64,000 nucleotides of DNA from an uncultured Neomegalonema sp. (GTDB lineage: Bacteria > Pseudomonadota > Alphaproteobacteria > Rhodobacterales > Rhodobacteraceae): NCBI GenBank assembly GCA_937928005.1, contig CALFVD010000044.1, positions 1 to 64,000 of the forward strand, in the 5' to 3' direction. Numbering within the stretch: position 1 is the first letter of the stretch; the number at the start of each line of letters is the position of its first letter. A program made the position numbers and the translations under genes. Shown piece by piece: positions 1 through 64,000 of this stretch. The notes below the pieces were generated by a model. The model had not been told where the DNA came from and did no database searches. It saw nothing but the letters and a program-made list of their open reading frames with translations.

Positions 1-122
1 TCCGACACTTCGCCATCAACCTCGTCAGGGCCGCAAATGACAAGAAATCCATCAAGACGCGCCGGAAACGAGCTTCATGGAACCCCGAATACCTCACATC
101 ACTCATCGAACCGACCCGTTAA
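1..122 (+). mobile_element. C-terminal end of an ISAs1-family-like transposase, truncated by window edge
   Basis: Frame 3 reads RHFAINLVRAANDKKSIKTRRKRASWNPEYLTSLIEPTR*, resembling the ISAs1-type C-terminus (R-IALNLLRAD--K-SIK-KRK-A-WN--YL--L); TAA at 120-122. Not in ORF track. Confidence 0.7.
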
Positions 123-193
123 CCCGGATTCGTTGCCGTGGGTGACGCTTCGGCAGGATTGACACCCCTCCCCCGCTCGGCGCACCAAGTGTC

Positions 194-724
194 ATGTACC
201 CACTCATTCGCCTCGCCAAAATCTTTCTCACCAGCCCTCGGCGCGCGCCGCTTGGGCCTGATGATACTGGCATGCTCGATATGATCGTCTGGCCTTGGGA
301 TTGCGATACCTTTGTCGAGATGAATAACGGGCGGCATCTAACCCTCTATGATTTAGGCCGGTTTGATTATGGCGCGCGTTGCGGATTGCTGCCTCTCCTC
401 AAGACCAAGGGTTGGGGGCTGGTGGTCGCCGGATCGACCATTCGATACCGCAAACGTCTGCGCCCGTTCGAGCGGTATCGCCTGCATACCCGCCTGATCG
501 GGCGTGATGACCGCTGGTTCTATTTCGTGCAAAAGATGGAGCGCGGTGGCGATGTTTGCTCCTCAGCCCTCATCCGAACTGCCGTCACCACCAAGGGCCG
601 CATCCTTCCCTCACAAGAAGTCGCCGACGCCCTTGGCAATTCGGATTGGCGTCCCGATATGCCCCCTTGGGTAAAAGCATGGATCGCCGCCGATAACAGC
701 CGCCCGTGGCCGCCACAGGAGTAG
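194..724 (+). CDS. Thioesterase-like (hotdog fold) protein
   Basis: 176 aa ORF; N-terminal membrane-like start then D--FVEMNNGRHLTLYDLGRFDY, typical of THEM6/4HBT-like proteins. Confidence 0.75.
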   Translation: MYPLIRLAKIFLTSPRRAPLGPDDTGMLDMIVWPWDCDTFVEMNNGRHLTLYDLGRFDYGARCGLLPLLKTKGWGLVVAGSTIRYRKRLRPFERYRLHTRLIGRDDRWFYFVQKMERGGDVCSSALIRTAVTTKGRILPSQEVADALGNSDWRPDMPPWVKAWIAADNSRPWPPQE

Positions 725-816
725 TGTGTGACTAGGCTGGCTATCGCCTTCGCCGCGCCACTATGCTAACCCCGATACTGATTAATGGCGCGCAAGCGCA
801 TAGGGGGAACAACGCC

Positions 817-1020
817 ATGGCCGATGACGGTTTCAACATGTCACTACGCAAATACCTCAAGCGCGTAGGCGTCACATCGCAGCAATCCATCGAGGAAGCG
901 ACCCGCAGGGCGCGCGAGTCCGGTAAGACCGGCCAAGTCGATGCCCGTATGGTCCTGACCATCGACGGTGAAGAAATCAATGTCGTAGAAGGTCAAATCA
1001 CGCTGGAGAGCGGCGAATGA
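817..1020 (+). CDS. Small conserved protein, DUF6494-like
   Basis: MADDGFNMSLRKYLKRVGVTSQQSIEEATRRARESGK...; start chosen at 817 within the 763-1020 ORF; overlaps the next gene start by 4 bp. Confidence 0.7.
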   Translation: MADDGFNMSLRKYLKRVGVTSQQSIEEATRRARESGKTGQVDARMVLTIDGEEINVVEGQITLESGE

Positions 1021-2153
1021 GCGGCCCAACAAAAGATGATATCCTCGCCACCCTCTCGCGTATCACCGACCCTGCTAAGGGTACGGATATCGTCTCCGCC
1101 AAGATGGTGTCGGGCCTTGTCGTCAAAAATGGTGCGGTCGGCTTCGCGTTGGAGGTGGACCCTGCGCGCGGGGCGGCGCTCGAACCTTTGCGTAAGGCCG
1201 CCGAAGACGCCGTGAAGGGCATGGATGGCGTCACCTCAGTCACCGCCGTCTTGACCGCCCATTCCGATACCCCCGGCAGCGCACCGCCTCCCACAGCCGC
1301 CGCCGCACCGAAAGGCCCGCCCCCCAATCTCGGGTTGGCCAAAGAAGGCGATAAGCCAATCCCAACCTCCAAGGATACCGGCCCAATCGAAGGTATCGAT
1401 CGCATCATCGCTGTAGGCTCAGGCAAGGGCGGCGTGGGAAAGTCTACGGTTTCGGCCAATATCGCGCTGGCGCTAGCCGCACAGGGCAAAAAAGTCGGCC
1501 TGCTCGATGCCGATGTGTATGGCCCTTCACAGCCCCGAATGCTCGGCGTATCTGGTCGCCCGTCCACCCCGGACGGTAAGACCATCCTACCGCTTCGCAA
1601 CTATGGCGTCACTGTCATGTCGATGGGGTTCATGCTCGAAGACGATCAATCCGTCGTTTGGCGTGGCCCGATGTTGATGAGCGCGTTGCAACAGATGCTG
1701 CGACAAGTGCAGTGGGGCAAGCTCGACTATCTGATCGTTGATCTGCCCCCCGGCACCGGCGATGTACAACTCACCTTATCGCAAAAGACTCAGGTAGACG
1801 GCGCAGTCATCGTCTCGACACCGCAGGACGTGGCCCTGATTGATGCCAAGAAGGCCATCGACATGTTCACCAAGTTGAACGTGCCACTCCTCGGCATGAT
1901 CGAGAACATGAGCACCTATATCTGCCCTAACTGTGACCATGAGGCCCATATCTTCGGCCATGGCGGCGCAAAAAAAGAAGCGGGGACACTCGGCATTCCT
2001 TTCCTAGGCGAAATCCCCCTCGATATCGACATCCGCACATCCTCCGATGGTGGCACCCCCATCGTTGTCGGCAAGCCGAAAAGCCCACAAGCCGCCCGCT
2101 TCCGCGACATAGCCGCAGCCATTATCGACGCCACCACAAAGGTGCCCGCGTGA
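1017..2153 (+). CDS. apbC: Mrp/NBP35/ApbC-family Fe-S cluster carrier ATPase
   Basis: Deviant Walker A GSGKGGVGKSTVSANIALALA, N-terminal MIP18-like domain, CPNC motif. Confidence 0.95.
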   Translation: MSGPTKDDILATLSRITDPAKGTDIVSAKMVSGLVVKNGAVGFALEVDPARGAALEPLRKAAEDAVKGMDGVTSVTAVLTAHSDTPGSAPPPTAAAAPKGPPPNLGLAKEGDKPIPTSKDTGPIEGIDRIIAVGSGKGGVGKSTVSANIALALAAQGKKVGLLDADVYGPSQPRMLGVSGRPSTPDGKTILPLRNYGVTVMSMGFMLEDDQSVVWRGPMLMSALQQMLRQVQWGKLDYLIVDLPPGTGDVQLTLSQKTQVDGAVIVSTPQDVALIDAKKAIDMFTKLNVPLLGMIENMSTYICPNCDHEAHIFGHGGAKKEAGTLGIPFLGEIPLDIDIRTSSDGGTPIVVGKPKSPQAARFRDIAAAIIDATTKVPA

Positions 2154-2211
2154 CTTTGGATCAGATATCCTATGGGCCAGTGAGTAAGATCACTGTCACA
2201 GGTCGAGCACC

Positions 2212-2982
2212 ATGACCATCGGTTACGATCCCGACATGCCCCCCACGGGCGCAAAGCCGCAATTCCCACCGCTCCTTGACGGGGTCGAAACGCGGGAGGG
2301 GGTTGATCCGTTCGACAAAGCCCTCGCCGATGCCCAGAGTGGGCGCGGCGAAACGGGCAATCTCTACTGGTCCTCCGACGATGACGTGCTTCGCGCTGCT
2401 CTGGTCTTTGAGCCAGAACAGCCTCTTATCGACGCCCTACCCATCCTCTTCGCCGTCGCGAACGGTCTTAATGACTGCATCGGCGCGCTCGCCCCGCCCG
2501 AAGTCGGCCTGCTGCATGTCTGGCCCACCGGGATCAAGATTAATGGCGCGCATTGTGGGGCATTCCGCGTACAAGCATCATCATGGCAACCCGACACTGT
2601 GCCCGAATGGATCATCATTGGCCTGTCCCTCGCGCTTTCATCTAACGTCACAGACCCGGGCGAACGCCCCGACCTAACCGCATTGGCCGAAGAAGGCTGT
2701 GGCCATCTCAGCCGCGTGCGCCTCCTGGAAAGCTGGTCACGCCACACACTCGTCTGGATCAATCGCTGGGCCGATGATGGGTTTCGCCCAATCTTTGAGG
2801 CATGGCTCGCACGGGCCGATGGGCGCGGTGACGCGATAACACTAGAGGATTCCACAGGCACGTTTCTGGGTCTCGACGAACAGGGTGGCCTCCTCCTCAA
2901 AACCGATTCCGGCCCCCGCACAATCCCTTTAGCCGAAGCACTTCAACAAGGACGCGGCTGGCCATTGGAGGCGACCCCATGA
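2212..2982 (+). CDS. Biotin/lipoate--protein ligase family protein (DUF4444-like C-terminus)
   Basis: 256 aa with ...LYWSSDDDVLRAALVFEPEQPL...HVWPTGIKINGAHCGAFR..., resembling the ligase fold. Confidence 0.7.
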   Translation: MTIGYDPDMPPTGAKPQFPPLLDGVETREGVDPFDKALADAQSGRGETGNLYWSSDDDVLRAALVFEPEQPLIDALPILFAVANGLNDCIGALAPPEVGLLHVWPTGIKINGAHCGAFRVQASSWQPDTVPEWIIIGLSLALSSNVTDPGERPDLTALAEEGCGHLSRVRLLESWSRHTLVWINRWADDGFRPIFEAWLARADGRGDAITLEDSTGTFLGLDEQGGLLLKTDSGPRTIPLAEALQQGRGWPLEATP

Positions 2983-3488
2983 AACTCGCGCGCAGCATTC
3001 GCTTTGACGAATCCGACACCAACGTGTTTGACCACGCAGCGGATGCGGGGGAATGGTGCGTCTCTGGCGCATTTGCCTTTTCTGACTTTACCGAAGCTGA
3101 TCTAACAGGCAAACCTCGCCAAGCCTTCCGCAACGGTTGGCTCTCCGTTGAGGGATTCGGGCGTTCTACCTTCGTCGCCACCGCTGAAATCGAGCCGACA
3201 GAGATTGATGCCCTATCCATGGCTCTCGCCGCCCATTTTGTGCAATCCTACGGTGCGCCAAACCTTGAGGCCGCTCTACCCGTCGCCGAAGAAGAACTAC
3301 GCCACATGCTTGATCTCTGCGATGATCACGCCCCCAATACCCTGCTCGTCGTCGAGCGTAGCATCACGGACGCAGGCATCCACGAAGCCTTTCGCGCCAT
3401 CAAACCGGCGGAAGCGTCTGTGGTCGATGTGCTGGGACCAATGGCCGACCACGCCATCGAAATGAGCCAAGTAAAGCGAGAAGATTGA
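2979..3488 (+). CDS. Conserved hypothetical protein (DUF6505-like)
   Basis: 169 aa, starts 4 bp inside the preceding gene (coupled). Confidence 0.65.
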   Translation: MKLARSIRFDESDTNVFDHAADAGEWCVSGAFAFSDFTEADLTGKPRQAFRNGWLSVEGFGRSTFVATAEIEPTEIDALSMALAAHFVQSYGAPNLEAALPVAEEELRHMLDLCDDHAPNTLLVVERSITDAGIHEAFRAIKPAEASVVDVLGPMADHAIEMSQVKRED

Positions 3489-3625
3489 CCCCTCGGCGTC
3501 AGGATCAACGCGGTAGCTGATGCAACCCGCGCCCCACCCATGCGGATTCTACGAAGTCGCAGGCAGAACGGATTCAGGATGAAGATATCGGCCCAAAGAC
3601 TGACGAAGAATCCTGATTACAGCCG

Positions 3626-3961
3626 CTATTTTGGCTTAAGTTTCATCCCAAGTGGTGGCCTGTCTTCTTTTACGGGTCTTCGTTGGCCCTGCGTGGGTTG
3701 AGCTGCCGTTTTCGACGAAGGTTTTGGCATCACCGGACGTCCTTGCCCGCCGCCTTGTTTACGTTTAATCTCACCCGCTGCCTGTCCGAGATATTCGGCC
3801 ATTTGCTGAAAATCACTCAGCTTCATCACCACATCTGTCACCGGCTGCGGCGGCGCAAGCGGCTTACCCTGCCCATCATGCCGCTGATCAGTAAGCGTAA
3901 AACTGACCAGATTTCCCTCAACGATAAAATTCGCGAGGCCATTGACGAAACTGCGGGTCAT
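3626..3961 (-). CDS. Hypothetical protein, 111 aa
   Basis: Overlaps upstream gene by 4 bp; basic Pro/Lys-rich C-terminus. Confidence 0.6.
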   Translation of the reverse strand: MTRSFVNGLANFIVEGNLVSFTLTDQRHDGQGKPLAPPQPVTDVVMKLSDFQQMAEYLGQAAGEIKRKQGGGQGRPVMPKPSSKTAAQPTQGQRRPVKEDRPPLGMKLKPK

Positions 3962-4641
3962 GCTTGCTCCTTCGGTTCAAGTAGACGCGCGGGCCGATGA
4001 TGCCCGGCACGTTCGATCATGGGCCGCACGTCGCGCCCTATGGTGGCGACGCCGTCGATTGCCCGACGATGGCGGCTGAGGGCGGGGGTTGCACTTGCTT
4101 CGACCAGACGAACCTTTGCATAGGGATCGGGCAAATCGAACGAGACATAAGCGACCGGTTCGCCGCGCTTTAGCACCCAGTCACGATCCGTGTCTTCCCA
4201 CTCAATTGCCAAATTCAACGGGCGCGGCCAGTCACGAAACGGAAAACGCCCCGCAACCAGCGGCCCCGGCCAATGGCGCGGCCCGTCCGCAAGAAAAGCG
4301 GGCATCAACGATACGGTGCAATGCTCATCAGTGACGAAGACTGTATTGAGCGCAATCTGTACCACAGACACGTCTGCACGTCGCCGCGCCCCTTCCGCGA
4401 AAGACGTCACCAACCCCTCAAACCCAGCCTGTCGCAGTCCGCTTCCTTCTACCAGCACACAGCCTTGCGGTGAATTGGGCGCATAGCGAAGGACGGCATC
4501 AATAGGCGAATAGAGTTCGACCATCCGCCCCCGTAGCGAAGTAGGAAGCCGATCATCGTCGAGTAATCTAGGACGAGGAAATGCAAAGGCGGCCTGCGGC
4601 CATGTGTTAATCCAGCCGATATCGACAATCTCGTCAGGCAT
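3958..4641 (-). CDS. Hypothetical protein, paralog of 4634-5368
   Basis: MPDEIVDIGWINTWPQ...; shares VTDE-C---PAFL----R-WPG---AGRFP---WPR-L---EW with the upstream gene. Confidence 0.7.
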   Translation of the reverse strand: MPDEIVDIGWINTWPQAAFAFPRPRLLDDDRLPTSLRGRMVELYSPIDAVLRYAPNSPQGCVLVEGSGLRQAGFEGLVTSFAEGARRRADVSVVQIALNTVFVTDEHCTVSLMPAFLADGPRHWPGPLVAGRFPFRDWPRPLNLAIEWEDTDRDWVLKRGEPVAYVSFDLPDPYAKVRLVEASATPALSRHRRAIDGVATIGRDVRPMIERAGHHRPARLLEPKEQA

Positions 4642-5368
4642 TATCCACCGGCACAAGCAATCGTTTCGGGCGGCGGCTTTCGGCCTCGCGCCACACCCCT
4701 TCGATATCATCCGTAATCTCGCCCACGGCCTCCATACCGGCTCGATATTCGACCAGATCAGGCGTCAATGCGGCTTCGACCAAATCAGGGCGAGCGCCCG
4801 GATCGCCAAATTCACACATCAGGTAACAAAGCGGCTCACCAGTTCGGATCGTCAGGTCACGCGAAAAGTCATCCCACTCGAATGGCCATTGTAGGCTACG
4901 CGGCCATAGATGCAACGGAAAGCGCCCCGCCGACATACTGCCCGGCCATGACCGCATCGCAGAATCAAGGAATGGCGGAATCTGCGTTACCCAGCACGGC
5001 TCATCAGTGACGAGAAAAAATGGCAGCTTGATCTGAAGCACTGGGCGACGCGGATCACGCCAACGTTCAGGTGGTTCTATGGTCAGAAAACCCCCTATAT
5101 CGTCTTCTGAAACGCTTGTTCCAGCGGGCACGACGAACAACTCGACCTCGCCATCTTCCTCGACCGCACGCATTCGTAGATCGAACGGCGCGGGTATCTC
5201 AACCAACCGCCGCTCCAATTCATTAACCGCTGGACAATTTTGCACCGAGCGCGGCGATAATGGTCGGTTACGGGTTGAAAATACGGTTCGCGGTGGCTCG
5301 AAGGCAAAAGCCCCCTCTTCGCGGTCGCAAGACCACCCAACTTGCACGTTCTTAATCGGTCCATTCAT
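4634..5368 (-). CDS. Hypothetical protein, paralog of 3958-4641
   Basis: 244 aa; FLVTDEPCWVTQIPPFLDSAMRSWPGSMSAGRFPLHLWPRSLQWPFEWDD aligns to its neighbour. Confidence 0.7.
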   Translation of the reverse strand: MNGPIKNVQVGWSCDREEGAFAFEPPRTVFSTRNRPLSPRSVQNCPAVNELERRLVEIPAPFDLRMRAVEEDGEVELFVVPAGTSVSEDDIGGFLTIEPPERWRDPRRPVLQIKLPFFLVTDEPCWVTQIPPFLDSAMRSWPGSMSAGRFPLHLWPRSLQWPFEWDDFSRDLTIRTGEPLCYLMCEFGDPGARPDLVEAALTPDLVEYRAGMEAVGEITDDIEGVWREAESRRPKRLLVPVDNA

Positions 5369-5399
5369 AAGAATAGCGTGCCATTATGTTGGGGCGTGT

Positions 5400-5633
5400 A
5401 TCAAGGCCAATCCGTCTTCGGATACAGCAATAAACGACTACCGGCTGAAAGCCGGATCGGCACGCCCTACGGTGGACTCAGATCACGCTGAAATTGTCGT
5501 CAATAACAACGACCGGAACTTTACCAAGGCATCGCTGAAGCGCGATCTGGCGAGACTGGACGAACGGCTGGAGCGCCGTCTCAAGGATACGAACGAGGCA
5601 GACACGCAGGATGACGACGTGCCCCTAGGCTAA
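5400..5633 (+). pseudogene. Degenerate internal fragment of an IS1182-like transposase
   Basis: In the 5079-5633 frame: ...VDSDHAEIVVNNNDRNFTKASLKRDLARLDERLERRLKDTNEAD, resembling IS1182-type (IDGSKFKAVNNRDRNFTKAK--RR--Q-EE---RYL--LD-AD). Upstream part of that ORF is antisense to 4634-5368 and not believed. Confidence 0.55.
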
Positions 5634-5795
5634 TTGATTCGCGGTAATAAATCACAGCTATTGATGGTGTGATGCACAGCATACATATCACTAGGCCACT
5701 TAAAGCCGAAAAATCACTGTCGGAAAAGACAGGTAATTTTCGACATGTTGCGCATACATCGTTTTTAGTCCTTATTTACTGCGAAAAAGCAGGAA

Positions 5796-5999
5796 ATGGC
5801 TCAAAACATGGCGCTAACAAAAGATAACCAATCTATTCTCGCATACGAGATTGAACGCCTGCGATCCGCAATGTGCCCAGATCGCTATCCATATACGCAT
5901 GAGTTTTTACAACTTGCCACGCTGGCTGCTCATCGTGAGAGTGTAGATGACGATGGTCAAACCATACTTAATCTGGCGCAACTGAGGATCACACATTAG
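5796..5999 (+). CDS. Small hypothetical protein immediately upstream of luxR
   Basis: 67 aa, co-oriented, ends 9 bp before the luxR-type start; purine-rich AGCAGGAA precedes the ATG. Confidence 0.5.
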   Translation: MAQNMALTKDNQSILAYEIERLRSAMCPDRYPYTHEFLQLATLAAHRESVDDDGQTILNLAQLRITH

Positions 6000-6008
6000 T
6001 GTGGCACT

Positions 6009-6746
6009 ATGGGAAATACTAAAAACAGCCGAGATTTTCTGAACTCACTAGCGGAGCGTCAGGAAAATACAGATATCACTGATCTTTTCGATGATGTTAG
6101 AGAAACCTATGGGCTTGCACATATTGTCTATCATGCAACGAATATCAAAGGCTTGACGGATGATGAGCCGTATCTTCGGCTCACCTATCCCGATGATTGG
6201 GTGTCGCGGTATTTTGAGAAAAACTATTTCGCACTCGATCCGGTTGTCGAAGCCGGAAACGAAAGCCAATTCCCGTTTAACTGGAACCGGCTGGATTGGA
6301 AGAGCCGTCAGCGGCGCAACTTTCTAGGCGATGCCGCCGAACACAAGGTGGGCATGAGCGGAATGTCGATCCCCATCCATGGTCCTGGTGGACAACATGC
6401 AATCTTATCCGTCACGAGCTTTATGCTAGAACGGGAATGGGATCTGTTTTTGCGCAGCTACATGGGCGATTTTCAACGGGTCGCGAGCTACGTTCATCAA
6501 GCAATATTGGAATCGGAAGGTGTAGAGAAACCCTCTAGCAAACCCTCATTATCTCCCCGCGAAATTGAGGTGCTGCAACTCTGCGCGAATGGCATGAACA
6601 CCGACTCTATTGCCGATGCATTGGGTGTAAAGGAGCGGACGATCCGAGCATTCATCGAAACGGCACGGTACAAACTGAACGCGCTGAACCGTATCCACGC
6701 AGTTGCAAAAGCCATTGGCCATGGATTGATCCACCCACCTTCATAG
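6009..6746 (+). CDS. luxR: LuxR-family quorum-sensing transcriptional regulator
   Basis: Autoinducer-binding signature YPDDWVSRYFEKNYFALDPVV plus C-terminal GerE HTH (LSPREIEVLQLCANGMNTDSIADALGVKERTIRAFI). Confidence 0.93.
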   Translation: MGNTKNSRDFLNSLAERQENTDITDLFDDVRETYGLAHIVYHATNIKGLTDDEPYLRLTYPDDWVSRYFEKNYFALDPVVEAGNESQFPFNWNRLDWKSRQRRNFLGDAAEHKVGMSGMSIPIHGPGGQHAILSVTSFMLEREWDLFLRSYMGDFQRVASYVHQAILESEGVEKPSSKPSLSPREIEVLQLCANGMNTDSIADALGVKERTIRAFIETARYKLNALNRIHAVAKAIGHGLIHPPS

Positions 6747-6749
6747 ATG

Positions 6750-6762
6750 CACTTAATAAGTG
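6750..6762. promoter_or_regulatory. Candidate regulator-binding dyad between luxR and luxI
   Basis: Perfect 13-nt palindrome CACTTA-A-TAAGTG; TAATAAGT recurs at 6782-6789. Confidence 0.4.
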
Positions 6763-6839
6763 TATATTTATTGTTTTACACTAATAAGTCGATTCCTTTA
6801 GTATTCTCCCGCATGGGGTGAATATCTGGGGAATATGTT

Positions 6840-7484
6840 ATGATACGTATGATTACGGCAAAGGACTACGCGGGTAGTGCCGATGTCCTCGCAGAGATGT
6901 TTCAGGCGCGCAAACGGCTGTTCAAGGATCGGCTCGATTGGGACGTGACGGTGGATCATCGGGGTTGGGAAGTTGATGAGTACGATGCGCTCAAGCCCGT
7001 CTATCTGGTTGCACTGGACGAAACGGGTAGCCATCAGGGGTCGCTACGCCTGTTGCCGACGACTGGTGATACGATGTTACGGGATCATTTTACCGAAGTC
7101 TTTGATGGGGTAGTCATCGAGTCGCCGGTCATCTGGGAATGTACACGCTTTTGCGTGGATTCGCGGGCGTCGGAGAATCTGACCCCGCGCGGGGTGCAGA
7201 GTGTAACGATGGAGTTATTGCTCGGCATCTGCGAGACGGGGCTAGCGGCGGGGGCAGAGCAAATTGTCGGAGTTTTCGATCGTCGGATGATCCGCATCTA
7301 CCAACGGGGCGGATGGTCGCCCGAACTGGTGGGAGAAAACGGCGAAGGGCGCGACCGGGTTTATCTTGGGCTATGGGATGTGAGCGAGGAAAGCGCAGCG
7401 TCGATCCGCAAGGCGAGCGGGTTTAGCGGGTCAGTGCTTGAGGCGGGTAAGACACAGAAGGCCGTGCGGCCTATCGTGGCGTGA
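6840..7484 (+). CDS. luxI: Acyl-homoserine-lactone synthase (LuxI family)
   Basis: RKRLFKDRLDWDV...DEYDA..PVYLVALDE...GSLRLLPTTGDTMLRDHF...WECTRFCVD, hallmark LuxI residues. Confidence 0.94.
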   Translation: MIRMITAKDYAGSADVLAEMFQARKRLFKDRLDWDVTVDHRGWEVDEYDALKPVYLVALDETGSHQGSLRLLPTTGDTMLRDHFTEVFDGVVIESPVIWECTRFCVDSRASENLTPRGVQSVTMELLLGICETGLAAGAEQIVGVFDRRMIRIYQRGGWSPELVGENGEGRDRVYLGLWDVSEESAASIRKASGFSGSVLEAGKTQKAVRPIVA

Positions 7485-7490
7485 CTTGGC

Positions 7491-9707
7491 TCAAGCCATC
7501 CGGCGTTCATTGATCTTAAGCAGCAGCCCTGCCGCCGCTTCGGCATCGCAAAGGGCGCGGTGGTGGCTTTCCAACGGAATACCGAAATGGCGGCAGAGAT
7601 TGGCGAGGCCATAAGACGGAAGCCCTTTCCAAAGCTGGCGCATAGATTGACAGGTGCATAAAGTCGGGTAGCGGAAGCGGCGCTCCAGCCGGGCATATTC
7701 GGCGGACAGAAAACCATAGTCGAAGCGGACGTTATGGGCGACGAAAACGGCGTCCTCCATAAACCCATGAAAACCCTCGGCGATCTCGGCGAAAACGGGG
7801 GCATCCGCGACCATCTCATTGGTGATGCCGGTCAGGCGGGTGATAGTCGCGGGAATAGATCGTTCCGGGTTTATGAGGGATTGCCAGCGATCCACGATCT
7901 CTCCGCCGCGCATCTTCACCGCGCCAATTTCAGTAACACGATGGAAAGGGGCGCGGCCCCCGGTCGTCTCGATATCAACGACCACGTAGATTTGATCCGG
8001 GTCAACGATCCATGCGACGCGGTTCACGGCGACGTCGAAACCGGCGCGGCGCAACAGGTCAAGCTGGATGAGTTGGTTGCGCCGGAGCTGGTCGCCGCTG
8101 GTCTTGATTTCGATCAGCCGCAATTCGCCGTCACGGTGGAGCATGAGGTCGGGGAAGCCGTCCTTGCGGCCCCGGTAATCCTTGGCCATTGCGCGCATGA
8201 TTTTAGCCAAACCACCTGAAGGCGCGTTCAGCAGCAGCGGACGCAGGCGCTCAACCATGTCGGGATACCAAAGGAACAAGGGGTTTGGTGTGTCGTATTG
8301 CTCAGCGACGACATGCAAGAGGGTCACGATTATGGCGTCGCCATGATCAAGCAAAGCCAGCCGATCCTCGATTGCGGGCGCATAAGTGTCGTAGAACGTG
8401 CCATCGCGCAGAGCGCCGGGCATCCGCTCGAATACGTTGTGCAGGCGGGTGGTGCCGCCATCATACAGAATATCCCAGAACAACAGGCCAAACAGGGTTC
8501 GCCACGGGGTATTCTCCGCGTGATAGGCTTCCCACCCCTGCCGCTCGAACAGCGCGGCAGCACCGTGTTCTGGCCTCGCACGGTGCGATTCGTCGAGGCT
8601 GATTACAGGGGCTTCGCGCAACATATCGGTGATAAGGCTGGTGCGTTTACCGCCAAACTTGCGGGCAAGGAAGTCCTGTGCAAACAGGGCTTCACCGTCA
8701 CTACCGGGGTCGGCAATCATGGCGTTGAGACGTTCGCGGACGGTGTCACGCTCCCCAGCGGCCCAAGCAAGCCGCACCTCGCGTTCACCGCATTCGGGCG
8801 ATGCGCCTAAAGCGTAGAGGGCGCGAGCGCCGTCATTATCGCCAATTTTTTCCAGATGCCGCCCAAGGGCATGTAGCAGCGTATCCCGGAGAGGAAGCGC
8901 GGTCTCACAAGGGATCGGCCAATCCGGGGCAGCGACGGCCATTGCCACCATATCATGCGGTTCACAACGGTCGATCCATGCGATGCGCTCGGCATAGAAA
9001 AAGCTGTCGGTGGCTTCTGCACGCGACTCAAACCGGGCCTCGAAATCGTCCTTAAAACTGTTGGTACGCACCAAACCAAGGTCACGCATTGCGAAACTGG
9101 TCAAACTATCGACTATGCGCCCGAAATAGAGATAGAGGATGTAGCGTAGATGGCGTTTACGCCGCTGGGCGACAAAGCTTTCGCCACGTAATCCGCCAAA
9201 ACACTCCTCGAAGGGCATGCACTCACGGGCGGCGGCCATGACGTTGGGCTTGGTCCAGCTTCGCCGCACGCCCTCCCCCATATCGGCTTCCGCAAGCATA
9301 TCGAACAGCTCATCTTTCGACAGGATGGCAAGCGCGCCGCCGAAATCCTTCTTTCGCACGGGCGAGACGAAACCCGCATCGGAGAGTTGGTCGAGTCGCA
9401 ACGCGGTATCGTCCACGTCATCATAGCGCAGATGGTCGATACGAAAAACCCCGCCCTTACGGTTGGCCATACGCACGAACAGGGATTGCGCATTGGCATC
9501 AAGCGCGCGGAAATCAGCGATCCATGCACGTTGTTCCGCATCCAAAATCGAACCGTAGAGGCGCGACACGAAGGCTAACATTTCCCGGAAATGGGCGAGA
9601 TGGTAGCCTGCGGGCAAGTCTTTCGAGCGCGGGCGCGCGATGCTTTCGGGTTCGGGCGTCATTTGTGCTCTCGTGAACGAATAATGAACTGATACGCGCT
9701 GGACCAC
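7491..9707 (-). CDS. FAN1-like VRR-NUC nuclease fused to DEDDh 3'-5' exonuclease
   Basis: 738 aa; FAN1-like N-terminus (YHLAHFREMLAFVSRLY...AQSLFVRMANRKGGVFR), VRR-NUC GFPDLML...LIEIKTSGDQLRRNQ, and C-terminal DEDDh VVDIETTG...HNVRFDYGFL...HRALCDAEAA. Confidence 0.88.
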   Translation of the reverse strand: MVQRVSVHYSFTRAQMTPEPESIARPRSKDLPAGYHLAHFREMLAFVSRLYGSILDAEQRAWIADFRALDANAQSLFVRMANRKGGVFRIDHLRYDDVDDTALRLDQLSDAGFVSPVRKKDFGGALAILSKDELFDMLAEADMGEGVRRSWTKPNVMAAARECMPFEECFGGLRGESFVAQRRKRHLRYILYLYFGRIVDSLTSFAMRDLGLVRTNSFKDDFEARFESRAEATDSFFYAERIAWIDRCEPHDMVAMAVAAPDWPIPCETALPLRDTLLHALGRHLEKIGDNDGARALYALGASPECGEREVRLAWAAGERDTVRERLNAMIADPGSDGEALFAQDFLARKFGGKRTSLITDMLREAPVISLDESHRARPEHGAAALFERQGWEAYHAENTPWRTLFGLLFWDILYDGGTTRLHNVFERMPGALRDGTFYDTYAPAIEDRLALLDHGDAIIVTLLHVVAEQYDTPNPLFLWYPDMVERLRPLLLNAPSGGLAKIMRAMAKDYRGRKDGFPDLMLHRDGELRLIEIKTSGDQLRRNQLIQLDLLRRAGFDVAVNRVAWIVDPDQIYVVVDIETTGGRAPFHRVTEIGAVKMRGGEIVDRWQSLINPERSIPATITRLTGITNEMVADAPVFAEIAEGFHGFMEDAVFVAHNVRFDYGFLSAEYARLERRFRYPTLCTCQSMRQLWKGLPSYGLANLCRHFGIPLESHHRALCDAEAAAGLLLKINERRMA

Positions 9708-9788
9708 GAGGGCGCAACCCCCTGCCCCGCCATAAAGTCCCGCCGAAAAGGGTTGCGTGCAGCGCAGTGCCTGTCCATTGTCCGGGCT

Positions 9789-10724
9789 ATGAGCACTCTA
9801 TTATATCAGCACGACGCCTTCATCGACCATGTGGTGCCAGACGGCCACCCGGAGCGACCGGATCGGATGCGCGCAACGCGCAAAGCCCTATCGGATGGGG
9901 CTTTCGACGGATTGCTCCGGCGGGAGCATCCACTGGCCGAGGCGAGCGTCTGCGAATTGGCGCATCCGAAGAAATATATCGACGCAATCTTAGACGCTGC
10001 CCCCGCAAGCGGGTTGCAAGGCTTGGACCCCGATACGTGGATGTCGCCCGGCTCGGTTGAGGCGGCCCTGCGCGCCGTGGGCGGATCGAATGCGGCGGTG
10101 GATGCGGTGCTGACTGGCGAGGCAGTCAATGCTTTCTGCGACCATCGTCCACCCGGCCACCATGCCGAAAAAGTCAAAGCGATGGGGTTTTGCCTCTTCA
10201 GCACCGCCGCCATTGCGGCCCGCCATGCAATCCGCAATCATGGGCTTGAGCGCGTGGCGGTTGTGGATTTCGATGTGCATCACGGCAATGGAACGCAGGA
10301 TGTGATCGAGGATGATCTCACGATCTTCTACGCCTCGACCCATGAGGGCGGCATCTTTCCCGGTACGGGGCACGCATCCGAAACCGGCGTCGGGAATATC
10401 GTCAATGTGCCGCTAAAGCACCATAGCGGCGGGGTCGAGTTTCGCGCCGCCTATGAACGGGTGATCCTACCCGCGCTTGATGATTTTGCCCCCAATCTGA
10501 TCATCGTTTCCGCCGGGTTCGATGCGCATCGCGATGACCCGCTCGCCTCGCTTCAATTGGAGGTCTCAGATTTCATCTGGATCACCGAAAAGCTATGCGA
10601 AGCCGCCGCAAAACATTGCGACCGTAAACTGGTATCGCTGCTCGAAGGGGGCTACGATCTGGCCGCGCTGGGCGCGTGTACCGCCGCACATGTTTCCACT
10701 TTGATGACCGCCGCAAAGGGCTGA
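9789..10724 (+). CDS. Histone deacetylase-family (acetoin utilization-like) deacetylase
   Basis: RPPGHHAE, VVDFDVHHGNGTQ, SAGFDAHRDDPL motifs. Confidence 0.93.
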   Translation: MSTLLYQHDAFIDHVVPDGHPERPDRMRATRKALSDGAFDGLLRREHPLAEASVCELAHPKKYIDAILDAAPASGLQGLDPDTWMSPGSVEAALRAVGGSNAAVDAVLTGEAVNAFCDHRPPGHHAEKVKAMGFCLFSTAAIAARHAIRNHGLERVAVVDFDVHHGNGTQDVIEDDLTIFYASTHEGGIFPGTGHASETGVGNIVNVPLKHHSGGVEFRAAYERVILPALDDFAPNLIIVSAGFDAHRDDPLASLQLEVSDFIWITEKLCEAAAKHCDRKLVSLLEGGYDLAALGACTAAHVSTLMTAAKG

Positions 10725-10728
10725 TCCT

Positions 10729-10983
10729 ATGGCCGAACCAAAACTACCCGCTGATATCGCCAAAATGACGTTTGAGGAGGCGATGAAGGAGTTGGAGACG
10801 ATCATCGACAAGCTGGACGCGGGCACGGTCGCGCTGGAAGAATCGATCACGATTTACGAACGCGGCGCGGCCTTGCAACGCCATTGCGAAGACAAGTTAC
10901 GACAGGCTGAACTGCGGGTACAAAAGATTGTTGCCCGCGCGGATGGCGCAGCGGACCGCGCCGAACCGACCTCGTTTGACTGA
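10729..10983 (+). CDS. xseB: Exodeoxyribonuclease VII small subunit
   Basis: MTFEEAMKELETIIDKLDAGTVALEESITIYERG. Confidence 0.95.
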   Translation: MAEPKLPADIAKMTFEEAMKELETIIDKLDAGTVALEESITIYERGAALQRHCEDKLRQAELRVQKIVARADGAADRAEPTSFD

Positions 10984-10984
10984 G

Positions 10985-11890
10985 ATGAGCGATTTCGAGC
11001 GTCGCCTACGCAAAACTGCCGATGATATTGCCGACACGTTGAATTCGTTGCTGCCTCGTGTGGAGACTGATGGCGTGCGCTGTGCCGAGGCGCGGTTGCT
11101 GGAGGCGATGCGCTATGCGAGCGAAGGGGGCAAGCGGTTGCGCGCGTTCATGGCGGTAGAAACGGCGCAGATGTTCGGGATTGAGCGATATAACGCCCTG
11201 CGCGCTGGGGCGGCAATCGAATGCATCCACGCCTATTCGCTGGTCCATGACGACCTGCCATGCATGGATGACGACGATTTGCGGCGGGGGCGCCCGACAA
11301 CGCACCGGCAATTCGACGAGGCAACGGCAGTGTTGGCCGGAGATGCTTTACAAACAATGGCGTTTACGATTCTCTCCGATCCCGCAACCCATGAAAATCC
11401 ATTCATTCGATGCGAGTTGGTTGCGGCACTGGCGCGCGCGTCCGGTCCACGGGGCATGGTCGGCGGACAGATGATCGATATCGAAGCCGAACAGGCGGAT
11501 GAACCCCTAACACTGGCCGAGACATCACGCCTGCAACGGATGAAAACCGGCGCGCTGATCGAGGTGTCCTGCTCAATGGGAGCAATTCTTGGGCAGGCAT
11601 CGGCGACGAATCGGCGGGCACTGGAATATTATGCGCGCGATTTTGGGCTGTGCTTTCAGATTTGCGACGATCTTCTCGATGCGACCGGAACCGAAGCGGC
11701 GGTCGGTAAAGCCGTCGCCAAAGATGCCGATGCGGGCAAGGCGACTTTCGTAGACCTGCTGGGGCTGGATGGCGCACGCGAGCGGGCGGCTTTGTTGACA
11801 GAACAAGCAAAAGCGCACCTTGCGCCGCTGGAAGCGCGGGCGGATACGCTGAGGGCGCTGGCCGATCACGCGCTCTATCGTGAAAATTAG
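10985..11890 (+). CDS. ispA: Polyprenyl synthetase (farnesyl diphosphate synthase-like)
   Basis: GGKRLRAF, DDLPCMDDDDLRRGRPTTH, DDLLD motifs; follows xseB. Confidence 0.93.
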   Translation: MSDFERRLRKTADDIADTLNSLLPRVETDGVRCAEARLLEAMRYASEGGKRLRAFMAVETAQMFGIERYNALRAGAAIECIHAYSLVHDDLPCMDDDDLRRGRPTTHRQFDEATAVLAGDALQTMAFTILSDPATHENPFIRCELVAALARASGPRGMVGGQMIDIEAEQADEPLTLAETSRLQRMKTGALIEVSCSMGAILGQASATNRRALEYYARDFGLCFQICDDLLDATGTEAAVGKAVAKDADAGKATFVDLLGLDGARERAALLTEQAKAHLAPLEARADTLRALADHALYREN

Positions 11891-11921
11891 GCAGCGCATC
11901 GAAAAAAGATGAGTTCGGCTC

Positions 11922-11957
11922 TTGTTCTTGTTTGAATCTTATGTGATATAAGAACAA
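11922..11957. promoter_or_regulatory. Inverted repeat upstream of 11979-12278 ORF
   Basis: TTGTTCTT (11922-11929) ... AAGAACAA (11950-11957), 20-bp spacer. Confidence 0.35.
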
Positions 11958-11978
11958 ATAAGGATAGAGGAGCGAACT

Positions 11979-12278
11979 ATGCGCGATAATTCCCGCAATA
12001 ACTGGCAGAACGCTGTCCACGCCGAACGTGAAGCGATCCGCGAAGCAATGGTGGGTGCGCAAGCCAGCCTTGATCTTGCGTTCACACAATACAAGCGAAC
12101 CGAAGCAGACATAACGCGCGATTGCTGGATCGGAAATGCGGCGACGCCTTACGAGAAGGCCCATGCAGAGCGTGAGGCATGGCGCGCCCGCCATGCGCGG
12201 CTGGCGCGATTACGCGATGAAGAGGCGGCCTGCGATTACGATTTGTTTGAAGATGACGACGACGATCTGGCGGCTTGA
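11979..12278 (+). CDS. Hypothetical acidic-tailed protein, 99 aa
   Basis: ORF with preceding GGATAGAGGAG RBS-like sequence; helical, ends FEDDDDDLAA. Confidence 0.6.
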   Translation: MRDNSRNNWQNAVHAEREAIREAMVGAQASLDLAFTQYKRTEADITRDCWIGNAATPYEKAHAEREAWRARHARLARLRDEEAACDYDLFEDDDDDLAA

Positions 12279-12379
12279 CCATGGCAAAAGTCGCGAAAGA
12301 TGCGCAGCCGCTTCCCAAGGACGGCAAATCGGGCTATGGCTCGCCAAAGCCCCGCAAACGCACGAGACGAACGAACACC

Positions 12380-14359
12380 ATGTCTTCCGACCTCTTCGAG
12401 CAGAACGACAACGCCTCTAAAGCCTATTCCGCCGATGATATTGAGGTGTTGGAGGGTTTAGAGCCGGTACGCAAACGGCCCGGCATGTATATCGGTGGCA
12501 CCGATGAACGCGCGCTGCATCACCTTGTCACCGAAGTGCTCGACAACTCAATGGACGAGGCGGTTGCTGGCCATGCCAATCGGATCGACGTCGCGCTCAA
12601 CGCGGATGGTTCGGTCATGGTGCGCGATAATGGGCGTGGCATTCCGGTCGACCCGCATCCCCGCTTCCCAGATAAATCCGCACTCGAAGTGATCCTCACC
12701 ACACTTCACGCTGGGGGTAAGTTCTCTGGCAAGGCATATCAGACATCCGGCGGCCTTCACGGTGTGGGCGTGTCGGTCGTCAACGCATTATCCGATCATC
12801 TGGACGTGGAAGTAGCGCGAGAAAAGCGGGTTTATGGCCAGAAATTCTCACGCGGCTTGCCGGTCTCGACACTCGAAGAACGCGGGGCCGCGCCGAACCG
12901 ACGCGGAACCACGCTGACGTTTCATCCAGACCCCGAAATCTTCGGCGACCGTGCGGCATTCAAGCCATCGCGTCTCGTGCGCATGGTCCGGTCAAAGGCT
13001 TATCTTTTCCGGGGCGTTGAAATCCGTTGGCGCTGCGACCCATCCTTACTGGGCAGCGGTGACGAAACTCCCGCCGAAGCGGTCTTTCATTTTCCCAATG
13101 GATTGGCCGATTTCCTTGCAGCGGAGTTAGAGGGCGAGCCAACCCTGTCAGACGACCCCTTTGCGGGACGGGTCGAGTTTTCGGAAAAATTCCCCGAGAC
13201 GCCCGGCGCAATCGAATGGGCAATCCATTGGTCACAAGCTGTGGACGGGGCGGTATCGTCCTATTGTAACACCATCCCAACACCGCAAGGCGGGACACAT
13301 GAAATCGGGATGCGCCAAGCCCTGACGCGCGCAGTCCGTGCGCATGGCGAAATGACGGGCACCAAGAAAGCGGCGCAAATTACGGCAGATGACGTGATGA
13401 TTAATGCCCGCGCGCTGGTTTCGATCTTCATTCGCGAGCCGGAATTTCAAGGGCAAACGAAAGAAAAGCTTTCAACGGCGGACGCGACGCGGTTGGTCGA
13501 GGGGGCATTGCGGGACCGATTTGATAACTGGCTTGCGGCTGATCCGAAGCGCGCGGAAACGCTGATGGATTTCTGCATTGCCCGTGCTGAGGACCGGGCA
13601 AGGCGGCGCAGCGAAAAAGAAACGCAGCGGAAATCGGCAACCAAACGCCTACGGCTGCCCGGAAAACTAACCGATTGTTCCGATGCAACACGCGAAGGGT
13701 CAGAGATTTTTCTGGTCGAGGGCGACTCGGCTGGCGGATCAGCCAAGCAAGCGCGGGACCGACGATTTCAAGCGGTTCTGCCCCTACGCGGCAAGATCCT
13801 GAATGTGGCAAATGCCACCGCTGATAAGTTGGCGCAAAATCAGGAATTGCAGGATCTTTTATTGGCTTTGGGTGTACAGGCTGGATCGCGGTTCAAGGCC
13901 GAAGATCTGCGTTACGATCGCATCATTATTATGACCGACGCCGATGTCGATGGCGCGCATATCGCGGCGCTGTTAATGACGTTCTTCTATCGCGAACTCA
14001 ATGATGTAATCGCGAGCGGCAAGCTATACCTCGCCGCACCGCCGCTCTACCGCATTACCAGCGGCGCACAATCGGTCTATGCCGCCGATGAGCAAGAACG
14101 CGACAAGCTGATCGAAACTGTATTCAAGGGTAAGAAAGTCGATATCGGACGCTTCAAAGGCCTCGGCGAGATGATGGCCAAGCAGTTGAAGGATACGACA
14201 ATGGACCCGACAAAGCGCAAGCTGATCCGGGTTCGGCTCGAAGATGTGGAACCGGGCGAGACACATAGTCTCGTGGAGCGATTGATGGGCAAGAAGGCCG
14301 AAAAACGGTTTGAATATATCCAAAGCAACGCGCGGTTTGCGGAAGATGTCGATGTCTGA
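12380..14359 (+). CDS. parE: DNA topoisomerase IV subunit B
   Basis: GHKL motifs VLDNSMDEAVAG, DNGRGIPVD; TOPRIM EGDSAGGSAKQARDRRFQAVLPLRGKILNV; start at MSSDLFEQ chosen within ORF 12275-14359. Confidence 0.95.
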   Translation: MSSDLFEQNDNASKAYSADDIEVLEGLEPVRKRPGMYIGGTDERALHHLVTEVLDNSMDEAVAGHANRIDVALNADGSVMVRDNGRGIPVDPHPRFPDKSALEVILTTLHAGGKFSGKAYQTSGGLHGVGVSVVNALSDHLDVEVAREKRVYGQKFSRGLPVSTLEERGAAPNRRGTTLTFHPDPEIFGDRAAFKPSRLVRMVRSKAYLFRGVEIRWRCDPSLLGSGDETPAEAVFHFPNGLADFLAAELEGEPTLSDDPFAGRVEFSEKFPETPGAIEWAIHWSQAVDGAVSSYCNTIPTPQGGTHEIGMRQALTRAVRAHGEMTGTKKAAQITADDVMINARALVSIFIREPEFQGQTKEKLSTADATRLVEGALRDRFDNWLAADPKRAETLMDFCIARAEDRARRRSEKETQRKSATKRLRLPGKLTDCSDATREGSEIFLVEGDSAGGSAKQARDRRFQAVLPLRGKILNVANATADKLAQNQELQDLLLALGVQAGSRFKAEDLRYDRIIIMTDADVDGAHIAALLMTFFYRELNDVIASGKLYLAAPPLYRITSGAQSVYAADEQERDKLIETVFKGKKVDIGRFKGLGEMMAKQLKDTTMDPTKRKLIRVRLEDVEPGETHSLVERLMGKKAEKRFEYIQSNARFAEDVDV

Positions 14360-15104
14360 CCAGTTTTCGGTATCGGGGCGCGTGGCGCTCGTGACAGGCG
14401 CATCCGGCGGATTAGGCCGGGCTATTGCAACCGCACTTGCGGAGCGGGGCGCGCAGGTGGTGGGCATGGCTCGCCGCGCCGAGGCGCTCGATGCTTGGCG
14501 GGCAGAGACGGATGGGGATACCGCCGCCCTACCCTACGATCTTTCGGCGCCAGAAGCGGCGAAAGAAGCCGCCGAACGCGCGAGCGAGCCATTCGGCGCG
14601 CCAACAATCCTCATCAATGCCGCCGGTATCAATACGCGCGAAGCGGCGGACGACGTTACCCTAGACGGATGGCGCACAACCCTCGATCTGAATCTGTCGG
14701 TTCCGTTTTTTCTGGCACAGGCATTGGTGCCGGGAATGCGGGCAAATGGGTGGGGACGGGTTATCAATTTCGCATCACTTCAAAGCTTTCGCGCCTTTCC
14801 GGGCGGTATCAGCTATGGCGCGACCAAGGGCGGAATTGCCCAATTAACGCGGGCAATGGCCGAAGCGTGGTCGCGAGACGGGATTACCGCCAATGCCATT
14901 GCCCCCGGTTTTTTCGAGACGGAATTGACGGCGGCGGTATTCGCCGACCCTGAACGTGCGGCGCGTAATGCGGCGCAGACCTGCATCGGGCGCAACGGAA
15001 CGATGGAAGATATCATCGGCCCCGCACTATTCTTGTGTTCACCCGCCTCGGATTATGTGACCGGGCAGGTATTGAGCGTTGATGGTGGATTTACCGCGCG
15101 ATAA
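14352..15104 (+). CDS. SDR-family oxidoreductase
   Basis: VTGASGGLGRAIA, YGATKGG, C-terminal DGGF. Confidence 0.9.
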   Translation: MSDQFSVSGRVALVTGASGGLGRAIATALAERGAQVVGMARRAEALDAWRAETDGDTAALPYDLSAPEAAKEAAERASEPFGAPTILINAAGINTREAADDVTLDGWRTTLDLNLSVPFFLAQALVPGMRANGWGRVINFASLQSFRAFPGGISYGATKGGIAQLTRAMAEAWSRDGITANAIAPGFFETELTAAVFADPERAARNAAQTCIGRNGTMEDIIGPALFLCSPASDYVTGQVLSVDGGFTAR

Positions 15105-15122
15105 GCCCGCGCGGTATTTGCC

Positions 15123-16337
15123 TCAGAAAAACGCCTGTAATCCGGTCTGCGCACGGCCCAAGATGAGGGCGTGGACATCGTGGGTGCCCTCGTAAGTGTT
15201 GACCGTCTCCAAGTTCTGCGAATGGCGCATGACATGGTATTCCTGCTGAATACCGTTGCCACCATGCATGTCTCGTGCGGTGCGGGCAATGTCGAGGGCT
15301 TTACCGCAGTTGTTGCGCTTGACGATGGAGATCATTTCCGGGGCCATTGACCCCGCGTCGAACAGGCGACCGACGCGGAGCGATCCTTGAAGACCAAGTG
15401 CAATTTCGGTCTGCATATCGGCGAGTTTTTTCTGAAATAACTGTGTCTGGGCAAGTGGGCGGTCAAACTGCACACGGTCCAACCCATATTGCCGCGAACG
15501 ATGCCAGCAATCTTCAGCGGCGCCCATTACGCCCCAAGAAATGCCGTAACGAGCACGATTGAGGCAACCGAACGGCCCCTTCAAACCCGCCACATTCGGC
15601 AAGAGCGCATCTTCGCCAACCTCCACACCATCCATGACAATCTCGCCGGTGACAGAGGCGCGCAGCGAAAGTTTACCGCCAATCTTGGGCGCGGTCAGGC
15701 CCGCCATTCCCTTCTCCAAAACAAACCCACGGATTTTATCATCATGGGCTTCGGATTTGGCCCAAACGACGAAGACATCGGCGATGGGGGAATTAGAAAT
15801 CCACATCTTCGCGCCGCTTATGCAGTAGCCATCTGCGGTCTTGACGGCACGGGTTTTCATGCCCGCCGGGTCAGAACCAGCATCGGGTTCGGTCAGGCCA
15901 AAACAACCGATGAATTCGCCGCTGGCGAGTTTTGGCAGGTATTTCTTGCGCTGCTCCTCGGAGCCATAGGCATGGATTGGATACATGACGAGAGAAGACT
16001 GCACGCTCATCATCGAGCGATAACCGCTATCGACGCGCTCAATCTCGCGGGCGACAAGGCCATAGCTGACATAGTTTGCGCCAACGCCGCCGTATTCTTC
16101 GGGCACGGTGATGCCAAGCAAGCCCATTTCGCCCATTTCGCGAAAGATTTCCGGCTCGACGCGCTCTTCGGCATAGGCGGCGACAACGCGGGGGAGGAGT
16201 TTGTCTTCGGCGTAGGCGCGCGCGGCGTCGCGGATCATGCGCTCGTCTTCGGTTAGCTGATCTTCGAGCATAAAGGGATCGGCCCAATCGAAGACGGGGG
16301 CGGATGTGGCGGCGGTCATCACGGCGGGGGCGTTCAT
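15123..16337 (-). CDS. gcdH: Acyl-CoA dehydrogenase, glutaryl-CoA dehydrogenase-like
   Basis: Full-length ACAD with [20 protein letters not shown] and [41 protein letters not shown]. Confidence 0.88.
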
Positions 16338-16429
16338 CGAATCTCTCCTCATGTGTTACGCGCAACCTAACATGGCGGCGCGGCCCTACAAGCGTTGTGC
16401 GCAGTTGAGGCACAGGGTAGGATTTTGAC

Positions 16430-18025
16430 ATGCTAACTCATGCTGACAGCTATGATGGCCTACGCGATGCCTTTCGATGGGCAATCCCGGAGCGGTACAA
16501 TATCGGGTATGACGTGTGTGACCGATGGGCGGCGCGTGAACCAGAGCGGATTGCGCTGATCCTTGATGACGAGGATCGGGCGGTATCGTTCGATGAGTTG
16601 CGGGTATTATCGAACCGGCTTGCGAATTTGCTGGCCGATAACGGTGTCGAGGCGGGTGATCGGGTTGGAGTATTGTTGCCGCAACGGTTAGAGGCGGCGA
16701 TGGCGCATATCGCGGCGCTAAAACTAGGCGCGATTTCGATGCCGTTATTCACGCTGTTCGGGGCAGAAGCATTGGCGCATCGCTTGGGGGATAGCGGCGC
16801 GCGGGCGGTAATAACCGATGATGAAGGAGCCGCGCGGCTGAGGCCATTACGCGAGCGATTGCCCAATTTGCGTACTGTCCTGTCGGTAGATGGGGGCGGG
16901 GATATCGACCTTAGTGATGTCCTGCCCGGCCAGCCCGATGGGTTCATCTGCGCCGAAACGGCAAACGATGATCCGGCGATTTTGATCTATACTTCGGGGA
17001 CGACGGGCAGCCCTAAAGGCGCATTATTGCCGCAACGGGCGCTGCTGGGCCATCTACCCGGAGTCGAGATGAGCCATGAGATGCTTCCGCAACCGGGCGA
17101 TGTAATCTGGACACCCGCCGATTGGGCGTGGATCGGGGGATTACTCGATGTGCTCATGCCGGGGCTGCACCATGGGGTGCCAGTGGTGGCGCGGCGGTTT
17201 GCGAAATTCAGTTCGGAGGCGGCATTCGATCTGATGCGGCGGCGCGGAGTGCGCAATGCGTTTCTACCGCCAACCGCGCTGAAGATAATGCGAGCGGCGC
17301 GGCCCGAAAAACTGACGATGCGTAGCGTAGCCAGCGGTGGCGAGAGCCTTGGGGCGGGCTTGTTGGATTGGGGGCACGAGACGTTTGGCGTGACGATCAA
17401 CGAGTTCTATGGCCAGACAGAATGTAATATGATGATTTCCTCGGCGGCGGGGATTGGCGCGCATCGCCCCGGTTTCATGGGGTGGCCCGTGCCGGGGCAT
17501 GAGGTGGCGGTGCTGGGCGAGGATGATGCGCCTGTAATCGGCAAGGAAGGGCGTATTGCCGTGCGCGCGCCGGACCCGGTGATGTTTCTGCGGTACTGGA
17601 ACAATGATGCGGCAACGGCGGAGAAATTCGCGGGCGACTGGCTATTGACCGGCGACCGAGGCGTGCAAGCAACGGATGGTGCGCTGCGCTTTATCGGGCG
17701 GGACGATGATGTGATTTCATCGGGCGGATATCGCATTGGGCCGGGGGAAATCGAGGATGTGTTGATCCGACATGAGGCGGTGACGATGGCTGGCGTGGTG
17801 GGCAAACCCGACGCCTTGCGCGGCGAGATCGTAAAAGCCTATGTCGTATTGGCCAAAGGGTTCACGGCATCGGAGGCGCTGGCGCGCGATTTGTCGGATT
17901 ATGTAAAAACGATGCTGTCGGCACATGAATACCCGCGTGAAATCAACTTTGTCGATGCGCTTCCTATGACGACGACGGGAAAAATCGTACGGCAGGAATT
18001 GCGAGAAAGGGCGCGAAACGAATGA
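16430..18025 (+). CDS. AMP-binding acyl-CoA synthetase
   Basis: YTSGTTGSPKGALLPQ, NEFYGQTECNM, LLTGDRG, TTTGKIVRQELRE. Confidence 0.92.
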   Translation: MLTHADSYDGLRDAFRWAIPERYNIGYDVCDRWAAREPERIALILDDEDRAVSFDELRVLSNRLANLLADNGVEAGDRVGVLLPQRLEAAMAHIAALKLGAISMPLFTLFGAEALAHRLGDSGARAVITDDEGAARLRPLRERLPNLRTVLSVDGGGDIDLSDVLPGQPDGFICAETANDDPAILIYTSGTTGSPKGALLPQRALLGHLPGVEMSHEMLPQPGDVIWTPADWAWIGGLLDVLMPGLHHGVPVVARRFAKFSSEAAFDLMRRRGVRNAFLPPTALKIMRAARPEKLTMRSVASGGESLGAGLLDWGHETFGVTINEFYGQTECNMMISSAAGIGAHRPGFMGWPVPGHEVAVLGEDDAPVIGKEGRIAVRAPDPVMFLRYWNNDAATAEKFAGDWLLTGDRGVQATDGALRFIGRDDDVISSGGYRIGPGEIEDVLIRHEAVTMAGVVGKPDALRGEIVKAYVVLAKGFTASEALARDLSDYVKTMLSAHEYPREINFVDALPMTTTGKIVRQELRERARNE

Positions 18026-18504
18026 CACCACGTTATGCCGAGAAGCCCGGCGATCTGCTGACCCCGGCTCAGCTATCGCAGATGAGCGGATTCGATTTTA
18101 TCGACGGAATCAGAACGGGGCAGTTCCCGGCCCCACCGATTGCCAAGACATTGGGCTATACGCTCACGGAGGTCGGTGAAGGCCGTGTCGTATTCGAGGG
18201 CTCGCCGCCCTTTGCGGCCTATAATCCGCTGGGCGGCGCGCATGGTGGGTGGTTCGGGACGTTGTTGGATAGCTGTATGGCCTGTGCGGTGCAGACGACG
18301 CTGGCCAAGGGAACCGGCTATACGACCATCGAATACAAAATCACGATTTTGCGCCCCGCATTCGAGGATACGCCGCCCCTACGCGCGATTGGAACGGTGG
18401 TAAGTTCTGGACGACGGGTGGCAACGGCGACCGGCGAGATGGTGGGGCAGGATGGCAAGGTCTATGCGACAGGGACCACGACTTGCCTTGTTTTTCCGCT
18501 ATGA
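18022..18504 (+). CDS. PaaI-family hotdog thioesterase
   Basis: NPLGGAHGGWFGTLLDSCMACAV...GTGYTTIEYKI; 4-bp overlap with upstream gene. Confidence 0.88.
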   Translation: MTPRYAEKPGDLLTPAQLSQMSGFDFIDGIRTGQFPAPPIAKTLGYTLTEVGEGRVVFEGSPPFAAYNPLGGAHGGWFGTLLDSCMACAVQTTLAKGTGYTTIEYKITILRPAFEDTPPLRAIGTVVSSGRRVATATGEMVGQDGKVYATGTTTCLVFPL

Positions 18505-19361
18505 CGGATCGGGTTGAAATATTCGAGATGTCCCCGCGTGACGGGCTACAGAACGAAAAACGGATGATTGCGACCGAGGACAAGGTCGCGCTGGTGGATC
18601 GGCTGTCAGGATGCGGCTTCAAGAAGATTGAGGTGACAAGTTTCGTCTCGCCGAAATGGGTGCCACAGATGGGTGATGCAGCGGATGTGATGGCGGGCAT
18701 CATGCGACAGCCGGGGATCAGTTACGCCGCGCTGACGCCGAATATGCGCGGGTATGAGGGCGCAAAGGCGGCGCAGGTCGATGAGGTTGCGATATTCGCG
18801 GCGGCGTCAGAGGAATTCTCGAAGGCTAATCTGAACGCGAGCATCGAGGAAAGCCTTGGCCGGTTTGCGGCGGTGGCCGAGGCGGCGGCGGGGGATAGGA
18901 TACCCATGCGCGGCTATGTATCGGTGGTGACGGATTGTCCTTATTCGGGGCCGGTTGCGCCGGAACGGGTGGCGAGGGTGGTCGAGCGGCTGTTTGCGAT
19001 GGGGTGTTATGAAGTATCGCTGGGCGATACCATCGGCCATTCAACGCCGGAGACGACCAATGCGATGCTTGATGCGGTGTTGGAGGTCGCTCCTGCCGCG
19101 CGGCTGGCGGGGCATTTTCACGATACCAAGGGGCGCGCACTCGACAATATCGGGGTGAGCCTCGAACGCGGGTTGCGGGTATTCGATTCCTGTGTGGGGG
19201 GGTTGGGTGGCTGTCCCTATGCGCCAGGGGCAAAGGGAAATGTGGCGACCGAAGCGGTGATCCCGTTTGTCGAGGATCTGGGGTTTGCGACAGGAGTGGA
19301 CCGGGACGCAGTGACCGAAGCGGCCATGTTTGCGCGGGCATTGGTCACGGATCAGGTTTGA
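18501..19361 (+). CDS. hmgL: Hydroxymethylglutaryl-CoA lyase
   Basis: EMSPRDGLQNEK, FVSPKWVPQMGDA, GLGGCPYAPGAKGNVATE signature; 4-bp overlap. Confidence 0.94.
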   Translation: MTDRVEIFEMSPRDGLQNEKRMIATEDKVALVDRLSGCGFKKIEVTSFVSPKWVPQMGDAADVMAGIMRQPGISYAALTPNMRGYEGAKAAQVDEVAIFAAASEEFSKANLNASIEESLGRFAAVAEAAAGDRIPMRGYVSVVTDCPYSGPVAPERVARVVERLFAMGCYEVSLGDTIGHSTPETTNAMLDAVLEVAPAARLAGHFHDTKGRALDNIGVSLERGLRVFDSCVGGLGGCPYAPGAKGNVATEAVIPFVEDLGFATGVDRDAVTEAAMFARALVTDQV

Positions 19362-20439
19362 CGCCCCAACGGTAGCCAAACTTGCCGAACAGGACCGCAA
19401 GAAGAATACGGGCGATATGGTGGATGGTCACGTAGATCACGCTGATTTCGAGTGATATGGCGATTAGCGACATCTCAACAACACCACCGGGCGCAAAGGC
19501 GAGAATAACCGCCTCAACCCGCTCGCCCACAAGGCCGGAGAGGGCCAATCCGAACAGACCCGCAAGGATAAGCGACGCGCCGACGCTGAGGATCGTGAGA
19601 GTAATGCCCGTGCGTATTTCCGCACGGCTTAGGCCCGCAAAGCGAATGCCCAAGGTCAAGCCAATGACAAGCTGAGTCAGAGAGATCATCCATGGCGGCG
19701 GCACAGCATCGGTCAGGCCCGCAAGATGGGCGGCCCCGCTAAAAAGGATTGGGCCGGTGATCAGGGCCGCTGGCAACCCGATGCGTCGCCCAACCAATAG
19801 GCCAAGCGCGGCACAGGCGATGAGTACGATGACATCCGTGAAGTCGAGCGTACCGGTCGCGGTCAATTCTGCGCCTGACGCACTGCCAACCGCGACACCG
19901 CCCACCAGCATAAAAAGGGTTGGGACGGTGAGGATGCAGATAATCAGGCGCAAGAACTGTAGCAGATTCAACATCTTGAGATCAGCCCCACGCTCCTCAC
20001 CCATCGAGATGGCCTCGATCAGGCCACCGGGCATCGAGGCGAACCATGCGGTATTAGGATCGAGCTTTCCGATACGGCGAAACAGCCAGAACCCCGTTAC
20101 GTGGGCAATAGGGATGAAGAGGATCAGCGCGGCAATGCTAGGCCACCAGCGGGGGATTTCGCCCATGAGGTCTGGCGTGACCGTGCCACCAATGGCGACG
20201 CCGATGATGGGGACGAAATAAAAGCGCATTTTCAATGGAAACTGCACCGGTTCGCCCGCAATCTCAACCCGCGCCAGTGCAGCCGCACCAACGCCCATGA
20301 CGGCCCCAAACAACCATGGCAGCGGCGCACCGATCCAGCGAGCAAGGAGCGCACCGCCTGTACCGATCAGGATCGTGGCAACCAGCGCAACGGGGTCGTA
20401 ATCCTTACCAAGCAGATAGATGGGGCGAGGATGGTTCAT
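19345..20439 (-). CDS. AbrB-family (ammonia monooxygenase-like) membrane protein
   Basis: Multi-TM, duplicated half-repeats, ...GGLIEAISMGEERGAD... and GGVVEMSLIA motifs. Confidence 0.85.
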   Translation of the reverse strand: MNHPRPIYLLGKDYDPVALVATILIGTGGALLARWIGAPLPWLFGAVMGVGAAALARVEIAGEPVQFPLKMRFYFVPIIGVAIGGTVTPDLMGEIPRWWPSIAALILFIPIAHVTGFWLFRRIGKLDPNTAWFASMPGGLIEAISMGEERGADLKMLNLLQFLRLIICILTVPTLFMLVGGVAVGSASGAELTATGTLDFTDVIVLIACAALGLLVGRRIGLPAALITGPILFSGAAHLAGLTDAVPPPWMISLTQLVIGLTLGIRFAGLSRAEIRTGITLTILSVGASLILAGLFGLALSGLVGERVEAVILAFAPGGVVEMSLIAISLEISVIYVTIHHIARILLAVLFGKFGYRWGVKPDP

Positions 20440-20517
20440 ACGATGCTTTCGCTTCGGTGACGCGGGCGCGGGAATGGGCTAGGCTATAGCGGAACATCAT
20501 CCTCGAAAGCGACCTGA

Positions 20518-21669
20518 ATGACCGCCGAAGACATCCTCGCCACGCTCATCGCCTTCGACACGGTGAGCCACAAGTCGAACCTCGATTTGATCGCATGGGT
20601 CGAAGAATACCTTGAAAGGCATGGCGTCGCCTCTAGCCGGGTCTATGACGACACGGGGGAAAAGGCGAACCTAATCGCCACCATTGGACCGAAGGATGCG
20701 CCGGGGATCATCCTCTCCGGGCATGTGGATGTGGTGCCAGTAGAAGGGCAACCGTGGAGCACTGATCCATTCGAGGCGACAGTGATCGACGGGAAGGTCT
20801 ACGGGCGCGGATCGTCTGACATGAAGGGATTCTGCGCCTGCGTGCTGGCCGCAGTGCCGCAAATGGTGGCGGCCAACCTGACTACGCCGCTGCATATCCT
20901 GTTATCCTATGACGAGGAAATCGGGTGCATCGGAGTACGCGGGGCGATTCAACAGATTGCGGAATGGCCCGTACTCCCGCGCGCCTGCATTGTGGGGGAG
21001 CCAACGATGATGCAGGTGGTGATCGGGCATAAAACGAAGCGGTCAATCCGGGTGACGGTGCGGGGGAAGACGGGGCATTCGTCATTGGCCCCGGATTTCG
21101 TAAACGCGGTGGAATATGCCGCGCGGCTGACAGTGTTCATCTCGGATATTGGACGGGAGCTGGCAACGTCAGGGGCGGTCGATCCATTATATGACGTGGG
21201 GCATACGACCGCGCATGTGGGGATGCTGCATGGGGGCACGCAACTCAATATCGTACCGGATGAGGCAGTATTCGATTTTGAATTCCGCGCGGTTGGTGAG
21301 GACGATGCGGATGCGCTGGTTGCGCGGGTGGAGGAGTATGCGCGTGAAGTGCTGGAACCGATGATGCGGGCGGTTGATCCGGCGGCGGGGATCAACTTCC
21401 ATACTATTTCGGAAGTGGATGGGCTGGATACTGCGCCGGAAGCGGATGTGGTGGCCTTCGCAAAGGGTCTGGCCAACCGGAACGACCACGCGAAGGTGGC
21501 TTTCGGTACTGAGGGCGGATTGTTCCAGACGATGGCCGATATCCCGACGGTAGTTATCGGGCCGGGCGATATCGGGCGGGCGCATAAAGCCGATGAGTAT
21601 ATCAGACTAGACGAGCTGCACGCCGGGACTGCATTCATCGAGCGGTTGATTGGGCGGTGTGGTGAGTAG
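20518..21669 (+). CDS. argE: Acetylornithine deacetylase
   Basis: M20 family: LSGHVDVVPVEGQPW, YGRGSSDMKGF, SYDEEIGCIG, GTEGGLFQ. Confidence 0.9.
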   Translation: MTAEDILATLIAFDTVSHKSNLDLIAWVEEYLERHGVASSRVYDDTGEKANLIATIGPKDAPGIILSGHVDVVPVEGQPWSTDPFEATVIDGKVYGRGSSDMKGFCACVLAAVPQMVAANLTTPLHILLSYDEEIGCIGVRGAIQQIAEWPVLPRACIVGEPTMMQVVIGHKTKRSIRVTVRGKTGHSSLAPDFVNAVEYAARLTVFISDIGRELATSGAVDPLYDVGHTTAHVGMLHGGTQLNIVPDEAVFDFEFRAVGEDDADALVARVEEYAREVLEPMMRAVDPAAGINFHTISEVDGLDTAPEADVVAFAKGLANRNDHAKVAFGTEGGLFQTMADIPTVVIGPGDIGRAHKADEYIRLDELHAGTAFIERLIGRCGE

Positions 21670-21783
21670 TTTTGATCCAAAAGTGATATTATGGGTTATA
21701 GTGGCACCCTCAACCGCTGCCGAGCGATCGGGCGCGGCCCTGAACATTTTGTTGGAACCGCCGGAAACTTCTACCATAATTAT

Positions 21784-21871
21784 AGCGAATTGCGATAAAC
21801 TTGAGCCATATTTCACGCCAAGAGCGGCGTAAAATATGGCGCTTGATAATTCAGGATAATCGCAATTCGCT
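21784..21871. repeat. 88-bp palindromic repeat, copy 1
   Basis: Terminal AGCGAATTGCGAT/ATCGCAATTCGCT perfect inverted repeat; inner GCCATATTT/AAATATGGC stem. Confidence 0.85.
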
Positions 21872-21899
21872 TTAAGATCACGTTAGACACTTGGTAGCT

Positions 21900-22880
21900 T
21901 TAGCTTTTTACCGCCGCTGCTTCCTTCATTGCGTCCTCGCCTTTTTTCCACAGATTGCCCTGCCATAGCTCTTCAAGGCCGGTTTCGCCGGATGCACCCG
22001 CCGTTGTGAGATAGTCGTAATAGGAGGTCGGCTTGTGGCCCGTGATGTTGTAGAAATCGGGGCTACAACGGCAGTAGAAGCCATTCGATAGGTACTCAAA
22101 GAATTCGGCACGGGTACTGCCGAAATCACGCTCGAAATCTTCCATGCTCTGGGCGCGGTAGGTCAGGTCTTTGCCCATTGCCCGACCTAGATCGGCGGCG
22201 ATTTCATCCATCATCTGCGGCTCTGGGCCGGTAATGTCGTAGAACTTGTCCGCGTGCTTTTCTGGTCCTTCGGTCAGTAAAACGAAGGCAGCCTCGGCGA
22301 TATCGCGGGTGGCGACGAAGGAATTGCGGGCCGAACCCAACGGATTACTGAACCAGCCCTCGCCGAGGATATTATCGCTATCGGTTTTAAGCAGGTGGTT
22401 CATAAAGAAATTGTTGCGCAACACACTGACCGGCAGGCCCGCATCGATCAATGCCTTCTCACCCCACCAATAATGTTGGAGCATCAAAGGGATACCCGCC
22501 CCTGCGCGCGAGGAATGTTTGGTGGCATCATAGGAGGCGGTGTTCGTATCCGCGCCCATGCAACTGACACGCACCACATGCTTGATCTGATCCGTACGAT
22601 TGCCGAGCTCCTTTGCGAAAGCGAGATGACCCTCTAGCATTGGATCAAGCGAGGCAGAGTAGATGGCGCTGACACCATCAAGGGCGGCATCCCATGTTGC
22701 CGGGTCGTTGAGGTCGAATTTCACGACTTCATCGGCCCCTAATGCCCGCAAGGAATCGGCTTTGTTATCGCTGAAGGAGCAAGCGCGGATGGTGAACTGT
22801 CCGTCTTTCGCCAGAAGTGCGAGCAATTCCTTGCCAATGCGACCAGAGGCAGAAGTGATAAGGACGATGGGTTTAGACAT
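21900..22880 (-). CDS. NmrA-like NAD(P)-binding protein
   Basis: MSKPIVLITSASGRIGKELLALLAKDGQFTIRACSF, NmrA/NAD(P)H-binding fold. Confidence 0.82.
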   Translation of the reverse strand: MSKPIVLITSASGRIGKELLALLAKDGQFTIRACSFSDNKADSLRALGADEVVKFDLNDPATWDAALDGVSAIYSASLDPMLEGHLAFAKELGNRTDQIKHVVRVSCMGADTNTASYDATKHSSRAGAGIPLMLQHYWWGEKALIDAGLPVSVLRNNFFMNHLLKTDSDNILGEGWFSNPLGSARNSFVATRDIAEAAFVLLTEGPEKHADKFYDITGPEPQMMDEIAADLGRAMGKDLTYRAQSMEDFERDFGSTRAEFFEYLSNGFYCRCSPDFYNITGHKPTSYYDYLTTAGASGETGLEELWQGNLWKKGEDAMKEAAAVKS

Positions 22881-22909
22881 GGGAATTCCTGTTCGGTGAG
22901 GACGCAAAA

Positions 22910-23674
22910 TCAGAGGCAAGTCGTGATGCCGCCGTCGACATAGAGAATATGGCCGTTGACGAAATTGGAGGCGTCGGAGGCGAGGTAGATGGCGGCCCCT
23001 GACAGTTCCTCGACATCGCCCCAGCGGCGGGCGGGGGTACGGCCCGTGAGCCAGCCGCTAAACTCTTCATTATTGACCAATGCCTCAGTCAATTCCGTCT
23101 TGAAATAGCCGGGGCCAATGGCGTTGACTTGGATATTATGCGGCCCCCAGTCGATACACATGCCCTTGGTGAACATCTTGAGCGCACCCTTAGAGGCGGC
23201 ATAAGGGGCGATGGAGGGGCGGCCCATCTCGGACTGGACCGAACAGATATTGATGATCTTGCCACGCTTGCGGGGGATCATGTGGTTGGCAACGGCCTTT
23301 GAGACGTAGAAAACCGAATCGAGGTTGGTATCCATCAATTCGCGCCAATCGTTTTCGGGAAAGTCTTCAAGGGGCGCACGGCGTTGGATGCCCGCGTTAT
23401 TGACGAGGATATCGATGGGGGCGATATCGCGCTCGATACGGTCAATGCCTTCCTTGACCGAGTCGGCATCGGTGACATCGAAGACGGCTTCATCGACGGT
23501 ATAACCTTCGTTGCGTAGGGTTTCAGCGGCTTTAGCCAATTTGGCGGGGCCGCGACCATTGAGGACAATGCGTGCGCCTGCACTCGCCAGCCCACGCGCA
23601 AGGGCAAAGCCGATACCTTGGCTAGAGCCGGTTATGATGGCAGTGCGGCCCTTGAGGCTAAACATATCGAGCAT
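22910..23674 (-). CDS. SDR oxidoreductase, gluconate 5-dehydrogenase-like
   Basis: MLDMFSLKGRTAIITGSSQGIGFALARGLASAGA...YAASKGALKMFTKGMCIDWGPHNIQVNAIGPGYF. Confidence 0.85.
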   Translation of the reverse strand: MLDMFSLKGRTAIITGSSQGIGFALARGLASAGARIVLNGRGPAKLAKAAETLRNEGYTVDEAVFDVTDADSVKEGIDRIERDIAPIDILVNNAGIQRRAPLEDFPENDWRELMDTNLDSVFYVSKAVANHMIPRKRGKIINICSVQSEMGRPSIAPYAASKGALKMFTKGMCIDWGPHNIQVNAIGPGYFKTELTEALVNNEEFSGWLTGRTPARRWGDVEELSGAAIYLASDASNFVNGHILYVDGGITTCL

Positions 23675-23738
23675 GGCATTGGTCCTTTCGTGAATTGTCT
23701 GTAGAACGCTTATCGTTCCCACAAGGAAAGGTCATCCC

Positions 23739-24773
23739 ATGAAAGCCGTCGTCATTCATGCCGCCCGCGACCTGCGCGTCGAAGATCGCCCCGTTGGGAC
23801 GCCCGGTGAGGGGGAAGTCGAGGTGGCAATCCGGGCGGGAGGGATATGCGGGTCTGATCTGCATTATTACACGAATGGCGGTTTCGGAGCGATCAGGGTA
23901 GTGGACCCAATGGTACTGGGCCATGAAGTGGCGGGCGAAATACGGGCGCTGGGGCCGGGGGTCACGGATCTATCGGTTGGGGACCGGGTGGCGGTGAATC
24001 CGTCATTGCCCTGCCGGGAATGTGCGTTCTGCCTACGCGGACAGCCCAACCACTGTCTCGATATGCGGTTTTATGGCTCCGCGATGCGGCGGCCCCATGT
24101 GGATGGGGCGTTTCGCGAAAGCCTTGTGGCGAAGGTGTCGCAATGTATCGTCGTGCCGCACGATATGCCGTTTGGCCATGCCGCCTTTGCCGAGCCATTG
24201 GCGGTCGTGCTGAATGGTGTACAAAAGGCAGGGCCATTGCTCGGGCGACGGGTGCATGTGGCGGGATGCGGGCCGATTGGTGTCCTCGCCGTACTGGTCG
24301 CGCGGGCGGGCGGAGCAGCGGAGATTGTGGCGACGGATATGGTCGAGGGGGCACTCGCCATCGTGCAGCAGGTGGGGGCAGATCGAGCAATCAATATTGT
24401 CGATGAACCAGAGGCAATGGCCGCTTATGCCGCCAATAAAGGGCATTTCGATGTTATGTTCGAGGCGTCCGGCAATGGCGAGGCGCTGCGCACGGGGCTG
24501 GATGTGGTTCGCCCCGGCGGGACCATCGTACAGCTTGGGTTAGGCGGTGATATCACGCTGCCGCAGAATACGGTGGTGGCCAAGGAATTGACGATCCGGG
24601 GAACGTTTCGCTTTCATGATGAGTTCGCGATTGCGGCGCAGATGATTGCCGAGGGCAAGCTCGATATCGCGCCGCTTCTGACCGAAACGCTACCAATCGA
24701 GCGGGCGGAAGAGGCGTTTGCGCTGGCAACCGACCGAAACCGGGCGATGAAAGTACAACTCGCCTTCGGTTGA
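23739..24773 (+). CDS. Zinc-binding dehydrogenase, L-idonate 5-dehydrogenase-like
   Basis: GGICGSDLHYYTNGGFGAIRV, GHEVAGE, VNPSLPCRECAFCLRGQPNHCLDMRFYGS. Confidence 0.87.
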   Translation: MKAVVIHAARDLRVEDRPVGTPGEGEVEVAIRAGGICGSDLHYYTNGGFGAIRVVDPMVLGHEVAGEIRALGPGVTDLSVGDRVAVNPSLPCRECAFCLRGQPNHCLDMRFYGSAMRRPHVDGAFRESLVAKVSQCIVVPHDMPFGHAAFAEPLAVVLNGVQKAGPLLGRRVHVAGCGPIGVLAVLVARAGGAAEIVATDMVEGALAIVQQVGADRAINIVDEPEAMAAYAANKGHFDVMFEASGNGEALRTGLDVVRPGGTIVQLGLGGDITLPQNTVVAKELTIRGTFRFHDEFAIAAQMIAEGKLDIAPLLTETLPIERAEEAFALATDRNRAMKVQLAFG

Positions 24774-24854
24774 TTGCTTTTCACGGTATTGAAACACCCT
24801 GCCCGTACACCTGTAGCAAATGGCGCATGACGCCCTTCGCTCAGGAGACGGAAA

Positions 24855-25466
24855 ATGAAGAACCCCGCGATTGCGATGATCGGCCTGCTTGCCCTTGCCG
24901 CATGTGGCGAGGAAACGAGCGCACAGAACGATAGGACGCAACAGAGTGTCGAGGCTCCCACGGAGCAAACCGACGCTGCATCCAAGGTAGAGGAAGTCGC
25001 AGAAGCGACAGCTGCGCCCGCCGCCGAGCCGGAGCCGGTAGTCGATGCCGTGATCGCGTTTAAGAGCGAAGATGGCGAGCTTGCCCTGCCCCGCGAAGCC
25101 CTGATGATGGTGTCACCCGTCCATGATGGCGATGGCGACACATGGTCGGTTTTCGTGCAAATGGAAGAAGCGGCGGCTGAGAGGTTCTATACCCTGACGA
25201 CCAAGATCGCCGGTGAGGCCATGTCGATCATCGTGGATGACATGGTGGTAAGCACGCCGATTCTGGACCAGCCGGTCTATGGTGGTGGATTTGTTTTCCA
25301 AGTCGATAACGACAAAGTGGCCAGCACTGTCGTCGCGGCGCTGAAAGGGCAGGAAGAGGCTTTACCGTTGGGTGTTGCCGTTGCCGCCGAAGAGGCTTTG
25401 CCAAGCGATGAAAACGACGCCGAAGAGGTGGCGAGCGCGGATGAGGCGGATGATTTGGACGAATAA
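24855..25466 (+). CDS. Putative lipoprotein, acidic
   Basis: Signal/lipobox IGLLALAAC followed by low-complexity E/A-rich sequence. Confidence 0.7.
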   Translation: MKNPAIAMIGLLALAACGEETSAQNDRTQQSVEAPTEQTDAASKVEEVAEATAAPAAEPEPVVDAVIAFKSEDGELALPREALMMVSPVHDGDGDTWSVFVQMEEAAAERFYTLTTKIAGEAMSIIVDDMVVSTPILDQPVYGGGFVFQVDNDKVASTVVAALKGQEEALPLGVAVAAEEALPSDENDAEEVASADEADDLDE

Positions 25467-25516
25467 CCGATAAAGAGATGCAGAGGGACTGCACCACCCC
25501 GTTTCCCTGATTTTAA

Positions 25517-25604
25517 AGCGAATTGCGCAAACGTTGAGCCACAAAGTATCAGGTTTCACGCGAGTCTTGGCGGGAAACCTGATTCAATAAATGCGCAAAT
25601 CGCT
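25517..25604. repeat. 88-bp palindromic repeat, copy 2 (inverted orientation, swapped inner stem)
   Basis: AGCGAATTGCG...CGCAAATCGCT ends; inner stem ATCAGGTTT (25548-25556)/AAACCTGAT (25575-25583). Confidence 0.75.
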
Positions 25605-25649
25605 ATAGGGAAGCGGGGTTTTTTGCGCGCTGACCTGCGCCATGTTTAT

Positions 25650-25737
25650 AGCCATTTGCGATAAACATGAGCCATATTTCACGCCAAGAGCCGCGCAAAA
25701 TATGGCGTCTGGTAATTCAGGATAATCGTCATTTGCT
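25650..25737. repeat. 88-bp palindromic repeat, copy 3
   Basis: AGCCATTTGCGAT...ATCGTCATTTGCT ends, core near-identical to copy 5; abuts scoB stop codon. Confidence 0.85.
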
Positions 25738-26361
25738 TTAGTTAATGAGCGTTGCCGCCGTTTTTTCGCGCATCTCGGCATCGGTAACATTGGGCGCAAG
25801 CTCAACAACTTTCAAACCGCCCTCAACCACATCGAAAACGCCAAGATTGGTGATGATACGATCAACAACGCCCGCACCGGTCAGGGGAAGCGTACATTCC
25901 TTTAGAAGTTTGGATTCGCCTTTTTTATTGGCATGATCCATCACAACGATCACGCGGCCCACACCAGCCACAAGATCCATCGCGCCGCCCATACCCTTCA
26001 CGAGTTTGCCGGGGATCATCCAATTGGCGAGGTCGCCGTTTTCGGCCACCTCCATCGCGCCGAGAATCGCGGCGGCGATCTTACCCCCCCGGATCATGCC
26101 GAAGGATGTCGCAGAGTCGAAATAAGCAGTACGCGGAGCTTCGGTAATTGTCTGCTTACCCGCATTGATCAGGTCCGGGTCTTCATCGCCCTCAAAGGGA
26201 AATGGCCCCATGCCCAGCATCCCGTTTTCGGATTGCAGGGTGATATCCTTGTCACCCGTATAGTTGGCCACCAACGTCGGGATGCCGATACCGAGATTGA
26301 CGTACATGCCGTCTTCGAGTTCCTGCGCGGCCCGTTCGGCCATCTGGTTACGATCCCACAT
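25738..26361 (-). CDS. scoB: 3-oxoacid CoA-transferase subunit B
   Basis: YVNLGIGIPTLVANY, SENGMLGMGPFP, GGAMDLVAGVGRVIVVMDH. Confidence 0.93.
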   Translation of the reverse strand: MWDRNQMAERAAQELEDGMYVNLGIGIPTLVANYTGDKDITLQSENGMLGMGPFPFEGDEDPDLINAGKQTITEAPRTAYFDSATSFGMIRGGKIAAAILGAMEVAENGDLANWMIPGKLVKGMGGAMDLVAGVGRVIVVMDHANKKGESKLLKECTLPLTGAGVVDRIITNLGVFDVVEGGLKVVELAPNVTDAEMREKTAATLIN

Positions 26362-26402
26362 GGGCTTGGTTCCTCTTCATAACTCGTCTCTGGCCTATCT
26401 AT

Positions 26403-26478
26403 AACGATTTGCGGTGAATCTGAGCCATATTTAGCGCCAGATATGGCGCTTGGTAATTCAGCATCATCGCAATTCGCT
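26403..26478. repeat. Palindromic repeat, copy 4 (76 bp, shortened loop)
   Basis: AACGATTTGCGGT...ATCGCAATTCGCT with GCCATATTT...ATATGGCGC core. Confidence 0.8.
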
Positions 26479-26532
26479 GTGGCGTGCGTCATCGTTGCGG
26501 TACAGCCTTCCAGCCAAGAGCCGAAAGGGTCG

Positions 26533-26859
26533 TTATTTCTTTTTCCGTGGCGCTTTTGTCGGAGCGGGTTCAGGGGCAAGCAGGGAGTTGAGGTCGAAAC
26601 CGCCCACATCATCATCACCCATCGCCGCCAGCATTTCCCCAAGACCACTAGACCCCATGGCCATCGTTGCCGTCATGAATGAACCCAGATTGGTTGCGCT
26701 GGCGATCATGTATTGCCCGACAAGCTGCGGATTTTTTCTCGCATATCCTTCACCGAAAACAGAGTCGATGGAGTCAACGGCGGCGTGCAAGAAATCGTCT
26801 GTATAACTGATAGCGGCGTCCGAAGAGCTATCACTATCATCTATGTGGTCAATCGACAT
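26533..26859 (-). CDS. Hypothetical protein between CoA-transferase subunits
   Basis: 108 aa MSIDHIDDSDSSSDAAISYTDDFLHAAVDSID...; start overlaps scoA stop (TAATG), C-terminus Lys-rich. Confidence 0.7.
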   Translation of the reverse strand: MSIDHIDDSDSSSDAAISYTDDFLHAAVDSIDSVFGEGYARKNPQLVGQYMIASATNLGSFMTATMAMGSSGLGEMLAAMGDDDVGGFDLNSLLAPEPAPTKAPRKKK

Positions 26860-27566
26860 TATGCTTCGCCCTTCTTGCGGGTGGTACGCTGTTCGATGCG
26901 CTTTTCGTGGCTGCCCTGAATCAGCCGATGCACAAAGATACCAGGCAGGTGGATATGGTCGCCGTCGAGCGACCCGGTGGGGACGATTTCCTCGACTTCC
27001 ATAAGGCATATCTTGCCGCACATTGCCGCTGGCGGATTGAAATTTCGGGAGGTTTTACGGAAAATGCAATTCCCTGTTTCATCGGCCTTCCATGCCTTGA
27101 CGATGGCGATATCGGCGACGATGCCGCGTTCGAGAATGTAAGTCTCCCCGTCGAAATCCTTATGCTCCTTACCTTCGGCGACCTGCGTGCCAACGCCCGT
27201 CTTGGTGTAGAAACCGGGGATGCCCGACCCGCCCGCCCGCATACGTTCGGCGAGCGTACCTTGGGGGTTGAATTCAATCTCCAATTCGCCCGCGAGATAT
27301 TGGCACATGAATTCGTCATTTTCGCCAACATAGGACGAGCACATCTTCTTAACCTGGCGCGTCTGGAGCAGGATGCCGAGGCCGAAATCATCGACGCCCG
27401 CATTGTTAGAATAGACCGTCAGGTCTTTGGTGCCCGCATCGCAAATACCTGCAATCAGGTTTTCGGGAATACCGCAGAGGCCAAACCCGCCCGCCGCAAT
27501 AGTCATCCCGTCGAACAAGACACCGTCTAATGCGGCGGCGGCGGAATCATAGATTTTCTTGGCCAT
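26859..27566 (-). CDS. scoA: 3-oxoacid CoA-transferase subunit A
   Basis: DGMTIAAGGFGLCGIPENLI, GSGIPGFYTKTGVGT, EDEFMCQYL-type. Confidence 0.93.
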   Translation of the reverse strand: MAKKIYDSAAAALDGVLFDGMTIAAGGFGLCGIPENLIAGICDAGTKDLTVYSNNAGVDDFGLGILLQTRQVKKMCSSYVGENDEFMCQYLAGELEIEFNPQGTLAERMRAGGSGIPGFYTKTGVGTQVAEGKEHKDFDGETYILERGIVADIAIVKAWKADETGNCIFRKTSRNFNPPAAMCGKICLMEVEEIVPTGSLDGDHIHLPGIFVHRLIQGSHEKRIEQRTTRKKGEA

Positions 27567-27729
27567 GTCATCCCCAGAAATTCAATGTGTTCGGCACTCT
27601 TACAAGGCGCAGTGTGACAAGGCAATCATCGCTATCAACCCTACCAAAGCACGATGGCAGATTAAATCACACTTGACAATGTTCTTTTTATGATCTTTTT
27701 TGTCCATGATTTGTTTTTGAGGTTCCGCT

Positions 27730-28377
27730 ATGAATTTTCCGCTTGCCATTGATGCGAATAAGGCAATTCTCCTACGCATTGTGGCGGGGTTGGTGGCAAT
27801 GTTGGGCGGCCTGTCGGTAAAGACGGTGAGGCGGCACATTCATCTCTATGCTTTGGCGATTCTGAGGCCCACCGAATCCGCGACGCGGCGGCTGATCGCA
27901 ATTCTCGCTCATGAGATAAGCGTACCGATACGCAGGGCGAGAAACGCGCTAAAAGCTGGTATTCCGAAAGGAAAAGGCACGCGAATTCCGGCTTTCGGCC
28001 TGTTTGATAAAAGAAAGAATGTCGATCCAAAAACGAAACGTGTTCCGGGATATGGGCCGAGTGTGCGGGGCTTTGACGATGAGGAATATTTCCCACCACC
28101 CAAATCCACCCCACATTCGGACGATCTTGTAAATGCCGGGCCGTTAATGCGGCGATTACTGGCTTTACAGCAGGCGCTTGGTGATCTGCCCCGACAGGCA
28201 AGGCGGCTGGCGCGGATGCTTGGATCTGGCAAGGCAAAATGGCCGCGCGCAATGCGACCCGGTCGACCACCAGGACATCGGGCGAAGGGGTCGCATCCAG
28301 TTGATGAAGTGCTTGCCGATTGCCACGAACTCGCCTTGATGGCCCTTAATGAGCCGCCCGAAAGAACACCTCCATAA
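27730..28377 (+). CDS. Hypothetical protein, 215 aa
   Basis: Open frame with ATG; no recognised family. Confidence 0.5.
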   Translation: MNFPLAIDANKAILLRIVAGLVAMLGGLSVKTVRRHIHLYALAILRPTESATRRLIAILAHEISVPIRRARNALKAGIPKGKGTRIPAFGLFDKRKNVDPKTKRVPGYGPSVRGFDDEEYFPPPKSTPHSDDLVNAGPLMRRLLALQQALGDLPRQARRLARMLGSGKAKWPRAMRPGRPPGHRAKGSHPVDEVLADCHELALMALNEPPERTPP

Positions 28378-28447
28378 GCCCTTTCACACCCGCAAAATCG
28401 CCCTGCCATTCTCCTCGATTTGGGGAGCGCCTTGTCCTGCGCGATGG

Positions 28448-29101
28448 TCAGTCGGCGAGGTGTTGCATCAGGAATTGGGCGGCGGCGGCTATGCCGCGCT
28501 CATCAATACCATGACCTAGGCCGGGACGCGGGAAACCGGATACCTCAATCCCAACGGCGGCAAGACCTTCACCAGCCTGCTGCATCGACTCGAAAGGAAC
28601 GACCGCATCAGCATCGCCATGAACCAGCAAAATAGGTGGTTTCGTGCGGATCTCATTGCCAAGGCGTTCAGGCTCAAGCAGACGACCCGAAAAACCGACA
28701 ATGCCCGCAAGCGCATGCTCGCGACGCGGACCAACATGGAGAGACATCATCGTGCCTTGCGAAAAGCCCATAAGAGCAACTTTATTAGCGGGTAGACCGC
28801 TGCGCTCGATCTCGGCGGTGATGAAGTCGTCGAGGGCAATAACGGCGCGGGCCATCCCATCGCGCATTTCCTGCTCGGAGGAACCATCAATATACGTAAT
28901 CGGAAACCATTGGCGGCCAGACGGCGCGGCGGCGCAGGGTTCGGGGGCATTGGGCGAGACGAATTCTGTATCAGCCAAAGCACCAGCCATCGGCCCAGCC
29001 AATCCGATAAGGTCGTTGCCATCGGCCCCATAGCCGTGCAGCAAGATGACAAGGCTTTTTGCCTCGCCCGATTTCGCCTCAATTCGTGGTCCTTCGAGCA
29101 T
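28448..29101 (-). CDS. Phospholipase/carboxylesterase-family alpha/beta hydrolase
   Basis: LVILLHGYGADGNDLIGLA, LMGFSQGTMMSLHVG, HGDADAVVPFE. Confidence 0.92.
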   Translation of the reverse strand: MLEGPRIEAKSGEAKSLVILLHGYGADGNDLIGLAGPMAGALADTEFVSPNAPEPCAAAPSGRQWFPITYIDGSSEQEMRDGMARAVIALDDFITAEIERSGLPANKVALMGFSQGTMMSLHVGPRREHALAGIVGFSGRLLEPERLGNEIRTKPPILLVHGDADAVVPFESMQQAGEGLAAVGIEVSGFPRPGLGHGIDERGIAAAAQFLMQHLAD

Positions 29102-29176
29102 TCTTCTCTCCTATGCACACCCTTGTTATGCCGCGATTTCCGAGGCGGAATGTGCAATCACGCTCCTCGAAACCAC

Positions 29177-29809
29177 TCAGACGCCCTCGCGGCCTTTTGC
29201 ATGGCGGTAATAGCTCCACAAGATGCGCGCCGCTACCCCGCGCCACGGCGACCATTGTTCAGCCATTGCGGCGATTTCGGTATGGGTGGGGCGCGCGTCG
29301 AGGTCGAAAAGGACGCGCGCGCTTTCTTGAAGGGCAAGATCCTTGTCGGCGAAAATATCAGCGCGACCCACGCAGAACATGAGGTAGATTTGAGCGGTCC
29401 ATGTGCCGATACCCTTGACGGCGGTGAGCATGGCCATAGCGTCATCGACATCGCCTTTGGCGCAGAAATCGAGGTCGAGACTGCGGGAGTGCAAGGCGTC
29501 GGCGATGGCTTTTGCGTAACGGACCTTTGGGCGCGACAGGCCCAAGGCGCGCAACTCATCTTCGGTCATGGCGAGGACACGGGCTGGCGTATCGACCCCG
29601 GCTTCGGTGACACGGCCCCAGATACCATTTGCGGCGGCGACGGAGACTTGCTGGCCGACGATAATCTGCAGAAGTGGCGAAAAACCCTGCGCGCGGCGGC
29701 GCAAGGGCGGCATTCCGGCAATCTCGATGGCACCAGCAAAACGCGGCTCAATGGCGCTGAGATGAGCGACGCCTTCGGCGATATCGGCTTCGGTCTCGAT
29801 GATTCGCAT
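29177..29809 (-). CDS. alkA: DNA-3-methyladenine glycosylase II-like (HhH-GPD)
   Basis: LLQIIVGQQVSVAAA...AVKGIGTWTAQIYLMFCVGRADIFADKDLALQ. Confidence 0.9.
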   Translation of the reverse strand: MRIIETEADIAEGVAHLSAIEPRFAGAIEIAGMPPLRRRAQGFSPLLQIIVGQQVSVAAANGIWGRVTEAGVDTPARVLAMTEDELRALGLSRPKVRYAKAIADALHSRSLDLDFCAKGDVDDAMAMLTAVKGIGTWTAQIYLMFCVGRADIFADKDLALQESARVLFDLDARPTHTEIAAMAEQWSPWRGVAARILWSYYRHAKGREGV

Positions 29810-29844
29810 TGGCGCTATCCTCCGGTCGCGGGTATATTCGCGCC

Positions 29845-30702
29845 ATGAGTAGCCATGTCGAGCGTTTCGCGCCAAGCCCCACCGGATCGCTTCATCTCGG
29901 CCATGCCTATTCGGCGATGCTGGCATATGATGCGGCGCGTAAGGCAGGCGGGCAGTTTCTACTGAGAATCGAGGATATCGACACGATCCGTAGCCGCCCG
30001 GAATACGAGGCGGCGATATTGGAGGATTTAGCATGGTTGGGCCTGCCTTGGCAGGAACCGATGCTGCGGCAATCGGCGCGTTTTGATGCCTATCGCGCAG
30101 TGATCGAACAATTGATTGAGCGCGGATTACTTTATCCTTGCACCTGTACCCGCAAACAAATTGCGATGAGCGCGCCGCAGGAGGGCGCACCGGGGGTGGG
30201 GGTGTATCCGGGAACATGTCGTGGGCGCGGGTTTGCCGATGCGGACGGGGATTATGCGCTGCGGCTGGATATGCGTAAGGCGCTGGTGTCGTTGGGGGGC
30301 GCGGGCGTCGTGAAGAAGTTGCATTTCAAGGAAATCGGGCGTGGGCCAAACGGTGAAAAAGGCAAGATTGCGCTGGATATGGCGGCGTTGATCGACGGGG
30401 TGGGCGATATCGTATTGGCACGCAAAGATGTACCCGCAAGCTATCATCTATCGGTCGTGTTGGACGATGCTTTTCAGCAGGTAAGCCATGTGACGCGGGG
30501 GCATGATCTGTTTGAGGCGGCACCCATCCACCGGGTGCTACAGGCGTTAACCGGGCGGCCAACGCCGATCTACCGGCACCACGATTTGATCCGTGATGAG
30601 ACAGGACGGCGGTTGGCGAAACGGGATGATGCACGTAGCATTTCTACCCTACGGATGGAAGGCGCGACCCCCGATGATATTCGCGCGATGGTGGGGTTAT
30701 GA
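29845..30702 (+). CDS. gluQ: Glutamyl-Q tRNA(Asp) synthetase
   Basis: RFAPSPTGSLHLGHAYSA, RIEDIDTIRSRPEYE, GRRLAKRDDARS; short class I GluRS-like without anticodon domain. Confidence 0.92.
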   Translation: MSSHVERFAPSPTGSLHLGHAYSAMLAYDAARKAGGQFLLRIEDIDTIRSRPEYEAAILEDLAWLGLPWQEPMLRQSARFDAYRAVIEQLIERGLLYPCTCTRKQIAMSAPQEGAPGVGVYPGTCRGRGFADADGDYALRLDMRKALVSLGGAGVVKKLHFKEIGRGPNGEKGKIALDMAALIDGVGDIVLARKDVPASYHLSVVLDDAFQQVSHVTRGHDLFEAAPIHRVLQALTGRPTPIYRHHDLIRDETGRRLAKRDDARSISTLRMEGATPDDIRAMVGL

Positions 30703-31580
30703 CGGCGCGCGGCGGGGCCATGCTGGCAAGTTTTTATGCAGGCATCATGTTCGGCGTCTTTTGGGTGCCGATCCGTGCGCTTGAACAGGCGGGATTCGAG
30801 GGGCCGTGGCCCGCGACATTGTATGTCGCCGCGCCGGTAATCTTTACACTGCCAATCTATTGGCGATACCGGGCCGACCTAAGCAATGGGCGGGGATTGC
30901 TGGGCGGGGTGCTTTGTGGGATTGCGCTTGGCCTTTATGCGATGGCGTTTTTGTATACCGATGTCGTGCGGACGGTGTTGCTGTTCTATCTAATGCCGAT
31001 CTGGGGGTTTTTACTGGGACGGATCGTATTGGGGGAGGCGGTAACGGGGCTGCGCTGGATGGCCATTGCGCTTGGGTTTGCCGGGATTGCGGTGATTTTT
31101 GGGGCAGAATCAGGCTTGCCGGTGCCGGAGAATATCGGCGACTGGATGGCGCTGGCTTCGGGCATGATCTGGGCTGTGGCGTCGATTTTGATCCTCACGA
31201 ATCCGGGGGTCAACGCATGGGTGCATTGCGCGAATTTCTTTGTTTTTGCGACAATTTTGACGGTCTGTATTGCATTGGCCTCAGGAATACCGCCGCCTGA
31301 TGTTGCGCTGCTGGAGCCAGTAATCTGGTGGTTGCTACCGGTCGCGTTGCTGATCGCCCTACCCGTTGGTTTTGCTACGGTCTATGGCGCAACGATCCTA
31401 AACCCCGGTGTTGTTGGGCTGTTGTTTATGGGCGAAGTCGCGGTTGCGGCAATTTCGGCGGCAATCCTAACGGATGAGCCATTCGGGTTACGCGAAGGGG
31501 TGGGCGTGATGCTGGTCATGGCGGCGGGCTTGCTAGAGCCATTGCGGGAAATCATGGCGAACGATCAGGTGGCCGCATGA
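30699..31580 (+). CDS. DMT/EamA-family transporter
   Basis: 10-TM EamA pattern; 4-bp overlap with gluQ. Confidence 0.87.
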   Translation: MTARGGAMLASFYAGIMFGVFWVPIRALEQAGFEGPWPATLYVAAPVIFTLPIYWRYRADLSNGRGLLGGVLCGIALGLYAMAFLYTDVVRTVLLFYLMPIWGFLLGRIVLGEAVTGLRWMAIALGFAGIAVIFGAESGLPVPENIGDWMALASGMIWAVASILILTNPGVNAWVHCANFFVFATILTVCIALASGIPPPDVALLEPVIWWLLPVALLIALPVGFATVYGATILNPGVVGLLFMGEVAVAAISAAILTDEPFGLREGVGVMLVMAAGLLEPLREIMANDQVAA

Positions 31581-31647
31581 AGATGCAACGCTATCCTAAC
31601 CATCGGCCTGTAAGAGCGGGGTATTACGCCTCGAACCGGAGAGAAAA

Positions 31648-32991
31648 ATGCGCATCACCATGATCGGCACGGGCTATGTGGGCCTCGTCTCTGGGGCTTG
31701 CTTCTCGGATTTTGGCCATATTGTCACCTGCATCGACAAGGACGCAGCGAAGATTGAGACGCTGCGCGCGGGCGGCATCCCCATCTATGAACCGGGGCTG
31801 GCGGCATTGGTACAGACCAATGTGCAGGCCGGGCGGCTGTTCTTTGACACCGATGCGCGCGAAGCGATCCGATCATCGGATGTGGTCTTCATCGCAGTTG
31901 GCACACCTTCACGGCGCGGCGATGGCCATGCGGATTTAAGCTATGTCTATGCAGCAGCAGAAGAAATCGCCGGGATGATCGAGGGATTCACAGTCGTCGT
32001 GACGAAATCGACGGTGCCAGTGGGCACGGGCGACGAGGTCGAGGCGGTAATCCGACGGGCAAATCCGAAGGCCGATGTAACGGTCGTATCAAACCCCGAA
32101 TTCCTACGCGAAGGCGCGGCAATCGAAGATTTCAAGAGGCCCGACCGAGTGGTTATCGGCATCGAAGACGACCGCGCACGCGCACCGATGCAAGAGTTGT
32201 ATCGCCCGCTCTACCTGAATGAGACGCCCATCGTCTTTACGCAGCGGCGCACCTCTGAGCTAATCAAATACGCCGCGAATGCTTTTCTCGCGACGAAAAT
32301 CACGTTCATCAACGAGATTGCAGACCTGTGCGAAGCCGTTGGCGCGGATGTGCAACAGGTTGCAAAAGGCATCGGCCTCGACAAACGGATCGGTGGCAAG
32401 TTTCTGAATGCTGGGCCGGGCTATGGCGGGTCGTGCTTCCCTAAGGATACGCTGGCCTTATCAAAGACAGCCCATGAGGCGGGAACGCCGCTGGAAATCG
32501 TGCAATCGGTCGTGACGGCCAATGCGGATCGGAAGAAGGCGATGGCGGGCCGTATTATTGAAGCGATGGATGGCGATGTGCGCGGTAAGACCGTCGCGGT
32601 GCTGGGCCTCGCCTTCAAACCGAATACGGATGATATGCGCGATGCACCTTCGCTAGACATCGTGCCCGCGCTGCTGGCGGCTGGCGCGCGGGTGCAGGCT
32701 TACGATCCCGAAGCCATGAATGAGGCGCGCAAGTTGATGGCTGGCCCCGCCTATTGCGCGGATGCGTATGAGGCAATCGAGGGTGCAGATGCACTGGTGA
32801 TCGTGACGGAGTGGGATCAGTTCCGCGCGCTCGATTTCGTGCGGGTAAAGGCGCTGTTGAACACGCCGATGATCGTGGATTTACGCAATGTCTATGATAC
32901 CGCGACGATGGAAGCGCATGGATTCGGGTATAGCTGTATCGGTCGCCCCGGCCTGCCCCTACCGAATGTTTCAGCGCGCAAGTTGGCATAG
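31648..32991 (+). CDS. ugd: UDP-glucose 6-dehydrogenase
   Basis: MRITMIGTGYVGLVSGACFSDFGH, GPGYGGSCFPKDTLAL, LGLAFKPNTDDMRDAPS. Confidence 0.96.
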   Translation: MRITMIGTGYVGLVSGACFSDFGHIVTCIDKDAAKIETLRAGGIPIYEPGLAALVQTNVQAGRLFFDTDAREAIRSSDVVFIAVGTPSRRGDGHADLSYVYAAAEEIAGMIEGFTVVVTKSTVPVGTGDEVEAVIRRANPKADVTVVSNPEFLREGAAIEDFKRPDRVVIGIEDDRARAPMQELYRPLYLNETPIVFTQRRTSELIKYAANAFLATKITFINEIADLCEAVGADVQQVAKGIGLDKRIGGKFLNAGPGYGGSCFPKDTLALSKTAHEAGTPLEIVQSVVTANADRKKAMAGRIIEAMDGDVRGKTVAVLGLAFKPNTDDMRDAPSLDIVPALLAAGARVQAYDPEAMNEARKLMAGPAYCADAYEAIEGADALVIVTEWDQFRALDFVRVKALLNTPMIVDLRNVYDTATMEAHGFGYSCIGRPGLPLPNVSARKLA

Positions 32992-33104
32992 CGTTTTCTT
33001 ATCCATTGAATTTGAATATAAATTTCAGACTCATTGACGTTTAAGTAAATGTTTTCTCTCTCGCCGGTTTGCCCTAATATCACCAGCAACCGGGAGGAGA
33101 TGAT

Positions 33105-34250
33105 ATGGATTTCGCGCTGACCGATGAGCAGGTCGCCATTCAGGAAATGGCGGCGGGATTCGCCGCCGATAAGCTTGCACCTAAGGCTTTGGAATGGGAC
33201 GAAACCGGGCATTTTCCGGCGGATGTCGTGCGCTCAACCGGTGAGTTGGGGTTGGCGGGAATTTATGTGCGCGAAGATGTGGGCGGCTCTGGTCTAGGGC
33301 GGCTGGATGCCGTGCTGATCTTTGAGGCACTGGCGCATGGCTGCCCTTCCATCGGGTCATTCATCTCGATCCATAATATGGTCGCGTGGATGATTGACCG
33401 CTTTGGCACCGAGGAACAACGCCAGAAATGGGTGCCGAAGATGTGCGCGATGGAGGTTATGGGCAGTTATTGCCTGACCGAACCCGGCTCTGGCTCGGAC
33501 GCCGCAGCCCTACGCACGCGCGCAGAGATGGACGGGAACGAGTGGAAACTCAACGGAACCAAGGCGTTCATCTCTGGCGGCGGGCATTCGGATATCTATC
33601 TGGCGATGGCGCGAACCGGCGGCGAAGGGCCAAGAGGCGTGTCGGCTATGTTGATCGAAGACGGGGCCGAAGGGCTGAGTTTCGGGGCCGAGGAGCGCAA
33701 GATGGGCTGGCGCGCACAACCGACGGCGCAGGTGCAATTCGACGATTGTAAGGTGCCCGCAGACCACCTACTCGGCGAGGAAGGCAAAGGGTTTCGCTAC
33801 GCGATGGCGGGCCTTGATGGGGGGCGATTGAATATTGCGGCAAGCGCGTTAGGAGCGGCACAATCGGCGCTAAATGCTTCGCTCGTCTATGCAAAGGAGC
33901 GCAAGGCATTTGGGCATTCGATTGCGGATTTCCAGTCTTTACAGTTCAAGCTGGCCGATATGGAAACCTCGCTGACGGCGGCCCGCGCGCTGCTGTATCA
34001 GGCGGCTTGGAAGCTGGACGAAGGCGCGCCCGATGCGTCGAAACATTGCGCGATGGCCAAGCGATTCGTGACCGATGCGTCCTTTACGGTGGCGAATGAG
34101 GCGCTGCAAATCCATGGCGGCTACGGCTATCTGTCGGATTACGGGATCGAAAAGATTGTGCGTGATTTGCGGGTGCATCAGATCTTGGAGGGAACCAACG
34201 AGATCATGCGCGTTATCATCTCACGGCATATGCTGGCGGAAGCCGCGTGA
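33105..34250 (+). CDS. Acyl-CoA dehydrogenase, isobutyryl-CoA dehydrogenase-like
   Basis: ACAD signatures YCLTEPGSGSDAAALRT and IHGGYGYLSDYGIEKIVRDLRVHQILEGTNEIMRVIISRH. Confidence 0.9.
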   Translation: MDFALTDEQVAIQEMAAGFAADKLAPKALEWDETGHFPADVVRSTGELGLAGIYVREDVGGSGLGRLDAVLIFEALAHGCPSIGSFISIHNMVAWMIDRFGTEEQRQKWVPKMCAMEVMGSYCLTEPGSGSDAAALRTRAEMDGNEWKLNGTKAFISGGGHSDIYLAMARTGGEGPRGVSAMLIEDGAEGLSFGAEERKMGWRAQPTAQVQFDDCKVPADHLLGEEGKGFRYAMAGLDGGRLNIAASALGAAQSALNASLVYAKERKAFGHSIADFQSLQFKLADMETSLTAARALLYQAAWKLDEGAPDASKHCAMAKRFVTDASFTVANEALQIHGGYGYLSDYGIEKIVRDLRVHQILEGTNEIMRVIISRHMLAEAA

Positions 34251-35458
34251 CGATCACGCCGGACCTGATCCGCCAGACCCATGATGCGATACGCGATTCC
34301 ACGATCCGAACGCCGATTGTGCGGGCGACACGCCTGTCGATGCAATTGGAGATCGACCTGTATCTGAAGCTGGAGAATTTGCAGCATACCAATGCGTTCA
34401 AGGCGCGGGGTGCGCTGGCCAAGTTGTTGACACTGAACGACACGCAGCGCGCGGCAGGGGTGATCGCATGTAGCGCCGGAAATCATGCGCAGGGCGTGGC
34501 GTATCATGCGACCCGGCTGGGCATCCCCTCAACCATCGTGATGCCGGAGGGAACGCCGTTCAATAAGCTGAAACGTACATCGGATTTTGGAGCGCGCGTG
34601 GTGACGCATGGCGCGGGCTTCGATGAGAGTGTGCAATTCACGCTGGATATGGCGCGTGCGGATGGGTTGACCGTGATCCATCCGTTCGATGATCCGGTTG
34701 TGGCGGCGGGGCAAGGGACCGTCGCGATTGAGATGCTGGAGGACGAACCGGATCTGGACACTATCGTCGTGCCGATTGGTGGCGGCGGATTGATCGCCGG
34801 GATGGCCGTGGCGGCGAAGGATATACGGCCTGATATCGAGATTATCGGGGCGCAGGCGGTATTGTTCGATGCGGTCAAAGCGCAGGTGGAAGGCGGCGAG
34901 ACGCATTTTGGCGGACAATCGCTGGCCGAAGGAATATCGGTGCGTGAACCATCAGCGGCGAATGTCGAGATCATTCGGCGGCTTGTCGATCGGGTCGAGA
35001 GCGCGACGGAGGCAGAGATCGAGGATGCGGTCTTCGATCTGTTATCCCATGAGAAACTGGTGGCCGAGGGCGCGCCGGGGGCTGGGCTGGCCGTGATCGA
35101 GAAGAATCTCGATGCTTTTCGCGGGCGCAAGATTGGGCTGGTAATCTGCGGCGGGAATATCGATTCGCGCCTGCTATCGACCTTGATTCTGCGCGGATTG
35201 GTGCGGGATGGGCGGATCACGCGGCTGACCTTTGAGATCGCCGATACGCCGGGGCAATTGTCGAATATCGCACGGATCATCGGCGATGCGGGCGCGAATG
35301 TGGTTGAAGTCATCCACCAACGCATGATGCAGACGGTTTCGCTGAAACAAGCGGAGTTGGAAGTCGTGATCGAAGCCCGCGACCGCCCGCATGTGATCGA
35401 GATCGTCTCGGCGCTACGAGATGGCGGATTTGCTGTGCGCGCGGAAGGCGTTGCATGA
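34247..35458 (+). CDS. ilvA: Threonine ammonia-lyase
   Basis: LKLENLQHTNAFKARGAL PLP lysine motif, GGGGLIAG, C-terminal ACT-like domain. Confidence 0.92.
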   Translation: MTITPDLIRQTHDAIRDSTIRTPIVRATRLSMQLEIDLYLKLENLQHTNAFKARGALAKLLTLNDTQRAAGVIACSAGNHAQGVAYHATRLGIPSTIVMPEGTPFNKLKRTSDFGARVVTHGAGFDESVQFTLDMARADGLTVIHPFDDPVVAAGQGTVAIEMLEDEPDLDTIVVPIGGGGLIAGMAVAAKDIRPDIEIIGAQAVLFDAVKAQVEGGETHFGGQSLAEGISVREPSAANVEIIRRLVDRVESATEAEIEDAVFDLLSHEKLVAEGAPGAGLAVIEKNLDAFRGRKIGLVICGGNIDSRLLSTLILRGLVRDGRITRLTFEIADTPGQLSNIARIIGDAGANVVEVIHQRMMQTVSLKQAELEVVIEARDRPHVIEIVSALRDGGFAVRAEGVA

Positions 35459-35491
35459 AATTTTCACGCAAGAAAGACTGAGGAAGCATCC

Positions 35492-36655
35492 ATGTTCACC
35501 ACTTCCATGAATTTCGGGCTTGGCGAAGAGATTGATGCTCTGCGCGAGATGGTGCAGAAATTTGCCGCCGCCGAGGTTGCACCGCTTGCCGCCGAGATTG
35601 ATCGGACGGATGAGGCACCCTATCAGCTATGGCCGAAAATGGGCGAGTTGGGGTTGCTGGGAGTGACGGCGGACCCGGATTTTGGAGGGTCCGGGATGAG
35701 CTATCTCGCCCAGACCATCGTGATTGAGGAAATCAGCCGGGCGAGTGCATCCGTGGGGCTGTCTTATGGGGCACATTCCAATCTGTGTGTGAATCAGATC
35801 AATCGCCATGGGACGGTGGAGCAAAAGGAAAAATTTCTACCCAAGCTTTGCTCAGGCGAGCATGTCGGCGCGCTGGCGATGAGCGAGCCGGGGGCAGGTT
35901 CCGATGTTGTGTCGATGAAGATGCGGGCCGAGAAGCGCAATGATCGCTTCATCCTCAATGGTACGAAAATGTGGATCACGAACGGGCCGGATGCAGAGAC
36001 TTTGATCGTCTATGCCAAGACTGACCCCGATGCGGGATCAAAGGGAATTACTGCATTTCTGATCGAACGGTCGATGGCGGGGTTCTCGGTCGCGCAGAAG
36101 TTGGACAAGCTAGGAATGCGCGGCTCGGCCACGGGGGAATTGGTGTTCGAGGATGTCGAAGTGCCGTTCGACAATGTGCTGGGCGAGGAAGGACGTGGCG
36201 TTCAGGTGTTGATGTCCGGCCTCGATTACGAGCGGATCGTACTGGCCGGAGGGCCGGTTGGGATCATGGCGGCGGCGCTGGATGCGGTGGTGCCCTATGT
36301 CCATGAGCGCAAGCAGTTTGGCACGCCCATTGGCGAGTTTCAGCTAATGCAGGGCAAATTGGCGGATATGTATACGACGATGAACGCTTGCCGCGCCTAT
36401 GTCTACGCCGTCGCGCAGGCTGCGGATCGGGGGGAGACTACGCGCAAGGATGCCGCCGGTTGCATCCTCTACGCCGCCGAGAAGGCAACGCAAGTGGCGT
36501 TGGAATCGATCCAATGTCTTGGCGGAAACGGGTATACGAACGAATATCCGGTGGGCCGCCTGCTGCGCGATGCGAAGCTCTATGAGATCGGCGCGGGGAC
36601 CAGTGAGATCAGGCGAATGTTGATTGGGCGCGAGATGTTTCAGGAAACGGCGTAG
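35492..36655 (+). CDS. ivd: Isovaleryl-CoA dehydrogenase
   Basis: [79 protein letters not shown]. Confidence 0.93.
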
Positions 36656-36660
36656 TCTAT

Positions 36661-36748
36661 AGCGATTTGCGATAAACCTGAGCCATATTTCACGCCAAGA
36701 GCCGCGCAAAATATGGCGTTTGATGATTCAGGATAATCGCAATTCGCT
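36661..36748. repeat. 88-bp palindromic repeat, copy 5
   Basis: AGCGATTTGCGAT...ATCGCAATTCGCT ends; lies between convergent ivd and rluE; TA-flanked. Confidence 0.85.
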
Positions 36749-36752
36749 TTAG

Positions 36753-37313
36753 CTATGATTTGGGCGCTTTCTTTGGGTCTTCCGAATGACGCCAATCCCC
36801 ATTTGCCAAGCCGTCCAATGACCAGTCACCTACCCGCGACCGGATCAGGCGCAAGGTTGGATGGCCGACAGCCGCCGTCATGCGCCGCACCTGTCTGTTG
36901 CGGCCTTCGGTGATGGTGATGGAGATCCAGCAATCTTCCACTGTTTTGCGCACCCGTACAGGCGGATCACGGGGCCAGAGGGCAGCGGGCGCATCCATGC
37001 GTTTGACCTCGGCGGGGCGCGTTTTTCCGTCCTTCAGGGTCACGCCCCTTCGCAAGGCGTCGATTGCCTCGAAGTCGGGAATACGCTCGACCTGCACCCA
37101 ATACGTCTTCGGCATCTTGAATTTAGGGTCGGAAATCCGGCTTTGCTGTCGCCCATTATCGGTCAATAGCAGCAGTCCTTCGCTATCGCGATCTAATCGT
37201 CCCGCCGGATAGACACCCGGCACCGAGATATAATCGGCAAGCGTCGCCCTGCCCTCCCCATCTGTGAATTGTGGCAGGACGCCGAATGGCTTGTTGAAGA
37301 GGATAAGGGTCAT
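36753..37313 (-). CDS. rluE: Pseudouridine synthase, RluE/RsuA family
   Basis: [52 protein letters not shown]. Confidence 0.93.
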
Positions 37314-38260
37314 TTCGTCTCACGGATGAATAGGCCGAACGCGCGCGGGCCATCACCCGTATCGTATTCGTCGATCACATCCAGCGTTTCAGCATTGATT
37401 ACCGAAATCGTGTTGGAAAACCAATTGGCGACGATCACACGCGCGCCATCCACACTGATATCAATGCCTTCGGGATATTCGCCAACGTCAATCTTGCCGA
37501 TGATTTTCAGCGTATCCATGTCGAAGACAGTGACGGTATTGGCATATTGATCGGTGACAAAGCCTTTGCCCTTTGCGAAGGCCACCGCGTAGGGGCGCTC
37601 GCCAGTTGAAACGGTGCCGATTTTCTTGCGGGCGGCGATGTCGATGACTGTCACCGTGTTGGAGCCTACATCAGCCGTGTAAGCACGCCCTTCATGGATG
37701 GTAATGCCAAAGGGGCGAGCGCCGGTTTTTACGGTTGCGATTGGCTTGTTGGTTGCCGTGTCGGTAAGCGAGACTTGATTAGAATCGCGATCCGCCGACA
37801 ACAACAACGCGCCGTCTGGCGTAATGGCGAGGCCCGATGGCGATTCACCAACCGGGATACGCGCGACAATCTCGCCAGTTTTAGCATCGATAGCGAAAAT
37901 ACGCGCTTCGTACCAATCGGCGACATAGAGCCTTTCGCCATTGGGATTTACTGCGATACCGAGTGGTCCGCCTTCGAGGGTAATGCGGCGCTCGATTGTA
38001 CCGTTGACTGTGTCTATGACGCTGACAGTCTTGTTTTCCGGGCTTACGACATAAGCGTATGCGCCATTTGGCGACAAGGCGATTCCGGCGGGTTTGCCAC
38101 CGACTTTCACGGTTGCGCGGGTTTCGCCAGTATCGAGGTCGATAATAGAAACATCATCACTAGATTGATTGGTGATAAATGCTTCGTCGGCCACGGCCCA
38201 GAAAGAAAGAGCAGCGGCAAGTGAACCCGCCGCCGCCCCTATCCAAAATCGAAGCGCCAT
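37310..38260 (-). CDS. YVTN-family beta-propeller protein
   Basis: Signal peptide; repeated VSVID...[18 protein letters not shown] blades. Confidence 0.9.
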
Positions 38261-38805
38261 CAGTTTCCAGTAGCGAATTTTTCGGCCAGTGCAGCCAGAC
38301 CAGCTTCATAGATGCCCGTTACGGCAGCAATCGCAGCGGCATCGTTCAGGTTGTCAGGGGGATTGTTGTTCGGATAACCGCGATAGAATGCGCCTTTCCA
38401 CTCGACCAACGATCCACCGTCTTCACTCGGCTTGACAGTCAGATGCGAAGAGTAATTCGTCACCGGCAGAATTTCGACCTTCACTGCCGTAATGCGGTAG
38501 GAATAGCTGCGTTTTTTCTCGGTATCGCTATATTTGTATAGCACTTCAGCGATGGTCGGGCCGCCTTCCTCTCCGAGTGTTAGCATACGGGTCGCATCGA
38601 TTTCGTTACCATTCGTGCCGTTCGTCTCATGGACGGCAGGATGCCAGCTCATATCCTGAAAATTGCCGATCACGGCCCAGACTTCAGCGGGCGGCGCGGC
38701 GACCTCTTGTGTGATGGTGACTTTTTGGCGGGTCGGGCCGTGGGCACTCGCCAGCATGGGCACGAAGGCCAATGCCGTGGCGATGGCAAGTCCGATTATT
38801 TTCAT
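38260..38805 (-). CDS. Secreted SRPBCC/polyketide-cyclase-like protein
   Basis: Signal peptide MKIIGLAIATALAFVPMLASAHG; QEVAAPPAEVWAVIGNFQDMSWHPAV. Confidence 0.87.
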   Translation of the reverse strand: MKIIGLAIATALAFVPMLASAHGPTRQKVTITQEVAAPPAEVWAVIGNFQDMSWHPAVHETNGTNGNEIDATRMLTLGEEGGPTIAEVLYKYSDTEKKRSYSYRITAVKVEILPVTNYSSHLTVKPSEDGGSLVEWKGAFYRGYPNNNPPDNLNDAAAIAAVTGIYEAGLAALAEKFATGN

Positions 38806-38983
38806 GGTTTCCCTCCCTGCGGGATTATGTCGTTGCCCCATATTGACGGTGTCGCCGGGGTCTCGAAGGGAAGCCTATCAAGCGGTCAGGCGAAAACAAG
38901 GCGTCCAGTGCTTAGAAATCTCATAGAAAATTCCGACATGCATCGGTTGACGGGCGCTGGTCTGGATTGGAACACTCCGGCCC

Positions 38984-40174
38984 ATGAAGCATTTACTCCA
39001 ATATTGCCTATTCGTCCTTTCCGCTGTTGTCGCTATGCCGTCTTATGCCGCCGATCCAATATCGGTCAAAGTCGGCATCCTACGGGTTGAGCGGGAGCGC
39101 CCATTACCGTTATCGCGGCTAGATCTACCGCCCGATGATCTAGGTTTTGCCGGGGCCACGCTTGGGGAGAACGACAATAACACGACTGGGCGTTTCTTGG
39201 GGCAGGTCTACGAAACCATCACTGAAACCGCACCGCCTGAAGAGGCGGCGGCGGCGATGGATGCGATGATTGATGGCGGCGTCGGATTCATCGTGATGAT
39301 GGGTAATGCTGGGGACGTTATCGATTTGTCGGATCATGCGGCGGGGCGCGATGTACTGCTACTCAATGCGCAAGCCGAGGACAATATGCTGCGCACCGAT
39401 GAATGTCGCGCTAATCTGCTGCATGTCGCGTCGAGCCGGGCAATGATGGCGGATGGGTTGGCGCAGTTTTTAATGTGGAAACGGTGGCGCAAATGGCTGC
39501 TGATCGTTGGCTCACATCCCGAAGACGAGGCTTGGGCCGAGGCGCTACGGCGAGCGGCTTCGCGGTTTGGGGGGAAGATTGTCGAGGAGCGTGTATTCAA
39601 GGATACTGGTGGCGCACGACGCACGGATACAGGCCATGTTCAAGTGCAAAAGCAAATTCCAGTCTTCACGCAGCGAGCGAAGAAGCATGATGTAGTTATC
39701 GCCGCCGATGAGTCGGATGTGTTTGCCGGATATCTACCCTATCACACATGGGATGCGCGGCCTGTGGCTGGGTCGGCGGGGCTACGCCCGGTTGGTTGGC
39801 ATCCGGGAAACGAGGCGTGGGGCGCGACGCAGTTTCAGCGTCGGTTCGAGAAGATTGCTAACCGGCGCGTGCGGACACTAGATTTTCAGGTTTGGCTTGC
39901 CCTGCGGGTCATCGGTGAAGGTGTCACACGAACCAGTTCAGCCGATCCAAAAGCGGTGCGCGATTACGTGCTTGGTTCCGATTTTGAGTTGGGGATATTC
40001 AAGGGCACGAAGGTCAATTTTCGCCCATGGAATCAGCAACTCCGCTCGCCCGTACTATTGGCGAATGACCGAATGATTGTCTCGGTTTCGCCGCAGAAAG
40101 AATATCTGCATCAGGTTAGCCAACTCGATACGCTTGGCTATGATGAACCCGAATCCCGTTGCTCGCTCAACTGA
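38984..40174 (+). CDS. ABC transporter substrate-binding protein of the type associated with PQQ alcohol dehydrogenase systems
   Basis: Signal peptide; LLLNAQAEDNMLRTDECRANLLHVASSRAMMADGLAQFLMWKRWRKWLLIVGSHPEDEAWAEALRRAASRFG; type I periplasmic-binding fold. Confidence 0.8.
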   Translation: MKHLLQYCLFVLSAVVAMPSYAADPISVKVGILRVERERPLPLSRLDLPPDDLGFAGATLGENDNNTTGRFLGQVYETITETAPPEEAAAAMDAMIDGGVGFIVMMGNAGDVIDLSDHAAGRDVLLLNAQAEDNMLRTDECRANLLHVASSRAMMADGLAQFLMWKRWRKWLLIVGSHPEDEAWAEALRRAASRFGGKIVEERVFKDTGGARRTDTGHVQVQKQIPVFTQRAKKHDVVIAADESDVFAGYLPYHTWDARPVAGSAGLRPVGWHPGNEAWGATQFQRRFEKIANRRVRTLDFQVWLALRVIGEGVTRTSSADPKAVRDYVLGSDFELGIFKGTKVNFRPWNQQLRSPVLLANDRMIVSVSPQKEYLHQVSQLDTLGYDEPESRCSLN

Positions 40175-40185
40175 AGGATATCCTT

Positions 40186-41163
40186 ATGCGCGCCAGTGTT
40201 GCCGTCTTTACCGCCCTGTTGACGACCCTTTCCTGCCTCGCTCCGGCGGCCCATGCCTTCACGATCTATGTGACAAATGAGAGGGGTAATACGGTTACGA
40301 TCATCGATTCCGAGACATTGGAAGTTACAGGCACCATTGATGCGGGCGCTCGGCCTCGGGGTATCACCATCAGCCCCGATGGCAGTGAATTATATGTCTG
40401 CGCCTCCGATGATGACACGGTGAATGTCTTTGATACGAAGACGATGAAGCGCAAGCACACCCTGCCCTCTGGCCCGGACCCCGAACTCTTTGTACTGCAC
40501 CCAAGTGGCAATCCGCTCTACATCGCGAATGAGGACGATAATATCGTCACTGTGGTCGATGTAAAAACCCGCAAAGTGCTGGCAGAAATTCCGGTCGGTG
40601 TGGAGCCGGAAGGTATGGGGGTCAGCCCGGACGGCAAGATCGTGGTCAATACTTCTGAGACTACGAATATGGCGCATTTCATTAATACCGAAACCTTCGA
40701 TATCGATACGAATGTACTCGTCGATCAGCGCCCGCGCTTCGCGCAATTCACCGATGACGGTAAGTTACTTTATGTCTCCGCCGAAATCGGTGGCACCGTG
40801 AGTGTAATCGACCCGACAAAGGGCGAAATCATCAAAAAGATCGAATTTGCCGTACCAGGTATCTTACCAGAGGCATTGCAACCAGTAGGCGTGCGAGTAA
40901 CAGAAGACAGCAAAAAAGTCTTCGTTGCCCTTGGCCCCGCAAACCGGGTGGCGCTGGTGAATGGTGAGACGTTCGAGGTGGAAAAATATCTGCTCGTCGG
41001 CCAGCGCGTCTGGCAACTCGCCTTCTCACCAGATCAGAAATTCCTCTACACGACTAATGGTAATTCCAACGATATTTCCGTTATCGATGTGGAAAAAGAA
41101 AAGGTCATCAAATCGATCCCTGTCGGGGAACAGCCTTGGGGCGTTGCCGTATCGCCCGAATGA
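40186..41163 (+). CDS. YVTN beta-propeller (PQQ-catabolism-associated type)
   Basis: Signal peptide; FTIYVTNERGNTVTIIDSETLEVTGTIDAGARPRGITISPDGSELYV and repeated blades. Confidence 0.88.
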   Translation: MRASVAVFTALLTTLSCLAPAAHAFTIYVTNERGNTVTIIDSETLEVTGTIDAGARPRGITISPDGSELYVCASDDDTVNVFDTKTMKRKHTLPSGPDPELFVLHPSGNPLYIANEDDNIVTVVDVKTRKVLAEIPVGVEPEGMGVSPDGKIVVNTSETTNMAHFINTETFDIDTNVLVDQRPRFAQFTDDGKLLYVSAEIGGTVSVIDPTKGEIIKKIEFAVPGILPEALQPVGVRVTEDSKKVFVALGPANRVALVNGETFEVEKYLLVGQRVWQLAFSPDQKFLYTTNGNSNDISVIDVEKEKVIKSIPVGEQPWGVAVSPE

Positions 41164-41189
41164 TTTGTCACAATAATAGGACTTCCTCC

Positions 41190-41648
41190 ATGAAAACTAT
41201 TCTTGCCGCCGCAGCCCTTGTACTCGCGCCAGTCTCACTGCTTACCGCTGCTCACGCAGCCCCGCTATGCGAAGCCAAGAAAATGGGCTTTGCTGGTCTA
41301 CTGGCCAAGTGCAACAAGGAAGAATTGCCGCCTTTGACTTTGGCCTCCGGCAAGCCGCTTGCCGAGGGGGATATTACCCTGCAATCGGGTGCCTATTACG
41401 AAATTGAGTTGATTGCGGATGGATCGGCAGAGCTGGCGCTTGCCGGGCCAGAGTTCTTTCGTGCGATCTGGATCGACGAGATCGTTATTAACGATCTGGA
41501 AATTCGCCCGCTTGGGATAGACAGCTTTGAGTTTGATGATGAAGGCGTAATCGAATTATCCTTCATTGCCATCAAACCGGGCACCTATGAGCTGAAAATT
41601 CCCGGCAGTCGGGGCGACAGCCAAAAGGTTAAAATCTCGATCCAATAG
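41190..41648 (+). CDS. Small secreted protein, possible cupredoxin-like fold
   Basis: MKTILAAAALVLAPVSLLTAAHAAP signal; beta-rich with YELKIPGSRGDSQKVKISIQ end. Confidence 0.65.
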   Translation: MKTILAAAALVLAPVSLLTAAHAAPLCEAKKMGFAGLLAKCNKEELPPLTLASGKPLAEGDITLQSGAYYEIELIADGSAELALAGPEFFRAIWIDEIVINDLEIRPLGIDSFEFDDEGVIELSFIAIKPGTYELKIPGSRGDSQKVKISIQ

Positions 41649-41799
41649 CGACGATGCGTCGAAAAACTATGCGTTGGACAGGATGCCTATTGCGTGCGTT
41701 GACGTCGCGGCCTACTTGAGTTGCATGGAGCGCGCACACGGATTGCGCGCTCAGATCGTAATGAATGGCCAGCATATCATGTGGCCCTGAAAGGTTGCC

Positions 41800-43026
41800 G
41801 TGAACCGTGATGACATCCTTCCCGGAAAAGCAGCAAAACTGCCGCAACAGCCTAGTTGGAAGGTTCCGGCAGCACTGATTCTTGCCATGTGGGCATCGAT
41901 CTTATCCACTGATCTATATACGCCCAGCCTGCCCGATCTCGATGAAGTCTTCGGCACGACCGACCGCGCCGTAAAGCTAACGATGAGCGTTAATTTCATT
42001 GGCTATGCGCTGGGGCCATTCTTGGTCGGGCCGCTGGCGGACCATTATGGACGCCGACGGGTGCTTGCCATTGGTATGGCGTTGTTTTCGCTGGCGAGCT
42101 TGGCCTGCACGGTCGCACCGTCTATCTGGCCGTTGATCGTGGCGCGGGGAATTCAGGGCGCGACAGGAAGCGTGTCGTCGGTGCTATGCGTCGTACTGAT
42201 CCGCGATATGTTTAGGGGGCCAGAAGCGGTAAAAATCCTCAGCCTCTATGGTGCCTCCATCGGCCTTGCCCCCGCAGTAGGGCCACTGCTGGGCGGCGTG
42301 GTGCATGTGCTGATCGGATGGTGGGCGAATTTCATCTTGTTGTTCGTTCTCGGTGCGTTGGCATCGATCATGGTATGGAAAGTGATCCCAGAGGGAGGGG
42401 GCGGCGCACCCTTCAACTTTCGGCTAGCGTATCGGCGATACAAACGATTGCTGAAAAACACAGTATTTCTGCGTTTTGCTGTGGCTATCGGCGCAACTTT
42501 TGCGGGGTTATTCGCGTTCATTACGGTTGGACCGTATCTTTTTATTGAGAAATTCGGCGTCGCAACGGAGGATTACGGCCTTTATTACGGCGCGAGCGTC
42601 ATCGCTTATATCCTCGGTGCGACCTGTGCCAATCGGTTTGCCGAGCGGATTAGCCCGTTTGGTTTGACAAAAATTGGTGCGACATTCGGAGTGACCGGGG
42701 CGTTGGTTTTCTTGGGATTGAACCTTGCCGATGCGCTGACGGCGATGACGATGTTGATTGCCATGTCTTTGTTTTCGCTTGGTCTTGGGATGTTATTTGC
42801 CGCAGCCCCGGTTCTGATGTTCGCATCGGTGCCGACCGCCCTAGGCGCAACGGCGGGGGTGTTGTTCAGCATCGGGCAAAGCGCAGGTGCCGCATTAGGG
42901 GCGGCTTCGGCGGCGATATTCCATGGCGAAACCATATTACTACTCGCCATTGTGATGGTCGGGTATGCAGTGTTTGCAAGCGTTCTGATCTTCGCGGGCG
43001 AAGAACCTAAGACAGAAAATCACTGA
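41800..43026 (+). CDS. Bcr/CflA-family MFS efflux transporter
   Basis: LSTDLYTPSLPDLDEVFGTTDRAVKLTMSVNFIGYALGPFLVGPLADHYGRRRVL, 12-TM. Confidence 0.9.
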   Translation: MNRDDILPGKAAKLPQQPSWKVPAALILAMWASILSTDLYTPSLPDLDEVFGTTDRAVKLTMSVNFIGYALGPFLVGPLADHYGRRRVLAIGMALFSLASLACTVAPSIWPLIVARGIQGATGSVSSVLCVVLIRDMFRGPEAVKILSLYGASIGLAPAVGPLLGGVVHVLIGWWANFILLFVLGALASIMVWKVIPEGGGGAPFNFRLAYRRYKRLLKNTVFLRFAVAIGATFAGLFAFITVGPYLFIEKFGVATEDYGLYYGASVIAYILGATCANRFAERISPFGLTKIGATFGVTGALVFLGLNLADALTAMTMLIAMSLFSLGLGMLFAAAPVLMFASVPTALGATAGVLFSIGQSAGAALGAASAAIFHGETILLLAIVMVGYAVFASVLIFAGEEPKTENH

Positions 43027-44213
43027 TCGGAATCATCCTTCGACAATCCATAAGGCGCGACGAGCCGCCAGATATGCGCCGGAATCATGTGCTTCATCCG
43101 CGCGGATTTTTCGCGGCGCAGATGCAGCACGCTTTCCGCCGCCTTCATCTCGACCCGTGTACGGGCAAATTCCAGACCGCGAGGGCCAATGCGCGGCATG
43201 AGCCAGCCGACGATTGGGCGCAGCCATCCGGGCATTTTGCGCAATGGCAAGCCGCCCGCCGCGCGCTCGGTATTCGTGATGAAGCCCGCTACCGCGCCCT
43301 TGCGTTTGCCCTTTGAACCCGGCTCCTGCGTGATCAATTCGTCGCCAAGCAGATCGATTAACTCCTCCCCACGCTCATTGCGGACGATAAGCCACTGATC
43401 ACCCTGACCACCCATATAGCCAACGACAATATCAGCCAATGCATTGGTGTAGTCGACGCAGCTACGGCAGGTCAGCGGGAAAAAATCGGATGGCAGATCG
43501 GAAATCGGCAGTTTCAGGAACGGTATTTCCTGCGTTCGCCCATCATCGAAGCGCAATTCGACATGATAATCAGCGCGAAATTCAAGATAGCTGATCGTCT
43601 CAGGCTGATCGGATAGCAACTCAAGGAAAGCGTGAAAATTCTCGGTTGTCGTGTTGTCGGAACAGGGCGTGCCGATGACGTAGAGCCGCTCTAGCCCCAG
43701 TTCCGCCTCCAGCGCACGCAAAGCGTATACCTGACAAGGAATACCGATAATGGCGAGCCGCGTATGACCCGCCGCAATAGCCGGTTCTAACAACGCCAAT
43801 AACGGCGCATAGCCCATGCGCATCCCCCGGCAAGCGGCCATATCAGCGGGGTCGGTTACGAGAGTCGGAACCGGACGCCAGCGATCATCAGGGTGTGGTT
43901 TCATCGTCAGAACACCGCTAACCGCGCCGGTTTCGAGCAACCGTTCTGCCGTACGAGTCGTGATGCCAGTCCATTGAGCGCCGGGTTTTGGTGTGGCAAG
44001 ACGCGCACGCAACAGGCGGGTAAATGTACCGAAATGAAGCTCGTCGGTGCGCGCTATGTCACGCGCGCGACCATGCGCTGATGCCTCTAAAGCAGGGTAG
44101 TCGGGCGCAATAAACTGACACGCCCGCCCGCACCGTTTCGGATCATCCGTCCGCGAAATTCCACAATCGGTACATAGGGATCGTGGAGGCGGGTCGCCTT
44201 CGATGGGAATCAC
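43020..44213 (-). CDS. FrhB/BciB-like Fe-S flavoprotein (coenzyme F420 hydrogenase beta-subunit family; divinyl-chlorophyllide 8-vinyl-reductase-like)
   Basis: LCTDCGISR...C...C, HGRARDIARTDELHFGTF, GAQWTGI, LGLERLYVIGTPCSDNTT, CRSCVDYTNALADIVVGYMGGQGDQWLIVRN. Confidence 0.85.
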   Translation of the reverse strand: MIPIEGDPPPRSLCTDCGISRTDDPKRCGRACQFIAPDYPALEASAHGRARDIARTDELHFGTFTRLLRARLATPKPGAQWTGITTRTAERLLETGAVSGVLTMKPHPDDRWRPVPTLVTDPADMAACRGMRMGYAPLLALLEPAIAAGHTRLAIIGIPCQVYALRALEAELGLERLYVIGTPCSDNTTTENFHAFLELLSDQPETISYLEFRADYHVELRFDDGRTQEIPFLKLPISDLPSDFFPLTCRSCVDYTNALADIVVGYMGGQGDQWLIVRNERGEELIDLLGDELITQEPGSKGKRKGAVAGFITNTERAAGGLPLRKMPGWLRPIVGWLMPRIGPRGLEFARTRVEMKAAESVLHLRREKSARMKHMIPAHIWRLVAPYGLSKDDSDQ

Positions 44214-45481
44214 CCCTCCAGCGCGTCTTCGAGCGTACGCATTCCGGGGCGTTTGGCGCTGACCAGCACGGCCATATTACCGGGCTTATGCTCATTGCGT
44301 AGCATCTTGGTATGCGCACGCGGGATGTCGCGCCATGCGAAAACTTCGGACATGCAGGGATCAAGGCGGCGCTCGACCATTAGCTTGTTGGCGGCAGATG
44401 CCTGCTTGAGATTGGCAAAATGGCTACCCTGCACACGCTTCTGGTGCATCCAGAGATAACGGGCATCCATGGTCAGGTTGAAACCCGTCGTCCCGGCGCA
44501 GATGACAACCATACCACCGCGTTTGACCACGAAGACCGAGGCCGCAAATGTCGCCTCGCCCGGATGCTCAAACACCATATCGACATTGTTGCCTTTGCCG
44601 GTGATGTCCCAGATCGCTTTACCGAATTTGCGGACCTCGCCGAACCACGCCTTGTACTCGTCGGAATTGACGGTCGGCATCTGGCCCCAGCAGTTGTAAT
44701 CCTTGCGGTTCAATACGCCCTTTGCGCCAAGCCCCATGACGAACTCGCGCTTGTCTTCATCGGAAATCACACCGATGGCGTTCGCACCCGCAGCATTGAT
44801 AAGCTGAATCGCATACGAACCGAGGCCGCCTGAAGCGCCCCAAACCAGTACGTTATCGCCGGGTTTTAGGATATGAGGGCGGTGGCCGAACAGCATTCGG
44901 TAAGCCGTAGCCAACGTCAGCGTATAGCAGGCGCTCTCTTCCCATGTAAGGTGCTTTGGACGTGGCATAAGCTGTTGCGACTGTACCCGCGTGAACTGCG
45001 AAAAGCTGCCATCGCCCGTCTCATAGCCCCAGATCCGCTGGGTTGGTGAAAACATCGGGTCGCCACCATTGCACTCTTCGTCATCGCCGTCATCTTGGTT
45101 GCAGTGCACCACAACCTCGTCACCGACTTTCCAACGTTTCACCTTATCGCCAACCGCCCAGACGATGCCGGAGCAATCTGACCCGGCGATGTGAAAATCT
45201 TGCTTGTGAACATCAAATGGTGAAATCGGCTGGCCAAGCCCCGCCCAGACACCATTGTAGTTCACCCCCGCCGCCATAACGAAGACGAGCACTTCGTGGC
45301 TGTCCAATTCCCAAACAGGCAGAGTTTCAAGCTGCATGGCCTCTTCCGGCTCACCATGACGCTCGCGCCGGATTGCCCAAGCATACATTTCCTTCGGAAC
45401 ATGGCCCAGTGGTGGAATCTCTCCAATCTCGTACAAGTCTTTGACTGGTCGGTCGTTCTGGGTCTCTGCGGGTGCATCCAT
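44210..45481 (-). CDS. ccrA: Crotonyl-CoA carboxylase/reductase (ethylmalonyl-CoA pathway)
   Basis: AAGVNYNGVWAGLGQPISPFDVHKQDFHIAGSDCSGIVWAVGD, HCNQDDGDDEECNGGDPMFSPTQRIWGYETGDGSFSQF. Confidence 0.95.
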   Translation of the reverse strand: MDAPAETQNDRPVKDLYEIGEIPPLGHVPKEMYAWAIRRERHGEPEEAMQLETLPVWELDSHEVLVFVMAAGVNYNGVWAGLGQPISPFDVHKQDFHIAGSDCSGIVWAVGDKVKRWKVGDEVVVHCNQDDGDDEECNGGDPMFSPTQRIWGYETGDGSFSQFTRVQSQQLMPRPKHLTWEESACYTLTLATAYRMLFGHRPHILKPGDNVLVWGASGGLGSYAIQLINAAGANAIGVISDEDKREFVMGLGAKGVLNRKDYNCWGQMPTVNSDEYKAWFGEVRKFGKAIWDITGKGNNVDMVFEHPGEATFAASVFVVKRGGMVVICAGTTGFNLTMDARYLWMHQKRVQGSHFANLKQASAANKLMVERRLDPCMSEVFAWRDIPRAHTKMLRNEHKPGNMAVLVSAKRPGMRTLEDALEG

Positions 45482-45715
45482 GGGAAAGACTCACTCTGAT
45501 TGGGGCGATGGTCGCGCAACATTCGGAAAGATTTATAGTGTCGGCATTGAATGACATTTCGCAGGAGGCGGCGCAAGAGAATTTGTGCAGTGCGGTGTAA
45601 CATAAATCAATCATATGTGAGCATGTGTTGATCGCCCAACGCAGGCGTTTTTACCATCCATTAATTGCAAAATTGCACGATCCGCTCCTGCAACAAAATA
45701 TGTGGAGAGTTGAAG

Positions 45716-46288
45716 ATGTTAGCATACCAATACGATACTGAACTGCCTTCCCAGCTCCCCGCACTGCTGGAAAACTGTGCGGATCGAATCCCTTTCGATA
45801 AACTGCAATGCAACGATCTAGAGTGGATCGCAGAATCCTGGGCGGCGCTTACGGTTCAAGCTGGTGAACTGTTGCCACGCTGGGACAGTTTCAATGTTGC
45901 TGACTTTGCGAGAGTTCTGGACAAGCTATGCGTATTGCATGTTCGGGATTGGCGTACGAATGACATCGAATTCGTGGTCTATGGTGGGCATCCGACCCGT
46001 TTCGTTGGCTTGGGCAAGCCAGTCAAACTAGCCAAGATGCGTAGCGACCCCGTCGCATATAATAATTATGTAGATATTTGCGACCGCGTTGGTCGCGCCG
46101 TATGTAACTCAAAACCACAATACGCACGCAAGACACTGTCGTGGAATGGGCGCGATGATATTGAATACGAAACGCTGATATTGCCATTTGCTCCGGATGG
46201 ATCTGGCGTTCAGCGTGTTCTTCAGCCAGTCAGTGCGCGTTGTACTGGTGGTGGAACCCTGTGTGTGGCGGCAAGCGGTGTTCTATGA
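45716..46288 (+). CDS. PAS-domain-like protein
   Basis: LPRWDSFNVADFARVLDKLCVLHVRDWRTNDIEFVVYGGHPTRFVGLGKPV, resembles PAS_5-type alphaproteobacterial proteins. Confidence 0.55.
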   Translation: MLAYQYDTELPSQLPALLENCADRIPFDKLQCNDLEWIAESWAALTVQAGELLPRWDSFNVADFARVLDKLCVLHVRDWRTNDIEFVVYGGHPTRFVGLGKPVKLAKMRSDPVAYNNYVDICDRVGRAVCNSKPQYARKTLSWNGRDDIEYETLILPFAPDGSGVQRVLQPVSARCTGGGTLCVAASGVL

Positions 46289-46417
46289 TGGTCACACCGA
46301 GAGATGCCTTCTGTCATGTATGCCATCAAGAATTTCCTACTTTGTTCCGATTTCTCCTTTTGTTGAGCCATCGACCTGTTCTATATCCCGATATTCCTCA
46401 TAGACAGGATTACGGGC

Positions 46418-49330
46418 ATGGCCGAGACGAAATACATTTCCGTGCGCGGGGCGCGCGAGCATAATCTCAAGGGTGTCGATCTTGATATCCCACGAGACCA
46501 GCTCGTTGTGTTCACCGGCCTTTCAGGGTCGGGCAAATCCTCTCTGGCTTTCGATACGATCTATGCTGAAGGACAGCGCCGCTACGTCGAATCGCTGTCC
46601 GCCTATGCGCGGCAATTTCTGGAGATGATGCAAAAACCGGATGTGGACCTTATCCAAGGCCTTTCCCCCGCAATTTCCATTGAGCAAAAGACGACCAGCC
46701 GCAACCCGCGTTCAACCGTGGGAACAATCACGGAAATCTACGATTACCTGCGCCTCCTGTTCGCGCGGGTTGGCGTTCCTTATTCGCCCACTACCGGCCT
46801 GCCCATTGCGGCGCAGCAAGTATCAGAAATGGTCGACCGGGTGATGAGCATGGAGGATGGCACGCGGCTCTACCTACTTGCGCCCATTGTGCGTGATCGT
46901 AAGGGGGAATACCGCAAAGAAATCCTGCAATTGCGCAAAGACGGGTTTCAGCGATTGAAGATTGACGGCGAATTCTACGAAATCGACGAAGCGCCCAGTC
47001 TCGACAAGAAATTTCGCTATAGCATCGATGTGGTGGTCGATCGCCTCGTGGTGCGCGAGGGGATGGAAACGCGATTGGCCGATAGTTTCCAGACCGCACT
47101 TGGCCTCGCTGATGGTATCGCAATCATCGAAACGGCACCAAGCGAAGGCGACTCGGAACGTATCACCTTCTCCGAGAAATTCGCCTGCCCCGTTAGTGGC
47201 TTTACGATTGGCGAGATCGAACCGCGCCTTTTCTCGTTTAATGCGCCGTCAGGGGCTTGCCCGTCTTGTGATGGGCTGGGGATGGAATTGTTCTTCGATC
47301 CCCGTCTTGTGGTGCCCGATGAAGACCTATCGCTCTATGGCGGCGCGCTGGCACCTTGGTCGAAATCGGGGCAACCATCGCCCTACTATCGGCAGACTGT
47401 TGATGCCGTCGCGCGCCATTTCAAAGGTAGCGTTCGTGAACCATGGCGTGATTTACCCGAAAATCTACGGGATGCGCTGCTGTTCGGAACCAAAGAAAAG
47501 ATCAAATTCAAGTTTGATGATGGAGGCCGCGTTTACGAGGTGGCCCGTAATTTCGAGGGCGTGATCCCGAATTTGACTCGCCGCTATCGCGAGACGGATT
47601 CCAACTGGATTCGCGAGGAATTCGAGCGGTATCAGTCCAACAAACCCTGCGAAATATGTAACGGCCACCGCCTTCGCCCCGAAGCCCTCGCCGTAAAGTT
47701 AGACGGAAAACACGCAGGCGAAGTGACTCAGATGTCGGTACGACAGGCCTATGATTGGACCGAGACGCTCTGGGACACATTGACGGAGAAACAACAGCAG
47801 ATTGCGGAGAAGATTCTCAAGGAAATCGGGGAACGTCTTGGTTTTCTGAACAATGTTGGCCTCGAATATCTGACCCTATCGCGGACCTCAGGCACGCTAT
47901 CGGGCGGCGAGAGCCAGCGCATCCGACTAGCCAGTCAAATCGGATCGGGTTTGACTGGCGTGCTCTATGTACTGGACGAGCCGTCCATCGGGCTACACCA
48001 ACGCGACAATGATCGCCTACTAGAGACGCTACGCCGCCTACGCGATACCGGCAATACGGTGATCGTCGTGGAGCATGACGAGGAAGCCGTGCGCAGCGCC
48101 GATTACGTCTTTGATATTGGCCCCGGCGCGGGGGTACATGGCGGTCAAGTCGTCTCACATGGCACGCCTGAGCAAGTTATCGCTGATGATAACTCGCTGA
48201 CAGGTCAGTATCTTAGCGGTAAAAAGGAAATTGCCGTACCAACAAACCGTCGCAAGGGCACGGGCAAGGTCGTAACGGTGCAAAACGCCACCGGTAATAA
48301 CTTACGCGGCGTGACAGCCAGTATTCCGTTGGGCGTTTTATGCTGTGTGACTGGCGTTTCGGGCGGCGGAAAATCTACCCTGACCATCGAAACGCTCTAT
48401 AAAGCCGCCGCCCGCGCGTTGAATGGCACGCGCACGAATCCCGCGCCATATGACCGGATTGAGGGGCTAGAATATCTCGACAAGGTCATCGATATCGACC
48501 AATCCCCCATCGGACGCACGCCACGCTCGAACCCCGCAACCTATACTGGCGCATTCACGCCGATTCGCGATTGGTTCGCTAATCTGCCCGAATCCAAGGC
48601 GCGTGGCTATAAACCGGGCCGCTTTAGCTTCAACGTCAAGGGTGGGCGGTGCGAAGCCTGTCAGGGCGACGGTGTTATCAAGATCGAGATGCATTTCCTG
48701 CCCGATGTCTACGTCACCTGTGATGTGTGCCATGGCAAGCGGTACAATCGCGAGACGCTCGAAATCCGCTATAAAGACAAAAGCATAGCGGATGTCTTGG
48801 ATATGACGGTCGAAGACGCCGCCCAATTTTTCAAGGCGGTACCGTCGATACGTGAAAAGATGGTGACTTTGGAGCGCGTGGGCCTTGGCTATATCAAGGT
48901 TGGCCAACAGGCGAACACCCTGTCGGGCGGCGAGGCGCAGCGCGTAAAACTGTCGAAAGAGTTGGCGAAGCGCGCCACAGGCCGCACGCTCTATATCTTG
49001 GACGAACCAACCACCGGTCTGCATTTCGAGGATGTGAACCGGTTGTTACAAGTGCTGCATGAACTGGTGGAACAGGGCAACACGGTCGTCGTGATCGAGC
49101 ATAACCTCGATGTCATCAAAACCGCAGACTGGATTGTGGATATTGGCCCCGAAGGCGGCGATGGCGGCGGCATGATCGTCGCCGAAGGCACGCCGGAACA
49201 GGTCGCCGCCATGGAGGGCAGTTATACTGGGCATTATCTGGCAAAAATGGTGACGGCAAAGGCTGCACCAAAAGCCAAGAAAAAAACTGCGACGAAGAAA
49301 AAAGCGACGAAGAAAGTCGCAGCCGAATAG
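46418..49330 (+). CDS. uvrA: Excinuclease ABC subunit UvrA
   Basis: [68 protein letters not shown]; Lys-rich C-terminal tail. Confidence 0.98.
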
Positions 49331-49333
49331 CGG

Positions 49334-50587
49334 CTACAGGATACCCATCGCTGAATAGGGCATGAACGTGACCGTTTCGCCCGGCTCAACGGCGTCGCGC
49401 TCGTGGTCGAGGGCGACAAGGCCATTGGACCACGTTAGACCTCCGATAAGGCCGGAACCATCAGAGCGATATTTATCTACGCCGCCTTGTCCATCGGCGC
49501 GACCACGCAGGTATTCGGTTCGCCCCGGTTTCTTTTTCGCATGAAACCGGGCTGTCAAAGGATAACTGACAGTTTCTGGCCATTCTGCACCCGCCAACCT
49601 TAGCAAGGCAGGTCGCGCAAAAATCAGGAAGCAGACGAATGCTGCAACAGGGTTGCCGGGCAAGCCAAAGATAGGAACCCCACCGATTTGACCAAGCGCG
49701 AGAGGCCGCCCCGGTTTCATCGCTACGCGCCATAGCGCCATAGCGCCCATCTTTGCCAACTCGCGCGAAACATGGTCTTCATCTCCGCCCGATGCACCAC
49801 CCGAAACAACGACCGCATCGGCAGCAATGGCGGCATCGCGAAGCGCCGCTACGATAGCATCAGGTCTGTCCGGTATTTGCCCCGCGTCAAGCACTTCAAC
49901 ACCCTGCGCGCGGGCTAAAGCGAGCAGCATTGGGCGATTTGCGTCGTATATCTGACCAGCCTCAAGCGCCTCGCCCGGTTGAGCCAGTTCATCGCCAGTA
50001 GAAAGAACCGCCACGCGCAACGGTTTATGGATGGGCATAACCGTCAGCCCGACAGCAGCGGCATGGGCGAGCTGTGCGGGGCCAAGACGCACGCCCGCAG
50101 TGAGGAGTGTATCGCCAGCGGCGACATCTTCGCCCGCAAGGCGTCGGTTTGCACCCGCTTTCAGGCCAGAGCCGAAGCGAATGGCATGGTCATCAATATC
50201 GACATCCTCATCCATGACAACCGTATCGGTATCTTGCGGCATCACCCCTCCGGTCAGGATACGAACAGCATGACCCATTGGAACCCGCGCAGCGAAGGGC
50301 GATCCAGCCGCCGCACGGCCATCAAGTAGCGTCATCGTCTGCTCCCCTTCAGGATGCAGCGATGCATGGGCCAGCGCATATCCATCGACCGCCGAATTAT
50401 CCGCCGGGGGGAGCGATACTGGTGAAGTTATATCCGCCGCTAATATCCTGCCCTGTGCATTAACGAGCGGAACCGTTTCCACACCGGTCACGGGCGTAAG
50501 ACGCCCCCGCAAATCCGCCAGAGCCTCTGAAACCGGCGTCCACTTGACGCCCGCAGGCAAAGCGAAGCAATCGTTCTTCAGGGCCAT
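49334..50587 (-). CDS. moeA: Molybdopterin molybdotransferase
   Basis: NSAVDGYALAHA, ILTGGVMPQDTDTVVMDED, VVSGGASGGDEDHV, GLPGNPVAAFVCF. Confidence 0.95.
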   Translation of the reverse strand: MALKNDCFALPAGVKWTPVSEALADLRGRLTPVTGVETVPLVNAQGRILAADITSPVSLPPADNSAVDGYALAHASLHPEGEQTMTLLDGRAAAGSPFAARVPMGHAVRILTGGVMPQDTDTVVMDEDVDIDDHAIRFGSGLKAGANRRLAGEDVAAGDTLLTAGVRLGPAQLAHAAAVGLTVMPIHKPLRVAVLSTGDELAQPGEALEAGQIYDANRPMLLALARAQGVEVLDAGQIPDRPDAIVAALRDAAIAADAVVVSGGASGGDEDHVSRELAKMGAMALWRVAMKPGRPLALGQIGGVPIFGLPGNPVAAFVCFLIFARPALLRLAGAEWPETVSYPLTARFHAKKKPGRTEYLRGRADGQGGVDKYRSDGSGLIGGLTWSNGLVALDHERDAVEPGETVTFMPYSAMGIL

Positions 50588-51078
50588 GACGGAGCATCAT
50601 TCAGGATAAAATCGGCAATCTCGGCCACAGCGTCGAGATTGAATTGCGGGCGGCTAAACCCGTCGATAAGGGTGTCGGTCGCCAGCGCCCGGATCGTCGC
50701 ATCCCCTTCAGCAATTAGGGGGCGCGCCGCTGCCTCACGGCGCACTTCAATCTTTGGATGCGCTTCGCGTTTGTAACCTTCGACGATGACCAAATCGACG
50801 GGCGACAGGCGTTGGAGCAATTCAGTCAATGGCGGCTCATCATCGTCGCGCAGTTCGTGTAGCAACGCCCAGCGCGTGCCACTTGCAACCAACACTTCAT
50901 GCGCGCCAGCCACGCGATGACGATGACTGTCCTTTCCGGGGGCGTCGATATCGAAACCATGATGTGCGTGTTTGACGGTTGAGACGGTCAACCTGCGCCC
51001 GGTAATTTCGGTCACGAGCCGCTCAACAAGCGTGGTCTTGCCGTTGTTCTTCCAGCCAGTCACGCCATAGAGCTTCAC
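50578..51078 (-). CDS. mobB: Molybdopterin-guanine dinucleotide biosynthesis protein B
   Basis: GVTGWKNNGKTTLVERLV, VSTVKHAHHGFDIDAPGKDSHRHRVAGA, VDLVIVEGYKREAHPKIEV. Confidence 0.95.
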   Translation of the reverse strand: MKLYGVTGWKNNGKTTLVERLVTEITGRRLTVSTVKHAHHGFDIDAPGKDSHRHRVAGAHEVLVASGTRWALLHELRDDDEPPLTELLQRLSPVDLVIVEGYKREAHPKIEVRREAAARPLIAEGDATIRALATDTLIDGFSRPQFNLDAVAEIADFILNDAPSWP

Positions 51079-51668
51079 GACGCCAGCCTTTCGGCTTCGG
51101 CCAGATCATCCGGCGTATTGACGTTGAAGAACGGGTCGAAAGGATCAGGTTCAAAGGTCGCTATCGCGCAACCATGTTGCGCCGTCCAGCGATCTACTTT
51201 TCGCTCGCCATTATCCAACGCCGCCGCCAGATTGTCTCGCAAAGCGACTGGCCAAAGCCCAAATACCGGATGCGTGCGCTCACCCGTTGCGGCGCAGGCG
51301 AGTGGCACGCCCTGCCCTTTGGCAGCAGCGCATAGACGACTGATTAGATCATCCGGGAAAAACGGCGTATCGACCGCAACCGTCACGATATGGCTCGCCC
51401 CCGCACTCTCGGCATGGCTCAACCCTGCCAACACCCCGGCGAGTGGCCCCGCACGTGTATCATCGAGATCGGGTATGAGGGGGAGCGCAAAACGCTCAAA
51501 AAGCGCCGCATCGCTATTGGAGTTTATCGCCAATGTATCGACCTGCCGCCCCAACCGAACAATCGCACGGTCAAGCAGCGGCGCGCCCTGTAGCATCAGG
51601 AAAGCCTTGTCTTGTCCACCCATGCGACGGGCCAAACCACCCGCAAGAATCACCCCAATCATATTCAT
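51075..51668 (-). CDS. mobA: Molybdenum cofactor guanylyltransferase
   Basis: MNMIGVILAGGLARRMGGQDKAFLML...LPLIPDLDDTRAGPLAGVLAGL; start chosen within ORF 51075-51941. Confidence 0.95.
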   Translation of the reverse strand: MNMIGVILAGGLARRMGGQDKAFLMLQGAPLLDRAIVRLGRQVDTLAINSNSDAALFERFALPLIPDLDDTRAGPLAGVLAGLSHAESAGASHIVTVAVDTPFFPDDLISRLCAAAKGQGVPLACAATGERTHPVFGLWPVALRDNLAAALDNGERKVDRWTAQHGCAIATFEPDPFDPFFNVNTPDDLAEAERLAS

Positions 51669-52231
51669 GACAATGGGTTTACGCCAAAGAGCCATGGATG
51701 CGCCAGCAGCAGCGCAACCCATGCAATAATGCCAATAGGGATAGCAGCCCATGCCCGTAATATTAAGGTATGGGGGGCGGGCAACGGCGGTTTGCCATCT
51801 CTCCGGTTCAGTAAGATCAACTCCAGCACCGACCATGCCAGCAACCCGCCGAACAATACGACCGCCCTTATCTCGCCATTCGCAACCAAATGCAAAACCG
51901 CCCAGAGCTTGAAACCGATCAATTGTGGATGCCGCACCCATGCGCGCATAGCTGATCCCGGATAACTACCCGCGTAGAGCACCAATGTCGGCAACATCAG
52001 CGCGACGACCACATGACGCATCCAAGCGGGCGCAACCCAAAGGGCATCGGTCGGTGCATCGCGATACCCCTGCACCATCAACCAAACCGAGCCAATCAAA
52101 ATCAGCGCAGCAATCGCTTTCCAAGCTACTTCACCAATCTGCGCCGTAACCCGCCCCCGTAACGGTGCGGCAATGGTTGTACCGAGATGGGCGATAACGA
52201 ACAGGGCGAGGCCCAGCAGAAGAAGGATCAT
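51665..52231 (-). CDS. nnrU: NnrU-family membrane protein
   Basis: MILLLLGLALFVIAHLGTTIAAPLRGRV...; WVRHPQLIGFKLWAVLHLVANGE. Confidence 0.9.
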   Translation of the reverse strand: MILLLLGLALFVIAHLGTTIAAPLRGRVTAQIGEVAWKAIAALILIGSVWLMVQGYRDAPTDALWVAPAWMRHVVVALMLPTLVLYAGSYPGSAMRAWVRHPQLIGFKLWAVLHLVANGEIRAVVLFGGLLAWSVLELILLNRRDGKPPLPAPHTLILRAWAAIPIGIIAWVALLLAHPWLFGVNPLS

Positions 52232-52686
52232 GTCTTGCGCTCCGGTGGACCGGGATAGAGGGCTGCACGGTCTGGATCGAGCCATTTTTGCAGCACGGTG
52301 ATCGTACCATCTTCATATCCCAACGCTTCGTAGAAAGCGATGACCGCCGCATTCTCGGGCCTGACCATCAGATGCATCTTGGGCACTCCACGCTCCGTCG
52401 CCCAAATCTCCGTCGCGCGCATGGCCGCACGGGCCAGCCCCTTGCGGCGGTAGTCAGGATGGGTGGCGAGATAGTAAACCCACGCACGGTGGCCCTCATG
52501 GCCGACCATGACGGACGCGACCGGCACATCATCTACACGATGCACAAGAATATCCGAGGCCGTGCCATTCATCGCCAATGCGATATCAGCTTTAGGATCA
52601 TTCCATGGGCGCGTAAGGCCGCAAACCCGCCATAGCATTATGACGGCATCTGTCTCATCCTCCCGCATCGGATCAAAATCAGCCAT
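52228..52686 (-). CDS. GNAT-family acetyltransferase (YpeA-like)
   Basis: LWRVCGLTRPWNDPKADI, HPDYRRKGLARAAM, FYEALGYED; start at MADFDP chosen. Confidence 0.9.
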   Translation of the reverse strand: MADFDPMREDETDAVIMLWRVCGLTRPWNDPKADIALAMNGTASDILVHRVDDVPVASVMVGHEGHRAWVYYLATHPDYRRKGLARAAMRATEIWATERGVPKMHLMVRPENAAVIAFYEALGYEDGTITVLQKWLDPDRAALYPGPPERKT

Positions 52687-53557
52687 CGGGTGTGTACTCG
52701 TAGGATGCGGATGCGAAGCGATAACCTTTGCCCGCCCGCTCCACACTTCCGAATCCGGGGAATGGTAAGTGCATACCTGCAATCTTGAGATTGTGCATTG
52801 CGGCGTCCTCTAAGATCATCCGTCGTGTTTTTTCGGCAAGGGCGCGATCAGCGTCAAAGGCTACACCAAGGCTTGGATTCGCGAACTGAACCGGCGGAAC
52901 ATGAACGATATCACCCCAGATCAGCAACTCATCGTCACCACTTTCGATCCGATAGCCCGTATGGCCGGGCGTGTGACCGGGCAGGAAAACCGATGCGATA
53001 CCGGGCAATATCTCGCCATCGGTATCGAAGGTCGTAACCTTACCACCATAAGCGGCAACTGCCCGCCGCGCGAGTGTCACTGACGCGCGGTTCGCATCCG
53101 TCACTTCGGCATCGTCATGGTAATGCACATATTCCTCAGCCCGCATCATCATGCGCGCATTAGCGAAGACCGGCCTTCCCTCCGCATCGAAAGCCCCACC
53201 CGCATGATCGGCGTGCAGATGGGTCATAAGGATCACATCAATTGAGTCGGGATCGACGCCGATTGCGGCCAATGTAGACTCAAGATTTCCAAGAGACGCA
53301 TAGGCCGATTGTGCGCCGCCGGTATCGATCAGGACTCGCTGCCCACCGATATCGACGAGATAGGCGTTTATCGACGACCGATACGTCTCGCCAACCGTGA
53401 AAGGCGAAGACAAAGCCGGAGAGAAGTCATCAGCGCTGGCACCGGGCAGATGCTCCCACGATAGATCGACATACCCATCGGCCAACGCCGTTACGGTGAC
53501 ATCACCGACCCGGCGACGATGAACACCCGGAAATTGTCCAGTCGATAATGGTTTCAT
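52679..53557 (-). CDS. MBL-fold metallo-hydrolase
   Basis: MTHLHADHAGG, FLPGHTPGHTGY, WGDIVHV. Confidence 0.9.
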   Translation of the reverse strand: MKPLSTGQFPGVHRRRVGDVTVTALADGYVDLSWEHLPGASADDFSPALSSPFTVGETYRSSINAYLVDIGGQRVLIDTGGAQSAYASLGNLESTLAAIGVDPDSIDVILMTHLHADHAGGAFDAEGRPVFANARMMMRAEEYVHYHDDAEVTDANRASVTLARRAVAAYGGKVTTFDTDGEILPGIASVFLPGHTPGHTGYRIESGDDELLIWGDIVHVPPVQFANPSLGVAFDADRALAEKTRRMILEDAAMHNLKIAGMHLPFPGFGSVERAGKGYRFASASYEYTPDG

Positions 53558-53581
53558 CTCTTATCAATGCCCCGCTAAGCC

Positions 53582-54856
53582 TCAGTCAAACCGAGGCAAA
53601 TCACGATCCGGCACTTCCTCACGGCCCTTGCCCAAACGCCGGTCACGCATGGCCAAGAGACGCAGGCGAAGCGCATTGATCTTGATGAAGCCCGCCGCGT
53701 CCTTCTGGTCATAAGCACCTTGATCATCCTCGAAAGTGACATGCTGTTCTGAATACAGACTATCATACTCCGACCAGCGCCCGACCACATCCGCATTGCC
53801 CTTGTAGAGCTTGACACGAACCGTACCGTTCGCCCGCTCCTGAGATTTGTCGATAGCCGCTTGAAGCATCTCGCGCTCCGGGCTGTACCAATAGCCATTA
53901 TAGATCAGTTCCGCGTATTGCGGCATCAACTGATCTTTTAAATGCGCCGCGCCCCGGTCAAGCGTGATCTGCTCAATCCCCCGATGCGCCGCCAGAAGGA
54001 CCGTACCCCCCGGTGTCTCGTAGATACCGCGCGACTTCATGCCGACATAGCGGCCCTCGACCAAATCAAGCCGCCCAATACCATGTTTGCCGCCATATTC
54101 GTTCAGCTTCGTCAGGATCGTGGCGGGCGGCATGGCCTCGCCATTGATCGCCACCGCATCACCCTTCTCGAAGGTAATCTCGATATGCTCAGGCATATCC
54201 GGTGCATCTTCCGGCGCGACAGTGCGCTGATAGACATAATCGGGCGCTTCATCCGCCGGGTCTTCCAGCACTTTACCCTCTGAGGAGGTATGCAAAAGGT
54301 TCGCATCCACAGAAAACGGTGCTTCCCCACGCTTATCCTTTGGCACGGGAACCTGATGCTGTTCCGCCCATTCGATCAACTTTGTACGCGAGGTTAGATC
54401 CCAATCGCGCCAAGGGGCGATGACTTTGATATCCGGGTTCAGCGCATAAGCAGCCAGTTCAAAGCGCACCTGATCGTTGCCTTTACCGGTCGCACCATGG
54501 GCGATGGCATCGGCACCGGTTTCCGCCGCAATCTCGACCAACCGTTTGGAAATCAAGGGCCGCGCAATCGACGTGCCGAGCAGGTATAGCCCTTCATATA
54601 CAGCATTCGCCCGGAACATCGGAAACACGAAATCACGGACGAATTCCTCGCGGATATCTTCGATATAGATATTCTCATCGGCCAACCCCATCAACTTGGC
54701 CTTCTCGCGTGCAGGCGTCAGCTCCTCTCCCTGTCCTAAATCGGCGGTGAAGGTCACGACTTCGCAGCCATATTCCTTCTGGAGCCATTTCAAGATGATC
54801 GAGGTATCGAGACCGCCAGAATAGGCGAGGACGACTTTTTTGGGCGCAGCGGACAT
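53582..54856 (-). CDS. argG: Argininosuccinate synthase
   Basis: [53 protein letters not shown]. Confidence 0.97.
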
Positions 54857-55000
54857 AGGGATTTTCCTTCAAGCAGGCGTGTTCCCAGTCGATAAGCCGC
54901 GTGTAGCGTAATGCGTCAACCTGAATCTGTTGTGATGGGCTTGCGCGGGGCGAGACAAATAGTGATACTGCGCTCCAAATCGCGACGTGCAGGATAGCCG

Positions 55001-55306
55001 ATGACCGCCCGTATCTATCAGCCCCCAAAAAGCTCGATGACCTCAGGTATGGGGAATACCAAGACTTGGGCGCTCGACTTCGTCCATGAAGGCCCAAAAC
55101 CCATTGACCCGCTGATGGGTTGGACCGGCTCGACCGATACAAGCCAACAGGTACAAATGACCTTCCCGTCAAAGGAAGCAGCGGTTGATTACGCAGCGCG
55201 CCATGGTATCGCTGCACAAGTCGTCGACCCTCAAAAACGCCGCCACCGTCCGCGCAGTTACGGCGACAACTTCGCCACGGCACGACGGGTGCCTTGGTCG
55301 CACTGA
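55001..55306 (+). CDS. ETC complex I subunit (NDUFS4-like)
   Basis: TARIYQPPKSSMTSGMGNTKTWALDF...DPLMGWTGSTDTSQQVQMTFPSKEAAVDYAARHG. Confidence 0.92.
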   Translation: MTARIYQPPKSSMTSGMGNTKTWALDFVHEGPKPIDPLMGWTGSTDTSQQVQMTFPSKEAAVDYAARHGIAAQVVDPQKRRHRPRSYGDNFATARRVPWSH

Positions 55307-55313
55307 TCCCCAC

Positions 55314-55390
55314 GGTCCCGTAGCTCAACTGGATAGAGCAACTGACTTCTAATCAGTAGGTTGAAGGTTCGAGTCCTTCCGGGATCGCCA
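55314..55390 (+). tRNA. tRNA-Arg (TCT anticodon)
   Basis: Acceptor GGTCCCG/CGGGATC, anticodon arm ACTGA-CTTCTAA-TCAGT, GGTTCGAGTCC T-arm, encoded CCA. Confidence 0.93.
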
Positions 55391-55600
55391 ATATTTTCAA
55401 TAGTGTAGGCGATTTTTGAGGCGTTGTAATTGTTCTAGGATGCCACATAAGTACCACGGGAACGGATTTCATTATAAATATCGCTGATGCCACCTTGTTC
55501 CGCCTCTCGATATCCGTCGTTTCGGGCATACCATCGAAGGCGCATCGCGCCTGATGCATGGACGAATGCGGTTGTTTCCGGGGGCATGGGCGAGAAGGGG

Positions 55601-58600
55601 CTACCCCATTGCCTCGATCCGTTCCACCGCCGCCGAAAGTTTTGCCTGCTCTTCTTGTGCCGCCAATAGTCGCGCGCGTTGTTTTTCGACCTCATCGGGC
55701 GGGGCTTTGGCAAGGAAGCCTTGATTGCCGAGTTTCTTCTCAAGCCCGCCGACTTCCTTGCCAAGCTTATCCAGCTTCTTACGCAGCCGCGCGCCCTCGG
55801 CCTTGAGGTCGATGATATCGGCGAGCGGCAGGTTCACCGTTGCCCCCTCGACCGCCGCGACTATGGACCCGGCGGGCGCTTCATTGCCCACAGCCGCCTC
55901 CGACAGACGCGCCATCCGCCGGATCAGCGCACTTTGCCGAAGCAACCGCTGCGCCGCTTCCATATCGAAATCGGTGAGCAGCAATTCGATCTTCGCGCCC
56001 GCAGGCACATTCATCTGCGCCCGCACCGACCGGATCGTCTCAATCAGCGAGATCGTCCAGCGCATCTCCGCGTCTGCCGCCTTGTCCAGCAGGTCCGCAC
56101 TCTCATACTCCGGCCATGCATGGTGCATCAGCACGCCCTCGCCGCCCGTCTGCGCCCATAGTTCTTCGGTGATGAACGGCATGATCGGGTGCAGCATGGC
56201 GAGGCATTGGTCGATGGCCCAAACCACGGTAGCCTTCGTCTCCTCCTTCGCAGGGCCATCTTCCCCCGTCAGCGCCTCCTTCGAGAATTCGACATACCAG
56301 TCGCACAGGAAATAGACGTGCTGGTACAGCCCACTCGCCGCATCGTTAAAGCGATAGGCGTCGAGCGCCGCATCCGTCGCCTCCCGCGTCTTCGCTGTCT
56401 CGCCGATGATCCAGCGGTTCACCGTCTCGGTCACGCTGGCCGGATCGAAACCGGGGTCGCGCTCGCAGGCATGGAATTCCGCGAACCGCGCCGCGTTCCA
56501 CAGCTTCGTCCCGAAGTTGCGCGCCGCCTCGACCGCCGCATCCGACATGCGCGATTGCCGCCGTCCCTGCACCTCCTGCGAGGCCAGCGTATAGCGCAGC
56601 GCATCGGCCCCGTAGGTGTCGATCAGGCCTAGCGGGTCGATGACATTTCCCTTTGATTTCGACATCTTGTCGCCGTTCTTGTCCACGACGATTGAATTGA
56701 TGTAGACGCTGTGGAACGGCACTTCGTCCTTGAATTCCAGCCCCATCATCATCATCCGGGCGACCCAGAAGAAGATGATATCGAACCCGGTGACAAGCAC
56801 GTCGGTCTTGTAGTAGCGAGCGAGTTCGGGCGTCTCCTCCGGCCAGCCGAGGGTGGAGAACGGCCAGAGGGCGGACGAGAACCATGTGTCGAGAACGTCG
56901 AGGTCGCGTCGAAGAGAGACGGTGAAGCGTTCGCCGTCTGCCCCATGCGAAGCGTTGCGTGAATTGCTAGACATGAATCCAATATCGAAACTTGCCCCGT
57001 AATACTCCTTCGCTTTCGACAGAACTTCTTCTTCGTTTGCAGCGCAGAACTGCTGCTCTTCATATTCGCTTGGATCAAGAGAAGGACCAGCACGCACGAC
57101 TTCTATCGTCGGCCCATACCAGACCGGCACCTGATGCCCCCACCACAACTGCCGCGAGATGCACCACGGTTCAATATTGTCGAGCCAGTTGAAATACGTC
57201 TTCTCCCAGCTTTTCGGCACGAAGGCCGTATCGCCCTTCGCCACCGCCTCCCGCGCGGGTTTGGCCAGCGTTTCCGCATCGACGAACCACTGATCCGTCA
57301 GCATCGGCTCGATCACGACCTTCGAGCGGTCGCCGAACGGCTGCATGATCGGTTTCGCTTCGACGTAGGGGATCATCGCGGGTGTATCGCATCCCCGGAC
57401 TTGATCCGGGGTCTCGATGGTCGAGTCACCATCCTCCGCACCGCGAGGCCCCGGATCGTTGTCCGGGGCTGCGGTACTTTCAACGGGCGCGGGCACCATA
57501 ACCGCCAACCCTTCCTCCGTAATATCCGCAACGATCTTCACCCGCGCCTCGAACCGATCAAGCCCCCGATATTCCTCCGGCACGAGGTTCACCTCAGACA
57601 CATCCGGCGCTTCCGCATCCGCATCCCAGCCCCGCGCCAGTTCCCCGGCCCGTTCCGCGCTCTCGACATAGGACAACCCGTCGCTACGCATCGCGCCCTT
57701 GGTATCCAGCAACACATACAGCGGAATCCCGTTGCGCTTGGCGACCATGTAGTCGTTGAAGTCATGCGCCCCGGTGATCTTCACCGCGCCCGACCCAAAG
57801 TCCGGGTCCGGGTAGTCATCCGTGATGATCGGGATCAGCCGCCGATGCTCCTTCGGCCCGACCGGAATCTCGCATAGTTTCCCAACCAATGGCGCATAGC
57901 GTTCATCATCGGTGTGAACCGCAACCGCCCCATCCCCTAGCATCGTCTCAGGCCGAGTCGTGGCAATCGAGATATAATCCCGCGTCTCGCGCAGGGTGGC
58001 ATTGCCGTCCTCGTCTTTCTCGACGTACTCATACGTCTCACCCCCGGCCAGCGGGTACTTGAAATGCCACATATGCCCCGGCGTCTCGATATTCTCGACT
58101 TCGAGGTCGGAGATCGCCGTCTCGAAATGCGGGTCCCAGTTGACGAGGCGTTTGCCTTTGTAGATCAGGCCTTTGTTATAGAGTTCCACAAACACCTTGC
58201 GAACCGCCGCCGACAACCCCTCATCCATCGTAAAGCGTTCACGCGACCAGTCGCACGATGCCCCCAACCGCTTGAGCTGATTGATGATCGTCCCCCCGGA
58301 CTCTTCCTTCCATTCCCAGACCTTCGCCACGAAGTCATCGCGGCTGAAATCCGTCCGCTTCTCGCCCTTCTCGGCCATCTGCCGCTCGACCACCATCTGC
58401 GTGGCGATGCCTGCATGGTCCGTCCCCGGCTGCCACAGCGTGTCGAAGCCCCGCATCCGATGCCAACGCACCAAGATATCCTGCAACGTGTTGTTCAGCG
58501 CATGGCCCATATGCAGGCTACCCGTCACGTTGGGCGGCGGGATCACGATGGTAAACGTCTCATCACGCGACTTGTTGGCACCCGCCGCAAAGCAGCCTTT

Positions 58601-58666
58601 CGCCTCCCATTCCGCATAGATGCGCGGTTCGGCGGAGGCGGCGTCGAAAGTCTTGTCCAGGGCCAT
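55601..58666 (-). CDS. valS: Valyl-tRNA synthetase
   Basis: PPPNVTGSLHMGHALNNTLQD (HIGH), KMSKSKGNVIDPL (KMSKS), C-terminal coiled coil; start at MALDKTFD chosen. Confidence 0.97.
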   Translation of the reverse strand: MALDKTFDAASAEPRIYAEWEAKGCFAAGANKSRDETFTIVIPPPNVTGSLHMGHALNNTLQDILVRWHRMRGFDTLWQPGTDHAGIATQMVVERQMAEKGEKRTDFSRDDFVAKVWEWKEESGGTIINQLKRLGASCDWSRERFTMDEGLSAAVRKVFVELYNKGLIYKGKRLVNWDPHFETAISDLEVENIETPGHMWHFKYPLAGGETYEYVEKDEDGNATLRETRDYISIATTRPETMLGDGAVAVHTDDERYAPLVGKLCEIPVGPKEHRRLIPIITDDYPDPDFGSGAVKITGAHDFNDYMVAKRNGIPLYVLLDTKGAMRSDGLSYVESAERAGELARGWDADAEAPDVSEVNLVPEEYRGLDRFEARVKIVADITEEGLAVMVPAPVESTAAPDNDPGPRGAEDGDSTIETPDQVRGCDTPAMIPYVEAKPIMQPFGDRSKVVIEPMLTDQWFVDAETLAKPAREAVAKGDTAFVPKSWEKTYFNWLDNIEPWCISRQLWWGHQVPVWYGPTIEVVRAGPSLDPSEYEEQQFCAANEEEVLSKAKEYYGASFDIGFMSSNSRNASHGADGERFTVSLRRDLDVLDTWFSSALWPFSTLGWPEETPELARYYKTDVLVTGFDIIFFWVARMMMMGLEFKDEVPFHSVYINSIVVDKNGDKMSKSKGNVIDPLGLIDTYGADALRYTLASQEVQGRRQSRMSDAAVEAARNFGTKLWNAARFAEFHACERDPGFDPASVTETVNRWIIGETAKTREATDAALDAYRFNDAASGLYQHVYFLCDWYVEFSKEALTGEDGPAKEETKATVVWAIDQCLAMLHPIMPFITEELWAQTGGEGVLMHHAWPEYESADLLDKAADAEMRWTISLIETIRSVRAQMNVPAGAKIELLLTDFDMEAAQRLLRQSALIRRMARLSEAAVGNEAPAGSIVAAVEGATVNLPLADIIDLKAEGARLRKKLDKLGKEVGGLEKKLGNQGFLAKAPPDEVEKQRARLLAAQEEQAKLSAAVERIEAMG
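57393..57469. repeat. Palindromic repeat pair inserted in-frame within valS
   Basis: CCCCGGA-CTTGA-TCCGGGG (57393-57411) and GCCCCGGA-TCGTTG-TCCGGGGC (57448-57469); encodes atypical ...STAAPDNDPGPRGAEDGDSTIETPDQVRGCD... Confidence 0.8.
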
Positions 58667-58851
58667 GATCGTAGTCTCGTCTTGGGGAGTGGGGATAATG
58701 GCCGTTCCATAAAGCATCCAGCGCCCCAGCGAAACCGCTTTGCACCGCACACAAAGATCGCATTGAAGGTATTTTGTGCTCCGGGTTAAATCTTCGCTGA
58801 CCCCTTCACGATAGCGTGTATGTAATCGCGACACATACTAAGGGGCATGGC

Positions 58852-59406
58852 ATGAAGTTTCTCGGCTCAATCATCGGTAACATTATCAGCGGAGTCATAA
58901 GCCGAGTCGTCATCATGATGGCGGTTCTCGGCGGCGGCGCATTTTTCATGCAATCGCAAGGCGGCGTTCAGGGCGTCATTGCGCTGGCAACGGGTCAGAA
59001 ATCGCTGGATGTATCGGGCGGCAGCATGCCCTCAATGGCCGGACTTAGCGGCCTAAAAAGCTTACTCCCCGGTGCTACGCCAGAAGAACCGACCTACTAC
59101 ACACAACAAGCGCGCATCTCTGATATCGACGTCGTCTGCCGCCTAAGCATCCAAGAGGGCGGTAAATTGAACCAGAGCCAGCCGCTTGACTGCTCCCGCG
59201 CCCGTGCGGCGCTGCGTAGTGAGAAATTCGCAGGCTATAGACTTCAGAAAAACCTGACGGCCACATATATCTACTACGCAATGGACGGCGTAAATGTTCA
59301 TAAGGGTAACATGGCGCTGACGGGTGCGGCCAAGACGAAACGAGTCGGCGACGTGATCAACGTTCGTGTGAACAGCAATGATCCTCGCCAATCGACGCCA
59401 ATCTGA
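58852..59406 (+). CDS. Hypothetical membrane-anchored protein
   Basis: MKFLGSIIGNIISGVISRVVIMMAVLGGGAFFMQ hydrophobic N-terminus, 184 aa. Confidence 0.65.
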   Translation: MKFLGSIIGNIISGVISRVVIMMAVLGGGAFFMQSQGGVQGVIALATGQKSLDVSGGSMPSMAGLSGLKSLLPGATPEEPTYYTQQARISDIDVVCRLSIQEGGKLNQSQPLDCSRARAALRSEKFAGYRLQKNLTATYIYYAMDGVNVHKGNMALTGAAKTKRVGDVINVRVNSNDPRQSTPI

Positions 59407-59424
59407 AGACTCGGGGCGCTGATC

Positions 59425-60165
59425 CTAAATACAGCGCCCGCCATCGACCTCCATACAGACCCCCGTGACCATGCTGGCCTCGTCCGAGCATAAGAACAGC
59501 GCGGCATTGGCCAGATCTTCGGGGGTCGAAAAGCGGCCCATGGGGATCGTGGCGAGGAATTTGGCGCGCATCTCTGGTGTATCCTCGCCCATGAAACTGG
59601 CTAACAGCGGCGTCTCACCCGCCACGGGGTTTAGTGCGTTGACGCGGATGCCTTCGGGGGCGAGTTCAACCGCCATGGTCCGCGTCGCGGTAATCATCCA
59701 GCCTTTCGACGCATTGTACCAGTTGAGCCGAGGCCGTGGGCTGACCCCTGCCGTGGAAGCGACGTTAAGAATCGCCCCCCTACCCTGCCCCCGCATATGC
59801 GGCACGATATGGCGTGCTGTCAGATAGACGGATTTTGCATTTACGGCGAATACCCGGTCGAAATCCTCCTCGCTGACCTCATCCAACGGCGTCGGCAGAT
59901 GGGTAACACCCGCATTGTTCACAAGGATATCAAGCGCACCAAACGCGCCGAATGCCGCCTCACACATCGCCGCTACGCTGGTGCCGTCCGCAACATCGAC
60001 GGTCTGGGCGATGCCGCCGATTTCTTGCGCGATGGATGTTGCGCCCGCACCGTCGATATCGGCCACCATGACCCGCGCCCCTTCGGCGGCGAAGCGGCGG
60101 GCAATACCTGCACCAAAACCGGATGCCGCTCCGGTCACGAGCGCGGTTTTTCCTTCTAGCCTCAT
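59425..60165 (-). CDS. SDR-family oxidoreductase
   Basis: LVTGAASGFGAGIARRFAAEGA, NNAGVTH, YNASKGW. Confidence 0.92.
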   Translation of the reverse strand: MRLEGKTALVTGAASGFGAGIARRFAAEGARVMVADIDGAGATSIAQEIGGIAQTVDVADGTSVAAMCEAAFGAFGALDILVNNAGVTHLPTPLDEVSEEDFDRVFAVNAKSVYLTARHIVPHMRGQGRGAILNVASTAGVSPRPRLNWYNASKGWMITATRTMAVELAPEGIRVNALNPVAGETPLLASFMGEDTPEMRAKFLATIPMGRFSTPEDLANAALFLCSDEASMVTGVCMEVDGGRCI

Positions 60166-60848
60166 GGCGCGTTACTCCCCTCAATGGCCCGCTCAACGGC
60201 GGCAATGCGCTTATGGCTGGCGGGATGGCTGGCCAGCCATTCAATAGGCGCTTTGCGGCCATCGCTCATTCGGTCAAGTTTTTCGAGCAGCGTGACGCTG
60301 GCACGGGGATCAAAACCAGATCGTTCCATCAGAGCGACGGCAAAAGCATCGGCTTCGTATTCATCCTTACGGCTCAGGCTCATATGCGCGGCGCGGAATA
60401 GGTACTGCAATGCCTTGCCGATCATGCCGGTTAAAGCGCGGGGCAGTACGATCCCAGCAGCGGCTTTGACCGCCATTTCCGCCTGCCACGCTTTCTTGCG
60501 CCGGGCAATATGGCCCAGGGCAACATGTCCGATTTCATGGGCGATGACGGCGGCCAGCTCATTGACCGTAAACTCCCCTGCCCGATGACGATCCACTAAC
60601 CCGCGTGTCAACACGATCCGCCCGTCCGGCGCGGCCAGCCCATTGATCGCTTCCTGCTCGTAGATCGCAACACGGATGTTATCGACGCCCATCGCGCCGC
60701 GAAATCGCTGAAGCGCCGAGAGCAGCGGCCCGCTATCGAGCGGCGTGGATTTGCGGTCGAGGTCGCGCAGCAACCCCTTCTCGGAATTGCGCATCGTAAA
60801 CCACGCCCATGCGAGCATAGCGACAATCGGCAACAGCTTGAATAGCAT
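60162..60848 (-). CDS. M48-family zinc metallopeptidase
   Basis: LAAVIAHEIGHVALGH HEXXH; EYEADAFAV. Confidence 0.9.
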   Translation of the reverse strand: MLFKLLPIVAMLAWAWFTMRNSEKGLLRDLDRKSTPLDSGPLLSALQRFRGAMGVDNIRVAIYEQEAINGLAAPDGRIVLTRGLVDRHRAGEFTVNELAAVIAHEIGHVALGHIARRKKAWQAEMAVKAAAGIVLPRALTGMIGKALQYLFRAAHMSLSRKDEYEADAFAVALMERSGFDPRASVTLLEKLDRMSDGRKAPIEWLASHPASHKRIAAVERAIEGSNAP

Positions 60849-60926
60849 GGGCAATCTCCTTCTACGGTAGGGAGAATGGGGACGCGACGCCCTAACATCA
60901 AGGAAAAGCGAGCAAGTGCCGCAGGT

Positions 60927-61952
60927 TCAGACGAATGCTTCAACATCCAGCATATGCGCCATCGCCAGCCCGGTCTTGAAACCACCCGTCGCCACCGCCA
61001 CCCCCTGTAGCGTCGGATGCGGCCCGACCAACAAACCCCGGTCGGCGGCGCGGGGGCGCGCGGCGGCCCAGCGTTCGACCACTTGCGCGCCCTGCAATGC
61101 AGGGCAAAGCGCACGGGCGCGGGTAATCTTCTCATCTAACAACATATCCGTCATCGCCGCGTCCTCGTAATATCGCTCAGAGGTCGCCCCGACCGCCACT
61201 TCCCCACCCTCACGCGGCACGACATACGCGCCGTCATGGTAGATTATCGGTCGATCAGTCACATCAATCGCAACCGACAATCGCGCTGCCTGTCCCTTCT
61301 CGCCCCGCCCCGCCGGTTCGCCCTCGACCTCCGGTAGATGCGCAAAAGCCGCTGCGCCGGTGGCCAGTACGATCAACTTGGCCGCAATCCGCTCGCCATT
61401 CGTGAACACCGCTACCCCGTCCTCCAACCGCTCTAGCGTCATCCCCGTCACGAGACGATCCCCAACCGATGCTGCCATTGCCGCCAGATAGCGCCGCGCA
61501 TCGATACGCGCCGACAAACCGCAGCATACAGCCCCGAACGGCGTAGCATCAGGTGCGATCCAGTCGGCATCGACTCGCTCGACCAGTTCGAGCGATGCCG
61601 CCCCACGCCAGTTCTCGACCGCATCGGGCAACCGCCGTTCCCATGCACGACGCTGGTTTTCGGTCGTCAGCGGCACAAGCCGCCCGCAGCGCACATAGCC
61701 AACGCCCTGCCCCGTCTCGTCCTCCAGCGCCGCCAGATAATCCGGCAACGAGGTCAGCGCGCGAAACTGCGCCTCCTTCTTGGCATTCCAGTGATCCGGC
61801 GCATGGGGGGCCAGCACGCCAAGTGGTGTGGCGCTCGCCCCCGCACCCACGCCAGCCGCCTCCGCGACCATGACGTCACGCCCCGCAAGACGTAGCTTTC
61901 GCGCAACGCTCAGACCGAATATACCGGCCCCGATGATAAGCACATCTTCCAT
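60927..61952 (-). CDS. DAAO-family FAD-dependent oxidoreductase (MnmC2-like)
   Basis: VLIIGAGIFGLSVARKLRLAG, C-terminal GPHPTLQGVAVATGGFKTGLAMAHMLD; divergent from mnmD. Confidence 0.85.
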   Translation of the reverse strand: MEDVLIIGAGIFGLSVARKLRLAGRDVMVAEAAGVGAGASATPLGVLAPHAPDHWNAKKEAQFRALTSLPDYLAALEDETGQGVGYVRCGRLVPLTTENQRRAWERRLPDAVENWRGAASLELVERVDADWIAPDATPFGAVCCGLSARIDARRYLAAMAASVGDRLVTGMTLERLEDGVAVFTNGERIAAKLIVLATGAAAFAHLPEVEGEPAGRGEKGQAARLSVAIDVTDRPIIYHDGAYVVPREGGEVAVGATSERYYEDAAMTDMLLDEKITRARALCPALQGAQVVERWAAARPRAADRGLLVGPHPTLQGVAVATGGFKTGLAMAHMLDVEAFV

Positions 61953-61967
61953 AACGGCGCTTCGACC

Positions 61968-62660
61968 ATGACCGCGCCCCTAACACAAGACCTGTCATGG
62001 GAAGATGGCGTGCCCGTCTCGACCCGTTTCGACGATCCTTATTATTCGCGCGGAGACGGATTGGCCGAAACACGGCATGTTTTCTTGGGCGGATGCGACC
62101 TACCCGCGCGATGGCAGGGGCGCGAGGCATTCACTATCGCCGAACTTGGCTTTGGCACTGGTCTTAACTTCTGCGCTACGCTCGCAGAATGGAAAGCCAC
62201 GGCCCAGCCCGATGCGCGCCTGAGCTACACTTCGTTTGAACTATACCCCCTGACAGTGCAGGAAATCGACCGCGCTCTCGCCGTCTGGACCGAAATCGCG
62301 GATGAGCGCACGGCCCTTGTTACCGCATGGCAAGGCGCGAGCAGCATCGACATTGGCCCCGTCTCCCTGACCGTCATTACCGGAGATGCACGCGAAACCG
62401 TACCCGCTTGGCCCGGTCACGCCGATGCATGGTATCTTGACGGATTCGCGCCCTCTCGCAATCCACAGATGTGGGAACCACCCTTGCTCGACGCCGTGGC
62501 CCGCGCCAGCGCCCCGGATGCAATGGCGGCAACTTATAGCGTTGCGGGGGCCGTACGCAGGGGTCTGGAGGGAGCGGGCTTCACGCTTGAGCGCTTACCC
62601 GGCTATGGCCGAAAGCGCGAGATGCTAAGGGCGATCAAAACGACTCCAACTCCAGCGTAA
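61968..62660 (+). CDS. mnmD: tRNA (5-methylaminomethyl-2-thiouridylate)-methyltransferase MnmD
   Basis: FDDPYYSRGDGLAETRHVFLGG, ELGFGTGLNFCATLAEW, AWYLDGFAPSRNPQMW. Confidence 0.93.
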   Translation: MTAPLTQDLSWEDGVPVSTRFDDPYYSRGDGLAETRHVFLGGCDLPARWQGREAFTIAELGFGTGLNFCATLAEWKATAQPDARLSYTSFELYPLTVQEIDRALAVWTEIADERTALVTAWQGASSIDIGPVSLTVITGDARETVPAWPGHADAWYLDGFAPSRNPQMWEPPLLDAVARASAPDAMAATYSVAGAVRRGLEGAGFTLERLPGYGRKREMLRAIKTTPTPA

Positions 62661-62805
62661 CCGCCTCGCCATTGATGACCTGCTTCCCGACATTCTCGAA
62701 ATTCACCGTAATTCGATCCTCAATAACTGATTGCACTTGGCCCACACCCCAGTCAGGAAATTTCGGATGACGCACGAGGACACCGACCGTTAATAATTCG
62801 TTCAT
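62635..62805 (-). CDS. DUF3553-like small protein
   Basis: Read by hand: MNELLTVGVLVRHPKFPDWGVGQVQSVIEDRITVNFENVGKQVINGEAVTLELESF*; 56 aa, below ORF-track cutoff. Confidence 0.85.
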   Translation of the reverse strand: MNELLTVGVLVRHPKFPDWGVGQVQSVIEDRITVNFENVGKQVINGEAVTLELESF

Positions 62806-62859
62806 ATTTCTCTCGTTTCTGTGTACGTCGTATTACCGTTTATTCATCTTTGGTGCCCG

Positions 62860-63480
62860 ATGACCGATCTGACCTTCGCATCCCTGCTCGCTTCGCGGAT
62901 TTGCCATGACCTCATCAGCCCTGTGGGGGCGGTGAATAATGGGCTAGAAATCCTTGCCGACGAGTCAGATGCCGAAATGACCGCCCAAGCGATGGATCTG
63001 ATCCGGTCAAGCGCAGCGAGCGCATCGGCCAAACTTCAATTCATGCGCCTCGCATTCGGCATGGCTGGCAACGTATCCGAGATGGTGTCACTGGACGAGG
63101 CAAAATCGCTGGCTAACGGCATGGTTGCGAGCGGGACCACCAGGCTCGACTGGCAAGTTGGGGCGCAAAGCCTCGATAAAGCGGTCGTTCGATTATTGCT
63201 CAACATGATTCTGATCGGCTTCGAGGCATTACCACGAGGAGGCATCCTGCGCGTCGGGGTACAGCGTGCCGGAGCCACGAATCTAATGATATCCGCTGAA
63301 GGGCCAAAAGCACGACTGCCTGAGAAATCGGCGGCAATCCTGCGCGATGGGGCCGAACTCTCGGCGGTCGAACCGCGCGAATCCAACATGCTGCTCACCC
63401 ACACCCTCGCTGCTAATCTCAAGAGCGGCCTGAACGTAGTGATCGGGGATGAGACCATCGAAATTGCCGCGACGATCTAA
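62860..63480 (+). CDS. chpT: Histidine phosphotransferase ChpT-like
   Basis: FASLLASRICHDLISPVGAVNNGLEILADE, ChpT-type dimerisation/H-box. Confidence 0.92.
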   Translation: MTDLTFASLLASRICHDLISPVGAVNNGLEILADESDAEMTAQAMDLIRSSAASASAKLQFMRLAFGMAGNVSEMVSLDEAKSLANGMVASGTTRLDWQVGAQSLDKAVVRLLLNMILIGFEALPRGGILRVGVQRAGATNLMISAEGPKARLPEKSAAILRDGAELSAVEPRESNMLLTHTLAANLKSGLNVVIGDETIEIAATI

Positions 63481-64000
63481 AGCAGCCGTGCAGCCATGGG
63501 CGCGGCCATCCAAGCAAAGCGTCCGGCGGCTATGGTGCAGACGATCCGGCGTGTATCTTCCTCGATTATCACGAGATCGGCGCGCTTGCCTTGTTCAATA
63601 ACGCCGCGATCCGCCAAACCAAGCAAACGCGCAGGGCCACTTGATACCAGCGCCCATGCTTCACCCAGCGCCATGCCATCGTCTTCCAACATCAATGCTG
63701 CCTGCGCCAATGACGGATAGTGGTAATCCGAGGCGAGCGCATCACAGAGACCATCGGCAATCAGTTCCCGCGCCGAGACCCCGCTCCCATGTGAGCCACC
63801 CCGTACCACATTCGGAGCACCCAACACGATTCCTCGCCCCGTCGCCCGTGCGGCTTCGGCGGCGGCACGGCTGATTGGAAACTCAGCAATTCCAACCCCT
63901 GACAATGTATTATCCACCGACACATCATCGTCATGGGTTCCAATTGTCACACCCGCACCGACCAACGCCGCCATAAACCCGGGCAGTCGCGCGCGAGCCT
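63477..64000 (-). CDS. phnM: PhnM-like alpha-D-ribose 1-methylphosphonate 5-triphosphate diphosphatase, truncated by window edge
   Basis: THDDDV, GAPNVVRGGSHGSGVSARELIADGLCDALASDYHYPSL, amidohydrolase C-terminus. Confidence 0.88.
   Translation of the reverse strand, partial: ARARLPGFMAALVGAGVTIGTHDDDVSVDNTLSGVGIAEFPISRAAAEAARATGRGIVLGAPNVVRGGSHGSGVSARELIADGLCDALASDYHYPSLAQAALMLEDDGMALGEAWALVSSGPARLLGLADRGVIEQGKRADLVIIEEDTRRIVCTIAAGRFAWMAAPMAARLL

Follow-up and report, generated by a model that had tools for sequence, protein, structure and literature searches.

The DNA analysed here, a window of 64,000 nucleotides, comes from the draft genome (3.96 Mb, 87% complete) of a Neomegalonema (Alphaproteobacteria), a wastewater-type bacterium whose close relatives are Neomegalonema MAGs. 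A short repeat, referred to as copy 2, begins 47 bp downstream of an ORF with a SecDF head domain (24855-25466), where it sits in the gap of convergent genes and adjoins another copy of the repeat (25647-25740); the next gene past this region encodes a CoA-transferase subunit. The parts of copy 2, its flanks and the other copies in the window are as follows.

25514..25607, minus strand: copy 2, a complete subfamily B element of 94 bp from TA to TA (sequence read and genome search)
25580..25607, minus strand: left terminal inverted repeat, 28 nt, closing with the TTGAATCA box (alignment A1; box common to IS630 ends)
25574..25583, minus strand: 5' arm of the inner stem, ATCAGGTTTC
25558..25573, minus strand: apex of the inner hairpin, CCGCCAAGACTCGCGT, with the conserved CGCCAAGA loop
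25548..25557, minus strand: 3' arm of the inner stem, GAAACCTGAT
25538..25547, minus strand: one-sided 10-nt spacer ACTTTGTGGC from the inner hairpin to the right end
25514..25541, minus strand: right terminal inverted repeat, 28 nt, with the box TTGAGCCA on the opposite strand (alignment A1 and comparison of IS630 ends)
25497..25508, plus strand: left arm, CCCCGTTTCCCT, of a predicted intrinsic terminator with copy 2 inserted in its loop
25607..25624, plus strand: right arm, AGGGAAGCGGGG, of the same predicted terminator plus T6 (flanks joined with one TA)
25647..25740, plus strand: subfamily A copy
21781..21874, plus strand: subfamily A copy
26400..26481, plus strand: A-type copy shortened to 82 bp, with the inner hairpin apex reduced
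36658..36751, plus strand: subfamily A copy filling the gap of two convergent genes (ORF ends 36655 and 36753)

Read directly on the minus strand from 25607 to 25514, copy 2 is TATAGCGATTTGCG-CATTTATTGA-ATCAGGTTTC-CCGCCAAGACTCGCGT-GAAACCTGAT-ACTTTGTGGC-TCAACGTTTG-CGCAATTCGCTTTA. The preliminary description had given it the termini, loop and 88-bp length of its family together with inner arms that differ and still pair, and the direct read confirmed this: copy 2 equals the A copies in its termini, in the CGCCAAGA loop and in the 88 bp from AGCG to CGCT, and carries the inner arms ATCAGGTTT/AAACCTGAT. Measured from TA to TA, the natural repeat unit comes to 94 bp rather than 88 bp. The last 4 nt of the left terminal inverted repeat overlap the beginning of the inner 5' arm, and the 10-nt asymmetry introduced by the spacer is found again across the family.

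The repeat belongs to the IS630-type MITEs, as a subfamily whose inner hairpin is compensated. It is short (94 bp), non-coding and of high copy number, with at least 150 matches in the source genome and a paired outer stem. The ends in this genome read TA-(T/A)AGCGAWTTGCG, and most full copies begin and end with TA. A TA target and its duplication are indicated by these ends, by tandem copies that overlap by exactly one TA, and by the terminator rebuilt at copy 2. There, the flanks joined with one TA are predicted to fold into a long stem (-37.2 kcal/mol) that ends in T6; this is an intrinsic terminator, and copy 2 inserted into its loop without damage to either arm or to the T run (25497-25624). 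A general insertion into terminators was rejected, at least 8 crossing pairs being present in 65 of 130 copies and in 71 of 130 with shuffled flanks. The sister species, in which synteny is lost, offered no orthologous empty site for alignment.

Ends matching those of an IS630 element are the usual evidence for an IS630-type MITE. IS630 loci of 1051 bp each in two sister species (L128 and L133) match the MITE ends at both ends, and a third sister-species locus (L120) does so at one, with IS630-versus-MITE end scores of 18-22 and shuffles reaching at most 16; the proteins of L128 match HTH_Tnp_IS630, DDE_3 and NF033545. Within the genus, IS630 ends such as TAGAGTCCTTGGCGATCAGGTTGAGTCA match the MITE ends TAGAGTCATTCGCGATCAACTTGAGTCA and TAGAGTCATCCGCGATCAGGTTGAGCCA. 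An intact partner transposase with matching ends was not found in the source genome, a draft at 87% completeness; the DDE_3 matches present there were discarded as autonomous partner because their ends differ, and several of them have adjoining MITEs. Four subfamily A copies (L136, L140, L145 and L146) lie near partial IS630 (DDE_3) genes of the same genome. A search of the plasmid collection for the element gave no match.

Copy 2 is not a lone oddity: at least 15 full-length elements of subfamily B are present in the genome; the genome search recovered six copies at 98-100% identity, copy 2 included, and 11 more at 91-93%. Subfamily A is commoner than B, with about 100 copies. Among 119 full-length copies the inner arms belong to a few discrete types, GCCATATTTY (A1), GCCATGTTTC (A2) and ATCAGGTTTC (B), mostly perfectly paired save for the lowest pair; A2 (GCCATGTTT) differs from A1 by a single pair. 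The earlier suggestion of distinct subfamilies thus agrees with the collected copies, which formed no continuum of random stem decay and did not place copy 2 in an unrelated repeat family. The description of the inner stem as swapped holds insofar as the paired arms differ, but the change from GCCATATTT to ATCAGGTTT covers 4 of the 9 inner pairs, and regions between the stems differ too, A1 and B being distinct at 31 of 94 positions. Seven base pairs have changed between A and B, the four inner ones included, with all seven compensated and none broken, and this pairing is not due to chance. Subfamily B forms its own clade (support 98/95) and is about equally near to the elements of other species and to A (63-65 of 94 positions), indicating that the A/B difference is old. 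A recent arm replacement in one copy was discarded, B being a subfamily and a separate clade. No protein or sRNA recognising the variable stem was found, and none is needed.

A/B mosaics with mismatched arms (L025, L030, L036 and L037), each a single copy, switch at the loop. L029 and L032 (C43:23071-23152 and C198:280-345) carry the inner hairpin at its usual place but in inverted orientation with respect to the element ends. Mosaics and inverted hairpins fit hairpin-linked rearrangement but are few, and the rarity of the mosaics could reflect merely rare recombination.

The same layout, with different but perfectly paired inner stems, is seen in 13 of 14 Neomegalonema genomes and sporadically across the family. 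Such stems (among them GTCAGAATTC, GTCAGGAATT, GCGATGTTTC, ATCAGCATTC, GTCAGTTTTC and ATCACCATTC) each face their complement, ATCAGCATTC including one G-T pair, and enclose a CCAAGA loop. In an alignment of 16 related elements, 18 of 32 pairs are changed on both sides and 92% of the cells pair, as against 81% in column shuffles (none of 500 as high) and 28-41% with the partner shifted by 1-3 columns; RNAalifold, unaided, predicts the same helices. In a non-redundant set of 15 sequences, with near-duplicates removed, covariation is seen at 10 of the 13 inner and 9 of the 13 outer pairs, with 148 Watson-Crick cells against a shuffle maximum of 124. Outer-stem covariation alone is weak evidence and is expected from end recognition alone, since both transposon ends track the same protein. 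Taken with the shuffle and slid-partner controls, the covariation is consistent with the selection on hairpin structure that the preliminary description had proposed. In alignment A1, C27-A28 lie in the end box, and their partners T57-G58, outside any end, are also invariant; the TTGARYCA end box extends over the four bases with which the left inner arm begins, and this would account for the unchanging C27-A28.

Within subfamily A, 111 inner-stem changes are one-sided and 6 are compensated. The mismatches of the resident A copies comprise 31 G-T and 82 A-C, or 21 and 20, respectively, without pairs 34-51 and 36-49. Resident copies thus drift, their changes being mostly one-sided and A-C at least as common as G-T, and they show no sign of RNA-level constraint nor of frequent templated repair. 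One-sided decay within A, as opposed to full compensation between lineages, indicates that pairing is kept in spreading lineages and not in resident copies; on the most economical reading, it is in the copies that spread that pairing matters.

Somewhat probably, these non-autonomous IS630-type MITEs, which insert at TA, depend on a symmetric inner module for mobilisation. An IS630-family transposase acting in trans would presumably move the MITE via its 28-nt ends, and the symmetry or hairpin of the inverted-repeat module that occupies the region between them would be required for this movement. The module may extrude or fold as DNA and so bring the two ends together in an element whose length is below the DNA persistence length. 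A source element with one arm changed would then spread only after a matching change in the other arm; the subfamilies (A, B and their counterparts in other species) would thus show paired arms, whereas the copies left behind would decay freely. Arm pairing shared within subfamilies would follow from the spread of only those source elements with both arms changed, and we infer this selection on source elements from the patterns of few independent lineages.

A purely mutational origin, in which fold-back (quasi-palindrome) templated repair or replication copies arm onto arm with no benefit needed, is unlikely to account for the paired stems. Fold-back or template switching does occur, as the two inner-hairpin inversions (L029 and L032) and the loop-switching mosaics attest, but the predominance of one-sided, uncorrected changes in resident copies (the 111 against 6 of subfamily A) makes templated correction infrequent, and the earlier suggestion of hairpin-templated copying is therefore not upheld as a frequent process. 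The single-pair difference between A2 and A1 is a prediction of stepwise compensation and also counts against templated copying. The inner arms might instead form a second, internal dyad for the transposase or a host protein, with half-sites that track one protein and folding unnecessary. Inverted binding sites covary too, and the left inner arm begins within the TTGARYCA end box; the arms, however, are unequally distant from the ends (25 versus 35 nt), IS630 ends are without the inverted copy, and A and B, which share their outer ends within one genome, have different stems, which makes such a dyad a rather poor candidate. Very improbable is selection at the RNA level, with a transcribed hairpin regulating neighbouring genes as an RNase III/RNase E site, attenuator or terminator, as proposed for NEMIS and ERIC: the strong predicted fold, the gene-adjacent location and the position of copy 2 within a terminator speak for it, but G-T, tolerable in RNA, is no commoner than A-C in resident copies, single copies decay without compensation, the copies have no general terminator preference, and Rfam covariance models (gathering score) matched nothing in the whole window but a tRNA at 55314-55387, leaving the repeat without a match.

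A covariance-model scan gave matches in 34 of 397 genomes of the family, and in a class-wide sample in 5 of 338, namely the source genome plus four from three further families. The layout mostly recurs with unrelated inner sequences, as a 24-nt end, an inner hairpin, a 10-nt one-sided spacer and a 24-nt end, with inner hairpins of about 36, 46-48 or 57-60 nt across lineages. In an end-pair scan that ignored the interior, 25 of 29 genome-by-class entries fell within three length classes. These measure about 93-95, 103-106 and 114-118 bp (loci L197-L223 and L320-L322). The length classes and the 10-nt spacer are suggestive of helical phasing, confounded by common descent and by the two-arm class of 114-118 bp, and the length-class concentration of 0.66-0.69 is alike for any period from 10 to 13. 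A class with two hairpin arms and the same outer ends was observed in L216 and L220, with pattern matches in G386, G388 and G022, and two loci of G009 (L084 and L093) hold a 106-bp variant with B-like ends (TTGAATCAG) and a different inner module with AGCTTTCG arms. It may be suggested, tentatively and with some doubt, that a transposon superfamily of Rhodobacteraceae-type Alphaproteobacteria uses a replaceable inner hairpin as a required mechanical part of transposition, free in sequence, kept in pairing and displaced from one end by roughly one helical turn, and that the discrete classes of total length would serve the folding or phasing of short DNA for synapsis.

To our knowledge, DDE transposons such as IS630 are generally held to require their ends alone. 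Inner arms that change in sequence yet stay paired over many lineages suggest an extra structural requirement for the spread of a MITE, and the several stem types and many decaying copies of one genome constitute a natural data set in which selection at spread can be separated from selection at residence.

RUP of Streptococcus pneumoniae is an IS630-associated MITE for which no structure or function signature beyond the ends was reported (PMC2229807). The Neomegalonema element resembles it in size (about 100 bp), in having TA at its termini and ends in common with an IS630 element, in its number of mostly intergenic copies (about 100) and in insertions near IS elements, but differs in having an inner hairpin, a conserved loop, a one-sided 10-nt spacer and several paired stem types. 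In REPINs compensatory changes are common, and the spacer varies in sequence while its length and pairing are kept (PMC3116915). The element is like REPINs and REP doublets a short mobile hairpin with changing sequence and lasting pairing; compensated hairpins are thus already known, and the Neomegalonema case differs in its ends and transposase family. RAYT tyrosine transposases and conserved REP 16-mers characterise REPINs, whereas the present element has a TA target and IS630 ends, and GTAG-type REP ends are absent from it, its ends being TA-(T/A)AGCGAWTTGCG flanked by TA. Correia/NEMIS and ERIC, with reported effects on mRNA processing (PMC2229807), are likewise small repeats with TIRs, TA ends and long stem-loop folds, but the mismatch spectrum of the Neomegalonema element does not point to constraint at the RNA level. 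CIR of Caulobacter and Brucella (PMC2229807), of about 110 bp, is also an alphaproteobacterial repeat with GANTC sites; it consists of two separate arms and a linker, whereas the Neomegalonema elements are each predicted to form one nested hairpin and do not conform to CIR, of which the two-arm class of similar length in some relatives is reminiscent. Bru-RS1/RS2 of Brucella (cited in PMC2267715), palindromic alphaproteobacterial repeats of 103-105 bp, are likened here by description only.

GANTC (CcrM methylation) sites are enriched in the end boxes and loop, 12 of them being counted over 15 non-redundant elements compared with 5.3 in shuffled ones. Dam methylation controls IS10 transposition, and the GANTC excess could possibly reflect a cell-cycle control of transposition. 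In the 94-bp element these sites are at positions 23-27, 42-46 and 68-72.
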